NCBI RefSeq assembly: GCF_021044935.1
Contig: NZ_JAJNMP010000002.1
Span: forward strand, 496,001 to 560,000
Origin: Agromyces cavernae
GTDB lineage: Bacteria > Actinomycetota > Actinomycetes > Actinomycetales > Microbacteriaceae
Reading direction: 5' to 3'
Length of the DNA: 64,000 nucleotides
Part shown: piece by piece, positions 1 through 64,000 of the stretch
How the letters are laid out: each line of letters begins with the position of its first letter
Position numbering within the stretch: position 1 is the first letter of the stretch
The notes under the pieces: generated by a model
Databases searched by the model: none
What the model saw: only the letters and a program-made list of their open reading frames with translations
Told to the model about the DNA's origin: nothing
Made by a program: the position numbers and the translations under genes

Positions 1-308
1 TCGACGACACCCGCGGTGTCGGCGACCGGGAACGTGTTCGCCATCGCGAAGACGGCGGTGAACCCGCCGGCCGCGGCCGCCTGGGTGCCGGTGAGCACGG
101 TCTCGCTCTGCTCGTAGCCCGGCTCACGAAGGTGCGTGTGCAGGTCGACGAGGCCGGGGAGCGCGATGAGCCCGTCGGCATCGAACACCGTCGCGCCGGC
201 CGCATCGGCGATGCTGCCGACCTCGCCGATGACGCCGCCGTCGAGCAGGATGTCGGCGCGCTCGCCCGTCGGCAGCGTCGCACCCGTGATGAGGTGGCGC
301 TCGCGCAT
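1..308 (-). CDS. pyrC: Dihydroorotase PyrC, N-terminal part (cut by window edge)
   Basis: Third step of pyrimidine synthesis: cyclises carbamoyl aspartate to dihydroorotate in the cytosol. About 102 N-terminal residues are visible, beginning [13 protein letters not shown]. They contain the metal-binding signature [10 protein letters not shown] followed by the conserved stretch [13 protein letters not shown] and AMANTFP. The rest lies to the left of the window. The ATG overlaps the pyrB stop codon (ATGA), so the two genes should be translationally coupled within the pyrR-pyrB-pyrC operon. The family is normally about 420-450 residues. The assignment is firm from the HxH motif and the context. 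Confidence 0.95.
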
Positions 309-1258
309 CAGGCTTCACCCCGCTCGCTCGACAACAGCAGATAGAGGGCGGCCATTCTCACTGATACTCCGTTCGCGACCTGCTCACGCACCGTCGATCG
401 AGGCGAATCGGCTGCTCGTGCCGAGATTTCGAGCCCGCGGTTCATCGGACCTGGGTGCATGACCATCGTAGTGCCGGGCAGCCGGTCGAACCGGGCGTCA
501 TCGAGGCCCCACGTCCTCGCGTACTCGCGGCTGTTGGGGAAGAACGCGGCGTGCATGCGCTCGGCCTGGATGCGGAGCATCATCACGACGTCGGGCGCCC
601 CTGCGAGCGCGGCGTCGAGGTCGTAGCCGATCGTCGCCGGCCACGCGGCGGTGTCGACGGGCACGAGCGTCGGCGGTGCGACGAGTTCGACCTCGGCCCC
701 GAGGGTCGCGAGCAGCCACACGTTCGAGCGGGCGACGCGCGAGTGCAGGATGTCGCCGACGATCACGACGCGAGCGCCGTCGAGTCCGCGGCCGCGCGAC
801 GCCCCGCCGTGCAGCCGGCGACGCATCGTGAACGCGTCGAGCAGCGCCTGCGTCGGATGCTCGTGCGTGCCGTCGCCCGCGTTGATCACTCCCGCGTCGA
901 TCCACCCGCTCGTGGCGAGCGTGTGCGGGGCGCCGGAGGCGTGGTGGCGGATCACGACCCCGTCGGCGCCCATCGCCTGCAGGGTCTGCGCGGTGTCCTT
1001 CAGGCTCTCGCCCTTCGACACGCTCGAGCCCTTGGCGCTGAAGTTGATGACGTCGGCCGAGAGTCGCTTCGCCGCCGCCTCGAACGAGATGCGGGTGCGC
1101 GTGGAGTCCTCGAAGAACAGGTTGACCACGGTCTTGCCGCGCAGGGTGGGCAGCTTCTTCACCTCGCGCTCCTGCACGGCCGCCATGTCCTCGGCGATGT
1201 CGAGCAGGTTGATCGCCTCGTCGCGCGCGAGGTCGCGGGTCCCGAGCAGGTGCATCAC
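308..1258 (-). CDS. pyrB: Aspartate carbamoyltransferase catalytic subunit
   Basis: Condenses carbamoyl phosphate with aspartate, the committed step of pyrimidine synthesis. The 316-residue protein has the usual ATCase length, with the carbamoyl-phosphate loop STRTR at residues 52-56, the HPTQ motif at about 134-137, and the C-terminal aspartate-binding part (MHPGPMNRG). No regulatory pyrI gene is seen nearby, as usual in actinobacteria. The start codon overlaps the pyrR stop by four bases, and its own stop overlaps the pyrC start, so all three genes sit on one tightly packed transcript. Confidence 0.97.
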
Positions 1259-1800
1259 TCGTCGCCCCCGTCGATCGTCACGGCGTCGTCGCCGTCGATC
1301 TCGACGAGTCGCACGTTGATGCGCTCGCGCGTCGAACTCGGCAGGTTCTTGCCGACGAAGTCGGCGCGGATGGGGAACTCGCGGTGGCCGCGATCGACGA
1401 GCACCGCGAGGCGCACCGCGCGTGCCCGGCCGAGGTCGGCGAGTGCATCGAACGCCGCGCGGATGGTGCGGCCCGAGTAGAGCACGTCGTCGACGAGCAC
1501 GACGGTCTTGCCGTCGATGCCGCCGGCCGGCACCTCGGTGGGCGCCGGGGTGCGGGTGCGCGTGCGGCCGAGGTCGTCGCGGTACATGGTGACGTCGAGC
1601 GCACCGGCCGGCGCGGCCGGCGCATCGGGTTCGATGCGGGCGATGATCTCGGCGATACGGCGCGCGAGGGCGACGCCGCGCGTGGGGATGCCGAGGAGGA
1701 CCAGATCGGAGCTTCCGCGATTGGACTCGAGGATCTCGTGCGAGATGCGGGTGAGCGCCCGCTGGATGTCAGCCTGACTGAGCACGGCACGTGCCATCAA
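1255..1800 (-). CDS. pyrR: Bifunctional pyr operon regulator / uracil phosphoribosyltransferase PyrR
   Basis: PyrR binds pyr mRNA when UMP is plentiful and also salvages uracil with PRPP. The 181-residue protein carries the PRPP-binding signature [12 protein letters not shown] at residues 101-112, in a type I phosphoribosyltransferase fold. It is first in the pyr operon. The start is one of two consecutive ATG codons; a purine-rich Shine-Dalgarno stretch (GGAGAAGGGAG) lies within the leader hairpin described at 1807-1838. That arrangement suggests that PyrR hides its own ribosome-binding site, as proposed for mycobacteria. No PyrR-dependent antiterminator/terminator pair of the Bacillus type is visible. 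Confidence 0.96.
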
Positions 1801-1806
1801 CCGACT

Positions 1807-1838
1807 CCCTTCTCCGCCTCACCGGACGGCCTTAAAGG
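1807..1838 (-). promoter_or_regulatory. Predicted PyrR-binding hairpin in the pyrR leader
   Basis: On the minus strand the leader reads CCTT-TAAGGCC-type outer arms (1808-1811 with 1835-1838) and an inner TCCG/CGGA stem (1823-1826 with 1813-1816). The inner stem closes the hexaloop GTGAGG. Bacterial PyrR sites share a UCC-(A/G)G(A/U)GAGG-C loop, and this matches. The 3' arm contains the Shine-Dalgarno bases of pyrR, so bound PyrR could block translation. Structure and motif are seen; the mechanism is inferred from known actinobacterial PyrR leaders. Confidence 0.7.
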
Positions 1839-1853
1839 TTGTCAACTCGCACG

Positions 1854-1859
1854 AGTCTA
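1854..1859 (-). promoter_or_regulatory. Candidate -10 box (TAGACT) of the pyr operon
   Basis: TAGACT on the minus strand lies about 16 bases before the PyrR hairpin, which would give a leader of roughly 45-50 bases. No convincing -35 hexamer is seen at 16-18 bp, so this is a weak call. Confidence 0.35.
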
Positions 1860-1915
1860 CCGTGTCCCGCGACTGCGGGCTGTCGCATGACCTCGTGAAC
1901 GGATAGCGTGCGAGC

Positions 1916-2561
1916 ATGCGCGCGCACCCCTCTCGTCCGTGGGCCGTCGCCACGGCGCTCATCGCGGGACTCTGGGCGTTCTTCCTGCTGCCGCCGCAGC
2001 AGACGGCATGGTCGGGGGCCGGCAGCCCGGCGTGGCTCGCCGCACTCGACTCCCAACCGGTCTACGACGGCATCCGCCTGTGGCTCGCGTCGATGGGACT
2101 GCACGACCATTACCTGGTCTTCGGCGCAGCGGCATCCGTTTCGTTCCTGCTCCTCATGGTTCGCGACCGGACCCACGTTCATCGCTCTCGGCTGGAGCGG
2201 CCGTGTGCTGGGTTGGCTGCTGCTCGTCGCGGCGCCGCTCACGCTGCTGTCGTACCTGAACCACCGGACGGATGCCCCATTGCACATCTTGTGGGGCGCC
2301 GAAGGCGTCGCCCTGCTCGCGATCTGCCTGTGGGCGATGATCGTCGCGCTCGCCGCACCGCGTGACGTCGCACGGGTCTGGGAGCGCCTGTTGCTCGCGG
2401 CGACGCTTCCGATCGTCGTCGGCGCGACGGTCCTGTTCACGTACTGGCCGCATGGCAGTCTCATCGGTCTGGGACTCGAGGCGGCCGCACTCGCCGCATG
2501 GGCGCCGCGTGCCGACGTGGAGGCGCCGACGATTTCGACGGCGGGCGCTTCGACGACCTGA
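1916..2561 (+). pseudogene. Integral membrane protein gene broken by a +1 frameshift
   Basis: Two frames together make one plausible polytopic membrane protein of about 214 residues. The first frame (1916 to about 2160) begins MRAHPSRPWAVATALIAG and has two hydrophobic segments, ending at VSFLLLM. The second (about 2162 to 2561) continues ATGPTFIALGW and has three or four more segments (RVLGWLLLVAAP, VALLAICLWAM, LPIVVGATVLF). Removing one T from the GGTTCG at 2158-2163 joins the frames as M-V-A-T-G. This is therefore a single-base insertion, a sequencing error, or less likely a programmed shift. No function is recognised. It is divergent from pyrR. Confidence 0.7.
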
Positions 2562-2629
2562 CCCGCGGCGGTCGCCGCCCCGGGAGTACGATCGGCTCGA
2601 GGCGGCAAGGCCGTGTGAGGGGGGCGATC

Positions 2630-3040
2630 ATGTCCGGTTCGGGCACTGCGGAAGACCCGTGGCAGTTGAAGACGCCCCCGGGGACGTCGTCGTACACGAT
2701 GCACCGCGACGAGCAGGGCGACCCGCCGGCGCTCGTGTGCGTCGTCGGGTCGACGACGCTCAAGTACCACCTGTCGGCGATCGAAGACCTCGCGGCGTGG
2801 CTGCGCGAACAGGGTGACTGGGTTCCGCTGGGTGCGGCCGACGAGCAGAAGCCCGCCGCCGACGGCACCGTCGAGGCGTGGGGGCGCTCCGAGGCGAACC
2901 CGGTCGGTGGCTGGTACGGGCTGCGGAAGGGCTATCGCGGCCGATTCGGCATGTACCTGCCGCCGTTGCTCGAAGAGCTGGGTCTGGCCGAACTCACGCA
3001 CGACGCACGCAACAACCGCATGCGCGCAGTCGACGCCTGA
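2630..3040 (+). CDS. Conserved hypothetical protein, 136 residues
   Basis: A soluble protein starting MSGSGTAEDPWQLKTPPG. It has no signal peptide or membrane segment. The middle contains HLSAIEDLAAWLREQGDWVPLG and the C-terminal half GWYGLRKGYRGRFGMYLPPLLEELGL, which look like a compact alpha/beta domain. Proteins with this opening (GTAEDPW-LKTPPG) are familiar to me as uncharacterised actinobacterial proteins, but I cannot name a function. The ATG at 2630 was chosen over an upstream in-frame ATG because GTGAGGGGG precedes it at a suitable distance and the upstream extension is low-complexity. A strong hairpin follows the stop. Confidence 0.8.
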   Translation: MSGSGTAEDPWQLKTPPGTSSYTMHRDEQGDPPALVCVVGSTTLKYHLSAIEDLAAWLREQGDWVPLGAADEQKPAADGTVEAWGRSEANPVGGWYGLRKGYRGRFGMYLPPLLEELGLAELTHDARNNRMRAVDA

Positions 3041-3050
3041 CACGACGAAC

Positions 3051-3090
3051 GCCGCGGGCGGCCCCTGATCGTTCAGGAGCCGCCCGCGGC
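3051..3090. terminator. Bidirectional hairpin terminator between convergent genes
   Basis: An 18-bp near-perfect stem (GCCGCGGGCGG-CCCTGA paired with TCAGGAG-CCGCCCGCGGC, one mismatch) with a TCGT loop lies between the stop of the 2630-3040 gene and the stop of the DoxX-like gene. It has no long U-tract, typical of GC-rich genomes. Confidence 0.75.
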
Positions 3091-3107
3091 GGAGGTTGCG
3101 AAGGGCT

Positions 3108-3623
3108 TCAGCGGCGGCCGATGGGGCGCTTCAGCGCCACCGCGCCGACCACCATCGCTGCGGCGACGAGCACGACGTCCTTGAGGATGTACTGCGCCGT
3201 GAGCGTCGGGCCCGCGGTCGTGAACAGGTCGCCGGCGAAGAACACGAGCGGCGAGAAGATGCCCACGAACGTGGCGGCGAGCGCGAGCAGGCCGACGCGC
3301 AGGAAGATGCCGGTGATGAACGTCAGCCCGACGAAGACCTCGAGGGCTGCCGTGATCGCGAGCGCGGCATAGCCGTCGATGACGCCGAACGTCAGCGAGC
3401 TCCACGTGCTGCTGACGAGGCCCTCGACCGGGCTGACGCCCGGGATGAACTTCAGTGCTCCGAAGACGACGAAGACGAGTCCGAGCGAGATGCGCAGTGC
3501 GGGCTGCCCGGCCCGGGCGAGGAAGCGCTGCACGACCGCCTGCGCGGTGTTCGCACGGTCGAGCACGGCATCGAGACCCGAAGCAGTCGAGGCGCGGCCG
3601 CTGCCGATGGTGGTGGTGGACAT
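3108..3623 (-). CDS. DoxX-like integral membrane protein
   Basis: A 171-residue protein with four predicted membrane segments: about residues 43-60 (LRISLGLVFVVFGALKFIPG), 85-110, 113-135 and 145-165. The first segment contains the DoxX-family pattern of a helix followed by FGALKF. DoxX/DoxD-like proteins are linked in other organisms to thiol stress or quinone oxidation, but the small actinobacterial members have no settled role. It starts at ATG 3623 with AGGGAACC upstream. It stands alone, convergent with the preceding gene and divergent from the HAD phosphatase. Confidence 0.85.
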   Translation of the reverse strand: MSTTTIGSGRASTASGLDAVLDRANTAQAVVQRFLARAGQPALRISLGLVFVVFGALKFIPGVSPVEGLVSSTWSSLTFGVIDGYAALAITAALEVFVGLTFITGIFLRVGLLALAATFVGIFSPLVFFAGDLFTTAGPTLTAQYILKDVVLVAAAMVVGAVALKRPIGRR

Positions 3624-3867
3624 GATGGTTCCCTTCGAAGACGGTGTGGGTTGAGTGGCCGGAACGCGGCGACTCGACCATCACACCGGGAACGCGCCCG
3701 ACGGTCGCCCGGAGTCCCACTGAACTCGTGTCGGGGTGAGCCCCGACTCCCACCTCAGGGCATCGGCGCTTGATTCCCCCGTTCGAGGGGTGCGCGCGAA
3801 CACCCCCGCGTGATGGGATGAACCATGGCGCTGATCGCAGGCCGCACCGGCGCGCGCCGAGGGTGAG

Positions 3868-4656
3868 GTGGGCATGGCGGGGCTCCTGCTCGACCTCGAC
3901 GGCGTCGTGTACGTCGGCGAGGCGGCCGTGCCCGGCGCCGCCGAGGCACTCGCCTGGCTCGAGCGCGAAGGCGTGCCGTACCGGTACGTGACGAACACGA
4001 GCTCCCGACCGCGCTCGTCCCTGGTCGCGAAGTTGCGCGGGTTCGCCATCGTGGCGAACACCGACGACATCCTCACGCCGGCCGTCGTCGCTGCGCGATG
4101 GATGCGACGCGAGCACCTCGCACGTCCCGCCCTCTTCGTGCCTGAGGCGACCGCAACCGAGTTCGCGGGGTTCCACCTGGTTCCTCCGACCGCGGAGGAC
4201 GGCGCCGATGCGGTCGTGATCGGCGACCTCGGCTCCGCATGGGACTTCGCCACGCTCAATCGCGCATTCCGGCTGCTCATGGCCGATCCGGCCGTCCCGC
4301 TGCTCGCGCTCGGCACGACCCGGTACTGGCGGGCCGCTGACGGCCTGCGTCTCGACGCCGGCCCGTTCGTGCGCGCGCTCGAGTCCGCCACCGGCCGCAC
4401 GGCAGTCGTGCTCGGCAAGCCCGACCCCGCGTTCTACCGCACGGCGACCGACGGCATCGGCCTCATGCCGGGTGATGTGGTGATGGTCGGCGACGACGTC
4501 TACGGTGACGTCGAGGGCGCCCAACGTGCGGGATTGGTCGGCATCCTCGTGCGGACCGGCAAGTTCACGCCAGCCGACCTCGAAACGGATGTCGCTCCCG
4601 ACGCCGTGCTCGACTCGATCGCCGACCTGCCGCAGTGGTGGGCGGCCCATCACTGA
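3868..4656 (+). CDS. HAD-superfamily subclass IIA phosphatase (NagD-like)
   Basis: A 262-residue HAD hydrolase with all four motifs: nucleophile and acid in DLDGVV (D9, D11), motif II at VTNTSS, lysine in GKPDP, and the C-terminal acidic motif GDDVYGD. Subclass IIA (C2 cap, NagD / phosphoglycolate phosphatase / LHPP group) is indicated by DGVVY near the N terminus and VTNTS. The true substrate is unknown. The first possible start is GTG 3868 and the second ATG 3874; GAGGGTGAGG lies just before both, so the choice is open. It is convergent with nusB, with only 19 bases between them. Confidence 0.88.
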   Translation: MGMAGLLLDLDGVVYVGEAAVPGAAEALAWLEREGVPYRYVTNTSSRPRSSLVAKLRGFAIVANTDDILTPAVVAARWMRREHLARPALFVPEATATEFAGFHLVPPTAEDGADAVVIGDLGSAWDFATLNRAFRLLMADPAVPLLALGTTRYWRAADGLRLDAGPFVRALESATGRTAVVLGKPDPAFYRTATDGIGLMPGDVVMVGDDVYGDVEGAQRAGLVGILVRTGKFTPADLETDVAPDAVLDSIADLPQWWAAHH

Positions 4657-4675
4657 AACAGTGTGGCGTCGAACG

Positions 4676-5089
4676 CTACGCCTTCGCGTGCGAGACGGCC
4701 GCGAGCAGCCCGTTCACGAACCCGGCCGAGTCGTCGGTCGAGAGCACGGTGGCCGCCTCGACGGCCTCGGCGATCGCCACCGGGTCGGGCACCTCGTCGT
4801 TGAAGACGATCTCCCACACGCCGATGCGCAGCAGGGCGCGGTCGACGGCGGGCATGCGCTCGAGGGTCCATCCGCGCGAGTGCGTCTCGATGAGCTCGTC
4901 GATCTCGTCGCGGTGGTCGACGATGCCGTCGACGATCTCGCGGGCGTACAGCCACGATGCGGCCCGCTCGGGCTCGTTCGCGGCCTTCTCCGCCTCGACG
5001 ACGAGCATCTGCTCGACGGGGACCTGGCGCATGTCGGCCGAGTACAGCAGGTCGAGCGCGCGCTTGCGCGCCTTCGTGCGCGCGCTCAC
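4676..5089 (-). CDS. nusB: Transcription antitermination factor NusB
   Basis: A 137-residue all-helical RNA-binding protein that, with S10 (NusE), assembles the antitermination complex on rRNA operons. The signature opening KARKRALDLLYSADMR and the C-terminal VAIAEAVEAATVLSTDDSAGFVNGLL are classic NusB. It starts with a GTG whose first base overlaps the TAG of efp (TAGTG), so it is cotranscribed with efp. This is the usual actinobacterial efp-nusB order. In many relatives pyrR follows at once; here five genes of mixed orientation intervene. Confidence 0.96.
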   Translation of the reverse strand: MSARTKARKRALDLLYSADMRQVPVEQMLVVEAEKAANEPERAASWLYAREIVDGIVDHRDEIDELIETHSRGWTLERMPAVDRALLRIGVWEIVFNDEVPDPVAIAEAVEAATVLSTDDSAGFVNGLLAAVSHAKA

Positions 5090-5652
5090 TAGTCGTTCAC
5101 GCGGCCGAGGTAGTCGCCCGTGCGGGTGTCGACCTTGACCTTGGTGCCCGTCTCGAGGAAGAGCGGCACCTGGATCTCGTAGCCGGTCTCGACCGTCGCG
5201 GGCTTGGTGCCGCCGGTCGAGCGGTCGCCCTGGAGGCCCGGCTCGGTGTAGGTGATCTCGAGCACGACCGAGGCGGGCAGGTCGATGTACAGCGGGTTGC
5301 CGTTGTTGAGCGCGATCGTCACGGCCTGGTTCTCGAGCATGAAGTTCGCGGCGTCGCCGACCACGGTGCCGGGCACGGTGAGCTGCTCGTAGTCGGTCGC
5401 GTCCATGAACACGAAGCCTTCGCCGTCGTTGTACAGGTAGGTGAAGTCGCGACGGTCGACGTTCTCGATCTCGATCTTCGCGCCGGCGTTGTACGTGCGG
5501 TCGACGGTCTTGCCGGTGACGACGTTCTTCAGCTTCGTGCGGACGAAGGCTCCGCCCTTGCCGGGCTTGACGTGCTGGAACTCGATGACGCTCCAGAGCT
5601 GGCCGTCGATGGAGAGGACGACGCCGTTCTTGATGTCCGCGGTGCTTGCCAT
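5089..5652 (-). CDS. efp: Translation elongation factor P
   Basis: EF-P (187 residues, three beta-barrel domains) rescues ribosomes stalled at polyproline. The KOW-like domain I tip is P30-G31-K32-G33-G34, so the tip residue is lysine. In actinobacteria the lysine is thought to work without the EpmA or EarP modification, and no modification gene is seen here. The C-terminal OB domain ends [18 protein letters not shown], as expected. A possible -10 box TACACT (minus strand, 5720-5725) lies upstream, suggesting a promoter separate from the aro genes. It is followed by nusB with a one-base overlap. Confidence 0.97.
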
Positions 5653-5782
5653 GCGAATGGGATCCGTTTCAGTTGCGAAGAGGCTCGGCCGGAATCGGCC
5701 GCAGAAGTTCAGTCGATCGAGTGTAGTCGCTGTGCTGCGACGGCGCCAATGCGGCCGCCACCGGCGCGACGTGGGTTCCTCG

Positions 5783-6238
5783 TCAGCCGTCGGCGCGACC
5801 GGAGATCACCTCGATGAGGCGCCGCACCGCGGTCCCGTAGCCCGCGACACCCTCGCCGACGACGTGGACGACCGCGACATCCGCCACGTATGAGTGGTGG
5901 CGGAACGGTTCTCGCTTCATGACGTCCGAGATGTGCACCTCGGCGACAGGCAGCCCCACCCCCGAGAGCGCATCGCGCAGCACGACCGAGGTGTGGGTGA
6001 GCCCACCGGGGTTGATGACGATGCCCGAGCAATCGAGACGGGCCGCGTGGATCGCGTCGAGGAGGACGCCCTCGTGGTTGCTCTGCACGGCGCGCACCTC
6101 GAAGCCGAGTTCGATCGCGACCTCGGTCGCGAGCCGCTCGACGTCCTCGAGCGTGTGCGATCCGTAGATCTCGGGCTCGCGCGTGCCGAGCAGGTTGAGG
6201 TTCGGCCCGTTGACGAGCAGCAGCCGGCGCTCGGTCAC
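5783..6238 (-). CDS. aroQ: Type II 3-dehydroquinate dehydratase
   Basis: Dehydrates 3-dehydroquinate to 3-dehydroshikimate in the shikimate pathway. At 151 residues it has standard type II length. The motifs are [17 protein letters not shown] (catalytic Tyr in EIYG), [16 protein letters not shown] and [17 protein letters not shown]. It starts with GTG at 6238, which overlaps the aroB stop (GTGA); the longer in-frame extension would run antisense through aroB and is rejected. It is last in the aroE-aroC-aroK-aroB-aroQ run. Confidence 0.96.
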
Positions 6239-7320
6239 GAGCCGATCTCCTGGTACGCCGCGAACAGCAGCGACTGGTCGGGGGCGAGCATCACCGTGGG
6301 CTTGGCGAGGTCGTCGAGCACGATGAACCTTAGCTGGCCGGCGCGCGCCTTCTTGTCGCGCTGCATCGTCGCGAGCAACGTGTTCCAGCGGCCGGCGGGG
6401 TAGCTCGTCGGCAGGCTGAGCAGGTCGAGCACCCGCTTGTGCCGGTCGGCGACCTCGTCGCTCAGCCGCCCGGAGAGGCGCCCGAGCTCGGCCGCGAACA
6501 TCATCCCGACCGCGACCGCGGCGCCGTGCCGCCACTGGTAGCGCTCGGCGTGCTCGACGGCGTGACCGAGCGTATGGCCGTAGTTCAGGATCTCGCGCAG
6601 GCCCTGCTCGGTGAAGTCCTCGGACACGACGTCGGCCTTCATCTGGATCGCCAGCTCGACGACGCGCCGGAACTCGGGGGTCGACGGGTCGGTCGCACGC
6701 TCAGGGTCGGCCTCGATGATGTCGAGGATCTCGGGGTACCGGATGAAGCCCGCCTTCACGATCTCGGCGAATCCGGCGAGGATCTCGTTCTTGGGCAGGG
6801 TGTCGAGCAGCTCGACATCGCAGAGCACCGCGGCCGGGGCGTGGAAGACGCCGACGAGGTTCTTGCCCTCGTTCGTGTTGATGCCGGTCTTTCCGCCGAC
6901 GGCCGCGTCGACCATGCCGAGCACGGTCGTCGGCACCTGCACGACGCGCACGCCGCGCAACCAGGTGGCGGCGACGAATCCGGCGAGGTCGGTGATCGCG
7001 CCTCCGCCGAAGCCGACGATCGCGTCGCTGCGCGTGAAGTCGGCCTGGCCGAGCACCTGCCAGCAGAAGGCGGCGACCTCGACGCGCTTGCCGGCCTCGG
7101 CGTCGGGAACCTCGGCGAGCAGCACTTCGTAACGGTCGCTGAGCGATTCGCGCAGCGCGGCTGCCCGTGCTCCGAGGGTGGGGGGATGCACGACGAGCAC
7201 CTTCTTCGGCGAGGTGCCGAGCGTGTCGGCGAGTTCACCGAGCACGCCCGAGCCGATGACGACGTCGTACCCCGTCTCGCCCCCCACCCGGATGCTCGTG
7301 CGCGTCTGGCCTGCCGTCAT
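6235..7320 (-). CDS. aroB: 3-dehydroquinate synthase
   Basis: Converts DAHP to 3-dehydroquinate using NAD and a metal. The 361-residue protein shows the nucleotide loop GFGGGAITDLAGFVA, the substrate lysine region GGKTGIN, and the metal ligands in FAEIVKAG and LNYGHTLGHAVEH. The start is ATG 7320 (MTAGQTRTS) with a strong GGAGGA seven bases upstream, overlapping the aroK stop as ATGA. An upstream in-frame extension was rejected because it lies inside aroK. Confidence 0.97.
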   Translation of the reverse strand: MTAGQTRTSIRVGGETGYDVVIGSGVLGELADTLGTSPKKVLVVHPPTLGARAAALRESLSDRYEVLLAEVPDAEAGKRVEVAAFCWQVLGQADFTRSDAIVGFGGGAITDLAGFVAATWLRGVRVVQVPTTVLGMVDAAVGGKTGINTNEGKNLVGVFHAPAAVLCDVELLDTLPKNEILAGFAEIVKAGFIRYPEILDIIEADPERATDPSTPEFRRVVELAIQMKADVVSEDFTEQGLREILNYGHTLGHAVEHAERYQWRHGAAVAVGMMFAAELGRLSGRLSDEVADRHKRVLDLLSLPTSYPAGRWNTLLATMQRDKKARAGQLRFIVLDDLAKPTVMLAPDQSLLFAAYQEIGS

Positions 7321-7835
7321 CGTGTTCCTCCGAATCGCTCGGTGATGGCATCGACGATGCGTGCGACCGAGCGGCGCGACGTATCGATGGCGAGATCGGC
7401 GACGGCTTCGTACAGGGGCCGGCGTTCCTCGAGGATCGCGCTCCACCGGTCGAGCCCGCCCTCGGCGATGAGCGGTCGGTTGCCGCCCGCGAGTCTCGGG
7501 CGCACCGCCTCGCGCGAGACCTTCAGCCACACCACGGCGAGTTCCGCGAGGTCGGTCCGGGTGTCGGGGTGCAGCACCGCGCCCCCGCCGAGCGAGATCA
7601 CCGCCTCTTCGCGCAGCGCCTCGGCGACGACCTCGCGCTCGATGATGCGGAAGAACTCCTCGCCCTCGCGTTCGAAGATCTCGTCGATCGGGCCGTAGCG
7701 TTCGGCGATTCGCAGGTCGGTGTCGATGAACGGGGCGTCGACGGATGTCGCGAGCCGGTTCCCGACGCGTGACTTGCCCGCGCCCATCGGGCCGACGAGC
7801 ACGATCGGCAGCGCGATGCGCTCGCCGTCAGACAC
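7317..7835 (-). CDS. aroK: Shikimate kinase
   Basis: Phosphorylates shikimate at O3 using ATP. The 172-residue P-loop kinase has Walker A GPMGAGKS at residues 15-22, the shikimate-binding [11 protein letters not shown], and GGGAV around residue 80. The GTG at 7835 is chosen because the domain starts there; it overlaps the aroC 3' end by eight bases in another frame, giving coupled translation. Upstream in-frame sequence is arginine/serine-rich shadow of aroC. Confidence 0.95.
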
Positions 7836-9048
7836 GATCGGTCGCGGCCTCCGCCGAGGCGACGGCCGTGCGCAGGGAGTCGGGGATCGCAGCGAGGTAC
7901 GAGGTGAGGTTGCGACGGGTCTCTTCGACCGAGTCGCCGCCGAACTTCTCGAGCACCGCATTGGCGAGCGTGAGCGCCACCATCGCCTCGGCGACGACGC
8001 CGGCCGCGGGCACCGCGCAGACATCGGATCGCTGATGGTGTGCGGCGGCGGCCTCGCCGGTGGCGACGTCGACCGTGGGCAGGGCATGCGGCACGGTCGC
8101 GATGGGCTTCATGCCCGCGCGCACGCGCAGTACGGTACCCGTGGACATGCCGCCTTCGGTGCCGCCGGCACGGTCGCTCGACCGTGCGATGCGGCCGTCG
8201 ACCTGGTGCAGTTCGTCGTGCGCCTCGGAGCCGCGGCGCGTGGTCGTCAGGAACCCGTCGCCGACCTCGACGCCCTTGATGGCCTGGATGCCCATGAGCG
8301 CGGCGGCGAGCTGCGAGTCGAGGCGGCGGTCCCAGTGCACGTACGAGCCCAGCCCCGGCGGCACCCCGTAGGCGAGCACTTCGACGACGCCGCCGAGCGT
8401 GTCGCCGTCTTTGTGGGCGAGGTCGACCTCGGCGACCATGGCGGCGGATGTCTCGGGGTCGAAGCAGCGCAGCGGATCGGCGTCGAGCCGGTCGACGTCG
8501 TCGGGCGTCGGCAACGCCCGGCCATCGGGTACGCGCACAGGCCCGATCGAGAGCGTGTGCGAGACAAGTCGGATGCCGAGCTCCGCGAGGAACGACCTGG
8601 CGACCGCGCCGAGGGCGACGCGCGCGGCCGTCTCTCGGGCGCTCGCCCGCTCGAGCACCGGGCGAGCCTCGTCGAAGTCGTACTTCTGCATGCCGACGAG
8701 GTCGGCGTGGCCCGGGCGGGGCCGCGTCAGCGGGGCGCCGCGACCGCGGCCGAGCGTGGCGGGGTCGACGGGCTCGGGGCTCATGACCTCTTGCCATTTG
8801 GGCCATTCGGTGTTGCCGATGCGCAGGGCCACGGGGCTGCCGAGGCTCAGACCGTGGCGAACGCCGCCCGAGATCGCCAGCTCGTCCTGCTCGAACTTCA
8901 TTCGCGCGCCGCGGCCGTAGCCGAGCTTGCGGCGCGCCAGATCGGCGCGGATCGAATCGAGCGAGACGGGGATACCGGCGGGAAGACCCTCGAGGATCGC
9001 GACGAGCTCAGGCCCGTGCGACTCTCCGGCAGTGAGCCAACGGAGCAT
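7828..9048 (-). CDS. aroC: Chorismate synthase
   Basis: The last shared step to aromatic amino acids: anti-elimination of phosphate from EPSP, needing reduced FMN. The 406-residue length and the signatures [14 protein letters not shown] (N terminus), [29 protein letters not shown] and the C-terminal [17 protein letters not shown] identify it. It stands after aroE and before aroK, the standard order; aroA (EPSP synthase) is not in this window. Confidence 0.97.
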
Positions 9049-9069
9049 GACTCCTATCCTTCCACAGGC

Positions 9070-9891
9070 TCACCGCAGGGCGTCGCGCATGACGGCGAGC
9101 ACATCGGCTTCGTCGTCGAGCGGGACATGCGGGTCGCCGTTCACGAAGATGCGCACCTGCAGCAGTGCCTGATGCAGCAGCATGCCGAGGCCGTGCACCA
9201 CCCGTCCGCCGGCTTCGAGCCACGAGGCACCGATCGCGGTCGGCCACGGGTCGTAGGCGACGTCGAGCAGCGGCGCCGTCGACGCGAGGTTCGGGTCGGG
9301 CACCACGTCGAGGCCGGCCGAGCCGGGCAGGGTGCTGATGACGAGATCGACGTCGTCGATCTCGGCCAGCGCCGAGATCGGCGCCTCGTCGACTCGGACC
9401 CCCAGCCGCCGACCGAGTTCGAGGACCGGCTGCGCTGCGCCCGGACGCCGCACGAGCACACGCACGTCGCCGGCGCCGAGCTCGGCCATCGCGACGAGTG
9501 CCGAGAGGGCCGTCGCGCCCGCGCCGACGATCGCACCGCGGGCCACCCTGTGGACATCTGACTCCGCGAGCGCGCCCACGATGCCGCCGATGTCGGTGTT
9601 GAAGCCGCGACGCGAGCCTTCGTCGAACACCACGGTGTTCGCTGCGCCCGTGAACAACGCGACGTCATCGAGGTGATCGAGCATCGGCAGCACGTCCTGC
9701 TTCAGAGGCATCGTGAGCGACAGGCCCCGCCACGAGGCATCCAGCCCGTCGATGAAGCCGCCGAGGCGCGAGCCGTCCATCTCGATCGCCGTGTACTCCC
9801 AGTCGAGCCCGAGCCGGGCGTACGCCGCGCGATGCAACGCCGGACTCTGGGAATGCCCGATCGGAGACCCGAGCACCGCGAGTCGTCGCAT
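9070..9891 (-). CDS. aroE: Shikimate dehydrogenase
   Basis: Reduces 3-dehydroshikimate to shikimate with NADPH. At 273 residues it has the substrate-binding GSPIGHSQSPALHRAAY, catalytic Lys64 in LTMPLK, Asp100 in FNTDIGG, and the NADP loop GAGATALSALVAM (GAGAT rather than the more frequent GAGGA, common in actinobacteria). It starts at ATG 9891, three bases after the mltG stop, so it is cotranscribed with mltG. Confidence 0.94.
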   Translation of the reverse strand: MRRLAVLGSPIGHSQSPALHRAAYARLGLDWEYTAIEMDGSRLGGFIDGLDASWRGLSLTMPLKQDVLPMLDHLDDVALFTGAANTVVFDEGSRRGFNTDIGGIVGALAESDVHRVARGAIVGAGATALSALVAMAELGAGDVRVLVRRPGAAQPVLELGRRLGVRVDEAPISALAEIDDVDLVISTLPGSAGLDVVPDPNLASTAPLLDVAYDPWPTAIGASWLEAGGRVVHGLGMLLHQALLQVRIFVNGDPHVPLDDEADVLAVMRDALR

Positions 9892-9894
9892 GCC

Positions 9895-11343
9895 TCAGCC
9901 TCCGTACTCGGGGTGGTCCTCGAGCCAGGCGAGGAACCGTGCGACGGCCGCGTCGTGCTCGTCGATGGTCGCCGAGAACACCGTCTCGCCGGTGTCGAGG
10001 TCGACCGTCACGAAGTACAGCCACGGGCCGTCGGCGGGATGCAGGGCGGCATCGATCGCGAGATCGCCGGGATTGCCGATCGGCCCGGGCGGCAGGCCGG
10101 GGTGCACGTAGGTGTTGTACGCGTTCGCCGGATCGGCACGCTGCGCATCGGTCGTCGTGACGACGGAGTCGTCGCCGAGCCCGTAATGCACGGTCGAGTC
10201 GAACTGCAGCAGGCCGCTGTCGAACAGCTCGGGGTCCAGCCGGTTCTCGATGACTCGCGACACCTTGTAGTAGTCGTCGCGAAGTCCCGCCTCCCGCTCG
10301 ATGAGCGAGGCCTTGACGACGGTTCGCCAGCGGTCTTCGGGCGCGACGCCGGCGGCATCGAGCGCCTCGAACGAGCGGTCGACGAGCATCTTCACGAGTG
10401 CGGGTGCGGTGATGTCGGGGTCGACCGTGTAGGTGGCGGGGAACAGGAAGCCCTCGATGCCCGTCGCCTCGGCGGGAAGCCCCAACGTCTTCACGTCGGC
10501 GGCCGCCGCCTCGAGCTCCTCGATGGGCAGGCCGGTGACGGCCGCGGCCTCGGCGAGGGCGTTCTTCGCCCACATGCCCTCTTGGATCACGAAGGTGTTC
10601 TCGAGCTTGTTCGCCGGGTCGAGGAGCGCGTCGAGCGCGGACTGCGCGCTCATCTGCTCGGCCATCAGGTAGGCGCCCGGGTAGAAGATCGGGGTCGGGT
10701 CGGCTTCGGCGAGCACCTCGGTGAACGCCTCGGCGCTCGCGACGATGTCTTCGGCGACGAGGTTGTCGGCGATCGAGGTGCCGGTGTCGCCCTCGTGGAT
10801 CATGAACACGACTTCACCGGTACCCGTGCCCTCGAAGTCCTCTGCGGGCTGGAACCGATCGATGACCGCGGTGATGGGGCCCTGCAGGAAGAAGAATGCA
10901 CCGACGCCGAGCGCGATCACCACGACGAGGCCGATGAGGCATCCCCATGCCCCGCGACGCCGCGGGCGCTCGGTCTCGTACTGATCCGAGGTCTCGGCAC
11001 GGCGCTCGCCGCGCGACGGCGCCGCGAACTGGTCGAACGCGTCGGGCTTCGACGGCACCGTCGTGGCCGCCGCCGTCGCGGCCTCCGCGGCGGTAACCGC
11101 TGCCGCGTGCCGTTCCTCGGCCTCGATCGCCGCAGCGCGCCGCTGCTCGGCCTCCCTGGCCTCGCGACGCGTCATCGGCTGGCTCGCGTCGCGGGCGGCC
11201 GCGGGCGCTGCGGGCTGCGGCGCGGGCGGCCGGGACGCGCCGGCCTGGTCGCCGCCGGGTCGCCGCTCGTCACCGGCGAGCATGGCGTGCCAGTCGGACG
11301 TCGCCGGATCGGTGTCGTTGCGCTCTGGGGGGAGCTGGGTCAC
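9895..11343 (-). CDS. mltG: Endolytic murein transglycosylase MltG
   Basis: Cleaves nascent glycan strands at the membrane, setting their length. The 482-residue protein has a long Ala/Arg/Glu-rich cytoplasmic N-terminal region (to about residue 130), one membrane segment at about 133-153 (GCLIGLVVVIALGVGAFFFL), a LysM-like region near 180-245, and the YceG catalytic domain with the Glu pair E349/E351 in ASLIEREAG and the later LLQFDSTVHYGLG and HPGLPPGPIGNPG motifs. The stop of ruvX overlaps its start (ATGA). The acidic/alanine-rich cytoplasmic tail is longer than in E. coli, as usual in actinobacteria. Confidence 0.94.
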   Translation of the reverse strand: MTQLPPERNDTDPATSDWHAMLAGDERRPGGDQAGASRPPAPQPAAPAAARDASQPMTRREAREAEQRRAAAIEAEERHAAAVTAAEAATAAATTVPSKPDAFDQFAAPSRGERRAETSDQYETERPRRRGAWGCLIGLVVVIALGVGAFFFLQGPITAVIDRFQPAEDFEGTGTGEVVFMIHEGDTGTSIADNLVAEDIVASAEAFTEVLAEADPTPIFYPGAYLMAEQMSAQSALDALLDPANKLENTFVIQEGMWAKNALAEAAAVTGLPIEELEAAAADVKTLGLPAEATGIEGFLFPATYTVDPDITAPALVKMLVDRSFEALDAAGVAPEDRWRTVVKASLIEREAGLRDDYYKVSRVIENRLDPELFDSGLLQFDSTVHYGLGDDSVVTTTDAQRADPANAYNTYVHPGLPPGPIGNPGDLAIDAALHPADGPWLYFVTVDLDTGETVFSATIDEHDAAVARFLAWLEDHPEYGG

Positions 11344-11816
11344 AGGGGGGATTGCCCTTCATCGGTGTCGACGGAGCGCCCGGGCGGGTTTCCGGATGCG
11401 CGCTCGGCGTCGATGGCGTGTTGCAGAATGATAACGGCTGCAACTTGGTCGACGATGGGACGCTGTTTGCGTGCCGACTTGCCCGACGCCCGAAGCGCCT
11501 GCTGGGCGCTCACCGTCGACAGCCGCTCGTCGACCAGCCGAACGGCAGCGCCGGCCGCGGCGAGCCGTTCGGCGAACGCGATCGCGTCGTCGGTCGACGG
11601 CGTCGCCGCCCCCGAGAGCGACAGCGGATTGCCCACGACGAGCTCGATCGCCTCGAACTCCTCGGCGAGCTCGAGGATGCGCCGCACGTCGTCGTCGCCG
11701 TCTGCCGACCGTGGAACGGTCTCGACCGGCACCGCGAGAAGACCGCCGGCATCGCAGCGTGACACGCCGACTCGGGCGCGGCCGACGTCGATGCCGAGCC
11801 TGGCTCCGGTACGCAT
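11340..11816 (-). CDS. ruvX: RuvX/YqgF-type Holliday-junction-resolvase-like nuclease
   Basis: A 158-residue RNase H-fold protein with GIDVGRARVGVS near the N terminus (first acidic residue), VVGNPLSLSG and the DERLSTV motif with its acidic residue. The E. coli member helps process pre-16S rRNA; a role in recombination has also been claimed. It sits between alaS and mltG and overlaps mltG by four bases, the conserved actinobacterial order. Confidence 0.93.
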   Translation of the reverse strand: MRTGARLGIDVGRARVGVSRCDAGGLLAVPVETVPRSADGDDDVRRILELAEEFEAIELVVGNPLSLSGAATPSTDDAIAFAERLAAAGAAVRLVDERLSTVSAQQALRASGKSARKQRPIVDQVAAVIILQHAIDAERASGNPPGRSVDTDEGQSPL

Positions 11817-11822
11817 GCGCCG

Positions 11823-14480
11823 CTATCCGGCGAGGCCGGCGCGCACCGCCGCGAGAGCCGCGGGGATCGCGGACACGTCGCTGCCGCCGCCCTGCGCGAG
11901 GTCGGGCTTGCCGCCACCGCCGCCGCCCAGCACGCCTGCCGCCGTCTTCGCGAGCGAACCGGCGTTCGCTCCGGCGTCGCGCGCCGCAGGCGAGGTCGCC
12001 ACGATCGCGAGCGGCTTGCCGCCGACGTCGCCGGCGAGTGCGACGACGGATGCCGCATCGCCGAGCTTCGCCCGGACGGACAGCGCGAGCGAGCGCAGCT
12101 CATCGCCCGAACCGAGCGAGCCGACCGCCTCGGCGACGAGCAGCACGTCGCCGACCCGGGCGGCCTTCGCGGCGAGTTCGGGCACGCGGTCGTTCAGCGC
12201 CTTCGCCTCGAACGCCTGGATGCGCTTCTCGGCGGCCTTCAGGCTCGTCACGAGCTCGCCGACGCGGTCGACGAGCTGTTCGGGCCGGGTCTTGAGCGTC
12301 GTGGTCAGCTCCGACACGAGCGCGCGCTCGGCCGCGAAACGCTGGAACGCCTCGAGACCGACGAGCGACTCGACGCGGCGGTTCGACGCACCGACCGACG
12401 ACTCGCCGACGATGTTGATCATGCCGATCTCGGCGCTCGACGACACGTGGGTGCCCGCGCAGAGTTCACGCGACCACGGTCCGCCGATGTCGACGACGCG
12501 GACGACATCGCCGTACTTCTCGCCGAAGAGCGCCATCGCCCCGAGCGACCTCGCCTCGTCGAGCGGCATCTCACGGGTGAGGACCTGCAGGTTGTCGCGC
12601 ACGGCCACGTTCGAGATCTCCTCGATCTCGCTCCGTGTCGCGGCCGAGAGCGCCGAGTTCCATCCGTAGTCGAGGCGGAGGTAGCCGGCCTTGTTGAACG
12701 AACCCGACTGGTGGGCGTTCGGGCCGAGCACCTGTCGTAGCGCCGCGTGCACGATGTGGGTGCCCGAGTGCGCCTGGGTCGCGCCACGCCGGTAGCCCTC
12801 GTCGACGAGGCTGGTCGCGCGCGCCCCGACCCCGACCTCGCCCGACGTCACCTTGACCGTGTGGCTGATCAGGCCCTTCACGGGCTTCTGCACGTCGAGC
12901 ACCTCGAGCTCGAACCCGTCGCCGACGATGCGGCCCTGGTCGGGCGCCTGCCCGCCGGACTCGGCGTAGAGCGAGGTCTCGGCGAGGATCACCTCGGCAG
13001 TCTGCCCGGCGACGGCACGGCTCGCCGGCGCGCCGTCGACGAGGATGCCGAGCACGCTCGACTCGGTCGCGAGCTCGGTGTAGCCCGTGAAGATCGTCTC
13101 GCCCTTGGCGCGGAAGTCGGCGTACACCGAGAGGTCGGCGAGCACCTTCTTCTTCGATTTCGCGTCGGCCTTCGCGCGAGTGCGCTGCTCGGTCATGAGG
13201 CTGTCGAACGCGGTGCGATCGACCGTGAGACCGGCTTCGTCGGCCATCTCGAGCGTGATCTCGATCGGGAATCCGTAGGTGTCGTGCAACAGGAACGCCG
13301 TATCGCCGGCGAGCTCTGCACGGCCGGACTGCTTGGTCTCGGCGACGGCCACGTCGAGGATCGACGTTCCGGCGGCCAGCGTGCGCAGGAACGTCTCCTC
13401 TTCGCCCAGGGCGAGCTGCTCGATGTGGGCGTAGTCGCTCGCGACCTCGGGGTACGCCGCCTTCATCGCGTCACGGGAGGCCGCGAACAGCTCGCGGAAC
13501 GTCGGGCCCTCGACGCCGAGCAGGCGCATCGCACGGATGCTGCGACGCAGCAGTCGGCGCAGGATGTAGCCACGCCCCTCGTTCGACGGGCTGACGCCGT
13601 CGCTCATGAGCATGAGCGCCGAGCGGACGTGGTCGGCGATGACGCGCATGCGCACGTCGTCGTCGTGGTTCGCACCGTAGGTGCGGCCCGAGAGCTCGGC
13701 CGCGCGGTCGAGCACCGGGCGGACCTGGTCGATCTCGTACATGTTGTCGACGCCCTGCTTGATGAAGGCGACGCGCTCGAGCCCCATGCCCGTGTCGATG
13801 TTCTTCTTCGGCAGGTCCTTCACGATGCGGAAGTCGGTCTTCGACTTCACGTCGTCGATGAGGTACTGCATGAACACGAGGTTCCAGATCTCGACGTACC
13901 GGTCGTCGTCGGTCGCCGGGCCGCCGTCGACGCCGTACTCGGGGCCGCGGTCGAAGAAGATCTCGGAGCAGGGGCCGGCCGGACCGGGCTGCCCGGTGTG
14001 CCAGTAGTTCGTGTCCTTGCCGAGGCGCTGGATGCGTTCCTCGGGCAAGCCGGCGATGCGCTTCCAGAGCTCGATGGCCTCGTCGTCGTCTTCGTAGACG
14101 GTGACCCAGAGATCGCTCGGCTCGAACCCGTAGCCGCCGTCGGCCTCGGGCGTGGTGAGCAGCTCCCACGCCATCGAGATGGCACCCTCCTTGAAGTAGT
14201 CGCCGAACGAGAAGTTGCCGCTCATCTGGAAGAACGTGCCATGCCGCGGGGTCTTGCCGACCTCTTCGATGTCGTTCGTGCGGATGCACTTCTGCACGCT
14301 CGTCGCACGGGGGTAGGGCGCGGGAACCAGACCGGTGAGATACGGCACGAACGGCACCATGCCCGCGACCGTGAACAGCAGGGTCGGGTCGTCCGAGACG
14401 AGCGATGCCGAGGGGACGACGGCGTGTCCGCGCTCGGCGAAGAAGTCCAGCCAACGCTGGCGGATGTCGGCAGTCTGCAT
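11823..14480 (-). CDS. alaS: Alanine-tRNA ligase
   Basis: An 885-residue class II synthetase with an N-terminal catalytic domain (FTVAGMVPF, GTFFQMSGNFSFGDYFK, GMGLERVAFIKQG), the tRNA-recognition helical domain, the editing domain with zinc ligands HSGTHIVH and CAGTHV, and a C-terminal DHHA1 domain with the Gly-rich GVLGGGGGGKPDLAQGGG. The start is ATG 14480 (MQTADIRQRWLDFF); an upstream in-frame stretch is arginine-rich and non-conserved, so it is rejected. It is followed six bases later by ruvX. Whether the upstream small membrane-protein gene is on the same transcript is likely, since only 55 bases separate them. Confidence 0.97.
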   Translation of the reverse strand: MQTADIRQRWLDFFAERGHAVVPSASLVSDDPTLLFTVAGMVPFVPYLTGLVPAPYPRATSVQKCIRTNDIEEVGKTPRHGTFFQMSGNFSFGDYFKEGAISMAWELLTTPEADGGYGFEPSDLWVTVYEDDDEAIELWKRIAGLPEERIQRLGKDTNYWHTGQPGPAGPCSEIFFDRGPEYGVDGGPATDDDRYVEIWNLVFMQYLIDDVKSKTDFRIVKDLPKKNIDTGMGLERVAFIKQGVDNMYEIDQVRPVLDRAAELSGRTYGANHDDDVRMRVIADHVRSALMLMSDGVSPSNEGRGYILRRLLRRSIRAMRLLGVEGPTFRELFAASRDAMKAAYPEVASDYAHIEQLALGEEETFLRTLAAGTSILDVAVAETKQSGRAELAGDTAFLLHDTYGFPIEITLEMADEAGLTVDRTAFDSLMTEQRTRAKADAKSKKKVLADLSVYADFRAKGETIFTGYTELATESSVLGILVDGAPASRAVAGQTAEVILAETSLYAESGGQAPDQGRIVGDGFELEVLDVQKPVKGLISHTVKVTSGEVGVGARATSLVDEGYRRGATQAHSGTHIVHAALRQVLGPNAHQSGSFNKAGYLRLDYGWNSALSAATRSEIEEISNVAVRDNLQVLTREMPLDEARSLGAMALFGEKYGDVVRVVDIGGPWSRELCAGTHVSSSAEIGMINIVGESSVGASNRRVESLVGLEAFQRFAAERALVSELTTTLKTRPEQLVDRVGELVTSLKAAEKRIQAFEAKALNDRVPELAAKAARVGDVLLVAEAVGSLGSGDELRSLALSVRAKLGDAASVVALAGDVGGKPLAIVATSPAARDAGANAGSLAKTAAGVLGGGGGGKPDLAQGGGSDVSAIPAALAAVRAGLAG

Positions 14481-14535
14481 GGTTCCGTTCTGGGTTTCGC
14501 CCGGGACATCCGGGCTGTCGAAATCGTTCGAGTGG

Positions 14536-14739
14536 TCAGTTCGAGGGAGCCGCGTCGGCGGCGGCGCCGCGGAGCTCGGCGTCGCGCTCGTGATAGCCCT
14601 CGGCGATGGCCTGACCGAACGCGCGAGCCTTCGCATCGACCGACGAGAAGAAGTCGCGGCCCTGCTTGGTCTGGTTGACCCGGTGCGCGACGACGAATCC
14701 GGCCGCGACGCCGACGGTGAACCACAGAATGCTCTTCAC
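14536..14739 (-). CDS. Small single-pass membrane protein, 67 residues
   Basis: MKSILWFTVGVAAGFVVAHRVNQTK opens with one membrane helix (residues 4-19), followed by a charged soluble tail with FFSSVDAKARAFGQAIAEGYHERDAELRGAA, which should be helical. GGGAGCACCTC lies before the ATG, giving a good Shine-Dalgarno. It lies between rpsD and alaS in the same direction. Small proteins of this type are common in this position in related genomes as I recall; no function is known. The glycine-rich helix followed by an amphipathic tail resembles membrane scaffold or ATP-synthase-factor-like small proteins, but that is only appearance. Confidence 0.8.
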   Translation of the reverse strand: MKSILWFTVGVAAGFVVAHRVNQTKQGRDFFSSVDAKARAFGQAIAEGYHERDAELRGAAADAAPSN

Positions 14740-14830
14740 GAGGTGCTCCCTGCTCGATGTCTCGCCGATGCGGTGCGCTCGGCACGCTCGGAACAGTCTA
14801 GTGGCGCGCGACGGGCGCCCGCCGAAGACG

Positions 14831-14865
14831 GAACAGGGGCCGCGGGAAACCCGCGACCCCTGTTC
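14831..14865 (-). terminator. Hairpin terminator after rpsD
   Basis: A 16-base arm GAACAGGGGCCGCGGG, loop AAA and a matching arm with one mismatch form a strong stem 15 bases beyond the rpsD stop. There is no clear U-tract. Confidence 0.75.
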
Positions 14866-14879
14866 GAACGCCTGATGCG

Positions 14880-15503
14880 TCAGCGAGCGGCGTAGTACTC
14901 GACGACGAGCTGGACCTCGCAGGTCACGGGGACCTCGGCGCGCTTCGGGCGACGGACGAGCCGCGCCTGGAGCTTGTCGAGCTCGACCTCGAGGTAGCCC
15001 GGAACCTTGGGGAGCACGTCGACGTGACCACCGGCAGCGGCGACCTGGAACGGCTCGGTGCCTTCACTGCGCGCCTTGACGTGAACGAGCTGGCCCGGCT
15101 TCACGCGGAACGACGGGCGGTCGACGAGCTGGCCGTCGACGAGGATGTGGCGGTGCACGACGAACTGGCGGGCCTGCGTGATGGTGCGGGCGAAGCCGGC
15201 GCGCAGCACGAGGGCGTCGAGACGCATCTCGAGCAGCTCGACGAGGTTCTCACCGGTCTGGCCGGCGGTGCGCTTGGCCTCGACGTAGGCGATCTTGAGC
15301 TGCTTCTCGCGGATGCCGTACTGGGCGCGGAGGCGCTGCTTCTCGCGCAGACGCACGGCGTAGTCGCTGTCCTGCTTGCGCTTGGTGCGCCCGTGCTCAC
15401 CGGGAGCGTAGGGGCGCTTCTCCATGTAGCGGGCGGCCTTCGGGGTGAGGGCGACGCCGAGCGCACGGGAGAGGCGGGTCTTGCTGCGTGACTGGTTCGA
15501 CAC
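14880..15503 (-). CDS. rpsD: 30S ribosomal protein S4
   Basis: Primary 16S rRNA-binding protein of the 30S body. The 207-residue protein has the N-terminal basic domain without the zinc Cys residues (a cysteine-free form) and the S4 RNA-binding domain MRLDALVLRAGFARTITQARQFVVHRHILV at about residues 92-121. It lies apart from the rpsM-rpsK-rpoA cluster, as in many Microbacteriaceae. GAAAGGACATTC precedes the ATG at 15503. A leader of some 150 bases lies between the likely promoter and the ATG; autoregulatory structure is possible but not demonstrated. Confidence 0.97.
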   Translation of the reverse strand: MSNQSRSKTRLSRALGVALTPKAARYMEKRPYAPGEHGRTKRKQDSDYAVRLREKQRLRAQYGIREKQLKIAYVEAKRTAGQTGENLVELLEMRLDALVLRAGFARTITQARQFVVHRHILVDGQLVDRPSFRVKPGQLVHVKARSEGTEPFQVAAAGGHVDVLPKVPGYLEVELDKLQARLVRRPKRAEVPVTCEVQLVVEYYAAR

Positions 15504-15665
15504 GAATGTCCTTTCGGAAGAATCTCAAATGTACTCACGGCGCGTTGGCGCACCGGAAGTCTGTGTCAGAGGGATTCGCCAAGGGCGGATCGGCTACAGA
15601 TCTCACCCATTCGCCGGTGACGCTCTCGCAGCCGCGCTCGAGTGTCAGGCTTCAGGCCAACGGAA

Positions 15666-15671
15666 ATACTA
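15666..15671 (-). promoter_or_regulatory. Candidate -10 box (TAGTAT) for rpsD
   Basis: TAGTAT on the minus strand, preceded by TGG, lies about 160 bases before the rpsD ATG in the only AT-rich spot of the rpsD-rarA gap (15504-15717). No clear -35 is seen. The gap otherwise holds no gene. Confidence 0.35.
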
Positions 15672-15717
15672 CCATGCGCACGGGCGGGCACATCGCTCTC
15701 GGGCGACGCGACGGCGT

Positions 15718-17118
15718 TCAGGCTCCGCCGCGCACGATGCGTCGCAGCTTCGCGAGGCGAGCCGAGACCTCGCGCTCGTTGCCGTGCTCGGTGGGCTCGT
15801 AGTAGATCGCACCGCGAAGCGCGTCGGGCAGGTACTCCTGCGTGACGACGCCGATCGCGTCGTCGTGCGGGTAGCGGTAACCCTTGCCGTGGCCGAGCCG
15901 CTTCGCCCCCGGATAGTGCGCGTCGCGCAGGTGCTTCGGTACCCGGCCCGCCTTGCCCTCGCGCACGTCGGCGATCGCGCGGTCGATGCCGACGTACGCG
16001 GCGTTCGACTTGGGAGCCGTCGCAAGATGCACGACCGCCTGCGCGAGCGGGATGCGCCCCTCGGGCATGCCGATGTACTGCACGGCGTCGGCGGCGGCGA
16101 CCGCGACGCCGAGGGCGGTCGGGTCGGCGAGACCGATGTCTTCGGAGGCGAGCACGATGATGCGCCGGGCGATGAAGCGCGGATCTTCGCCGGCCTCGAT
16201 CATGCGCGCCAGATAGTGCAGGGCGGCGTCGACGTCGCTGCCGCGCACCGACTTGATGAAGGCGCTGATGACGTCGTAGTGCTCGTCGCCGTTGCGGTCG
16301 TAGCGCAACAGGGCACGGTCGACGGCGCGCGCCACGATGTCGGCCGTGATGGCGGGCTTGTGCGGCGCGGCGGCCTCGCCCCCGTTGTCGGCGGTGGCGC
16401 CGGGCTCTGCCTCGTCGGCCGCGGTCGCCTCGGCCGCCGATTGCGCGGCCGCCACGGATGCCGCCTCGAGCGCCGTGAGCGCACGCCGGGCGTCTCCTGA
16501 AGCGAGCCTGATGATGGCCGCCCGCGCGTCGGGCTCGAGCTCGACCCTGCTCGCCAGGCCGCGGGGGTCGACGACGGCACGGTCGACGAGCACGCCGAGA
16601 TCGTCGTCGGTCAGCAGCTCGAGCGTGAGCAGCAGCGAGCGGGACAGGAGCGGGGAGATGACCGAGAACGAGGGGTTCTCGGTGGTCGCCGCGACGAGGA
16701 TGACCCAGCCGTTCTCGACTCCGGGTAGCAGTGCGTCCTGCTGCGCCTTCGTGAACCGGTGGATCTCATCGAGGAACAACACCGTGGAGACGCCGTAGAG
16801 GTCGCGGCTGGCGCGCGCCTCCTCCATGACCTGCCGCACGTCGCGGACCCCGGCGGTGACGGCCGAGAGCTCGACGAACTTGCGGCCCGACGACCTCGCG
16901 ATCGCCTGCGCGAGCGTGGTCTTGCCGGTTCCGGGCGGACCCCACAGGATGACCGAGACCGACCCGGACTCGCCGGTGCGGTCGCCCGCGAGCGCGACGA
17001 GCGGCGACCCCGGGGTGAGCAGATGGCGCTGCCCGGCCACCTCGTCGAGGCTCGTCGGACGCATGCGCACCGCGAGCGGGGTCGCGCCTGAGCGCAGCCC
17101 CGGGCTCGTTTCCACCAT
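15718..17118 (-). CDS. rarA: Replication-associated recombination ATPase RarA (MgsA)
   Basis: A 466-residue AAA+ clamp-loader-like ATPase acting at stalled forks. Motifs: Walker [12 protein letters not shown], Walker [11 protein letters not shown], sensor TTENPSF, and the C-terminal tetramerisation part [16 protein letters not shown]-type sequence (read here as [19 protein letters not shown]). An alanine-rich insert between the lid and C-terminal domain ([19 protein letters not shown] region) is a lineage-specific linker. The start is ATG 17118; longer in-frame extensions are antisense to the cyclophilin gene. Confidence 0.95.
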
Positions 17119-17241
17119 GCGCCAAGCGTAGCTGCGGCATCCGACACCGCCGCCGGCCGCGACGCCGCGCGGTGCGGCGATTGGTGCGCACCCCGCGCGC
17201 TTGCGTAGAGTCGGCAGGCAGGATTCCCGAGAAGGAGCAGC

Positions 17242-18009
17242 GTGGCAACGAACGACCGACAGGCGCGCGAGGAACGAGCGCGCCTTCGTACCTACCAGGC
17301 CCGCCAGCAGGTGCACGCAGGCAAGAAGCGCCGCCGCGCGCGCGACAACGCCATCGCGAGCATCGCACTCGTCATCGTGCTCGCGCTCGCGGTCGGTGCA
17401 CAGCTGTTCTTCTTCAACGGCGGGCCCGGCAGCCCCGAGCCCGTGCCGTCGGCGACGCCGACGCCCACGCCCGATGCCGCCGAGGTGCCCTCTCCCGACC
17501 TCGCCGGGGGCCGCACGTGGTCGGGCGCACTCACGATCAACGACATCCCCCTCGGAGTCGAGCTCGACGGTGCTGCGGCGCCGCAGGCCGTCTCCAGCAC
17601 GATCGACCTCGTGCAGGCGGGGTTCTACGACGGTCTCAGCTGCCACCGGCTCACGAAGGACAGCATCTGGGTGCTGCAGTGCGGCGACCCGAACGGCGAC
17701 GGTTCGGGCGGCCCCGGCTACAGCTACGGTCCGATCGAGAACGCGCCCGCCGACGGCGTCTACCCCGCCGGAACGATCGCGATGGCGCGCCAGCCCCAGA
17801 ACGCCGACAGCCAGGGCAGCCAGTTCTTCATCGTCTACGCCGACACGACGCTCCCCGCGGACAGCGCCGGCGGCTACACCGTCATCGGCCGCGTCACGAG
17901 CGGCCTCGACGAGCTGCAGGCCGGGGTGACCGATGCAGGCCCCGCCGACGGAGCACCCGACGGTGCGCCGAGCGTACCCGCGACGATCACGTCGTTCACC
18001 GTCGAATAG
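17242..18009 (+). CDS. Membrane-anchored cyclophilin-type peptidyl-prolyl isomerase
   Basis: A 255-residue protein starting at GTG 17242 behind GAAGGAG. A basic cytoplasmic N terminus (residues 1-36) is followed by one membrane helix (about 37-58), a Pro/Thr linker ([10 protein letters not shown]) and an extracytoplasmic cyclophilin domain (about 90-250) with [44 protein letters not shown]. It should fold or isomerise exported proteins. This rarA-cyclophilin-DUF349 neighbourhood is common in Microbacteriaceae in my recollection. Confidence 0.93.
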
Positions 18010-18095
18010 ACGACCGGCGACGCACTTCGACCGTGCAATAGGCTTGATGCCACCTGCCGCCTCGCGCGGCATCCGACCTACGACAGGGTGAGGCC

Positions 18096-19328
18096 GTGAC
18101 CGAATCAGATCAGCAACCGTGGGGCCGCGTCGACGAGACGGGCACCGTCTTCGTGCGGACGAGCGACGGCGAGCGGGAGGTCGGTCAGTACCCCGACGCG
18201 ACGGCCGAAGAGGCCCTCGCGTACTTCGAGCGCAAGTACGCCGACCTGGCCGGCCAGGTCACCCTCCTCGAGCAGCGCGTGCGTCGCGGGGCTCCCGCCG
18301 CCGACGTCGCCAAGGCCGTCTCGTCGCTGCGCGAGTCGGTCGCCACCGCTCATGCCGTCGGTGACCTCGAGTCCCTCGCTCGCCGGCTCGAGGCGCTCTC
18401 GGGCACCACGAAGGAACTCACCGAACAGCAGCAGGCCGAGGCGAAGGCCGCCCTCGCCGACGCGATCGCAGAGCGCACCCGCATCGTCGAGCAGGCCGAG
18501 GCGCTCGCCGCGCAAGATCCCGCGAAGACGCAGTGGAAGCAGGCCACCGCCGAGCTCGACACTTTGTTCTCCAGCTGGCAGCGCCACCAGCAAGACGGTC
18601 CGCGCCTTCCCAAGAACGAGGCGAACGAGCTGTGGAAGCGCTTCCGCGCTGCGCGTTCGACGATCGAGACGCACCGCAAGGCGTTCTTCGCCGAACTCGA
18701 CGCGTCCCACCGCGACGTCCGCAGCCGCAAGCAGGCGCTCATCGAGCGCGCCGAGGCGCTCGCACCGCGCGGCGCCGACGCGGTCGGCGATTACCGCAAC
18801 CTGCTCGACGAGTGGAAGCAAGCCGGCCGCGCGGGCAAGAAGCTCGACGACCAGCTCTGGGCCAGGTTCAAAGCCGCCGGCGATGTGCTCTTCAACGCCA
18901 AGGCCGAGATCGACGCGAAGGAAGACGAGGAGTATCGCGCGAACCTCGACGAGAAGCTGGCGCTCCTCACCGAGGCCGAGCCGCTGCTCACCGAGACCGA
19001 CCCCAAGCAGGCTCGCGCCGGGCTCAACCGCATCCAACGCAAGTGGGACGAGATCGGCAAGGTCCCCCGCGACCAGATCCGGGTCGTCGAAGACCGACTG
19101 CGCAAGATCGAGAACCACGTGCGCTCGCTCGAAGACGAGCACTGGCAGCGTGAAGACCCCGAGAAGAAGGCGCGATCCGAGGGCATGCTCGGGCAGCTCC
19201 ACGAGGCGATCGAGAAGCTCGAGGCCGAGCTCGCGGCGGCCGAGGCCGCCGGTGACGCCCGCGCCGCGGCATCCGCTCGCGAAGCGCTTGAAGCACGTCG
19301 CGCGTGGCTCAAGGCCGTCGGCGGCTGA
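18096..19328 (+). CDS. DUF349 domain protein (coiled-coil)
   Basis: A 410-residue, highly charged, almost wholly alpha-helical protein starting at GTG 18096. It contains several DUF349 repeats of about 70 residues, recognisable by [62 protein letters not shown] and [14 protein letters not shown]. The N terminus (residues 1-40) binds none of these and contains [14 protein letters not shown], typical of actinobacterial members. The biochemical role is unknown; it is expected to be cytoplasmic. It may share a transcript with the cyclophilin gene (86-base gap). Confidence 0.9.
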
Positions 19329-19409
19329 CCGCTCAGCACTCCCCCGCAGCGTTCGCGGTCGCGCCGCGTTCTCCACAGGTCGTCGTTCGCAGCACCGATC
19401 GGCGAGCGG

Positions 19410-20021
19410 ATGCTCCACCATGAGGTCATGGCCCGGCTTCCTGCGGTGCTCGGCACCGATGACCTTCCGCTCGCCGAACTCTGCGCCGCGCGCATCGACG
19501 GCGAGCTCTTCGCGATCGACGAGGGGTGGGCGCCGATCGACGAGCCCGACCTCCCGAGCCTGCGGGCGGCCGTCGTCGCGCTGCGCGTGTCGCGCTCCCT
19601 GATCATCGAGCGCCTCTCGGCGGCCTGGGTGCACGACGCGCTCGACGCCGCACCGCGCACGGCGCAGTTCTGCGTGCCGCACCGTTCACGCATCGCGGCG
19701 ATCGCCGATCGACGCATCACGGTTCGCGAGGTCGTGCTCACCGACGACGAGGTCGTCGAGCTGGGCGGCGTGCGCTGCACGACGCCCGCCCGCACCGCGT
19801 TCGACCTGCTGCGCGAGACCTCGCTGCCCGATGCCGACTCCGTAGACGTCGTGGCACGACTGCTCGCACCGCGCCCTCGACTCGCAGACCAGGTCCGCGA
19901 ACGGCTCGATCGAGCGCAACGCATGCCGCACCGCGCTCGTGCGCTCGTGCGCCTCGACCACGCCGTCGCGGCCGCCGCCCTGATCGCGGCAGGCTCGATT
20001 CAGCCGTCGCTGACGCGGTAG
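19410..20021 (+). CDS. AbiEi-like (type IV antitoxin-like) DNA-binding protein
   Basis: A protein of 197-203 residues. The core [18 protein letters not shown] matches the AbiEi_4/antitoxin-like domain widely found in actinobacteria (often annotated as type IV TA antitoxin). There is no C-terminal DUF559-type nuclease and no adjacent AbiEii-type nucleotidyltransferase, so the gene is solitary. Start options are ATG 19410 and ATG 19428 (MARLPAVLG); the second agrees better with the domain. Its 3' end overlaps the convergent rel gene by 22 bases. A toxin-antitoxin role is not supported by context. Confidence 0.75.
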
Positions 20022-22252
20022 ACGTCGTAGACCGCATCGATTCGCCGCACCGCGTTCAGCACTCGGTCGAGATGGGTCGTGTCACCCATCTCGAACACGA
20101 AGCGGCTGAGCGCCAGCCGGTCGGTCGACGTCGAGACGTTCGCCGAGAGGATGTTCACGTGGTGTTCCGACAGCACGCGCGTGACGTCGGAGAGCAGTCC
20201 TGCGCGGTCGAGCGCCTCGATCTGGATCTGCACGAGGAACACGCTCTTCGAGCTCGGAGCCCAGTCGACGTCGATGATCCGTTCGGGTTCCCGCATCAGC
20301 GACTGCACGTTGTGGCAGTTCGCCTGGTGCACCGAAACCCCTGCCCCACGCGTGATGAAACCGACGATCTCGTCGCCGGGCACCGGGGTACAGCAGCGGG
20401 CGAGCTTCACGAGGATGTCGGGCGCTCCGCGCACGAGCACTCCCGAGTCGGAGTGTCGTGGGAGCGGCCGCGACCGCACGGGGATGGGAAGATCGGGCTC
20501 GTCGCCCTCGTCGATGTCGCGAACGAGCGCGACGACCTTCTCGAGCACCGACTGCGTCGAGACATGTCCCTCGCCGACGGCGGCGTACAGCGCCGAGACG
20601 TCGTCGTAGCGAAGCTGCGCCGCGACCTCGGCGAACGAGTCCTGGCTCATGAGCTTCTGCAGCGGCAGGTTCTGCTTGCGCATCGCCCGCGCGATGGCGT
20701 CGCGCCCCTGCTCGATCGCCTCGTCGCGGCGCTCCTTCGTGAACCACTGCCGGATCTTGTTGCGTGCACGCGGGCTCTTCACGAAGCCCAGCCAGTCCTG
20801 GCTCGGCCCGGAGTCGGGGTTCTTCGACGTGAACACCTCGACGACATCGCCGCTCGCGAGCTCGCTCTCTAGCGGGACCAGTCGGCCGTTGACCTTCGCA
20901 CCCATCGTGCGATGGCCGACCTCGGTGTGCACGGCATACGCGAAGTCGACCGGTGTCGCGCCCGACGGAAGGCCGATCACACGGCCCTTCGGCGTGAAGA
21001 CGTACACCTCTTTCGCGCCGATCTCGAAGCGCAGCGAATCGAGGAACTCGCCGGGGTCGGCGGTCTCGGCCTGCCAGTCGGAGATGTGCGCGAGCCACGC
21101 CATGTCGGTTTCGTTCTGCGGAGCCGGGCCGCCTGCGGAGCGACCGGTCGTCTGCTCCTTGTACTTCCAGTGCGCGGCGACACCGTATTCGGCGCGCTGG
21201 TGCATGTCATGCGTCCGGATCTGGATCTCGACCGCGCGACCCTTCGGACCCAGCACCGTCGTGTGCAGCGACTGGTAGAGGTTGAACTTCGGCGTCGCGA
21301 TGTAGTCCTTGAATCGGCCGGGCAACGGCGTCCACCGTGCATGGATCGCACCGAGCACGGCGTAGCAGTCTCGCACCGAGTTCACGAGCACCCGGATGCC
21401 GACGAGGTCGTAGATCTCGTCGAAGTCGCGCCCGCGCACGATCATCTTCTGGTAGATCGAGTAGTACTGCTTCGGCCGGCCGACGACGCGGCCGCGGATC
21501 TTCGCCGCCTTCAGGTCGTCGTTGATGAGGTCGATGACGTTCTGCACGAACTCCTCGCGCTGCGGCGTGCGCTGCTTCACGAGGCTCTCGATCTCGGCGT
21601 AGAGCTTCGGGTAGAGCACCGCGAACGAGAGGTCCTCGAGTTCCCACTTGATGGCCTGGATACCCAGGCGATGTGCGAGGGGCGCGTAGATCTCGAGCGT
21701 CTCGGTCGCCTTGCGCGTCGCGGACTCCGCCGGCACGAATCCCCACGTTCGGGCGTTGTGCAACCGGTCGGCGAGCTTGATGATCAGCACCCGGATGTCT
21801 TTCGACATCGCGACGATCATCTTTCTGACGGTCTCGGCCTGCGTCGAGTCGCCGTACTTGACCTTGTCGAGTTTCGTGACGCCGTCGACGAGCATGGCGA
21901 TCTCGTCGCCGAAGTCGGCCCGCACCTGGTCGAGCGTGTACGCCGTGTCTTCGACAGTGTCGTGCAGCAGCGCTGCCGCGACCGTCTTCGACCCGATGCC
22001 CAGGTCGGCGAGGATCTGCGCGACCGCGATCGGATGGGTGATGTACGGCTCACCGCTCTTGCGCTTCTGCCCCTCGTGGGCGCGCTCGGCGACCGTGTAC
22101 GCCCGTTCGATGAGCGACAGGTCGACCTTCGGATGATGCATCCGAACGGTCCGCATGAGCGTGTCGACCGCACCCGTCGGCTGCGCCTTGGAGAAGATCC
22201 GCGGCACGAGACGGCGCAGCGAAGCCGTCGAGTTGACTCCGGCCTCGGTCAC
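20000..22252 (-). CDS. rel: Bifunctional (p)ppGpp synthetase/hydrolase Rel
   Basis: Makes and degrades the stringent alarmone. The 750-residue protein has the N-terminal HD hydrolase ([33 protein letters not shown]), the synthetase domain ([11 protein letters not shown], the RFKD motif that typifies bifunctional enzymes, [18 protein letters not shown]), a TGS domain ([24 protein letters not shown]), and a C-terminal zinc-finger/ACT region. It starts at GTG 22252. Only short spacing (78 bases) separates it from secF upstream, so read-through from the sec operon is likely. Confidence 0.97.
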
Positions 22253-22330
22253 GCGTCAGCACCTCCAGACCTCAATTATCACCGTTCCTTGAGGTGAAGC
22301 CTGCCGATGGGCGCACGCCGGTCGCGAACA

Positions 22331-23350
22331 TCACGCGGTGGGCAGCACCTCGGCGGAGGGCGAGCCCGCCCGCTCGCGCTCCTTCAGCACCTTCTGGTCG
22401 TGCCGGCGGATCTCGGGCTCGCCCTCACGCAATTGCGAGTAGAGCGGGGCAGCGAGGAACACCGTCGACCAGGTGCCGACGAGGATGCCGATGAGCAGGG
22501 CGAGCGAGATGTCGCGGAGCGTGTCGGCGCCGAGCACGCCTGCACCGAGGAACAGGATCGCCGCGACCGGCAGCGCGGCGACGACGCTCGTGTTGATCGA
22601 GCGTACGAGCGTCTGGTTCACGGCGAGGTTCACCGATTCGCCGAACGTGCGCCGCGACTCCTGCCCGTCTTCAGCCGTGTTCTCACGGATCTTGTCGAAC
22701 ACCACGACCGTGTCGTAGAGCGAGTAGGCGAGGATCGTGAGGATGCCGATGGTGGCGGCGGGGCTGATCTCGAGACCCAATCCCGCGTAGATGCCCACCG
22801 TGGCGACGAGGTCGGCGATCAGGGCCAGGATCGCCGCGAGCGACATCTTCCACGTGCGGAAGTAGAGCGCCATGATGATGGCTGCCAGCAGCATGAACGC
22901 CAGAAGCCCGACGAGTGCCTGGCGAGTGACATCGGCACCCCAGCTCGGGCCGATGAACGACGATGTGACCTCGGATTCGGGCACGTCGTACGCCTCGGCG
23001 AGGGCAGTCGTGACCGCCCGCGAGTCTGCCTGTTCGAGCTGGTCGGTCTGGACCCGGACGCCGTCGCCGCCGACGATCGTCACGTGCGCGGTCGCGTCGG
23101 GCACGACGGATTCCACGGCGTCGATCGCCGGCTGCTCCTCGGCGTTCTCGACGCCCGCGATCTGGAATTGCGAGCCCCCGCGGAACTCGATGCTGAAGTT
23201 GACCCCACGGAGGACCGGTACGAGCACCGAGAGCAGGAGCAGCACGGCGACGATCGTGTACCACTTCTTGCGTCCACCGACGAAGTTGAAGGAGCGCTTG
23301 CCCGTGTAGAGGTCGTTACCGAAGGTCGTGAGACGGTTGGCCTTGGCCAT
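22331..23350 (-). CDS. secF: Protein translocase subunit SecF
   Basis: With SecD and YajC, uses the proton gradient to help SecYEG export. The 339-residue protein has six membrane helices, with the large periplasmic loop after helix 1, and motifs NFSIEFRGGSQFQI, ATIGILTILAYSLYDTVVVFDKIREN and the C-terminal TLRDISLALLIGILVGTWSTVFLAAPL. The start is ATG 23350 (MAKANRL), sharing its first base with the secD stop (TGATG). Longer in-frame sequence upstream is arginine-rich shadow of secD. Confidence 0.97.
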   Translation of the reverse strand: MAKANRLTTFGNDLYTGKRSFNFVGGRKKWYTIVAVLLLLSVLVPVLRGVNFSIEFRGGSQFQIAGVENAEEQPAIDAVESVVPDATAHVTIVGGDGVRVQTDQLEQADSRAVTTALAEAYDVPESEVTSSFIGPSWGADVTRQALVGLLAFMLLAAIIMALYFRTWKMSLAAILALIADLVATVGIYAGLGLEISPAATIGILTILAYSLYDTVVVFDKIRENTAEDGQESRRTFGESVNLAVNQTLVRSINTSVVAALPVAAILFLGAGVLGADTLRDISLALLIGILVGTWSTVFLAAPLYSQLREGEPEIRRHDQKVLKERERAGSPSAEVLPTA

Positions 23351-25080
23351 CAGGACTCCTTCCCGTCGTTCGAGGTATCGCCCGCGCCGACCGTTGCGGC
23401 CGCCTTGCGTTCGGCGATGGTCTGGCGCCGCTGCGCCTCCTTCGCGCTGGACGCTGCCTTCTTCGCCGTCACCGCGACGGGCTTGCGGAACTCCGCACGC
23501 CCCCGGTACACCGCGCCGAGCGCCTCGGGGTCGAGGCCCGACCACGGGTTACCGCTCGAGAAGAACCGGGTCTGCGCGAGCAGCTGCAGCATCGGATGCG
23601 TGAACAGGATCACGACGACGACGTCGATGATCGTGGTGAGTCCGAGCGTGTAGGCGAAGCCCTTCACGCTGCCGACCGCGAGGATGAAGAGCACGATCGC
23701 CGCGAGCAGGTTCGTGGCCTTCGACGCGAGCACCGTGCGGAAGGCTCGCTTCCAGCCGGCCTCGACGGCGCTGACGAGCTGACGACCGTCTCGGAGCTCG
23801 TCGCGGACGCGTTCGAAGTAGATGATGAACGAGTCGGCGGTGAAGCCGATCGCGACGATGAGGCCCGCGATGCCGGCGAGTGAGAGGCGGTAGCCCTCGC
23901 GCCACGACAGGATCGTGATCATCAGGTATGTGATGATTCCCGCGATCACCAGTGACGCGATCGTGACCGATGCGAGCGCCCGGTACTGGAAGATCGTGTA
24001 GATCACGACGAGGATGAGGCCGATGAGGCCGGCGATGAGGCCGGACTGCAGCTGCGACGTTCCGAGCGTCGGCGAGATCGTGTCGGAGGACTGCACCGTG
24101 AAGCTGAGCGGCAGCGCGCCGAACTTCAGCTGGTCGGCCAGCGACTTCGAGGTCTCCTGCGTGAACTGGCCGGTGATCTGCGGCCGGCCGTCGGTGATGG
24201 CCGCGTTCATCGAGGGCGCGGTGAGCACGGCCCCGTCGAGCACGAAGGCGAACTGGTCGCGGGGCGTCTGGCCCTGCAGGCCGAAGAGCCGGGTGCTGAC
24301 CTCGGTGAAGTCCTGGGTGCCCTGCTCGTCGAACACGATGTTGACCGCCCACTGCCCGGTGCTGGCGCCGGTCTGCGTGGTCACCGTGCCGTTCGTGGCG
24401 TCGACGATGTTCTCGCCGCTCGCCTCGACCGGCCCGAGGAGGTACTTGGCGGCACGCTCGCGGTCACAGGTGACCAGTGGCTCATCTGCCGGTGCGACGT
24501 TCGTCGCGGCGTTGTCGAGCTCGGCGCAGTCGAAGTTGTCGAACTGATCCTGCAGCGCCGGGGTGATCCAGGCCGGGTCGCTGCCGTCGGTGGGCTCGAC
24601 GGTCGGCGTCGACTCGGGCTCTTCGGTGGGCGACGGGGTCTCGGTCGGGCTGACCGCGGTGTTCGTCGCCGCGTCGGCGAGCAGCACCGCTCGCAGCTCG
24701 AGCTTTGCCGACTGCTCGATTCGGTCCCGAGTCTGGTCGTCGAGCTCACCCGGGATGCGGACGACGACGTTCTCACCCTCGGTGTTGATCTCGGACTCGG
24801 CGACACCCGAGGCATCGACACGCTGCCGGATGATCGACACGGCCTGGTCGAGCTGCTCCTGCGAGACGTCGGCTCCGGTCTCGACCTTCGGCGCGAGGAT
24901 GATCTGCGTGCCGCCCTCGAGGTCGAGCGCGAGCTTCGGCGTCCACGATCCCCCGCCCCAGATGACGCCGGCGGCGTTGATGCCGAACAGGAGCGCGATG
25001 ATGACACCCAGCCAGGTGAGGGAACGCCATGCCTTGCGGACTGGCGTCGGCCGGGATGACCGCTTCGATGGTGCAGCCAC
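23350..25080 (-). CDS. secD: Protein translocase subunit SecD
   Basis: A 576-residue partner of SecF: one N-terminal helix (residues 21-42), a large extracytoplasmic domain (LALDLEGGTQIIL, VSIIRQRVDASGV), and five C-terminal helices (SLAGIAGLIVAIGFTADSFIIYFERVRDE). The P1 head carries a Thr/Glu/Pro-rich insert at about 140-165 (TETPSPTEEPESTPTVEP), typical of actinobacterial SecD. The C-terminal tail after about 520 is cytoplasmic and basic. It starts at GTG 25080 in the yajC-secD-secF operon. Confidence 0.97.
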   Translation of the reverse strand: MAAPSKRSSRPTPVRKAWRSLTWLGVIIALLFGINAAGVIWGGGSWTPKLALDLEGGTQIILAPKVETGADVSQEQLDQAVSIIRQRVDASGVAESEINTEGENVVVRIPGELDDQTRDRIEQSAKLELRAVLLADAATNTAVSPTETPSPTEEPESTPTVEPTDGSDPAWITPALQDQFDNFDCAELDNAATNVAPADEPLVTCDRERAAKYLLGPVEASGENIVDATNGTVTTQTGASTGQWAVNIVFDEQGTQDFTEVSTRLFGLQGQTPRDQFAFVLDGAVLTAPSMNAAITDGRPQITGQFTQETSKSLADQLKFGALPLSFTVQSSDTISPTLGTSQLQSGLIAGLIGLILVVIYTIFQYRALASVTIASLVIAGIITYLMITILSWREGYRLSLAGIAGLIVAIGFTADSFIIYFERVRDELRDGRQLVSAVEAGWKRAFRTVLASKATNLLAAIVLFILAVGSVKGFAYTLGLTTIIDVVVVILFTHPMLQLLAQTRFFSSGNPWSGLDPEALGAVYRGRAEFRKPVAVTAKKAASSAKEAQRRQTIAERKAAATVGAGDTSNDGKES

Positions 25081-25142
25081 GTTTCTGCTTTCTCTGCAAG
25101 AGCCCGCGCATCAGCGCACGAGCCGAGCCTCGGTGATGAGTG

Positions 25143-25535
25143 CTAGTCGTCCGACTTCTTGGTGTCGGGCGTCTCGTCGGTCGTCGACGGGGTTTCGGTG
25201 TGCTCGTCGGCGACACGCTCGCCGAACTCGGGCTCTCCGCCGACCGACTCGGCGGACTCGTCGGCGGCCACCGGCTCGACCACGCGTGCGACCGTCTGCC
25301 GGTGCACGGTGAGCACCGTGCCGGGCGAGGTCTCGAGCAGCACCTGGTTCTCGTCTTCGTCGATCGAGAGGATCGTGCCGAACACTCCGAAGTTGGTCAT
25401 CACCTTCGCGCCCGGCTGCACCTTCGCCTGCAGCTCCCGCGCGTCGGCCTGACGCTTGCGCGAGTTCCGGAACATGAAGAAGATCAGCACCGCCAAGACG
25501 GCGAGCATGATGATAGTGAACGGATCGAACGTCAT
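25143..25535 (-). CDS. yajC: Preprotein translocase accessory subunit YajC
   Basis: A 130-residue protein: an N-terminal helix (residues 6-22, IIMLAVLAVLIFFMF), a small beta domain (VQPGAKVMTNFGVFGTILSIDEDENQVLLET) and an acidic, low-complexity C-terminal tail. Position before secD-secF confirms it. It lies 62 bases upstream of secD. Confidence 0.93.
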   Translation of the reverse strand: MTFDPFTIIMLAVLAVLIFFMFRNSRKRQADARELQAKVQPGAKVMTNFGVFGTILSIDEDENQVLLETSPGTVLTVHRQTVARVVEPVAADESAESVGGEPEFGERVADEHTETPSTTDETPDTKKSDD

Positions 25536-25606
25536 GAGGGAGAGTTACCTTCCGGTGTGCGTTGTGCGCACGAAGTCAGAGGCGCTGAGGGCGTCGCCTC
25601 AAAGGA

Positions 25607-26665
25607 TTATAGGTCATCGATCGGAAGCGCCGCTGACGCGGCCGGTGCGCTCTCGGAAAGGCCGAAATGCCGCCAGGCCGACGGTGTGGCGACGCGGCCC
25701 CGCGGCGTGCGGGTGATAAGCCCGATTCGCACGAGGAACGGCTCGACCACCGCCTCGATCGTCTCGGCCTCTTCGCCGACCGACACTGCGAGCGTGTTGA
25801 GGCCGACCGGCCCGCCGCCGAACCGCGTGAGGATGGTCTGCATCACCGCCCGGTCGAGCCGGTCGAGGCCGAGCGGGTCGACGTCGTAGAGCTCGAGCGC
25901 CGCCTGCACCGCATCGAGGTCGGCGCGGCCGCCGTGTACGAGCGCATAGTCGCGCACGCGCCGCAGCAGCCGGTTGGCGATGCGCGGGGTGCCACGACAG
26001 CGCCCCGCGATCTCGGCGAGTGCCTCTCGGTCGGCATCGAGCCCGAGCATCGACGCCGCACGCTCGAGTACCCGCTCGAGCTCGGCCTCGTCGTAGAACT
26101 CGAGGTGTGCCGTGAACCCGAATCGGTCGCGCAGCGGATTCGGCAGGAGCCCGGCGCGCGTCGTCGCCCCGACGAGCGTGAAGGGCGCGAGGTCGAGCGG
26201 CACCGACGTGGCGCCTGCCCCCTTGCCGACCATGATGTCGATGCGGAAGTCCTCCATCGCGAGGTACAGCATCTCTTCGGCCGAGCGGGCCATGCGGTGG
26301 ATCTCGTCGATGAACAGCACCTCGCCCGGCACGAGCGAGCTCAGGATCGCCGCGAGGTCGCCGGCGTGCTGGATCGCCGGACCGCTCGACATGCGCAACG
26401 GCCGACCGCCCTCGTGGGCCACGATCATCGCGAGGGTCGTCTTGCCGAGACCCGGTGGGCCGGCCAGCAGGATGTGGTCGGGCGTGCGCTGCTGCAGCAT
26501 CGCCGCGGTGAGGAGGAGTTGGAGCTGCCCGCGCACACGGGTCTGCCCGACGAACTCCTCGAGGCTCTTCGGGCGCAACGCCCCCTCGAATGCGAGCTCG
26601 GCCTCTGACGCGAGCACCGGGTCGGTGAGGTCGAGATCGCCACCGTGCATGTCGCTGGTGCTCAT
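25607..26665 (-). CDS. ruvB: Holliday junction branch migration helicase RuvB
   Basis: The hexameric AAA+ motor of RuvAB. The 352-residue protein has Walker [12 protein letters not shown], Walker B IDEIHR, sensor [18 protein letters not shown] and the C-terminal winged helix ([28 protein letters not shown]). The ATG overlaps the ruvA stop by four bases, keeping the ruvC-ruvA-ruvB order. Confidence 0.97.
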
Positions 26666-27279
26666 CGCGAGCGCCCCGCCTGCTGTGCAGGCCCGAGCCT
26701 CGACAGCGTGAGGCGCAACAGGGTCGGCACGGACGCCGCCTCGGTGTCGGACGCGGCGGCCATGGTCTCTTCGACGGCATCGGCGGCGACGCGCTCGGAC
26801 CAGCCCAGGCCGGTGAGGGCCGCGAGCACGCTCTCGGCGGCGCCGCCCGTGACCACGGCCGGTCGAGCGGTCGCGGCGGGCGCGACGAGCTTGCCCGCGA
26901 GCGAGACGGTGATGAGCTTCGCCGTCTTGGGCCCGATGCCGCTGACCTTGCGGAACACCGCGTCGTCGTCGCGCTGCACGGCCTCGGCGACCTGCTCGGG
27001 CGAGAGCGCCGACAGCACGCCGAGCGCCGATTTGGGGCCGACGCCGGTGACGCCGATGAGCAGGTCGAACACGTCGAGCTCCTCGCGAGTGCCGAACCCG
27101 AACAGGGTGAGCGAATCTTCGCGCACGACCAGCGTCGTGTGCACGTTGGTCTCGCTGCCTTCCCGGCTCGCGAGCGCGAGCGCCGGGGTCGTGTTGACGT
27201 GGAAGCCCACGCCGCCGACCTCGAGCACGATCGAGTTGCCGCCCGCTGCGAGCACGCGGCCGCGAAGAGAGGAGATCAC
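26662..27279 (-). CDS. ruvA: Holliday junction DNA-binding subunit RuvA
   Basis: A 205-residue tetrameric junction-binding protein with an N-terminal OB domain ([26 protein letters not shown]), helix-hairpin-helix motifs ([29 protein letters not shown]) and a C-terminal UBA-like RuvB-binding domain. It starts at GTG 27279, overlapping the ruvC stop. Confidence 0.97.
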
Positions 27280-27881
27280 TCCTTCAGCCTACGGGCCGCC
27301 CCCGACACCGCCGCAGAACGCTCCGCGGCGAGCCACGCCCGCTGAGCGGGGGTCAGGCTCGACGCCTCGGCCTGAGCCGGGGCATCCTGGATCGCGGCGC
27401 CCGCCGCTCCCCCGGTGCGCCACGCGTGACAGATCGCGAGCGCGAGCGCATCGGCGGCATCAGCGGGCTTCGGCACCGCCTCGAGCCCGAGGATGCGGGC
27501 GACCATGGCGCCGACCTGCTTCTTGTCGGCGCGCCCGTACCCGGTGATCGCGGCCTTCACCTCGCTCGGCGTGTGCAGGGCGACTGGAAGCGCCCGGCGA
27601 GCCGCGATCAGCATCGCGACACCCGAGATCTGGGCCGTGCCCATGATCGTCGACACGTCGCTGCGGGCGAAGACCCGCTCGAGCGCGACGGCCTGCGGAC
27701 GATGCTCCTCGAGGATCGCCTCGAGCCCGTCGGCGATGCGGGCGAGCCGGCGCGGTGTGTCGAGGTCGGCGGGCGAGCGCAGCACGACGACGTCGACGAG
27801 CCTTGCGGTGCGGTCGGGCTCGACGTCGACCACGCCGACGCCGCATCGCGTCAGGCCGGGGTCGATGCCGAGCACGCGCAC
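27276..27881 (-). CDS. ruvC: Holliday junction resolvase RuvC
   Basis: A 201-residue dimeric endonuclease with catalytic Asp7 in [10 protein letters not shown], Glu in ALERVF, and the C-terminal acids in [12 protein letters not shown]. The C terminus after about 160 is alanine-rich. It starts at GTG 27881, ten bases after the yebC stop, without a convincing Shine-Dalgarno, so translation probably depends on coupling to yebC. Confidence 0.96.
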
Positions 27882-27890
27882 GGCGATCGG

Positions 27891-28649
27891 CTAGTCCTCG
27901 GCTTCGAGCTCGGCCTGCACCTCGGGGCTCAGGTCGAAGTTGCTGTAGATGTTCTGCACGTCGTCGCTGTCTTCGAGGGCGTCGATCAGGCGGAACACCT
28001 TTCGGGCGGTCTCGGCGTCGATCTCGACCTTCAGGTTCGGCACGAACGCGGCGTCGGCCGAGTCGTAGTCGATGCCCGCCTCCTGCAGCGCGGTGCGAGC
28101 CGCGACCATGTCGGACGCCTCGGTGACGACCTCGAAGGTGTCGCCCTCGTCGGTGACCTCTTCGGCGCCCGCATCGAGCACTGCGGCCAGGATATCGTCT
28201 TCGGTGGTGCCCTCGGCGGGCACCACGATGACGCCCTTGCGTGCGAAGTTGTAGGCGACCGAACCCGGGTCGGCCATCGTTCCGCCGTTGCGGCTCATGA
28301 GCGTGCGCACCTCGGCCGCGGCGCGGTTCTTGTTGTCGGTCAGGCACTCGATGAGCAGGGCAACCCCGTTGGGACCGTAGCCCTCGTACATGATGGTCGT
28401 GTACTCGACGGACTCGCCGGTGAGCCCCGCGCCGCGCTTGATGGCGCGGTCGATGTTGTCGTTCGGGACCGAGGTCTTCTTCGCCTTCTGCACGGCGTCG
28501 ACGAGGGTCGGATTGCCCGAGAGGTCGGCGCCGCCCATCTTTGCGGCGACCTCGATGTTCTTGATCAGCTTGGCGAACGACTTGGCTCGGCGTGCGTCGA
28601 TGACCGCCTTCTTGTGCTTGGTCGTGGCCCACTTGGAATGCCCGGACAT
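27891..28649 (-). CDS. yebC: YebC/PmpR-family protein
   Basis: A 252-residue TACO1/YebC family member. The opening [19 protein letters not shown] and the stretch [11 protein letters not shown] are diagnostic. Members were described as transcription regulators and, more recently, as translation factors that relieve stalling at prolines. The position upstream of ruvCAB is conserved across actinobacteria. The start is ATG 28649 with CAGGAGACGC upstream; the in-frame extension upstream is non-conserved. A small hairpin (28671-28688) lies in the leader. Confidence 0.95.
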
Positions 28650-28670
28650 GCGTCTCCTGGATCGGTTTCG

Positions 28671-28688
28671 CGGCGGGTGAGCCCGCCG
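28671..28688. terminator. Short hairpin between the DUF1697 gene and yebC
   Basis: CGGCGGG, loop TGAG, CCCGCCG. It could end the DUF1697 transcript or lie in the yebC leader. Seven GC pairs and no U-tract, so a weak call. Confidence 0.4.
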
Positions 28689-28756
28689 ACAGACCATTCT
28701 AAGCCAGCGTGGGCGGACACCCCGCGATCGACGAACGGATGCCCCGGGGCCGGTGT

Positions 28757-29287
28757 TCAGCCCAGGATCTTCAGCAGCGCGCGGAGGTTGCGATTCGTCG
28801 TCACCGACTTGTACTTCGCCTTGCCGATGAGCTTGGCGAACGGAGTGCCGACGGTGGTGCCCTTCACCGGGTTCCAGTAGAGCACTCCGTCGTCCGCAAC
28901 CAGCGGGTCGACGTCGGGGTCGACACCGTCGGCGGCCGTCTGGAGTTCGTCGATCACGGCGGGATCGGAAACGAAGATCACCCAGGGCTGTCGTCGCGCG
29001 TCTGTCGCATCGAAGGGGAACCCGTCGACGGCCCGCTCGAGTTCTGCGCGCGTCACGAGCACGATCCACGCGTCGTACGCGAAGCGATCGCCGAGCGCCT
29101 GCTCGATCCGTCGCTTCAGAACAGCGTGCGGTTCCCGGGTCGCGGTCTCGAAGACGACGTTGCCGCTCGCGAGCACCGTGCGAACCTCGTCGAACCCGAG
29201 CGACACGAACAGCTCGCGCAGGTCGAGCGACTTGATCGTGATGCCGCCGACGTTGACGCCGCGCAGCAGGGCGATGTAACGGACCAT
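28757..29287 (-). CDS. DUF1697 family protein
   Basis: A 176-residue cytosolic protein beginning [15 protein letters not shown], the family signature, followed by [25 protein letters not shown] and the C-terminal [24 protein letters not shown]. Function is unknown. It is minus-strand, downstream of the two hemerythrin genes with 25 bases between, so probably cotranscribed with the nearer one. Confidence 0.88.
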
Positions 29288-29312
29288 GAACCGAGCGTAC
29301 GACGGGCTGCCG

Positions 29313-30050
29313 TCATGGGATCGGCGGCACGGGCCGGCCTTCGTACAACTCGGCCATCGCATTCTCGTATCGTCGCTTCAGGAGCAGCGAGTAGAGCAGC
29401 CGCACCGGGGCGGGCAGGTTCGTCTTCATCCATCCGGGGCGCTCGTCGGCCGGCACCGTCGCGAGCATGAGGCCCAGCTGCACCGCCATGACGTCGCGCG
29501 GCAACTGCTTCCGGGACTCCTGGATCGCGGCGTTGGCGTGCTCGCCCATCTCGTCCCACTCCGACTGGGTCAGCACCGATGTCGCGACCGGCACGATGTG
29601 CTCCTCCTCGGGCGCGAGGTGACCGACGAGAGTGTCCCGCAGATGCTCGACACCCGCCGCCAATCGGTCTCGGGTCGCGGCATCCGCGCGCGTGCGCCAT
29701 TGCTCGAGCAGCGGCTCGACCTCCGCGAGTTCCACCGCCACCTGCGCATGCTGGGCCTTCATCTGGTCGACGTGCGCCCCGCAGCCCGGCGACCGTTCCA
29801 CGAGCCGATCCCAGAGCACCAGATCCTCGGTCTCGTGGTGCAGATGCAGGCCGAAGAAGTCCATGTGCGCGTAGTCGGCGACGACGGATGCCCGACGGAC
29901 GTCGCCGTCATCCACTCCGCGGATCAGTCCGGGCAACTCGCGGTACAACCATCGGAAGATCCGGTGCACCTGCAACAGGTCGGATGTATCGCAACCGATC
30001 GGTTCGCCGGCCGGAAGCGGTTCGGACGAACTCGGCAGCCTCGTGACCAT
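29313..30050 (-). CDS. Hemerythrin HHE-domain protein (paralogue 2)
   Basis: A 245-residue protein with a four-helix hemerythrin-like domain in residues 20-175. The candidate iron ligands are H in VHRIF, the HLHHETED cluster, HVDQMKAQH and HLAPEEEHI. Such domains bind a non-haem di-iron site and sense or store oxygen or nitric oxide, or protect Fe-S clusters. The C-terminal part (LMLATVPADERPGWMKTNLPAPVRLLYSLLLKRRYENAM) is shared with the next gene and seems specific to this subfamily. It has the same length and pattern as the upstream paralogue, so it is a tandem duplication. The start is ATG 30050 (MVTRLP). Confidence 0.85.
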   Translation of the reverse strand: MVTRLPSSSEPLPAGEPIGCDTSDLLQVHRIFRWLYRELPGLIRGVDDGDVRRASVVADYAHMDFFGLHLHHETEDLVLWDRLVERSPGCGAHVDQMKAQHAQVAVELAEVEPLLEQWRTRADAATRDRLAAGVEHLRDTLVGHLAPEEEHIVPVATSVLTQSEWDEMGEHANAAIQESRKQLPRDVMAVQLGLMLATVPADERPGWMKTNLPAPVRLLYSLLLKRRYENAMAELYEGRPVPPIP

Positions 30051-30124
30051 GTCAACCCCTGCTCCGCGCCGCGCTGCGTGCGTAGGGGTCACCGTCGTTG
30101 GCGCATGTCGTGGACTGCGGACGT

Positions 30125-30141
30125 GGCGAAATATACTCGCC
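30125..30141 (-). promoter_or_regulatory. Promoter -10 (TATATT) inside a 5-7-5 inverted repeat
   Basis: GGCGA and TCGCC flank a 7-base AT-rich core, and TATATT (minus strand, 30130-30135) lies inside it, 75-80 bases before the start of the 29313-30050 hemerythrin gene. An inverted repeat centred on a -10 box is what a repressor operator would look like. The -35 (TGGCGG) is poor. Confidence 0.5.
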
Positions 30142-30199
30142 GCACGATTCATCCGCCACAGCGCCGTCACTCAGGCGCTGGGTGGAACGGACGCCGCGA

Positions 30200-30937
30200 T
30201 CAGACCGCCGATGCCGTCGCGGGAACCGCGGCTCGAGTCCGATCCGTGCGGAGCCTCCGGATCGCGCGCTCGTACTGGCGCCGGCCGACCATTCGGTACG
30301 CGACGCGGATCGGCGCGGGCAGCTCCTTCTCGAACCAGGCGTCGCGCTCCGACTCCGGAACGCTGTCGATCATGAGACCGAGCAGGACGAAGATCGGCAG
30401 CGGCGGCTTGTGGCGCCGGGCGTGCTTGTGGATGTCGTCCCACTCCGCGTCGGAGAGGATCGCGTCGAGCACCGGGAACGCCTCGCGCTCCTCGTCTGCC
30501 AGATGCTCGACGAGCAGCCGGTCGATCTCGTCGAGGTCACCCGCGAGCCGATCGGCGAGGGCGTCATCCGCCGTGCGCGCCCACCGGTCGACGACCGCAT
30601 CCGCGACGTCGAGTCGATCGGACACCACACCGTGCTGGCGCCGCATCAGTGCGACGTGCATTCCGCAGGCAGGGGCTCGCTCGCCCATGACGTCCCAGAA
30701 GTACTCGTCCTCGGTGCGGTGGTGCACGTGGAGGAGAGCGATGATGCCGTGCAGGTGCTTCGCGACGTACCGGGCGTGCGCGGTGTCGCCGGGGGCGACA
30801 TCCCGCACGAGGTCGGGTGCCTCGGCGAACAGGCGGCGGAAGAGCCGGTGGATGACGACGACCTCGTCGCTGCGACAGGTCGCGGCGGGGCCGGCGGCGA
30901 TCTCGGATGCGCCCGTGCTGGGAAGTCGAGTGGTCAT
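30200..30937 (-). CDS. Hemerythrin HHE-domain protein (paralogue 1)
   Basis: A 245-residue protein, counted from ATG 30937 (MTTRLPSTG); the longer extension upstream is arginine-rich and rejected. The hemerythrin-like bundle shows VIHRLFRRLF, LLHVHHRTEDEYFWD, CGMHVALMRRQHG and LLVEHLADEEREAFPV, the same spacing of His/Glu ligands as its neighbour at 29313-30050. The C-terminal LMIDSVPESERDAWFEKELPAPIRVAYRMVGRRQYE aligns with the paralogue. Tandem palindromes at 30972-31009 sit where its promoter should be. Function is inferred only from the domain. Confidence 0.85.
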   Translation of the reverse strand: MTTRLPSTGASEIAAGPAATCRSDEVVVIHRLFRRLFAEAPDLVRDVAPGDTAHARYVAKHLHGIIALLHVHHRTEDEYFWDVMGERAPACGMHVALMRRQHGVVSDRLDVADAVVDRWARTADDALADRLAGDLDEIDRLLVEHLADEEREAFPVLDAILSDAEWDDIHKHARRHKPPLPIFVLLGLMIDSVPESERDAWFEKELPAPIRVAYRMVGRRQYERAIRRLRTDRTRAAVPATASAV

Positions 30938-30971
30938 GCACGCAAGGCAAACGGACGACGCGCGGCGCCGC

Positions 30972-31009
30972 GCCCGGGACATCCCGCACATCTGCCCGGG
31001 ACATCCCGC
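30972..31009. repeat. Two 16-bp direct repeats, period 22, each holding a palindrome
   Basis: GCCCGGGACATCCCGC occurs at 30972-30987 and 30994-31009. Each copy contains the 12-bp near-palindrome CGGGACATCCCG (two 5-bp arms around CA/TG). The 22-bp period is about two helical turns, so bound dimers would lie on one face. It lies 35-72 bases before the start of the first hemerythrin gene. Confidence 0.6.
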
Positions 31010-31038
31010 TGATGCGGCCCGGGTTCGCCCTGACCTTG

Positions 31039-31682
31039 CTACGCGGCCGTCGCCGCGGCGCGCACCTTCGTGAGGAAGTACTCGTGGAAGCGGAATTCGC
31101 CGTTGATCTCGGGATGGAAGCTCGTGCCGAGTAGATTCCCTTGCTCGACGGCGACGACACGGCCGTCGGAGATCGTCGCGAGCGCCTTGGCGCGGGGTCC
31201 GACCGACTCCACGACCGGACCGCGGATGAATACGGCGTGCACGGGCCGCTCGCCGAGGGCGGGGATGTCGAGATCGGTCTCGAACGACTGGTTCTGCGAG
31301 CCGAAGGCGTTGCGGCGCACGACGACGTCGAGCCCCCCGAGCGACTGCTGCCCGGCGATCGCGTCGAGCACCGTGTCGGCGAGCATGATGAGGCCCGCGC
31401 AGGTGCCGTAGACGGGCAGGCCCGCTGCGATCGCGGCCTTCAGCGGCTCGGCCAGGCCGTAGGCGCGCGACAACTTGTCCATGACGGTCGACTCCCCGCC
31501 GGGGATCACGAGGCCCTCGATGGCGTCGAGCTCGTCGGGCCGGCGCACGAGCGACACGCTCGCGCCGAGCTTCGTGAGCACGTGGGCGTGCTCTCGGAAG
31601 TCTCCCTGAAGCGCGAGAACGCCGACGCGGGGGCCGGTCGAAGCCGCCGCCCCCGCGTCGAGTGATTCGGTACGGAGCGTCG

Positions 31683-31686
<4 letters not shown>
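31039..31686 (-). CDS. pdxT: Pyridoxal 5'-phosphate synthase glutaminase subunit PdxT
   Basis: Releases ammonia from glutamine and passes it to PdxS. The 215-residue class I glutaminase has the nucleophile Cys in GTCAGL, oxyanion GGEST, and the His-x-Glu pair in SFHPEINGE. An N-terminal extension of about 18 residues precedes [13 protein letters not shown]. It starts at GTG 31686, overlapping the pdxS stop by four bases. Confidence 0.96.
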
Positions 31687-32600
<914 letters not shown>

Positions 32601-32607
32601 GGAGTCA

Positions 32608-32613
32608 ATCCTA
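32608..32613 (-). promoter_or_regulatory. Candidate -10 (TAGGAT) giving a leaderless pdxS mRNA
   Basis: TAGGAT lies seven bases before the A of the pdxS ATG, so transcription would start on or next to the start codon. There is no good -35 at 17 bp. Leaderless mRNAs are common in actinobacteria. Confidence 0.45.
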
Positions 32614-32672
32614 ATCGTCGGGTAGGGTGCGCACTGCGCCGCGATGGAGGCCGCACGGCAGTGCAGTGGACA

Positions 32673-32691
32673 CCGCGTCCAGCGGACGCGG
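32673..32691 (-). terminator. Hairpin terminator after the HIT gene
   Basis: CCGCGTCC, loop AGC, GGACGCGG: a perfect 8-bp GC stem 10 bases past the stop of the HIT-family gene, before pdxS. No U-tract. Confidence 0.55.
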
Positions 32692-32700
32692 CCGGTCGGT

Positions 32701-33264
32701 TCAGGCGGGCCAGGCCTGGGCGATCTCCTGCCGAACCTCGCCGAGCAGGCGGGGCAGCGCCTTCGTTCCGGCGATGATCGGGAAGAAGTTCGAGTCGAGC
32801 GCCCAGCGCGGCACGATGTGCTGATGCAGGTGCTCGGCGATACCGGCGCCGGCGATGCGGCCCTGGTTCATGCCGATGTTGAAGCCGTCACAATGCGAAA
32901 CCTGCTTCACGACGCGCATGGCGACCTGCGTGAGTTCGCCGATCTCGGCGACCTCATCGGGCGACGCTTCGTCGTAGGTGGCGACATGGCGATACGGACA
33001 GACGAGCAGGTGCCCGCTGTTGTAGGGGAACAGGTTGAGCAGCACGTACGCGTGGCGACCGCGGGCGACGATGAGCGACTGCTCGTCGTCCATCTCGGGC
33101 GCCCTGCAGAACGGGCACGCGTGCTCGTCGGGCTGCTGGCCGTGCTGGATGTAGACGAGTCGGTGGGGCGTCCACAGTCGCTGGAACGCGTCGGGCACGC
33201 CGGCCAGGTCGGCCGAGGCGTCGGTCGGGACCCCGTCGAACTCGTCGTGCCGGTAGCTCGTCAT
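32701..33264 (-). CDS. HIT-family nucleotide phosphorylase/hydrolase (Ap4A-phosphorylase-like)
   Basis: A 187-residue HIT protein with the histidine triad HLHQHIV near residue 145, and an N-terminal CPFC pair. The mycobacterial counterpart encoded beside thrS (Rv2613c) is a diadenosine tetraphosphate phosphorylase, and the length, CPFC pair and gene position here match it. The start ATG overlaps the thrS stop (ATGA), so it is coupled to ThrRS, an enzyme type that can make Ap4A as a side product. The pgsA gene that follows it in mycobacteria is not present here. Confidence 0.9.
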
Positions 33265-35252
33265 GCGAAGAGGTCGTCGCGAGTCGTGACCTGGCGCCGC
33301 TCGTCGATCGCCGCGCGGATGTGCGCGACCGCCTCGTCGATCGCCACGCCGTTCTCCTGCGTGCCGTCGCGGAACCGGAAGCTCACCGTCTCGCCGGCGC
33401 GGTCGTGCTCGCCGGCGATGAGCTGGAACGGCACCTTCTGGGTCGTGTGGGTGCGGATCTTCTTCTGCATGCGGTCGTCGCTGGTGTCGAGTTCGGCGCG
33501 CACGCCGGACCCCCGCAGCAGTTCGATGATCGCCCCGAGGTACGGGACGTATTCGTCGGCGACCGGGATGCCCACCACCTGCACCGGTGCGAGCCACACC
33601 GGGAACGCGCCGGCATAGTGTTCGAGGAGGATCGCGAAGAAGCGTTCGATCGAGCCGAACAGGGCGCGGTGGATCATGATCGGGCGCTTCTTCTGCCCGT
33701 CTCGGTCGGTGAACTCGAGATCGAATCGCTCGGGCAGGTTCGGGTCGACCTGCACGGTCGAGAGCTGCCACGTGCGGCCGATCGCGTCGCGCGTCTTGAG
33801 GTCGATCTTGGGCCCGTAGAACGCGGCCTCGCCGGGCATCTCGGTGAGCTTGAGCCCGCTCGCACGGGCCACGTTGCGCAGTGCGTTCGTGGAGTACTCC
33901 CAGAACTCCTCCGAGCCGATCCACTTGTCGCTCGCATCGTCGCGCATCGACAGCTCGAGCTCGAAGTCCTCGAGGCCGAAGTCGCGCAGCATCGAGATGA
34001 CGAAGTCGATGACCTTCGTGGCCTCTTCCTCGAGCTGGTCGGGAGTGACGAACAGGTGCGAGTCGTCCTGCGTGAATCCGCGCACGCGGGTGAGTCCGTG
34101 CAGCGCGCCCGAGAGCTCGTTGCGGTACACGGTGCCGTTCTCGGCGAGTCGCATCGGCAGGTCGCGGTAGCTGCGCCCGCGCTCCTTGTAGATGAGGATG
34201 TGCATCGGGCAGTTCATGGGCTTCAGGTAATAGTCCTGGCCCTGCTTCGTGATGTTGCCATCGGCGTCGCGCTCCTCGTCCATCTTGATGGGCGGGAACA
34301 TGCCCTCTTTGTAGGTGACGAGGTGGTTGGACTGGAGGAAGAGGTCCTCCTTCGAGATGTGCGGGGTGTACACGTAGGTGTACCCGTCGGCGATGTGGCG
34401 ACGACGGGCGTGCTGCTCCATCTCCATGCGCACGACGCCACCGCGCGGATGCCATACCGAGAGTCCCGAGCCGATCTCGTCGGGGAAGCTGAACAGGTCG
34501 AGTTCGCGCCCGAGCTTGCGGTGGTCGCGCTTGGCCGCCTCCTCGAGGCGGTGCTGGTACGCGCGCAGCTCGTCTTTCGTGGTCCACGCGGTGCCGTAGA
34601 TGCGCTGCAGCTGCGGGTTCTTCTCGGAACCCCGCCAGTACGCCGCGGCGAGTCGCATGAGCGCCCAGCCGTTGCCGATCATGCGGGTGTTCGGCAGGTG
34701 CGGTCCGCGGCAGAGGTCCTTCCAGACCGTCTCGCCGGTCTTCGGGTCGACGTTGTCGTAGATCGTGAGCTCGCCGGCGCCGACCTCGACCGACTCGTGG
34801 TCGTCGCCGCTGCCCTCACCGTGACCGGCATTGCCCTTCAGCCCGATGAGCTCGAGCTTGTAGGGCTCGTCGGCGAGCTCGGCGCGTGCTTCGTCGTCGG
34901 TGACGACGCGCCGCACGAAGCGCTGGCCCGAGCGGATGATGCGCGCCATCTCCTTGTCGAGCGCCTTGAGCGCTTCGGGCGTGAACGCCTCGGCCACGTC
35001 GAAGTCGTAGTAGAAGCCGTCGGTGACGGGCGGGCCGATGCCGAGCTTTGCCTCGGGGTTGATCGTCTGCACGGCCTGGGCGAGCACGTGCGCAGCAGAG
35101 TGGCGCAGGATGTTCAGCCCGTCGGGCGAATCGATCGTCACCGGCTCGACGTCATCGTCGTCGGTCACCGTCGTCGCGAGATCCTTGAGTTCGCCGTTGA
35201 CGCGCATCGCGACAACGGATCGGTCGGTGAAGAGCGCGAAGCCGTCGGCCAC
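33261..35252 (-). CDS. thrS: Threonine-tRNA ligase
   Basis: A 663-residue class II synthetase. Domains: N-terminal TGS domain (about residues 1-65), editing domain with [12 protein letters not shown], the catalytic core with [45 protein letters not shown] and [13 protein letters not shown], and the C-terminal anticodon domain ([13 protein letters not shown]). It starts at GTG 35252 behind AAGGAG. The leader is short (about 40 bases), which leaves no room for a T-box. Confidence 0.97.
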
Positions 35253-35291
35253 CTTGATCCACTCCTTGGATTCTCGAAAACGAACCCTTCA

Positions 35292-35297
35292 ACTGTA
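35292..35297 (-). promoter_or_regulatory. Candidate -10 box (TACAGT) for thrS
   Basis: TACAGT on the minus strand, about 40 bases before the GTG, in an AT-richer patch just upstream of the thrS Shine-Dalgarno. The -35 is not clear. Confidence 0.4.
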
Positions 35298-35427
35298 GTG
35301 GTGCGCCGGATGCCGCCCTGCGCGAGCGCGCCCTCGCCGGTGCGAGCGCCGCGGCGCCGTGCGGCGATCGGATGCACCCCGGGCGATGGCCGAACCCGCT
35401 GAGTACCGCCCCCGGCCGACACGCTCG

Positions 35428-35474
35428 ACGACGAGCGGATGCCACGGCGCGACGCCGTGGCATCCGCTCGTCGT
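35428..35474. terminator. Perfect 21-bp hairpin after the secreted-protein gene
   Basis: ACGACGAGCGGATGCCACGGC at 35428-35448 pairs perfectly with 35454-35474 around a GCGAC loop. It lies 55 bases past the stop of the 35529-36056 gene and before thrS, and so probably ends the former. Both arms contain the recurrent CGGATGCC word. Confidence 0.75.
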
Positions 35475-35528
35475 TCGCAACAGCGCGGCGGCATCCGCCG
35501 CCCTGCCGCAGATCGCCGGGCGCTGGTG

Positions 35529-36056
35529 TCAGCCGGCCAGGCGTCGCTTGACGGCGACGCGCTCACCCACGACGACGGAGCCGAGCGCGAGCGCACCGAG
35601 ACCGGCTACGAGGAGCCAACTGCCGTCGAATCCACCACCGCCACCCGACGAGGTCGAGTCGATCGGCACGATCACCGCACTCGACGCCGACGGTGTCGGC
35701 GTGGGTGTCGACACCGGCTCGAACGAGTACGAGTAGTGGCTGATGCCCTTGCCGGACGGATGTTCGAAGGTGAAGGTCTGCGAGGGCGGGTCGACCGGGA
35801 TGATCACGAACCCGTTGCCCTGATTCGCCGAACCGGCCTTCACGCAGACCTCGGTGATGACGAATCCGTCGGGGACCGTGATCGTGATCGACGTGACCTC
35901 GGGGTTGCTGGGGACGTCGATCTTGCCGGAGTCGAGCCCGGGGCAGATCTGGCCGGCGGGTGGCACGGCGTACGCCGGCGCAGCGCTGAACACGACGGCG
36001 CCGGCAGCAAGCAGCAGGGCAACGCCGATGGCACGTCGGGTCAGTCGGGTGGTCAT
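35529..36056 (-). CDS. Secreted protein with C-terminal membrane anchor, 175 residues
   Basis: A signal peptide (residues 1-29, RRAIGVALLLAAGAVVFSAAPAYA, cleavage after AYA) is followed by an extracytoplasmic beta-rich region (VTSITITVPDGFVITEVCVKAG), a Pro/Thr/Ser stalk (STPTPTPSAS), a glycine run (GGGGGFDG) and a C-terminal helix WLLVAGLGALALGSVVVG with a basic tail. The arrangement resembles a cell-wall protein, but there is no LPXTG-like sorting signal before the helix. Two Cys (C39 and C71 region) could form a disulfide. No function is known. The start is ATG 36056 with GAGGAG. Confidence 0.85.
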   Translation of the reverse strand: MTTRLTRRAIGVALLLAAGAVVFSAAPAYAVPPAGQICPGLDSGKIDVPSNPEVTSITITVPDGFVITEVCVKAGSANQGNGFVIIPVDPPSQTFTFEHPSGKGISHYSYSFEPVSTPTPTPSASSAVIVPIDSTSSGGGGGFDGSWLLVAGLGALALGSVVVGERVAVKRRLAG

Positions 36057-36357
36057 GAGAAGGCTCCTCACTTCGTCGTGAGCGCAGCACTGGTGTGCAA
36101 CGCAGGTGCACGGTGTGCGCTCAACTCGGGTTCGGCGCCTTGTGGACGGCGGTCGGGTATCGCTCCACAACGATCACGGTGCCCAGACTACGAGGATTCC
36201 TCAGTTACTATCACCCCCCGAAGAGGGCACACACTCGGCCGAGCAGGCACACGCCGCTCATCGTGCGCGCGTGAGTGGGAATGCGTGCCGAACTGGCACA
36301 GAGATGGCATGGAAAACAAGAAAGGCCCGGAATACCGGGCCGAACCTGCTCTGTGTC
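36057..36357. other. Gene-free stretch upstream of the secreted-protein gene
   Basis: About 300 bases without a coding region. It should hold the promoter of the minus-strand secreted-protein gene; a possible -10 TAGTCT lies at 36185-36190 on minus, without a good -35. The right end carries the terminator of the minus-strand tRNA cluster (36308-36341). I see nothing else. Confidence 0.5.
36308..36341 (-). terminator. Intrinsic terminator of the tRNA-Gly-Cys-Val transcript
   Basis: On minus: GGCCCGG, loop TATT, CCGGGCC, then TTTCTTGTTTTCC, a real U-rich tract. It lies 17 bases past the tRNA-Val. Confidence 0.85.
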
Positions 36358-36432
36358 TGGTGGGCGATACTGGGATCGAACCAGTGACCTCTTCCGTGTC
36401 AGGGAAGCGCGCTACCGCTGCGCCAATCGCCC
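36358..36432 (-). tRNA. tRNA-Val (GAC)
   Basis: The minus strand folds as a cloverleaf: acceptor GGGCGAT/ATCGCCC, anticodon arm CTTCC-CTGACAC-GGAAG with anticodon GAC, T-arm CTGGTTCGATCCCAG, discriminator A, CCA encoded. Third gene of a minus-strand tRNA transcript. Confidence 0.95.
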
Positions 36433-36457
36433 AGAGTCGCAATGATTCTCGCGACTT

Positions 36458-36531
36458 TGGAGGTGGATACGGGATTCGAACCCGTGTATACGGCTTTGCA
36501 GGCCGCTGCCTCGCCTCTCGGCCAATCCACC
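36458..36531 (-). tRNA. tRNA-Cys (GCA)
   Basis: Minus-strand cloverleaf with acceptor GGTGGAT/ATCCACC, discriminator U (typical of tRNA-Cys), anticodon loop around TGCA giving GCA, T-arm ACGGGTTCGAATCCCGT, CCA encoded. It lies 26 bases before tRNA-Val(GAC). Confidence 0.95.
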
Positions 36532-36587
36532 GTGTATGGGTTCACCACCAGAAGAACAGGAATGAACTTGCGCTCATTCCCGATCAG

Positions 36588-36659
36588 AGCGGATGACGAG
36601 ATTCGAACTCGCGACCCTCACCTTGGCAAGGTGATGCGCTACCACTGCGCCACATCCGC
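36588..36659 (-). tRNA. tRNA-Gly (GCC)
   Basis: Minus-strand cloverleaf: acceptor GCGGATG/CATCCGC, anticodon arm CACCT-TGCCA-AGGTG with anticodon GCC, T-arm GCGAGTTCGAATCTCGT, discriminator U. CCA is not encoded. First gene of the minus-strand tRNA transcript. Confidence 0.95.
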
Positions 36660-36686
36660 GTTGCCCGCATTTCTGCGTGCAGAGAG

Positions 36687-36716
36687 ACTCTAACGGATTC
36701 GGTGAACGAATCACAA
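36687..36716 (-). promoter_or_regulatory. Promoter of the minus-strand tRNA cluster
   Basis: TTGTGA (-35, 36716-36711) and TAGAGT (-10, 36692-36687) with an 18-bp spacer, about 28 bases before tRNA-Gly. One of the best sigma-A-like promoters in the window. Confidence 0.65.
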
Positions 36717-36864
36717 ACTGAGCCGACCGCATGGCACGTTCCCCCCGGTCATTCCCAGATTCGGTCCCGGAAACCCGGGCGTGTCGAGCTGAGCCGGCCC
36801 GCCGGAGCGACATCCTGACGCGCTCGCGCGCTGCGCCGATGTGCATTCGCCCGGCTCCGTCGGC

Positions 36865-36870
36865 TAGTAT
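36865..36870 (+). promoter_or_regulatory. Candidate -10 (TAGTAT) for tRNA-Val(CAC)
   Basis: TAGTAT 40 bases before the tRNA 5' end; a -35 at TGCATT (17-bp spacer) is weak. Confidence 0.5.
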
Positions 36871-36909
36871 CGAGTCCGCGGTCACCGCACGTGACTGCGA
36901 ATCCCACAT

Positions 36910-36982
36910 GGGCGATTGGCGCAGCTGGTAGCGCGCTTCCTTCACACGGAAGAGGTCGTCGGTTCGAGCCCGGCATCGCCCA
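36910..36982 (+). tRNA. tRNA-Val (CAC)
   Basis: Plus-strand cloverleaf: acceptor GGGCGAT/ATCGCCC, D-arm GCGCAGCTGGTAGCGC, anticodon arm CTTCC-TTCACAC-GGAAG with anticodon CAC, T-arm TCGGTTCGAGCCCGG, discriminator A. CCA not encoded. It is nearly identical to the minus-strand tRNA-Val(GAC) in the acceptor, D and anticodon arms. It is followed at once by a terminator. Confidence 0.95.
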
Positions 36983-36986
36983 CGAG

Positions 36987-37016
36987 ACGCCCCCACTCCA
37001 CTGGGGGCGTTCTTCG
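36987..37016 (+). terminator. Intrinsic terminator after tRNA-Val(CAC)
   Basis: ACGCCCCC(A) and (T)GGGGGCGT arms around a short loop, followed by TCTTCGTTTC. It starts five bases past the tRNA end. Confidence 0.85.
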
Positions 37017-37105
37017 TTTCCGCGCTCGGTCAACCCCGTTGCGGCACCCGAGCCCTCGGTCTAGCGTGGCCGCCATCTGGCCCGCATCGACGCGAGGAGC
37101 ATTCC

Positions 37106-37465
37106 ATGTCCGGTGAGATCTCGTTCATCGAGTTCGGAGCGGCAGACGCCATGACCGCCCGCACCTTCTACGGAAAGCTGTTCGGCTGGTCGTTCGAGCC
37201 CGGACCCGGCGGGGACGGCTACGTGATCGACGGCGCGGGGGTTCCGGCGGGTGTCCACGGCGGCGATCAGGGCGCCGCGCCGTACGTCTTCTTCAGGGTC
37301 GACGATCTCGATGCCGCCACCGCCGCAGTCGAGCGACTCGGCGGAACCGTCGAGACGATGGCGGGCGACGACGATGAGGCCTCAGCGGCGATCTTCGGCG
37401 AGTTCCGCATGTGCCGCGACGACCAGGGTTCGCCCTTCGGCCTGCACCGCCCGCCCCTCCACTGA
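37106..37465 (+). CDS. VOC-superfamily (glyoxalase/bleomycin-resistance-like) protein
   Basis: A 119-residue single-module protein: EISFIEFGAADAMTARTFYGKLFGW opens the first beta-alpha-beta-beta-beta unit, and YVFFRVDDLDAATAAVERLGG the second. The fold can bind metal or small hydrophobic ligands; the terminal GEFRMCRDDQGSPFGLH fits the usual end of the family. Substrate unknown. It starts at ATG 37106 with GCGAGGAGC upstream. Confidence 0.87.
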   Translation: MSGEISFIEFGAADAMTARTFYGKLFGWSFEPGPGGDGYVIDGAGVPAGVHGGDQGAAPYVFFRVDDLDAATAAVERLGGTVETMAGDDDEASAAIFGEFRMCRDDQGSPFGLHRPPLH

Positions 37466-37496
37466 ACGCCACGAACCGCGACGGCGAGCGGCGACG

Positions 37497-38060
37497 TCAG
37501 CCCCAGCCGTACCGAGCGGCGAGGGCGTCGGCGACAAGCGAATAGCGCCGCGAATCGAGGGATGACGCTTCACGGCGCATCCCGCCGGCGCGGACCCGGA
37601 ACACCCGATCGATGCGCGCCCAGCTCGGGCGGCCCTCGCGGTCCCACGCGCCGTCGCCGAGGGAGACGAAGTCGCGATCGCCGTCGTGGGCCTTGCTCGT
37701 GAGCTGCACCGCGAGGAAGTCGCCTGCGTTCGACGCCGCGACGATGACGACGGGGCGGTCCTTGCCGCGCCCGTCGCGTTCTTCGTATGGCACCCAGGTC
37801 CACACGATCTCGCCCGGGTCGGGCTCCCCGTCGCGCTCGGGCGTGTAGGCGAGACGAACCTTGCGCAGGCGTTGCGGGTCGACCTCGACCGTTGCGTCGT
37901 CACCGACCTGCCCCGGAGACACCTCGACCTTCCCCGGCGTCACCCGCGCGGTGGCCGCGCGGCGCGGTGTCGCGACATCCGCTCGTTGCTTCGAACCGCT
38001 CGCGAACAGGGGCCGCAGCACACGACCGAGGGCGGTGAGGAAGCGGCTGGTGTCTGTCAC
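37497..38060 (-). CDS. PemK/MazF-like protein with N-terminal extension
   Basis: A 187-residue protein starting at GTG 38060. The C-terminal 120 residues look like the PemK/MazF SH3-like barrel: PDPGEIVWTWVPYEERDG-type strand, KDRPVVIVAAS, and AVQLTSKAHDGD. An N-terminal extension of about 65 residues is unusual for a MazF toxin. No antitoxin gene is adjacent, so ribonuclease toxicity should not be assumed. Similar solitary proteins are frequent in Microbacteriaceae. A hairpin separates it from amt. Confidence 0.75.
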   Translation of the reverse strand: MTDTSRFLTALGRVLRPLFASGSKQRADVATPRRAATARVTPGKVEVSPGQVGDDATVEVDPQRLRKVRLAYTPERDGEPDPGEIVWTWVPYEERDGRGKDRPVVIVAASNAGDFLAVQLTSKAHDGDRDFVSLGDGAWDREGRPSWARIDRVFRVRAGGMRREASSLDSRRYSLVADALAARYGWG

Positions 38061-38076
38061 ACCGGCACACTACCCC

Positions 38077-38092
38077 ACCGCCCTCAGGCGGT
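38077..38092 (-). terminator. Short hairpin terminator after amt
   Basis: ACCGCC, loop CTCA, GGCGGT, ten bases past the amt stop. Only six base pairs and no U-tract. Confidence 0.45.
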
Positions 38093-38101
38093 CAGGACCG
38101 C

Positions 38102-39364
38102 TCAGACGGTCTCGAGCTTGTAGCCCTCCTCGCCGTGCACGACGGTGTCGATGCCGGCGATCTCGTCCTCGTCCTTCACCCGGAAGCCGATCGTCTTCTG
38201 GATGGCGAAGCCGATGACATAGGCGAGCACGAACGAGTACGCGAGCACGGCGAGCGCGGCGATCGCCTGCACCATCAGCTGCGTGAGGTTGCCGCTGTAG
38301 ATGAGGCCGGTGCCGTTGGCGAAGATGCCGAGGTAGAGCGTGCCGATGAGGCCGCCGACGAGGTGGATCCCCACCACGTCGAGCGAGTCGTCGAAGCCCC
38401 ACTTGAATTTCAGGTCGATCGCGAGGGCGCAGACCGCACCGGCGACGATGCCGAGCACGATGGCCCAGATCGGGGTGAGCGAGGCACACGCCGGCGTGAT
38501 CGCGACGAGGCCGGCGACTGCGCCCGAGGCGGCTCCGACGGAGGTCGGCTTGCCGTCGCGGATCTTCTCGACGACGAGCCAGGCCAGGAGTGCTGCAGCC
38601 GGCGCAGCGATCGTGTTCACGAACGCGAGTGCCGCGGTTCCGTCGGCGGCGAGCTCGGAGCCCGCGTTGAAGCCGAACCAGCCGAACCACAGGAGGCCGG
38701 CGCCGAGGAGCACGAACGGTGGGTTGTGCGGGACATGGGCGCCCTTCGAGAAGCCGACGCGCTTGCCGAGCACGAGCGCGAGGGCGAGGGCGGCCGCACC
38801 GGCGTTGATGTGCACCGCGGTGCCTCCGGCGAAGTCGATGGCACCGACGCCGAACCACTCCTGCATGCCGTACGTGATCCAGCCGCCGTAGGCGAAGCTG
38901 CCGTCCTCGGCGAGACCGAAGTTGAAGACCCAGCTCGCGACCGGGAAGTAGACGATGGTCGCCCACAGTGCAGCGAACACCATCCACGCGCCGAACTTCG
39001 CCCGGTCGGCGATCGCACCCGAGACGAGCGCCACCGTGAGGATCGCGAACGTCGCCTGGAACGCCACGAAGGCGAGCGGCGGGTACGCGGCGCCCTCGGG
39101 GACCTCGAGCAGGCTGGTCAGGCCGATCGCCGACCAGTCGATGGACCACGGCGCGCTCAGGCCCTCGGCGGAGGGGAACGCGATGGCGTAGCCGTAGAGC
39201 ACCCACAGGACGCCGATGAGACCCAGAGCACCGAAGCTCAGCATCATCATGCTGATCACGCTCTTGGCCTTGACGAGACCGCCGTAGAAGAATGCGAGTC
39301 CGGGCGTCATCAACAGCACGAGGGCTGCCGCTATCAGCAAGAACGCGGTGTTGCCTTGATCCAT
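38102..39364 (-). CDS. amt: Ammonium transporter Amt
   Basis: A 420-residue membrane protein with about 11 helices. Signatures: TPGLAFFYGGLVKAKSVISMMM at the N terminus, DFAGGTAVHINAGAAALALA (the twin-His pore region), and the second His region VVGIHLVGGLIGTLYLG. The C-terminal cytoplasmic tail ends GYKLETV. Unlike many genomes, no glnK or glnD follows; the next gene is the PemK/MazF-like gene. Regulation by nitrogen status is suggested by the box at 39428-39465. Confidence 0.96.
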   Translation of the reverse strand: MDQGNTAFLLIAAALVLLMTPGLAFFYGGLVKAKSVISMMMLSFGALGLIGVLWVLYGYAIAFPSAEGLSAPWSIDWSAIGLTSLLEVPEGAAYPPLAFVAFQATFAILTVALVSGAIADRAKFGAWMVFAALWATIVYFPVASWVFNFGLAEDGSFAYGGWITYGMQEWFGVGAIDFAGGTAVHINAGAAALALALVLGKRVGFSKGAHVPHNPPFVLLGAGLLWFGWFGFNAGSELAADGTAALAFVNTIAAPAAALLAWLVVEKIRDGKPTSVGAASGAVAGLVAITPACASLTPIWAIVLGIVAGAVCALAIDLKFKWGFDDSLDVVGIHLVGGLIGTLYLGIFANGTGLIYSGNLTQLMVQAIAALAVLAYSFVLAYVIGFAIQKTIGFRVKDEDEIAGIDTVVHGEEGYKLETV

Positions 39365-39427
39365 CTCGAACCTCTCTCAGATGCAGGGGTTGGGGGAAAC
39401 CTGTGCCGCCCAGTCTCATGACGGGAC

Positions 39428-39465
39428 GTTTCGAGAGGGATCGCGTGATGTTTCGGGTTCGTTAC
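39428..39465 (-). promoter_or_regulatory. GlnR-type nitrogen-control box upstream of amt
   Basis: Minus strand: GTAAC-N6-GAAAC-N6-CGATC-N6-GAAAC. The known actinobacterial GlnR site is gTnAC-N6-GAAAC in tandem. Three of four half-sites fit and all spacings are exactly six; the third half-site is degenerate. It lies 64-101 bases before the amt ATG, a position suited for activation. Confidence 0.65.
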
Positions 39466-39584
39466 GGCCTGGGCCGCTGAGGTAAACAGCAGGTTTCGTC
39501 GGGCCGGGCAGCCGCCGTGAGTCCGGCGCGGTTCTCCCGCGTCTCGCGTACTCGTCGGCGAAGGGGCGGATGCCGCGACGCGGC

Positions 39585-40640
39585 TCAGTCGTGCGGCGGG
39601 AGCTCACCCGTGGTGAGGGCGATCATGCGAGACATCGCACGAAGGTACTTCTTGCGGTAGCCGCCGTTCATCATGTCGCCGCCGAAGACCTCGTCGAGCG
39701 GGAGCCCGCTCGCGACGATCGGCACCTCCGCGTCGTAGACGCGGTCGATGAACGCCACGAGGCGCAGGGCGGCGTTCTGGTCGGTGAGCTCGTGCACGCC
39801 GTCGAGTGCGATGACCTCGATGCCGTCGACGAGCTTCACGTACTTCGAGGGGTGCACGGTCGCGAGATGCGCGACGAGGTCGTCGAACCCGTCGAGCGAT
39901 ACGGCGTGCCCGCGTGCAGCGAGCGCGTCGGCGGTGTGCGCAACGTCGTGGTCGGGGCCGAGGGACGCAGCGTGTCCCTCGGTGTCGCGGCGGCGGTAGT
40001 CGAGTCCGTCGATGCGCAGCGTCTCGAAGTTCGACGACAGCGCGTGGATCTCCCGGAGGAAGTCGGCGGCGGCGAAGCGACCCTCGCCGAGCGCGTTCGG
40101 GGGCGTGTTCGACGTCGCGGCCACCCGCGTGCCGCCGGCCATCAGTTCGCCGAGGAAGCGGGTCATCAGCATCGTGTCGCCCGGGTCGTCGAGTTCGAAC
40201 TCGTCGATGCAGATGAGCCGCGCGCCCTTGAGGAGCTGCACGGCCGGCGCGTACCCGAGTGCGCCGACGAGCGCGGTGTACTCGATGAACGTTCCGAAGT
40301 ATTTCGGCCCGTGGGCGACGTGCCAGAGCGCGGCGAGCAGGTGCGTCTTCCCGACGCCGAACCCGCCGTCGAGGTAGACACCGGGCAGCTCGATGCGCGC
40401 CGGGCGCTTGCGCGAGAAGAACCCGCCGGGCCGCTGCGCGGCACGCCACGCCCCGGCGAACTCGTTGAGCCGGTCGAGGGCCGCCTGCTGCGAGGGGAAG
40501 TCGGGGTCGGGGCGGTACGACTCGAACGATGCGTGCTCGAACTGCGGTGGCGGCGTGAGCTCCGATGCGATCTCGGCGCCGGAGATCGTGGGATTGCGAT
40601 CGACGAGGCGGACGAGGGTCTTGCTCGGTGCCGAGGTCAT
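39585..40640 (-). CDS. zapE: AFG1/ZapE-family ATPase
   Basis: A 351-residue P-loop ATPase with Walker A GGFGVGKTH, Walker B CIDEFELDD, sensor AATSNTPP and the family motif HALSSNFETLRIDGLDYR. ZapE links to FtsZ-ring control in E. coli and AFG1 to protein quality control in mitochondria; the role in actinobacteria is not settled. The start is taken as ATG 40640 (MTSAPSK); an ATG eight codons earlier is possible. It is divergent from the sulfurtransferase gene. Confidence 0.9.
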   Translation of the reverse strand: MTSAPSKTLVRLVDRNPTISGAEIASELTPPPQFEHASFESYRPDPDFPSQQAALDRLNEFAGAWRAAQRPGGFFSRKRPARIELPGVYLDGGFGVGKTHLLAALWHVAHGPKYFGTFIEYTALVGALGYAPAVQLLKGARLICIDEFELDDPGDTMLMTRFLGELMAGGTRVAATSNTPPNALGEGRFAAADFLREIHALSSNFETLRIDGLDYRRRDTEGHAASLGPDHDVAHTADALAARGHAVSLDGFDDLVAHLATVHPSKYVKLVDGIEVIALDGVHELTDQNAALRLVAFIDRVYDAEVPIVASGLPLDEVFGGDMMNGGYRKKYLRAMSRMIALTTGELPPHD

Positions 40641-40782
40641 GCTGGTGGAGCTCCCGTATTGCATCGGATGACGGGCCTGGTGACTTCGCCCCGCGCGCCG
40701 CGTAGATTCGTGGTGGACAGGTCATCAGCCTAGTCCGCTCCCCCACTCGTCCCCGCCCGACCGGGCGATCCAGGAGGCAGTC

Positions 40783-41682
40783 ATGTCCGCCGAGTTCGAC
40801 GCAGCCCCGAAGCTCGCCGAGTACGCCCACCCCGAGCGGCTCGTCACGACCGATTGGCTCGCCGCGCACCTCGGCGAACCCGGCCTCGTCGTCGTCGAAT
40901 CCGACGAAGACGTGCTGCTCTACGAGACCGGGCACATCCCGGGCGCGGTCAAGATCGACTGGCACACCGAGCTCAACGACCCGGTCGTGCGCGACTACGT
41001 GAACGCCGAGCAATTCGCCGCCCTCCTCGGCTCGAAGGGCATCTCCCGCGATTCGACGGTCGTCATCTACGGCGACAAGAACAACTGGTGGGCCGCATAC
41101 GCACTCTGGGTATTCACACTTTTCGGCCACGAAGACGTGCGCCTGCTCGACGGCGGCCGCGACCTCTGGATCGCCGAGGGCCGCGAGCTCACCACCGCAG
41201 CCCCAGACGTGACGCCCGTCGAGTACCCCGTCGTCGAACGAGACGACCGTGCCGTGCGCGCATTCAAGGACGACGTGCTCGTGCACCTCGGCAACCCGCT
41301 CATCGACGTCCGCTCCCCCGAGGAGTACACCGGAGAGCGCACGACCGCCCCGGCCTACCCCGAGGAGGGCGCGCTCCGTGCGGGCCACATCCCCACCGCG
41401 GCATCCGTACCCTGGGCCCGTGCCGCCGCCGCCGACGGCACGTTCAAATCCCGCGACGAACTCGACGCGATCTATCGCGGCGAGGTGGGGCTCGAAGACG
41501 GCGACGACGTCATCGCCTACTGCCGCATCGGCGAGCGTTCGAGCCACACCTGGTTCGTGCTCACCCACCTGCTCGGCTTCGAGAAGGTACGCAACTACGA
41601 CGGCTCATGGACCGAATGGGGCAGCGCCGTGCGCGTGCCGATCGTGACCGGGGCCGAGCGCGGCGAGGTACCCGCACGCTGA
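40783..41682 (+). CDS. sseA: Sulfurtransferase with two rhodanese domains (SseA/CysA2-like)
   Basis: A 299-residue thiosulfate-type sulfurtransferase. The N-terminal rhodanese domain (about 20-150) is inactive-looking; the C-terminal domain (about 165-290) holds the active loop YCRIGERSS with the catalytic Cys. [11 protein letters not shown] and [11 protein letters not shown] are the conserved rhodanese entries. It lies next to sufE, and the two may pass persulfide sulfur. Strong Shine-Dalgarno (CAGGAGGCAG). Confidence 0.93.
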
Positions 41683-41702
41683 CGCCGCCTCAGGGCGGCG
41701 TC
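41681..41702. terminator. Hairpin at the sulfurtransferase/sufE junction
   Basis: GACGCCGCC, loop TCAG, GGCGGCGTC: a perfect 9-bp stem overlapping the sulfurtransferase stop codon. No U-tract; it may reduce read-through or protect the 3' end. Confidence 0.5.
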
Positions 41703-41729
41703 GGCTCCGGCCATGGGAGAATGGGACGG

Positions 41730-42182
41730 ATGGACCCGACGACCCTTCCCGCGACCCTCGCCGAGACGCGCGACGACTTCCTCGCGCTCGAGGTGCCCGA
41801 CCGGCTCCAGTTGCTGCTCGAGTTCTCGAACGAGCTCCCCGAGCTGCCCGAACGGTACGCCGACCACCCCGATCTGTTCGAACGCGTCGTCGAATGCCAG
41901 TCGCCGGTGTTCATCTTCGTCGAGGTCGTCGACGGCATCGTGCACCTGTTCGCCACGGCGCCCGCAGAAGCCCCGACCACGCGTGGATTCGCCTCGATCC
42001 TGGTGCAGGGTCTCGACGGCCTCACCGTGCAGCAGGTCCTCGACATCCCGGCCGACTATCCTCAGTCGCTCGGGCTCGGCGCGGCGGTGTCGCCGCTCCG
42101 CGTCCGCGGCATGACCGGCATGCTCGCGCGCGCCAAGCGGCAGCTGCGCGAGCGCGTCGCCGCGCAGGTCGCCGGCGCGTAG
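41730..42182 (+). CDS. sufE: SufE-family Fe-S assembly / cysteine desulfuration protein
   Basis: A 150-residue protein with the SufE fold: RLQLLLEFSNELPELPE, then the persulfide-accepting Cys in RVVECQSPVFIF, and the C-terminal GLTVQQVLDIPADYPQSLGL. It accepts sulfur from a cysteine desulfurase (not in this window). The start is ATG 41730, which has better Shine-Dalgarno spacing than the ATG nine bases earlier. The neighbouring sulfurtransferase supports a sulfur-transfer role. Confidence 0.93.
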   Translation: MDPTTLPATLAETRDDFLALEVPDRLQLLLEFSNELPELPERYADHPDLFERVVECQSPVFIFVEVVDGIVHLFATAPAEAPTTRGFASILVQGLDGLTVQQVLDIPADYPQSLGLGAAVSPLRVRGMTGMLARAKRQLRERVAAQVAGA

Positions 42183-42188
42183 GCAGAC

Positions 42189-43409
42189 TCAGCCCACGAT
42201 CTCGGCCTCGTCGCCGAGCTGTTGGGTGCTCTCGGAACGTCGTTCCAGCCAACCCGTGATGAGCGCAGTCCAGCGCGCAGGATCGTGGTTCCAGAGTTTC
42301 GTGTGACGCGCGCCCTCGAACACCTCGAACTCGATGAGATCGGGTCGGGATGCCGCGAATCGGCGTGACCCGTCGATGGGCACGAACCCGTCGTCGACGC
42401 TGTGCATGAGCAGGATCGGCACGTCGAACTCGTCGGCTCGCACAACGGGATCGAGCTCCTCGAGGCTGATCGGAGCCGCCACGCCGGTGAGCCCGCCGCT
42501 GAACGGGCCGCCGAGCAGTTGCGACACGCTGTCGCCGATCGCGCGGGGCAGGCCCAGCGCGCTGCCCTGGAAGCGCAGGATGTCGACCCAGTCGATCGCC
42601 GGCGAGTCGAGCACGACGCCGACGAGCCGCTCGCGGGCCTTCGCGGACCGCAGCACGGCCTGAAGCACGGTGGCGCCGCCCATCGACCAGCCCATCAGCA
42701 CGATCTCCCGGGCGCCCCGCTCCTCGGCGAAGCGCACCGCGTCGACTGCGTCGGCCCACTCGGTGCCGCCGAGGCCGTACTTGCGGTCGGTGCTCTCGGG
42801 CGCCTCGCCGTCGTTGCGGTACGAGATGAGCAGTGTGCTCCAACCTGCCTCGTGTGCCGGTTTCACGGCGCGCAGTCCCTCGGTGCGCTTCCCTCCCCGA
42901 CCGTGCACCTGGATCACCCAGCGGCGTTCGTCTGCGGAGGGAACGAACCAGGCGGGCGCGGGCCCGAGCGTCGTATCGACGATCACGTTCTCGTACGGGA
43001 GGTCGAGCTCCCACGGCCCGAGGTGGAACGCGCTGTCGATGCGGCCCCGAGACGCGCGCTCGAGCCGCCCGAAGTCGATCGACTCGATGCGCCGGCGCAC
43101 CGCGCCATCGTCGCTGACGACGACATCGCCGAACCGAGCGTGCCCCGAGTCGCGGTCGAACCAGAACCCGTAACGTCCGCGCATGCGCGCCTCGTCGGAG
43201 TCTTCGAGCACGATCTCGCCGGCTTGCCGGTCGACCTGGAGGATTCTGACGTCCTCCTCGCGCCGCGCGGGCGGCGTCACGACCCGGCGGGCCATCACCA
43301 CGGTGAGCACCGCGGCTGCCGTGGCCGCGGCGGCGACGCCGGCTGCCAGGAGCGCGGCGGCGGCGGTCGCGACTCCGATCACTCCGACCTTGCGGTCGCG
43401 TCGAACCAT
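42189..43409 (-). CDS. Membrane-anchored alpha/beta hydrolase
   Basis: A 406-residue protein. A basic start (VRRDRK) and one N-terminal membrane helix (about residues 9-36, alanine-rich) are followed by an uncharacterised region (about 40-150) and an alpha/beta-hydrolase domain with nucleophile Ser in GWSMGGA, Asp in HSVDDGFVPI and His in ARHTKLWNH. The oxyanion loop is IQVHGRGGK. The substrate is unknown; lipase/esterase-like activity is likely. It is convergent with sufE (6-base gap) and divergent from the DUF3000 gene. Confidence 0.88.
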   Translation of the reverse strand: MVRRDRKVGVIGVATAAAALLAAGVAAAATAAAVLTVVMARRVVTPPARREEDVRILQVDRQAGEIVLEDSDEARMRGRYGFWFDRDSGHARFGDVVVSDDGAVRRRIESIDFGRLERASRGRIDSAFHLGPWELDLPYENVIVDTTLGPAPAWFVPSADERRWVIQVHGRGGKRTEGLRAVKPAHEAGWSTLLISYRNDGEAPESTDRKYGLGGTEWADAVDAVRFAEERGAREIVLMGWSMGGATVLQAVLRSAKARERLVGVVLDSPAIDWVDILRFQGSALGLPRAIGDSVSQLLGGPFSGGLTGVAAPISLEELDPVVRADEFDVPILLMHSVDDGFVPIDGSRRFAASRPDLIEFEVFEGARHTKLWNHDPARWTALITGWLERRSESTQQLGDEAEIVG

Positions 43410-43496
43410 GCGATCCCCCTCCCGACGTGGGCTCAGGTGCACCGGGGCGCGGCGTGCCGCCCACGTGCGTTCCGATCGAGACTCTAGTCTGCAGAC

Positions 43497-44087
43497 GTGC
43501 CCGACGATGCGATCCAGACGCCGGCCGAGTTCGAGGCCGCACTCGCCTCGCTGCGCGCCGCGACGCCCCGCAAGGAGCTGGCGATCTCCGAGATCACCGC
43601 CCCCGCATCGCTCGCTCCCTTCGCGGTCGCCCTGTCGGCGGATGTCGCACCCTCGAGGCATGGCGACGACTCGGAGCTGGGCACCGGCCGCTTCATCCTG
43701 CTGTACGACCCGACCGAGCCCGAGGCATGGGGTGGGCGTTTCCGCGTCGTGTGCTTCGCGCAGGCGCCGCTCGAGACCGACATCGGCCTCGACCCGTTCC
43801 TGGCGGATGTGGCGTGGTCATGGCTCATCGACGCGCTCGATGCGCGGGGAGCCCGCTACATCGCCGCCTCGGGCACCGCCACCAAGATCCTCTCGACCGG
43901 GTTCGGCGAGTTGGCGCATCAGGGAGACGGCGCCCAGATCGAATTGCGCGCCTCGTGGACGCCCCTCGACGCCGCGGTGGGTCCGCATGTGGAAGGCTGG
44001 GGTGAGTTGTTGTGCATGCTTGCAGGGCTCCCACCCCACTCGGAAGGGGTGACCGCACTGCCACGTCGGAGGTCGCACCGTGGATGA
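43497..44087 (+). CDS. DUF3000 family protein
   Basis: A 196-residue cytosolic protein starting at GTG 43497. FEAALASLRAATPRKELAISEI and PLETDIGLDPFLADVAWSWLIDAL are the DUF3000 hallmarks, as is the end WVEMLCGLAG-like motif (here WGELLCMLAGLPP). Actinobacteria-specific, function unknown. It overlaps the RNase D gene by eight bases; the pair is conserved across the phylum, so a linked role in RNA metabolism is possible. Confidence 0.9.
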   Translation: MPDDAIQTPAEFEAALASLRAATPRKELAISEITAPASLAPFAVALSADVAPSRHGDDSELGTGRFILLYDPTEPEAWGGRFRVVCFAQAPLETDIGLDPFLADVAWSWLIDALDARGARYIAASGTATKILSTGFGELAHQGDGAQIELRASWTPLDAAVGPHVEGWGELLCMLAGLPPHSEGVTALPRRRSHRG

Positions 44088-45276
44088 GTTCCGGGTGATC
44101 GAGACGCCCGCCGAGTTCGACGACGCCGTTCAGCGTCTCCTCGACGGCGACGGTCCCGTCGCGGTCGACGCGGAACGGGCGAGCGGGTTCCGATACTCGC
44201 AACGCGCCTACCTCATCCAGATGTACCGACGCGGTGCGGGCACCTTCCTGTTCGATCCGCCGCAGATCCCCGATTTCTCCGCGCTCGAGTCGGCCATCCG
44301 CACCGATGAGTGGGTGCTGCACGCGGCGAGCCAGGACCTCGCCTGCCTGCGCGAGGTCGGGCTCGACCCCGACCGCATCTTCGACACCGAACTGGCTGCG
44401 CGACTGCTCGGGATGCCGCGGGTCGGCCTCGCTTCGGTCGTCGAGGAGTTGCTCGACATCAAGCTCGCCAAGGAGCACTCGGCGGCGGACTGGTCGACGC
44501 GGCCCCTGCCGCAGTCATGGCTCAAGTACGCGGCGCTCGACGTGGAGCTGCTCGTCGATGTGCGCGACCGGCTGGCCGAGCGGCTCGACGAGGCGGGCAA
44601 GGCCGACCTGGCGGCACAGGAGTTCGACGCCGTGCTGCACCGTGCCGCGAAGCCCCCCGCCGCCGAACCGTGGCGACGGCTCTCAGGCATCCACGCCATG
44701 CGGAGCCCTCGCAATCTCGCCGTGGCCCGTGAACTGTGGCTGTCGCGCGACGCGCTCGCGGTCGAGCTCGACAGTGCACCCGGACGACTCGTCCCCGACG
44801 CCTCGATCCTCGCCGTGGCGCGCACCCTCCCATCGACGCGGCGCGCGCTCGCCGACATGCGCGACTTCACGGGGCGCGCCAGCCGCACCGAGATCGACCG
44901 GTGGTGGACTGCGATCGAACACGGGCTCACCACCACCGAGCTGCCCGCCGTGAGGGTGCCGAGCGACTCGCCGCCACCGCCGCGCGCATGGGCATCGCGC
45001 AACCCCGAGGCCGACGCCCGCCTGCGCGTCGCGAAGGGGGCCGTGGCCGAGGTGGCCGAGTCGTTCGGCATGCCCGTCGAGAACCTGCTCACCCCCGACT
45101 TCCTGCGTCGCGTGGCCTGGACGCCGCCCCCGCATCCCGACGCCGCATCGATCGGGGCGGCGCTCGCCGAGCTCGGCGCACGCGCCTGGCAGGTTGAGGC
45201 AACCTCACAGACAATCGCCGATGCCTTTGTCGAGGCATCACAATCCCTGCGGGACGCCACCTCGACCGATTCGTAG
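44080..45276 (+). CDS. rnd: Ribonuclease D-like 3'-5' exonuclease with HRDC domain
   Basis: A 398-residue enzyme. The DEDDy exonuclease domain occupies about residues 1-190, with acids in VAVDAERASGFRYSQ, HAASQDLACL and the Tyr/Asp motif KYAALDVELLVDV. An HRDC domain follows (about 215-290), then a C-terminal helical region. In other bacteria RNase D trims tRNA 3' ends; here the family is the actinobacterial form. It starts at GTG 44080 in an eight-base overlap with the DUF3000 gene. Confidence 0.93.
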   Translation: MDEFRVIETPAEFDDAVQRLLDGDGPVAVDAERASGFRYSQRAYLIQMYRRGAGTFLFDPPQIPDFSALESAIRTDEWVLHAASQDLACLREVGLDPDRIFDTELAARLLGMPRVGLASVVEELLDIKLAKEHSAADWSTRPLPQSWLKYAALDVELLVDVRDRLAERLDEAGKADLAAQEFDAVLHRAAKPPAAEPWRRLSGIHAMRSPRNLAVARELWLSRDALAVELDSAPGRLVPDASILAVARTLPSTRRALADMRDFTGRASRTEIDRWWTAIEHGLTTTELPAVRVPSDSPPPPRAWASRNPEADARLRVAKGAVAEVAESFGMPVENLLTPDFLRRVAWTPPPHPDAASIGAALAELGARAWQVEATSQTIADAFVEASQSLRDATSTDS

Positions 45277-45315
45277 GTTCCATCAACCGATTCCGTCGCG
45301 TTCACGACGGGTTCG

Positions 45316-45321
45316 TAGGAT
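45316..45321 (+). promoter_or_regulatory. Candidate -10 (TAGGAT) for fadA-fadB
   Basis: TAGGAT lies 31 bases before the GTG of the thiolase gene; the -35 region (TTCCGT) has a long 19-bp spacer. Weak. Confidence 0.35.
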
Positions 45322-45352
45322 CGGTGCATCCTGATCGAAAGTGAGCTGCAGC

Positions 45353-46558
45353 GTGGCTGATCAAGCTGAAGTCGTATTCGTCGACGGGGTCCGCACCCCG
45401 TTCGGCAAGGCCGGCGACAAGGGCATGTACTGGAACACCCGGGCCGACGATCTCGTCGTGAAGGCGATCGTCGGACTGCTCGAGCGCAATCCGAACGTGC
45501 CGAAGGACCGCATCGACGACGTCGCGATCGCGGCGACGACCCAGAGCGGCGACCAGGGCCTGACCATCGGCCGCACCGCCGCGATCCTCGCCGGTCTCCC
45601 GAAGACCGTGCCCGGATTCGCGATCGACCGCATGTGCGCCGGCGCGATGACCTCCGCCGCGATGATGGCCGGTTCCATCGGGTTCGGTATGTACGACCTC
45701 GCGATCGCCGGCGGCGTCGAGCACATGGGGCACCACCCCATGGGCTCGGGAGTCGACCCGAATCCTCGCTTCCTCAGCGAGCGGCTCGTCGGTGAGGACG
45801 CCCTCGTCATGGGTGCGACCGCCGAGCGCATCCACGACCGGTTCCCGCAGCTCACCAAGGAGCGCAGCGACCGCTACGCACTCGCGAGCCAGCAGAAGAC
45901 CGCAGCGGCGTACGAGGCGGGCAAGATCCAGCAGGACCTCGTCCCGGTCGCGATCCGCACCGAGGAGGGATGGGGCCTCGCCACGCGCGACGAGGTCATG
46001 CGCCCCGAGACCACGCTCGAGGGGCTCGCCGGTCTGAAGACCCCGTTCCGCCCGCACGGACGCATCACGGCCGGCAACGCCTCGGGGCTCAACGACGGCG
46101 CGACCGCCGCGATCCTCGCCTCGGGCACCATCGCGAAGGAGCTCGGACTCACCCCCAAGATGAAGCTCGTGAGCTACGCCTTCGCGGGCGTCGACCCCGA
46201 GATCATGGGCATCGGGCCGATCCCGGCCACCGAGAAGGCGCTTCGCAAGGCCGGTCTGACGATCGACGACATCGATCTGTTCGAGATGAACGAGGCGTTC
46301 GCCGTGCAGGTGCTCTCCTTCCTCGACCACTACGGAATCGCCGACGACGACCCCCGGGTCAACCCGTGGGGCGGCGCCATCGCCGTCGGCCACCCGCTGG
46401 CGTCGTCGGGCGTGCGCCTGATGAACCAGCTCGCGAGCCAGTTCACCGAGCGCCCCGACGTGCGCTACGGCATCACCAGCATGTGCGTCGGCCTCGGCCA
46501 GGGCGGCACCATGATCTGGGAGAACCCCAACTTCAACAAGAAGGCGAAGAAGGCGTGA
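45353..46558 (+). CDS. fadA: Acetyl-CoA C-acyltransferase (3-ketoacyl-CoA thiolase)
   Basis: A 401-residue thiolase with nucleophile Cys in DRMCAGAMTS, His in MNEAFAVQ and the general-base region VNPWGGAIAVGHPL, and the second Cys in CVGLGQG. It releases acetyl-CoA in fatty-acid oxidation. It starts at GTG 45353. It overlaps fadB by four bases (GTGA), so the two subunits of the trifunctional complex are cotranslated. Confidence 0.95.
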   Translation: MADQAEVVFVDGVRTPFGKAGDKGMYWNTRADDLVVKAIVGLLERNPNVPKDRIDDVAIAATTQSGDQGLTIGRTAAILAGLPKTVPGFAIDRMCAGAMTSAAMMAGSIGFGMYDLAIAGGVEHMGHHPMGSGVDPNPRFLSERLVGEDALVMGATAERIHDRFPQLTKERSDRYALASQQKTAAAYEAGKIQQDLVPVAIRTEEGWGLATRDEVMRPETTLEGLAGLKTPFRPHGRITAGNASGLNDGATAAILASGTIAKELGLTPKMKLVSYAFAGVDPEIMGIGPIPATEKALRKAGLTIDDIDLFEMNEAFAVQVLSFLDHYGIADDDPRVNPWGGAIAVGHPLASSGVRLMNQLASQFTERPDVRYGITSMCVGLGQGGTMIWENPNFNKKAKKA

Positions 46559-48696
46559 CCGACTACTCGACCATCGATTTCGACTCGCTCGTTGCCCTCG
46601 CGGGTGAAGACGAGGTCGTCACGCACTCGTTCGTGCGCGACATCCCCCTGACGGCCGGCAAGACACTCGCGCTCATCACCCTCGACAACGGTCGCGACCA
46701 CACGCGACCGAACACGCTCGGAGCGGCGACGCTGCTCGAGTATGCGACGACGCTCGACGGGCTGAAGGCGCGCGCCGCCGCAGGCGAGATCCACGCGGTC
46801 GCCGTCACCGGCAAGCCGTTCATCCTCGCCGCCGGTGCAGATCTCTCGAAGGTCGCCGAGATCCCCGACAAGGAGACGGCGAAGAAGTTCGTGCAGCTCG
46901 GTCACTACGCGCTCGCGAAGCTCAGCGAAGTCGGCGTGCCGTCGTTCGCGTTCTACAACGGCCTCGCGCTCGGCGGCGGCCTCGAGATCGGACTCCACGC
47001 CGACTACCGCACGGTCGATGCCTCCGCGCCGGCGCTCGCACTGCCCGAGGTCTTCCTCGGCCTCATCCCCGGTTGGGGCGGAGCCACGATCCTCCCCAAC
47101 CTCATCGGCATCGAGAACGCCCTCAAGGTCGTCATCGAGAACCCGCTGAAGCAGAACCGCACGCTCAAGGGGCAGGACGCCCTCGACCTCGGTATCGCCG
47201 ACGCGATCTTCCCGTCGGTCACCTATCTCGAGGACTCGCTGCGCTGGGCCGATGACGTGATCTCGGGTCGCGTGAAGGTCAAGCGGCCGAACGAGCCCGG
47301 CAAGGTGGAGCGCCTCGTCAAGTGGGATGCCGCGATCGGGATCGCGACGAAGATGCTGAAGAGCCGCATCGGTTCGGTGCCGCAGTCGCCGTACGCCGCG
47401 CTCGACCTCATGAAGGCCGCCAAGAACGGCACCCGCGCCGAGGGTTTCCAGCGTGAAGACGAGGTGCTCGCGGACCTCATCGCGGGCGACCAGCTGCAGG
47501 CTTCCGTGTACGCGTTCAACCTCGTGCAGAAGCGCACGAAGCGGCCCGCCGGCGCGCCCGACAAGGAACTCGCGAAGAAGGTCGCCAAGGTCGGCGTGAT
47601 CGGTGCGGGGTACATGGCGAGCCAGCTCGCCCTGCTCTTCGTGCGACGCCTGCGCGTGCCCGTGGTCATCACGGACATCGATCAGGAGCGCGTCGACAAG
47701 GGCGTCGCCTACATCGCGGGCGAAGTCGACGCCCTGCTCGCCAAGGGTCGCATCTCCCCCGACGAAGCGAACCGCCTGAAGGCACTCGTCACGGGAACGA
47801 CCGACATGGCCGACTTCGCCGATTGCGACTGGGTCATCGAGGCCGTCTTCGAAGAACTCGAGATCAAGCAGAACGTCTTCGCCGAGATCGAGCCCCACCT
47901 CTCCCCCGAGGCCGTGCTCGCCACGAACACGTCGTCGCTCTCGGTCGAGCAGATCGGGGCGAAGCTCGCGCACCCCGAGCGTCTGGTCGGCTTCCACTTC
48001 TTCACGCCGGTCGCCGTCATGCCGCTGATCGAGGTCGTGAAGACGCCCCACACCGATGACGCGACGCTGTCGACCGCGATGGTGACGGCGAAGAACCTCA
48101 AGAAGAACGCAGTCATCACCGCCGACACCCCGGGCTTCGTCGTCAACCGCCTGCTCGCCGTGCTGCTCGGCGAGGCGATGCGTGCGGTCGACGAGGGCAC
48201 CTCGTTCGAGACCGTCGACCAGGCGATCGCACCGCTGGGCCTTCCGATGGCGCCCTCGACGCTGCTCGACCTCGTCGGCCTCAAGGTGGGCGCGCACGTG
48301 CTCGACACGCACCATGCGGCGTTCCCCGACCGGTTCTACCGCAGCGAGAACCTGCACAGGCTCGCCGACTACGGCAAGCTCCTCGAGAAGGACGACAAGG
48401 GCAAGGTCAAGGGCTTCGACAAGGGCGCGATGAAGATCGTCTCCGGCGGCAAGAACGCCCGTAGTGCCGACGACATCCTCGTCAGCCTGCAGGACGGTCT
48501 GGCCCGCGAGGTGCGGCTCATGCTCGACGAACACGTGGTCGCTGCGCCTGAGGACATCGATCTCTGCATGATCCTCGGCGCCGGCTTCCCATTCCAGATG
48601 GGTGGCGTGACCCCCTACCTCGACCGCGTCGGCGCATCCGAGCGGGTCTTCGGCGACACGTTCCACCACCCGCCGATCGCTGGCGTGGGCGCGTAA
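46555..48696 (+). CDS. fadB: Fatty-acid oxidation multifunctional protein (enoyl-CoA hydratase / 3-hydroxyacyl-CoA dehydrogenase)
   Basis: A 713-residue fusion. The N-terminal crotonase domain (about 1-310) has YNGLALGGGLEIGL and GLIPGWGGA; the NAD-binding dehydrogenase domain (about 340-530) has GVIGAGYMASQLALLF (an Ala in place of the third Gly of GxGxxG, common in actinobacterial FadB) and catalytic His in VGFHFFTPV; the C-terminal domain follows (530-713). It completes hydration and oxidation before the FadA thiolase. A terminator follows. Confidence 0.95.
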   Translation: MTDYSTIDFDSLVALAGEDEVVTHSFVRDIPLTAGKTLALITLDNGRDHTRPNTLGAATLLEYATTLDGLKARAAAGEIHAVAVTGKPFILAAGADLSKVAEIPDKETAKKFVQLGHYALAKLSEVGVPSFAFYNGLALGGGLEIGLHADYRTVDASAPALALPEVFLGLIPGWGGATILPNLIGIENALKVVIENPLKQNRTLKGQDALDLGIADAIFPSVTYLEDSLRWADDVISGRVKVKRPNEPGKVERLVKWDAAIGIATKMLKSRIGSVPQSPYAALDLMKAAKNGTRAEGFQREDEVLADLIAGDQLQASVYAFNLVQKRTKRPAGAPDKELAKKVAKVGVIGAGYMASQLALLFVRRLRVPVVITDIDQERVDKGVAYIAGEVDALLAKGRISPDEANRLKALVTGTTDMADFADCDWVIEAVFEELEIKQNVFAEIEPHLSPEAVLATNTSSLSVEQIGAKLAHPERLVGFHFFTPVAVMPLIEVVKTPHTDDATLSTAMVTAKNLKKNAVITADTPGFVVNRLLAVLLGEAMRAVDEGTSFETVDQAIAPLGLPMAPSTLLDLVGLKVGAHVLDTHHAAFPDRFYRSENLHRLADYGKLLEKDDKGKVKGFDKGAMKIVSGGKNARSADDILVSLQDGLAREVRLMLDEHVVAAPEDIDLCMILGAGFPFQMGGVTPYLDRVGASERVFGDTFHHPPIAGVGA

Positions 48697-48712
48697 CGCT
48701 CGATGTGACACC

Positions 48713-48741
48713 GAATGGGGCCCTCGACGAGGGCCCCATTC
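48713..48741. terminator. Bidirectional hairpin terminator between fadB and dxs
   Basis: GAATGGGGCCCT, loop CGACG, AGGGCCCCATTC: a perfect 12-bp stem with A/T-rich outer pairs, between two convergent genes. Confidence 0.85.
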
Positions 48742-48805
48742 ATGCATCCGGTACACCGCGACGCCGGGACATCCGCTACTCGGATACGCGACGCGACGGC
48801 GCAGG

Positions 48806-50755
48806 TCAGACGCGCGGCTGCGGGCGCGTGTCGGTCGAGACCCCCGACTCGGCACCGGCTCCGCGGGCGTGCGGCAGCTTGGACCCGAGCACCATCGCGG
48901 TCACATCGCGGGCGATGTGCTGCGGCGTGAGGCCGACGCGCTCGAGGATGTCACCTCGAGCGCCATGGTCGAGGAACTCGTCGGGAAGACCGAGCTCGGT
49001 GACCGCGGTGTCGACGCCCGCCTCTCGGAGGTCCTGACGGATGCGCGTGCCGATGCCGCCGACGCGGATGCCGTCTTCGAGGCTCACGACGATGCGATAC
49101 TCGGCCGCGAGCTCGACGAGGCTGCGCGGCACGGGGACGACCCAGCGCGGGTCGATGACCGTGGCGCCGATGCCCTGCGCTTCGAGTCGTTCAGCGACCT
49201 CGAGTCCGGTGCCGGCCATCGGTCCGACGGTCACGAGCAGCACGTCCTTGCGCTCGGACTCCACGAGCACATCGACGCCATCGTCGGTGCGACGGACCGC
49301 GTCGTAGTCGACGCCGACGGTGCCCTTCGGGAAACGGAGCACAGTGGGCCCGTCGTCGACCGCGACCGCCTCGCCCAGCTCTTCGGCGAGTCGCACCGAG
49401 TCGCGAGGCGCGGCGATGCGGATGCCGGGCACGACCTGCAGGATCGAGAGATCCCACACGCCGTGATGACTCGGGCCGTCGGGCCCGGTGACCCCGGCAC
49501 GGTCGAGCACGAAGGTCACGCCGGCCTTGTGCAGCGCAACGTCCATGAGCACCTGGTCGAACGCCCGGTTGATGAACGTCGCGTAGACCGCGACGACCGG
49601 GTGGAGGCCGCCGAACGCGAGACCCGCCGCCGACGTCGCGGCGTGCTGCTCGGCGATGCCGACGTCGAGGACACGGCTCGGGAATCGCTCGGCCATGCGG
49701 TGCAACCCGGTGGGCCGCAGCATGGCGGCCGTGATGCCGACGAGGCGGTCGTCGCGCTCGGCGAGACGCACGAGCTCATCGGCGAACACCGAGGTCCACG
49801 ACGGGGCTGAAGGCGACTCGAGCGACTCGCCGGTCTCGGGATCGATCTGACCCACGGCATGGAACTGGTCGGCCGCATCGAGGCGGGCGGGCTCGTACCC
49901 ACGGCCCTTCTCGGTGATCGCGTGCACGATGACCGGTGCTCCGTAGTCCTTCGCCTGGCGAAGCGCCCACTCCATGGCGTGCTCGTCGTGGCCGTCGACC
50001 GGTCCGATGTACTTGATCTCGAGGTTCGAGTACAGCGCCTCGTTGTCGGTGAACCGACTGAGGAACCCGTGCAGGCCGCCGCGAACGCCTCGGTAGAACG
50101 CGCGGGCGGGCTCGCCCATGCGATCGAACGCTCGACGGCTCGACAGGTGCAGGTTGCGGTAGCTCTGCTGTGTGCGCACGGTGTTCAGGAAGCGGGCCAT
50201 GCCGCCGATGGTCGGCGCGTACGACCTGCCGTTGTCATTGACGACGACGACCAGGTTTCGGGTGTTGTCGTCGGAGATGTTGTTCAGGGCCTCCCACGTC
50301 ATGCCGCCCGTGAGGGCGCCATCGCCGACGACGGCGACGACGTGGCGGTCGTCTTGACCCGTCATCTCGAAGGCGCGCGAGATGCCGTCGGCCCACGACA
50401 GCGAGCTCGACGCGTGCGAGCTCTCGACGATGTCGTGCTCGGACTCGGAACGCTGCGGGTACCCCGCGAGACCGCCCGTCGCACGCAACGTCGAGAGGTC
50501 GCGGCGGCCGGTGAGCAGCTTGTGCACGTAGGACTGATGCCCGGTGTCGAAGACGATCGCGTCGCGCGGCGAGTCGAAGACGCGGTGGATGGCGATGGTC
50601 ATCTCGACGACGCCGAGATTCGGACCGAGGTGACCCCCGGTCTTCGACACCGACTCCACGAGGTAGTCGCGGATCTCCCGTGCGAGCTGGTCGAGTTGCT
50701 CTTGACTCAAAGCGTCGAGATCGCGCGGTCCCGAGATGGTCTCGAGCAGGGTCAT
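48806..50755 (-). CDS. dxs: 1-deoxy-D-xylulose-5-phosphate synthase
   Basis: First step of the MEP isoprenoid pathway: thiamine-dependent condensation of pyruvate and glyceraldehyde 3-phosphate. The 649-residue protein has [13 protein letters not shown], thiamine motif [16 protein letters not shown] with NDN, the transketolase pyrimidine-binding region [14 protein letters not shown] (conserved Glu) and [15 protein letters not shown]. The start is ATG 50755 (MTLLETI), the usual place; upstream in-frame sequence is dropped. Confidence 0.97.
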
Positions 50756-50914
50756 GCGGAAACCGCCTTTCACGAAGCCCCGGAAGGGCGGGGCACCCGA
50801 CGATTCTACGCGCCCCGGCATTCAGCTCCCTCGCGCGCTGGCGGGTCCGCGAGGGCGGGAGGAGAATCGGAGACGACGCCTCCGCGGCCCGACGGTGCGC
50901 CGAGAGGGGGCACC

Positions 50915-52096
50915 ATGCGCACCCGACCGCAACGACTCGCGGATGTCGCAGGCTTCAACATCGATCGCGTCGCCGACGCCGCCGGAAGCGATCCGTCAGT
51001 GCTGCGCCTCGAGAACCTCGACACGGATCTGGGTCCGCCGACCGAAGCGATCACGGCCACCATCGCGGCGGCAGGGACGCTCGAGGCGAACTCCTGGCTG
51101 CCGTTCACCGGCAAGCCCTCGATGAAGGAGGCGATCGCAGCACGGGTGGCGCAGCGGTCCGGAGTGGCATACGACCCGGCGACTGAGGTGGTGGTGAACT
51201 CGAGCGACGGGGAGGCCCTGCTCGACGCGCTGCTCGCGCTCGTCGACCAGGGCGACGAGGTCGTGCTCACCGATCCGACGTACGCCGGCCTGCTCAACCG
51301 TGTGCGTCTGGCCGGGGCGGTGCCGCGGCTCGTGCCGCTCCTCTCGGCATACGGCGAATGGCGCCTCGACCTCGACGCACTCGAGCGGGCCGTCTCTGCG
51401 GCGACCCGCGCGATCCTCGTGGCGAACCCGGCGTTCCCGACCGGCATCGTGCTGTCCGACGCGGAGTGGGTCGAGCTCGCGCGCCTCTGCGTCGAACACG
51501 ACATCTGGCTCATCTATTGGGCGTGGATGGAGGGGATCGTGTTCGACGGTCGGCCGATCCGGCACCCCGCATCCCTGCCCGGGATGCGAGAACGCACGAT
51601 CATCGTCGGCAGCGCTTCGTGCGAGCAGCGGATGATCGGCTGGCGACTGGGATGGATCGTCGCGCCCGAGGCGGTCATGCCCGACCTCTCGGTCGTGCAG
51701 ATCTACAACGGCCTCGTCGCCGGGGGCATTGCCCAGGCGGCAGGCGTTGCCGCGCTGACGGCGAGTGATGACGGGCTCACCCGCTGTGTAGCCGAGTGGC
51801 AGCGGCGACGCGATGTCGTGGGTCGCCAGCTCGCCGGACTCCCCATGATCCCTGCCGCAGGCGGATGGTCGCAGCTGGTCGACACCCGCGCACTCGGCGT
51901 GGAGCCTGCCGCGCTGTCGCGAACCCTGATCGAGCACGGCGTCGCGGCGACGCCGATGACTGGATGGGGCGGTGACATCGCCGACCGGCACCTGCGCATC
52001 GTGTTCAGCCGCGAGCCCGAGGACCGCCTCGAGTTGCTCGGCGATCGGTTCGCGGCAGCCCTGCGCGCAGTCGGCGCGGGATCCAGTCTCGGCTAG
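50915..52096 (+). CDS. Class I/II aminotransferase-fold protein lacking the catalytic residues
   Basis: An intact 393-residue protein of PLP fold type I: N-terminal arm, GEALLDALLALV in the glycine-rich loop, DPTYAGL, and the C-terminal domain with R361 (RIVFSREP). However, all four classic PLP-site residues are changed. The Schiff-base lysine of the SxSKxxxMxGWR motif is Cys236 (SASCEQRMIGWR), the pyridine-nitrogen Asp of DExY is Trp202 and its Tyr is Met205 (YWAWME), and the Asn of NPxNPTG is Phe174 (NPAFPTG). It cannot act as a normal aminotransferase. The reading frame is clean, so it may be a pseudoenzyme with a binding or other role. It starts at ATG 50915 behind GAGAGGGGG. It stands alone between dxs and acnA. 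Confidence 0.85.
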   Translation: MRTRPQRLADVAGFNIDRVADAAGSDPSVLRLENLDTDLGPPTEAITATIAAAGTLEANSWLPFTGKPSMKEAIAARVAQRSGVAYDPATEVVVNSSDGEALLDALLALVDQGDEVVLTDPTYAGLLNRVRLAGAVPRLVPLLSAYGEWRLDLDALERAVSAATRAILVANPAFPTGIVLSDAEWVELARLCVEHDIWLIYWAWMEGIVFDGRPIRHPASLPGMRERTIIVGSASCEQRMIGWRLGWIVAPEAVMPDLSVVQIYNGLVAGGIAQAAGVAALTASDDGLTRCVAEWQRRRDVVGRQLAGLPMIPAAGGWSQLVDTRALGVEPAALSRTLIEHGVAATPMTGWGGDIADRHLRIVFSREPEDRLELLGDRFAAALRAVGAGSSLG

Positions 52097-52144
52097 GGTC
52101 CTTTCCGAGCAAACCAGTATGCAGCGCGCGAGGCTGAGAACGAC

Positions 52145-52180
52145 ATCGGCGCACACCCTCGATCGAGGGTGCGCGCCGAT
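52145..52180. terminator. Bidirectional hairpin terminator before the acnA 3' end
   Basis: A 16-position stem (ATCGGCGC-CACCCTC against GAGGGTG-GCGCCGAT with one mismatch) around GATC, between the stop codons of convergent genes. Confidence 0.8.
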
Positions 52181-52192
52181 TCGGATCGTTCG

Positions 52193-55006
<2,814 letters not shown>

Positions 55007-55137
55007 GATGCCCTCTCCTTCGCGGATGCCGCCGAACACGCGGTCGACACTCCATCTTCCCTGTCGGCCGTGGGGCTGATCCAGCAAGGGTAACCTAAGC
55101 CGTTCGCCCGCCGACAGGCTTCGCACGCGGTGCGAAT

Positions 55138-55157
55138 TTATCTTGACGTCGAGATAA
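55138..55157. promoter_or_regulatory. 20-bp palindrome upstream of acnA
   Basis: TTATCT-T-GACGTC-G-AGATAA: 18 of 20 positions are symmetric. It is an AT-rich island 130-150 bases before acnA and just past the DUF3159 stop. The symmetric shape suits a dimeric repressor or activator; I do not know the protein. Confidence 0.55.
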
Positions 55158-55162
55158 CTGTA

Positions 55163-55957
55163 TCACTCCGCGGAGCGGGTCGCCGACGGGTAGACGGCAC
55201 GCACGACGAGCCACGAGAACACGAGCACGAGCGCGTAGAGCGGCACGCCCATGAGCAGCCGGGTGGCGCCGAGCGCCTCGACGTTGTCGACGAGGTACAG
55301 GGGCACCTGCACCAGCAGGCGGCCGACGAAGAGGCCGATCCACACCAGCGTGAGGAACTGCGCCGCACGGTACTTGCGGCGATCGTGCTTCCACGCCACG
55401 CCGTCTCCCATGAGGAACCCGACGATGAGCCCGATCGCCGGCCACCGCACGAGCAGCGAGACCATGAGGGCGAGCGCGTACGCCGCGTTCGTGAAGAAGC
55501 CGAGCACGTAGTTGTCGCGGGCATCCCCGGTCCACAGCGCGAGCGCCGCCGAGGCGATCACGCCGATCAGGCCGGCGATCGCCTGCGTGGGCTGCCCTTT
55601 CGTCGCGATGCGAACGATCGTGAAGACCACCGCCAGTCCGACGGATGCCCCGAGCGCGGGGAACAGCGCGGCCTGCGGGTCTTGGCCGCCGAAGCTCGTG
55701 AGCGAGCTGTACACGACGAGGAACACGAGGCCGGGCAGCAGCGCCTCGAGGATGCCGCGCACTCCCCCGACTGCCACGAGCAGATCGCGGCCGCTCAGCT
55801 TCTCATCGCGCGCGAGCGCGCCGAGGCCGCTCTTCTCCGCGGCCGCGGCGAACTGGCGGCCGAACTCCGACGCTTCGGGCGAACTCGGTGCCGAGGCATC
55901 CGCTCGCTCGTCGTCGTGCTCGGAGCCGGGCGAGCCCGCGGAATCGCTCATCGTCAC
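55163..55957 (-). CDS. DUF3159 family membrane protein
   Basis: A 264-residue protein with an acidic N-terminal tail (residues 1-40) and five to six membrane helices (for example ILEALLPGLVFLVVY, FPALGASVGLAVVFTIV, AIAGLIGVIASAALAL, LVRWPAIGLIVGFLMG). The YALALMVSLLVRWPAIGLIVGFLMGD segment is the family hallmark. Function unknown; the order DUF3159-DUF3710-dut is conserved in actinobacteria. It starts at ATG 55957 overlapping the DUF3710 stop; an internal ATG two codons later is an alternative. Confidence 0.9.
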   Translation of the reverse strand: MTMSDSAGSPGSEHDDERADASAPSSPEASEFGRQFAAAAEKSGLGALARDEKLSGRDLLVAVGGVRGILEALLPGLVFLVVYSSLTSFGGQDPQAALFPALGASVGLAVVFTIVRIATKGQPTQAIAGLIGVIASAALALWTGDARDNYVLGFFTNAAYALALMVSLLVRWPAIGLIVGFLMGDGVAWKHDRRKYRAAQFLTLVWIGLFVGRLLVQVPLYLVDNVEALGATRLLMGVPLYALVLVFSWLVVRAVYPSATRSAE

Positions 55958-56577
55958 TGGGGGGTCGGCGCGCCGGTGGATGACGCGGGCATGCGAAGCG
56001 GGATAAGGTCACGCGGCGGCATGGGCGTCGAGCCGCGAACGACGACGATCGAACGGAACAGGTCTTCGACCAGCGCCGCCGATGCGGGGTCGACCGCAGC
56101 CTCGCCCGCGATGACGCCGCGGAGGAACCAGCGAGGACCGTCGACGCCGATGAAGCGGGCGAGCCGCATCTGGCCGGCCTGGCCCTCGGCGGCCGCGACC
56201 GGGATCTGGGCGAGCAGCTCGGGGCCGAACGCCCCTTCGCGCACGGTGGTGGTGCCGCCCTGACGCGCGATCTGGTCGGCGATCTGCGCTCGGATCTCGT
56301 GCCAGAGCCCGCTCGAGCGCGGCGCGGCGAACGGCTGCACCTGCAGCGTCGAATTCGCGTAGTCGAGGCCGATCGCGACCACGCGCTTCGTGCCCTCTTC
56401 GACCTCGAGGCGAAGGTGCAGGCCTTCGCGCGGAAGGACCTTCACACCGCCGAGGTCGACATATGGACGGACCGGATTGGCCTCGGACTCGTCGAACGGC
56501 CCCGCCGACGCACGGTCGTCGGGGGCGGACTTGGGTTGCTCGGCGGGCGTTCCGCCGGTGTTCTCGATGTCGCTCAC
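55954..56577 (-). CDS. DUF3710 family protein
   Basis: A 207-residue soluble protein starting at GTG 56577 (four-base overlap with the dut stop). An acidic N terminus is followed by the DUF3710 core: [48 protein letters not shown] and [17 protein letters not shown]. Function unknown. It is coupled to dut and DUF3159, suggesting a shared role that nobody has defined. Confidence 0.9.
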
Positions 56578-57032
56578 GCGTTCACTCCTGACTTGTGCTC
56601 CCCGAATCCGGTGGAGCCGAACCCACCCTCGCCGCGCATGCTGTCGGGCAGTCGCTCGACCTCGACGAACCGGGCTCGCGTCACCGGCATCACGACGAGC
56701 TGGGCGATGCGATCGCCCGCCTCGATCGTGTACGGCTCGCGGGCGTCGGTGTTGAGCAGCGAGACCTTGATCTCGCCACGGTAGCCCGCATCGACGGTGC
56801 CCGGTGCGTTCACGATCGTGATGCCGTGCTTGAACGCGAGACCCGACCGCGGCACGACGAACGCGACGTAACCGTCGGGGAGGGCGATCGCGACTCCGGT
56901 GCCGACTGCGGCGCGCTCGCCCGGGGCGAGCACGACGGACTCGGAAGCATGGAGATCGGCGCCCGCGTCGCCCGCGTGGGCGTACGAGGGAAGGCGCTCG
57001 GCGGTGATCAGCACGTCGACGGAATCGGTCAC
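56574..57032 (-). CDS. dut: Deoxyuridine 5'-triphosphate nucleotidohydrolase
   Basis: Hydrolyses dUTP to dUMP, keeping uracil out of DNA and feeding thymidylate synthesis. The 152-residue trimeric dUTPase has motifs AGADLHA (1), [12 protein letters not shown] (2), [16 protein letters not shown] (3), [13 protein letters not shown] (4) and the Gly-rich [12 protein letters not shown] (5). It starts at GTG 57032; the longer frame upstream reads into the divergent DUF3093 region and is rejected. Confidence 0.96.
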
Positions 57033-57070
57033 TGTTCGAGGGTAGTGCAGAAGTCTGGTGGGATAGAGCC

Positions 57071-57535
57071 ATGCCCGACTACCGCGAGAAACTCTGGCCG
57101 ACACCCTGGATCTACGTCGCCAGCCTGCTGCTGATTCCCGCGAGCATCCTCGTGCTCGCGCCCGTCTCGATGCCGGCCGGAATCGTGACCGGAGTCGTGC
57201 TCTACGTCGGGCTCGTCGGCTCTCTGGCGCTGACCGCCCCGCTGATCGAGCTGCACGGAGGGAGGCTTCGCGCCGGCCGAGCCGAGATCGCGCTCACCGA
57301 CGTCGGCGAGGCCGTGCCGGCCGACGAGGAGCAGGCCCGCGTCGAACGCGGAACCGGTCTCGACGCCCGTGCGTTCCTCGTCATCCGCGGCTGGATCAAG
57401 CCCGTCGTGCGGATTCCCGTCGTCGACCCCGCCGACCCCACGCCGTACTGGCTGGTCTCGACTCGACGACCGAAAGAACTGGCCGCCGCGATCAATCGAT
57501 CGCGACGGCCTGATGTGCAGGAGTCTGGCGCCTAG
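57071..57535 (+). CDS. DUF3093 family membrane protein
   Basis: A 154-residue protein with two membrane helices near the N terminus (about residues 13-31 and 36-56) and a cytosolic domain ending [40 protein letters not shown] is the signature. Divergent from dut with 38 bases between starts. Its stop codon overlaps that of the convergent DUF4193 gene by four bases. Function unknown. Confidence 0.9.
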
Positions 57536-57825
57536 GCCGCACACTCCAGGCAGATCGGTCCGAGCTTCGTCTCGTGATCGATCTGCGAACGGTGCTTCAC
57601 GAGGAAGCAGTTCACACACGTGAACTCGTCAGCCTGCGGGGGCAGCACCACGACGTCGAGCTCGACGTCGGAGAGGTCGGCACCCGAGAGGTCGAAGCCT
57701 CCGGGGTTGTCGGCGTCTTCGACGTCTACCACGCCCGACATCTTGTCGGGGACGCGCTCCTTGAGGGCCTCGATCGACTCCGAGTCGTCGTCGGTCTTCC
57801 GCGGTGCGTCGTAATCCGTTGCCAT
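57532..57825 (-). CDS. DUF4193 zinc-ribbon-like protein
   Basis: A 97-residue acidic protein beginning MATDYDAPRKTDDD, the family opening. It ends with two Cys pairs: C70-C73 (CVNC) and C92-C95 (CLEC), able to bind zinc. Conserved in actinobacteria, often highly expressed; function unknown. The ATG at 57825 is chosen over upstream ATGs because the family begins there. Confidence 0.9.
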   Translation of the reverse strand: MATDYDAPRKTDDDSESIEALKERVPDKMSGVVDVEDADNPGGFDLSGADLSDVELDVVVLPPQADEFTCVNCFLVKHRSQIDHETKLGPICLECAA

Positions 57826-58018
57826 TCCCATCCATTTCCTCAGCGCCGGAGATTCGGCGGGCATAGTCTGCATCAAATCGGTTGCCGAAGCAAACCGTTT
57901 TACGCGGGTGTTCCCGCTGCTACCTGCTCAACTTCCGGCGCGCCCGGGCTATTCCCGCCGGGTCTCCTCGACGCATGGCATCCTTGGGCGGAGACGAAGG
58001 CACGGAAGGGCTTGTCCC

Positions 58019-59116
58019 ATGCAGGAACTGAAGGTAATCGGCGTCGAGAACGGCGCCTTGCTCGCCGCCTCCGACGATGGCGCACGCTTCCGGATCGAGA
58101 TCGACGAGGTGCTCCAGTCGCGGATCCGGCAGGCGCAACCCGAACAGCACACCGGGCCCAAACCGTCACCTCGTGAGATCCAGGCGCACATCCGCTCGGG
58201 CCTGTCGGCTGAAGAGGTCGCCGAGGTCACCGGCGCCGCCGTCGAGTACATCCGCCGGTTCGAGGGGCCCGTGCTCGCCGAACGCGAGCACGTCGTCACG
58301 AGCGCCCTGGCCGTGCCGGTCAATGCGACGCTCGAAGGCGACTCCGCCGACGAACCGGCGTCGTTCGGCGCAGTCCTGCGGGAACGTCTCGCGAAGCTCG
58401 GTGCGGAGGGCGAACGGTGGGCGAGCTGGAAGGACGAGGAGCGCGGCTGGATCGTCAAGCTCGAGTTCACGGCCGACACGATCGACCACGACGCCCGCTG
58501 GAGCTTCGAACCGCGCAAGCAATCGCTGCAGCCGCTCAACTCCGAGGCGATCACGCTCTCGCAGCAGGGCGAGCTGAAGGGCGGACTCATCCCACGGCTG
58601 CGCGCGGTGAGCCCCGACTCCGACGAATCGCGCTTCGACAGTGGTGCGTTCACGTTCGATGAGCACGAGCAGAGCGACGCCGACACCGCGCCGCACCTCG
58701 AGCCCCTCCCCTATGCACGAACGCCGCAGACCTCGAGTCCAGCCGTCGCACGCGCCGCGATCAAGCGCGCCGACGAGCCACGGCAGTCGCTCGGCGAAAC
58801 CGCCGACCTGCTCGAGGCGCTGCGCCGACGACGTGGCGAGCGGGAGGCAGCGGGCGACGCCGAGTCGTCGCCTGCGCAGCCGCACCAGCACCCCGCCCCT
58901 AAGCCGGCTCCGCCCGCCGCTCAGACTGCCGCCGAGACGCCCCAGCTGCCGATCGAGGCGGCCGCCGACGAGAAACCCGGGACCGGCGCACGGAGCATCT
59001 GGGGCAAGGCGGCCAACGGGCCGACCGGAAACCGCAGCGCGAAGAAGGGTCGGGCCTCGATGCCCAGCTGGGACGAGATCGTCTTCGGCGCACGCACCGA
59101 CGACGACCTGGCCTGA
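58019..59116 (+). CDS. sepH: Septation protein SepH
   Basis: A 365-residue actinobacterial cell-division protein (formerly DUF3071) that in Streptomyces binds and promotes assembly of FtsZ. The N-terminal conserved domain (about residues 1-170, MQELKVIGVENGALLAASDDG, GLSAEEVAEVTGAAVEYIRRFEGPVLAERE with a helix-turn-helix look) is followed by a long, poorly conserved region and a short conserved C terminus, MPSWDEIVFGARTDDD. ATG 58019 follows GGAAGGG. The DUF4193 gene lies divergent upstream. Confidence 0.93.
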   Translation: MQELKVIGVENGALLAASDDGARFRIEIDEVLQSRIRQAQPEQHTGPKPSPREIQAHIRSGLSAEEVAEVTGAAVEYIRRFEGPVLAEREHVVTSALAVPVNATLEGDSADEPASFGAVLRERLAKLGAEGERWASWKDEERGWIVKLEFTADTIDHDARWSFEPRKQSLQPLNSEAITLSQQGELKGGLIPRLRAVSPDSDESRFDSGAFTFDEHEQSDADTAPHLEPLPYARTPQTSSPAVARAAIKRADEPRQSLGETADLLEALRRRRGEREAAGDAESSPAQPHQHPAPKPAPPAAQTAAETPQLPIEAAADEKPGTGARSIWGKAANGPTGNRSAKKGRASMPSWDEIVFGARTDDDLA

Positions 59117-59212
59117 CTCCGCCGGGCCGAGTACCCGGAAGCGCACGTGTCACGCGCGGAACGACGTCTCGCGCGCGCAACACCGACGCGTCGGACTCCG
59201 CGCGCGACCGCG

Positions 59213-60490
59213 TTACGCCGACTTCTCGGCGCGGCGCGGCTTGTGCGGCACGATGGTGGGTGCGGCGTTGTCGAGCACCGCTGCCTTGGTGACCACCACG
59301 CGTGCGACTCCGGTCGTCGACGGCACCTCGAACATGATCGGGCCGAGCACTTCCTCCATGATCGCGCGAAGCCCTCGAGCACCGGTCTGACGCAGCACCG
59401 CGAGGTCGGCGATGGCCTCGAGCGCCGCGCCCTCGAAGTCGAGCTCGACGCCGTCGAGCTCGAACATGCGCTGGTACTGCCTGACGAGCGCGTTCTTCGG
59501 CACCGTGAGGATCTCCATGAGCGCCTCGCGATCGAGCGGCGTGACCGTGGCGACCACCGGCAGTCGGCCGATGAACTCGGGGATGAGCCCGAACTTGTGG
59601 AGGTCTTCGGGCAGGACCTCGCTGAAGATGTCGGCTTCGTCTTCCTTGTTGTGCAGAGGGGCACCGAACCCGATGCCCCGCTTGCCCGCCCGTGACGAGA
59701 TGATGTCCTCGAGGCCCGCGAACGCACCCGCGACGATGAACAGCACGTTCGTGGTGTCGATCTGGATGAACTCCTGGTGCGGATGCTTGCGCCCGCCCTG
59801 CGGGGGCACCGACGCCACGGTTCCCTCGAGGATCTTGAGCAATGCCTGCTGCACGCCCTCGCCCGAGACATCCCTCGTGATCGACGGATTCTCGGCCTTG
59901 CGGGCGATCTTGTCGACCTCGTCGATGTAGATGATGCCCGTCTCTGCCCGCTTCACGTCGTAGTCGGCGGCCTGGATGAGCTTCAGCAGGATGTTCTCGA
60001 CGTCTTCGCCGACGTAGCCGGCCTCGGTGAGCGCCGTCGCGTCGGCGACGGCGAACGGCACGTTCAACTGCTTCGCGAGCGTCTGCGCGAGGTAGGTCTT
60101 GCCGCAACCCGTCGGGCCGATGAGGAGGATGTTCGACTTGGCGATCTCGACGTCGTCGTGGGCGCGATCGGCGGTCGTCAGCGTGGTGCGGGCGCGAACT
60201 CGCTTGTAGTGGTTGTACACCGCGACGGCGAGCGCCTTCTTCGCGGCCTCTTGACCGATGACGTACTCCTCGAGGAAGGCGAAGATCTCTTTCGGCTTGG
60301 GCAGTTCGAACTCGCCCGACTCCGACTCGCCCGCCTCTGCGAGACGCTCTTCGATGATCTCGTTGCAGAGTTCGACGCACTCGTCGCAGATGTAGACGCC
60401 AGGACCGGCGATGAGCTGCTGCACCTGCTTCTGGCTCTTTCCGCAGAAGGAGCACTTGAGCAGATCGGCGCTTTCCCCGATGCGTGCCAT
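59213..60490 (-). CDS. clpX: ATP-dependent Clp protease unfoldase subunit ClpX
   Basis: A 425-residue AAA+ unfoldase. N-terminal C4 zinc-binding domain (CSFC and CDECVELC), Walker [13 protein letters not shown], Walker [11 protein letters not shown], and the ClpP-docking IGF loop ([10 protein letters not shown]), all intact. It feeds substrates to the ClpP1P2 proteases encoded next door. A putative terminator and promoter lie between clpP2 and clpX, so it may be transcribed on its own. Confidence 0.97.
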
Positions 60491-60520
60491 CAGTGCCTCC
60501 CTCTCGACGAGCCTGTTCCG

Positions 60521-60526
60521 AGCCTA
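60521..60526 (-). promoter_or_regulatory. Candidate -10 (TAGGCT) for clpX
   Basis: TAGGCT on the minus strand, about 30 bases before the clpX ATG. The -35 is unclear. It fits the separation of clpX from clpP2 by a hairpin. Confidence 0.4.
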
Positions 60527-60654
60527 GCCCGAGATCGGGCGGTTGGCGGGTAAGGCTGTGGAATCGACACGATGTCGCGTTCGTCTGTCGCGAACTGACG
60601 CATACACGCCGGATCGGGTTCGCTGCGGGACATCCGTTCGCAGAAGAAACGCGA

Positions 60655-60690
60655 CGGATGTCGCGGGCTGGGGTTCAGCCGCGACATCCG
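60655..60690. terminator. Hairpin between clpP2 and clpX
   Basis: CGGATGTCGCGG-CTG and CAG-CCGCGACATCCG pair with one bulged G around GGGTT: about 15 bp, 20 bases past the clpP2 stop. Built from two copies of the CGGATGTC word. The 220-base gap (60491-60710) otherwise contains the clpX promoter region and no gene. Confidence 0.65.
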
Positions 60691-60710
60691 CCGCGTCAGC
60701 ATCGTGAGCG

Positions 60711-61379
60711 TCAGCGCGCGATCGCCGGAAGGCTCTTGCGCGAGGTCAGCACCTGGTCGATGAGGCCGTACTCGAGCGCCTCCTCGGCCGAGAGGATCTT
60801 GTCTCGGTCGATGTCGGCGTTCACCTGCTCCTGCGTGCGGTTCGAGTGGCGCGAGAGCGTCTCTTCGAGCCACGAGCGCATGCGCAGGATCTCGGCGGCC
60901 TGGATCTCGATGTCGCTGGCCTGGCCGTGGCCGGCCTCGCCCATCGCCGGCTGGTGGATCAGCACGCGGGCGTTCGGCAGCGCCAGGCGCTTTCCGGGCG
61001 TGCCCGCCGAGGCGATCACCGCTGCGGCCGAGGCGGCCTGTCCGAGGACGACCGTCTGGATCTGGGGACGGATGTACTGCATCGTGTCGTAGATCGCGGT
61101 CATCGCGGTGAACGAGCCACCGGGCGAGTTGATGTAGAGGATGATGTCGCGGTCGGGGTCCATCGACTCCAGCACGAGCAGCTGCGCCATGATGTCGTCG
61201 GCCGACGCGTCGTCGACCTGCACGCCGAGGAAGATGATGCGGTCCTCGAAGAGCTTCGCGTAAGGGTCTTGCCGCTTGTACCCGTAGGCCGTGCGCTCTT
61301 CGAAGCTCGGCAGGATGTAGCGCGAGCTCGGGGCCTGGACGCCGTTGAAGGCGGTGCCGCCGAAAGCAGGGATGTTCAT
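60711..61379 (-). CDS. clpP2: ATP-dependent Clp protease proteolytic subunit ClpP2
   Basis: A 222-residue serine protease of the ClpP fold, with Ser in QAASAAAVIA, His in VLIHQPA and Asp in DRDKILSAEEALEYG: triad complete. The N-terminal extension is longer than in ClpP1. Actinobacterial ClpP1 and ClpP2 form a mixed tetradecamer. It starts 26 bases after the clpP1 stop, so the two are cotranscribed. Confidence 0.96.
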   Translation of the reverse strand: MNIPAFGGTAFNGVQAPSSRYILPSFEERTAYGYKRQDPYAKLFEDRIIFLGVQVDDASADDIMAQLLVLESMDPDRDIILYINSPGGSFTAMTAIYDTMQYIRPQIQTVVLGQAASAAAVIASAGTPGKRLALPNARVLIHQPAMGEAGHGQASDIEIQAAEILRMRSWLEETLSRHSNRTQEQVNADIDRDKILSAEEALEYGLIDQVLTSRKSLPAIAR

Positions 61380-61405
61380 TCGCTCGTTCTCTCTTCTCTC
61401 GGCGC

Positions 61406-61993
61406 CTACGCCTGGTCGGTTCCGCCGCCGCCGGACACGTCGAGTGCCGACTCGCGGATGTGGTCGACGAAGCCGTACTCGAGCGCCTCTTGTGCGTTGA
61501 ACCAGCGGTCGCGGTCGCCGTCGCGGTTGATCTGCTCGACCGACTTGCCGGTCTGCGCCGCGGTGATCTCGGCGAGGCGCTTCTTCATGTCGAGGATGAG
61601 CTGCGCCTGGGTCTGGATGTCGCTCGCGGTGCCGCCGAAGCCGCCGTGCGGCTGGTGCAGCAGCACGCGCGCGTTGGGGGTGATGTAGCGCTTGCCCTTG
61701 GTGCCCGCGGTGAGGAGGAGTTGGCCCATCGAAGCCGCCATGCCGATGCCGACCGTGACGATGTCGTTCGGCACGAACTGCATGGTGTCGTAGATCGCCA
61801 TGCCCGCCGTGATCGACCCGCCCGGTGAGTTGACGTAGAGGTAGATGTCCTTCTTCGAGTCCTCAGCGGCGAGCAGCAACAGCTTCGCCGCGATCTCGTT
61901 GGCGTTCTCGTCGCGTACCTCGGACCCCAGCCAGATGATGCGGTCCTTCAGCAGTCGATCGAAAACACCGGGGCTGGGTGTCGCTTCGGCCAT
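61406..61993 (-). CDS. clpP1: ATP-dependent Clp protease proteolytic subunit ClpP1
   Basis: A 195-residue ClpP with Ser in [11 protein letters not shown], His in [12 protein letters not shown] and Asp in [16 protein letters not shown]. First gene of the clpP1-clpP2 pair. GGAGCGACAC precedes the ATG. A possible -10 TAGATT lies at 62028-62033 on minus. Confidence 0.96.
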
Positions 61994-62067
61994 GTGTCGC
62001 TCCGTTTCGGTTGTCGCGTTGAAATCGAATCTATCCGTTGCAACGCACGCGAACGGGGCTGTTCGCC

Positions 62068-62550
62068 CTAGGCGGATGCCGTCAGCGCTTCGGCATATGC
62101 GGCGAGTGATCTGCGATACCTCGGCAGGTGCGCGGCGAGCGCCGCGAGGGCATCGGATGCCGCACGCCGGGCATCGCCCGCATCGACGAGCGCGAGGGCG
62201 CGGAAGGCGACGACGGCGTCGTGCAGCTCGCCCGCCTCGGGTGCGATCGCGTCGAGCAGCGCGATGGATTCGAGCGGCCGGCCGAGGTTGCGGATCGTGG
62301 ACGCGAGCTGGATGTGCGCTTGCACGCGCTCGGAGCCGGTGAGCCCGCTCGCGATCGCCGCCGTGTACAGCGGTTCCGCCTCGGCCTCGAGTCCTGCCGA
62401 GTCGCGGGCGCCGGCCCGCTCGAAGAGCGCGTTCGGATCATGCTCGGGCCGCTCGGCAGCGAGCTCGTCGATGCGTCGGACCACCTCGGCGTCGCCGAGC
62501 TCATGGGCGCTCGCCCAGACCGCGTCGACCCGAGCCTGCCAGTCGGACAT
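62068..62550 (-). CDS. Tetratricopeptide-repeat-like protein
   Basis: A 160-residue, all-helical protein starting [24 protein letters not shown]. It contains several degenerate TPR-like helices ([60 protein letters not shown]). Members of this family in actinobacteria are annotated as tetratricopeptide repeat proteins; function unknown. It lies between tig and clpP1 in the same direction, downstream of the tig terminator. Confidence 0.85.
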
Positions 62551-62570
62551 CGGGAACCTCCCCAGACCAC

Positions 62571-62604
62571 GAACGGGGCCGGGCGATGTGCCCCGGCCCC
62601 GTTC
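62571..62604 (-). terminator. Hairpin terminator after tig
   Basis: GAACGGGGCCGGG pairs with the CCCGGCCCCGTTC part of 62591-62604 (13 bp) around a 7-8-base loop. It lies about 20 bases past the tig stop. No U-tract, but the stem is strong. Confidence 0.75.
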
Positions 62605-62622
62605 ACGCGATTCGCTCGACGA

Positions 62623-64000
62623 CTACTCGGCGTCGGCCTTCTTGGTGGCGCGCTTCTTCGGCGCGGGCTTCTCGGCGGCCTCTGCCTCGTCGGCAGTGGC
62701 GGCCTTCTTCGGCGCACGCTTCTTCGGCGCGGGCTTCTGCTCTTCGACCGGAACTTCGGCCTCGTCGGCAGCGGATGTCTCGTCGGCAGCGGCCTCGTCG
62801 GCGTCGCTCACGGCAGTGAACTCGCTGAGGTCGACCGCATTGCCCGCGGCGTCGGTGACCTTCGCCTTGCCGAGCGCGATCGCGAGCGCCTTGTTGCGCG
62901 CGACCTCGCCGACCATGGCGGGGATCTGGCCCTGCTGGCTGAGGATCTGCACGAACTCGTTCGGGTCCATGCCGTACTGGGCGGCACCCTGCACGAGGTA
63001 CTGGGTCAGTTCGTCTTGGCTGACCTGCACCTTCTCGGCCTCGGCGATGGCGTCGAGCACGATCTGCGTCTTGAACGCCTTCTCGCTCGCCTCGACGACC
63101 TCGGCACGGTGCGTGTCGTCTTCGAGCCGGCCTTCGCTCTCGAGGTGACGGTGCACCTCGTCATCGATGACGCTCTGCGCGACCGGCACCTCGGCGAGCT
63201 CGAGGAGCTTGTCGACGAGGAGGTCACGAGCCTGGCTGCCCTGGCCGAACGACTTGTTGCGCGCGACCTGCTGCTTGAGGCTGTCGGTCAGCTCGGCGAG
63301 CGTGTCGAACTCGCTCGCGATCTGCGCGAAGTCGTCGTCGGCCTCGGGGAGCTCGCGCTCCTTGACCGCGGTCACCGTGACGGTGATCTCGGCGGTCTCG
63401 CCCTCGTGGTCGCCGCCGAGCAGCTTGGAGGCGAACGTGGTGGTCTCGTCTGCCGAGAGGGTGTCGAGCGCCTCGTCGATGCCTTCGAGCAGCTCGCCGG
63501 AGCCGAGTTCGTAGGAGATGCCGCTCGCGGTGTCGACCTCGGTGCCGTCGATGACGGCGACGAGGTCGAGGGTCACGAAGTCGCCGGTCTTCGCCGGGCG
63601 GTCGACCGTGATGAGCGTGCCGAACCGGCTGCGCAGGCGGTCGAGCTCTTCGGTGACCTCGTCGTCGCCGATCTCGACCGAGTCGACCGTCAGCTCGAGG
63701 CCGTCGTACGCGGGCAGCTCGATGTCGGGGCGCACGTCGACCTCGATGGCGAGCAGCAGGTCGCCCGAGAAGTCCTTCTCGCTGGGCCACTCGACGATGT
63801 CGGCCTCGGGCTTGCCGAGCGGGCGGAGCTCGTGCTCGGCGACCGCGGCGCGGAAGAAGCCGTCGAGGCCCTCGTTGACGGCGTGCTCGAGCACGGCGGC
63901 CTTGCCGACCCGCTGGTCGATGATGGGCGGCGGCACCTTGCCCTTGCGGAAGCCGGGCACGTTGACCTGCTCGGCGATGTGGCTGTAGGCGTGGGTGATG
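62623..64000 (-). CDS. tig: Trigger factor (N terminus beyond window)
   Basis: Ribosome-bound chaperone and prolyl isomerase. About 458 residues are visible. The ribosome-binding signature [12 protein letters not shown] is at the right edge, so only some 30 N-terminal residues are missing. A PPIase domain ([14 protein letters not shown]) and the C-terminal chaperone arms follow. The end is a Lys/Ala/Glu-rich tail carrying two copies of [12 protein letters not shown]. The tig-clpP1-clpP2-clpX order is classic. Confidence 0.96.

Follow-up and report, generated by a model that had tools for sequence, protein, structure and literature searches.

A conserved clade of lysine-less proteins with a class I aminotransferase fold, probably free of PLP, in Agromyces cavernae and other bacteria

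The window, a stretch of 64,000 nucleotides of Agromyces cavernae DNA, was found to contain a gene (50915..52096, plus strand; 393 amino acids plus stop) for an aminotransferase-fold protein that lacks the Schiff-base lysine and, judging from its residues, almost certainly no longer uses pyridoxal phosphate (PLP). The alignments provide good support for a conserved pseudoenzyme without PLP. The favoured reading, with a probability of roughly 0.6, is a conserved stand-alone pseudo-aminotransferase that is free of PLP and binds an amino- or keto-acid-like ligand via Arg361 without transamination. A class I-fold clade of this kind, with a rebuilt cofactor site and with living sisters that record the steps, is new here.

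The ATG at 50915 was supported by the aligned starts in several orthologues and was directly preceded by a purine-rich, putatively Shine-Dalgarno-like stretch (50902..50910, plus strand). The divergent neighbour (48806..50755, minus strand, with a start codon of our own choice) is taken from its sequence features to be dxs, for 1-deoxy-D-xylulose-5-phosphate synthase, and the convergent neighbour (52193..55006, minus strand) is on the same grounds presumably acn, for aconitate hydratase, its start being uncertain (GTG at 55004-55006, frame open to 55126). A stem-loop without a T run was found between the gene and acn (52147..52178, no strand assigned); the folding of 52097-52200 gave a z of -2.92, with an equally good fold in 2 of 200 shuffles, and the stem-loop may possibly act as a two-way terminator. 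Promoter and terminator scans returned none. The reading frame was open over 49859-52096 (745 codons), reaching upstream across the antisense of dxs, and this long upstream open frame is an effect of the high G+C content.

The preliminary description of this DNA had assigned an intact 393-residue frame to the class I/II aminotransferase fold, and the assignment was borne out. The protein matched the PF00155 (class I/II aminotransferase) profile with 131 bits against a curated cut-off of 19.7, PF00155 and PF01041 were the only Pfam matches at E <= 0.001, and the predicted structure was a confident class I aminotransferase fold. The PDB match of best rank was 1gd9/1gde of Pyrococcus (29% identity), class I aminotransferases in which the Lys, Asp, Tyr and Asn of the cofactor site are all present, whereas the window protein differs. 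The class I aminotransferase fold is intact and the protein is presumably a homodimer. A MocR/GabR-type regulator was rejected as a candidate, as the protein starts at the aminotransferase domain and contains no N-terminal winged helix.

In E. coli AAT, 16 residues surround PLP and ligand according to PMC3823064, and 13 of these were mapped to the window protein via the 1gd9 alignment, with Ile17, Gly38 and Arg292 omitted and with a putative correspondence for positions 61, 123, 204, 233 and 235. The position of the Schiff-base Lys258 was found to contain Cys236 (51620..51622), that of the pyridine-nitrogen Asp222 contained Trp202 (51518..51520), those of Ala224 and Tyr225 contained Trp204 and Met205 (51524..51529), and that of Asn194 contained Phe174 (51434..51436), all on the plus strand. 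The position of the PLP-phosphate loop of aminotransferases was occupied by Ser-Asp-Gly-Glu (codons 97-100; 51203..51214, plus strand). The altered or absent shell positions were 98, 99, 174, 202, 204, 205 and 236. The retained residues were Arg244 (51644..51646, plus strand; the phosphate Arg266), Arg361 (51995..51997, plus strand; Arg386, for the substrate carboxylate), Ser233 and Ser235, together with an aromatic residue at 61 and at 123. The statement that every catalytic PLP contact had been lost therefore went too far, whereas the retention of R361 held in 49 of 49 aligned rows (18 Lys-less and 31 Lys-containing) and that of Arg244 was seen in 18 of 18 Lys-less rows.

Relatives were collected by a genome-contig scan with a three-row alignment as query, of which the best 80 of 341 were kept; the scan requires an exact EQRMIGW or RLENLDTD peptide, and its counts are lower bounds that are biased to the type of the window. 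A scan with a single protein as query gave 40 pattern matches and 0 relatives. Among the best 80 of 341, the lysine was absent in 16 loci (L052-L067) and present in 64 (L068-L131). The 16 loci, the window, an Arthrobacter plasmid copy (L040) and two Agromyces copies (L132 and L133) make up 20 distinct Lys-less genes, which were found in Agromyces, Arthrobacter, Sinomonas, Lentzea and uncultured lineages; unbroken frames were present in 18 of 18 aligned Lys-less rows, which by record title come from several phyla.

At E <= 1e-60, 9 of 60 genomes in the genus sample, own genome included, contained a match, Lys-less in eight and Lys-containing in G733, and with the own genome left out the Lys-less gene was present in 7 of 59. 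The window was the sole orthologue among the 299 genomes of the family sample, own genome included, and the next match had an E of 1.8e-47 and 40% identity. The order sample had the Lys-less form in 2 of 396 genomes and the class sample in 1 of 394, counts that include the own genome; three further matches in the former and four in the latter, within the limits applied, contained the Lys. The phylum sample contained 2 further genomes of 396 at E <= 1e-55, and the plasmid set contained 18 records at E <= 1e-30. The Lys-less gene is rare within the family and the order, and its distribution is patchy. In plasmids of Mycobacterium avium (L044) and M. intracellulare (L047), family copies were found in pieces, adjoined by insertion elements.

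Lysine was aligned with position 236 in none of the 20 distinct clade genes. The position contained L8, I3, M3, F2, A1 and C1 in the 18 aligned Lys-less rows, never a charged residue, and L8, I3, M4, F2, A1 and C2 in the 20 distinct genes, where the letter of L061 is alignment-dependent owing to a one-residue gap next to 236. Position 202 contained W16 and L2 in the 18 rows and W18 and L2 in the 20 genes; the pyridine-nitrogen Asp of this position is generally considered almost invariant among proteins of this fold. The alignment confirmed Cys236 in place of Lys and Trp202 in place of Asp, and the nearest orthologues were of the same kind. As to conservation across orthologues, the Lys-less state and Trp/Leu202 stood, whereas Cys236 did not, as it was present in only 2 of 20 distinct genes; the conserved trait at 236 is an uncharged, mostly hydrophobic residue.

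These residues bear on a non-covalent use of PLP or PMP. ColD is a dehydratase that contains His in place of the PLP Lys and uses PMP, and the retention of Arg244, Ser233/235 and an aromatic residue at 61 in the window protein would agree with such a use. The change of Asp to Trp/Leu, the acidic phosphate-loop residue seen in every one of 18 rows and the presence of L, I, M, F, A or C at 236, with His in 0 of 20 genes, speak against it, and a ColD-type PMP dehydratase was rejected; non-covalent cofactor use in general is considered very improbable.

The comparison of the 18 Lys-less with 31 Lys-containing rows gave 8 of 377 columns without a shared residue, at positions 98, 99, 202, 204, 236, 238, 266 and 374. 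Five of these (98, 99, 202, 204 and 236) lie within the 13 columns mapped to the cofactor shell (Fisher p 1.1e-6, or 2.0e-5 without the group-defining column 236), p values which, the rows being related, reflect how the columns cluster along the protein and not independent events. Position 98 was D/E in 18 of 18 Lys-less rows, whereas all 31 Lys-containing rows and all 64 Lys-containing scan loci had Gly or Ala there; position 99 was Gly in every Lys-less row. Position 204, Trp in the window protein, was Ala in each of the 31 Lys-containing rows, and position 205 was Met in the window protein as in those 31. The change between the groups is concentrated in the cofactor site at 98, 99, 202, 204 and 236.

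In a tree of 71 rows, which omits site columns 61, 99-101, 174, 202, 205 and 236 and keeps columns 98 and 204, the 18 Lys-less rows formed one clade with support 98/97, and the Lys state changed once. The Lys-containing sisters stood beside this clade, and within it the window and L133 were sisters (95/92), both containing Cys236. The sisters, such as Paraburkholderia largidicola BEI73130.1, show 47-55% full-length identity (31 rows), share the RLENLDTD and RMIGWR motifs and are annotated as 'pyridoxal phosphate-dependent aminotransferase'; unlike the window clade they contain Lys in 64 of 64 scan loci and Asn or Asp, not Trp or Leu, at 202.

Among the Lys-containing proteins, position 202 was Asn in 27 and Asp in 22 of the 49 family rows in the tree, and Asn in 38 and Asp in 26 of the 64 scan loci. 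Position 174 contained Met or Ile in 64 of 64 of these loci and position 205 contained Met in 63 of 64, with Ala in L095. Since the Tyr and the Asn were already absent in Lys-containing relatives, their losses are probably older than that of the Lys, and the losses were thus stepwise. Phe174 and Met205 thus do not belong to the coordinated loss that had been proposed; both the Lys and the Asp are absent from the Lys-less clade. A change of Asp to Asn at 202 before the loss of Lys appears likely from the residues, on a tree whose root within the family is not fixed and on which the Asn rows and the Asp rows are both non-monophyletic. The Asn group (38 of 64 loci, e.g. L070:8001-9146), which keeps the Lys and contains Asn for the pyridine-nitrogen Asp, consists of unusual PLP enzymes.

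Selection was estimated by NG86, in which several dS values near or above 1 make the dN/dS values rough. Across 11 Lys-less pairs that exclude the window copy the dN/dS was 0.061-0.228, and it was 0.215-0.289 in three pairs that include it (dxs in the same three pairs 0.084-0.096). The range was 0.087-0.229 for six Lys-containing pairs and 0.044-0.098 for seven dxs pairs. The gene is under purifying selection, similar to that on its Lys-containing relatives and weaker than that on dxs. The dN/dS is far below 1, a result that the preliminary description had named as support for a conserved pseudoenzyme. A decaying, functionless gene whose frame stays open owing to high G+C would fit the faster divergence of the window copy than of dxs and acn and the long spurious frames that are common in the window. 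With a dN/dS of 0.06-0.29 (13 pairs) and unbroken frames in 18 of 18 Lys-less rows, decay is largely refuted and is scarcely credible. As the losses are conserved in one clade (98/97) under purifying selection, the protein fits a fold-type I pseudoenzyme, and the preference of the preliminary description for a conserved pseudoenzyme over decay is supported.

The gene of the window was 68-70% identical to the seven other Agromyces copies, versus 89-93% for dxs and 90-93% for acn, some of these neighbours being covered in part only. The dS was 1.20 for the gene versus 0.65 for dxs between the window and L052, and 0.30 versus 0.62 between L052 and L054; this disagreement suggests exchange of the gene between Agromyces species at a fixed site. 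The gene was found between dxs and acn in four of 14 genus genomes checked (window, G691, G717 and G734), with a further 1.1 kb adjoining dxs in G691, and beside dxs with acn on another contig in G730, whereas in the remaining nine dxs and acn were 111-302 bp apart without the gene between them. The loci L052, L054 and L056 occupied the same dxs/acn site, and the non-Agromyces loci examined contained different neighbours. A link to PLP supply via dxs was dropped, as the gene is beside dxs only in Agromyces.

Beyond dxs/acn in Agromyces, no neighbour shared by the Lys-less genes was found among 12 neighbour types tested, each at <=2 of 18 loci, with a Pfam check of ten representatives and with neighbour genes called by a simple script that gave the wrong strand at some loci (e.g. 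window, L061, L065 and L067). Two Arthrobacter pairs, L055/L059 and L040/L058, shared neighbours, and a PALP-type gene was present near L064 and L067. Near 68 Lys-containing loci, an FCD-type GntR regulator was found at 15 and a gene taken from its sequence to be an APC-type permease at 13; the neighbourhoods across the wider family give a weak hint of amino-acid metabolism. At L049:9080-12803 (= L066, a Nitriliruptorales bin), the Lys-less gene lies downstream, on one strand, of a gene that matches DDAH weakly, one for a class III aminotransferase and one for a PNPOx-like protein.

The neighbourhoods and carrier genomes also bear on the reading as a catalytically inactive subunit in partnership with a normal aminotransferase of the same cell. 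Such a subunit has a precedent in LCB1/SPTLC1, a fold-type I pseudoenzyme without the PLP Lys that is the partner of LCB2 in serine palmitoyltransferase, and the window protein has kept intact the fold of a family of dimers. LCB1/SPTLC1 pairs with a Lys-containing homologue, whereas the 16 carrier genomes searched yielded no close Lys-containing partner and contained one family member each; at E <= 1e-15 a further match was present in 15 of them, at <=37% identity, and in one there was none, several of these genomes being metagenome bins that may be incomplete. Among the neighbourhoods examined, a same-strand aminotransferase nearby was found only at L066/L049 (class III). A paired subunit is accordingly considered improbable, although a distantly related partner is conceivable.

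In the favoured reading of a stand-alone pseudo-aminotransferase, the loss of Lys on one branch, while other family members keep it, would have left the protein unable to form the PLP Schiff base. Asp/Glu98 and the opposing Arg244 may fill the place of the PLP phosphate, since in the model of the window protein the phosphate-loop helix (98-109) starts at residue 98; the predicted model of the Lys-containing L070 (pLDDT 91.8, pTM 0.92) contained a helix at 93-104 in its place. Trp202 and the hydrophobic residue at 236 would occupy the space of the pyridine ring and the Lys. Arg361 might then hold the carboxylate of an amino- or keto-acid-like ligand without transamination, as one retained Arg and analogy suggest, and the protein would serve on its own in binding or regulation.

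A bolder version is offered tentatively, as a possibility at clearly less than even odds, namely that the lineage swapped the cofactor for its own side chains (Asp/Glu98 with Arg244, Trp202 and the hydrophobic 236) and became a stand-alone PLP-free amino-acid-site sensor or catalyst, stepwise from Asn-bearing, Lys-keeping relatives. It is rather unlikely that the protein is an active PLP-free enzyme in which Asp/Glu98, Asp/Glu100, Trp202, Gln238, His359, Glu206, Arg239, Arg244 and Arg361 form a new catalytic centre. In the Lys-less clade near-fixed residues were found at these positions (D/E at 98 and at 100 in 18/18, W202 in 16/18, Q238 and H359 in 17/18, E206 and R361 in 18/18), and the clade varied less than did the Lys-containing rows (0.91 versus 1.29 bits of mean column entropy, uncorrected for relatedness). 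Such residues could, however, serve packing or binding alone, and no PLP-free enzyme with this fold was found in searches of the open-licence literature.

Lys-less relatives of PLP enzymes are already known, LCB1 being one. Another is Rv3778c of Mycobacterium tuberculosis, which belongs to a family of PLP enzymes, lacks the PLP Lys and is described in PMC12910592 as likely non-catalytic and possibly functional. It resembles the window protein, by that description, in the absence of the Lys, but is distant kin to cysteine desulfurases and other beta-elimination enzymes and not to class I aminotransferases (PMC12910592). GntC, a PLP-dependent L-enduracididine cyclase (PMC10367076), gave the top NCBIfam profile for 2 of 4 relatives tested, both Lys-containing, and the third for the window protein, which was rejected as GntC with 181.6 bits against an equivalog cut-off of 415. 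A canavanine/arginine link via GntC and canavanine-gamma-lyase was considered and is unsupported. No description of a Lys-less class I aminotransferase clade was found in searches of the open-licence literature, including passages of PMC12910592 and PMC6522883.

The label of PLP-dependent aminotransferase, given to relatives of the protein in public records, would almost certainly be wrong for the Lys-less clade. The eight columns that distinguish the groups make the difference directly testable at the bench. The family forms a natural series from proteins with both Lys and Asp, through proteins with Lys and Asn, to proteins with Trp and no Lys, and this series could show the order of steps by which a PLP enzyme can dispense with its cofactor and the later use of the fold.
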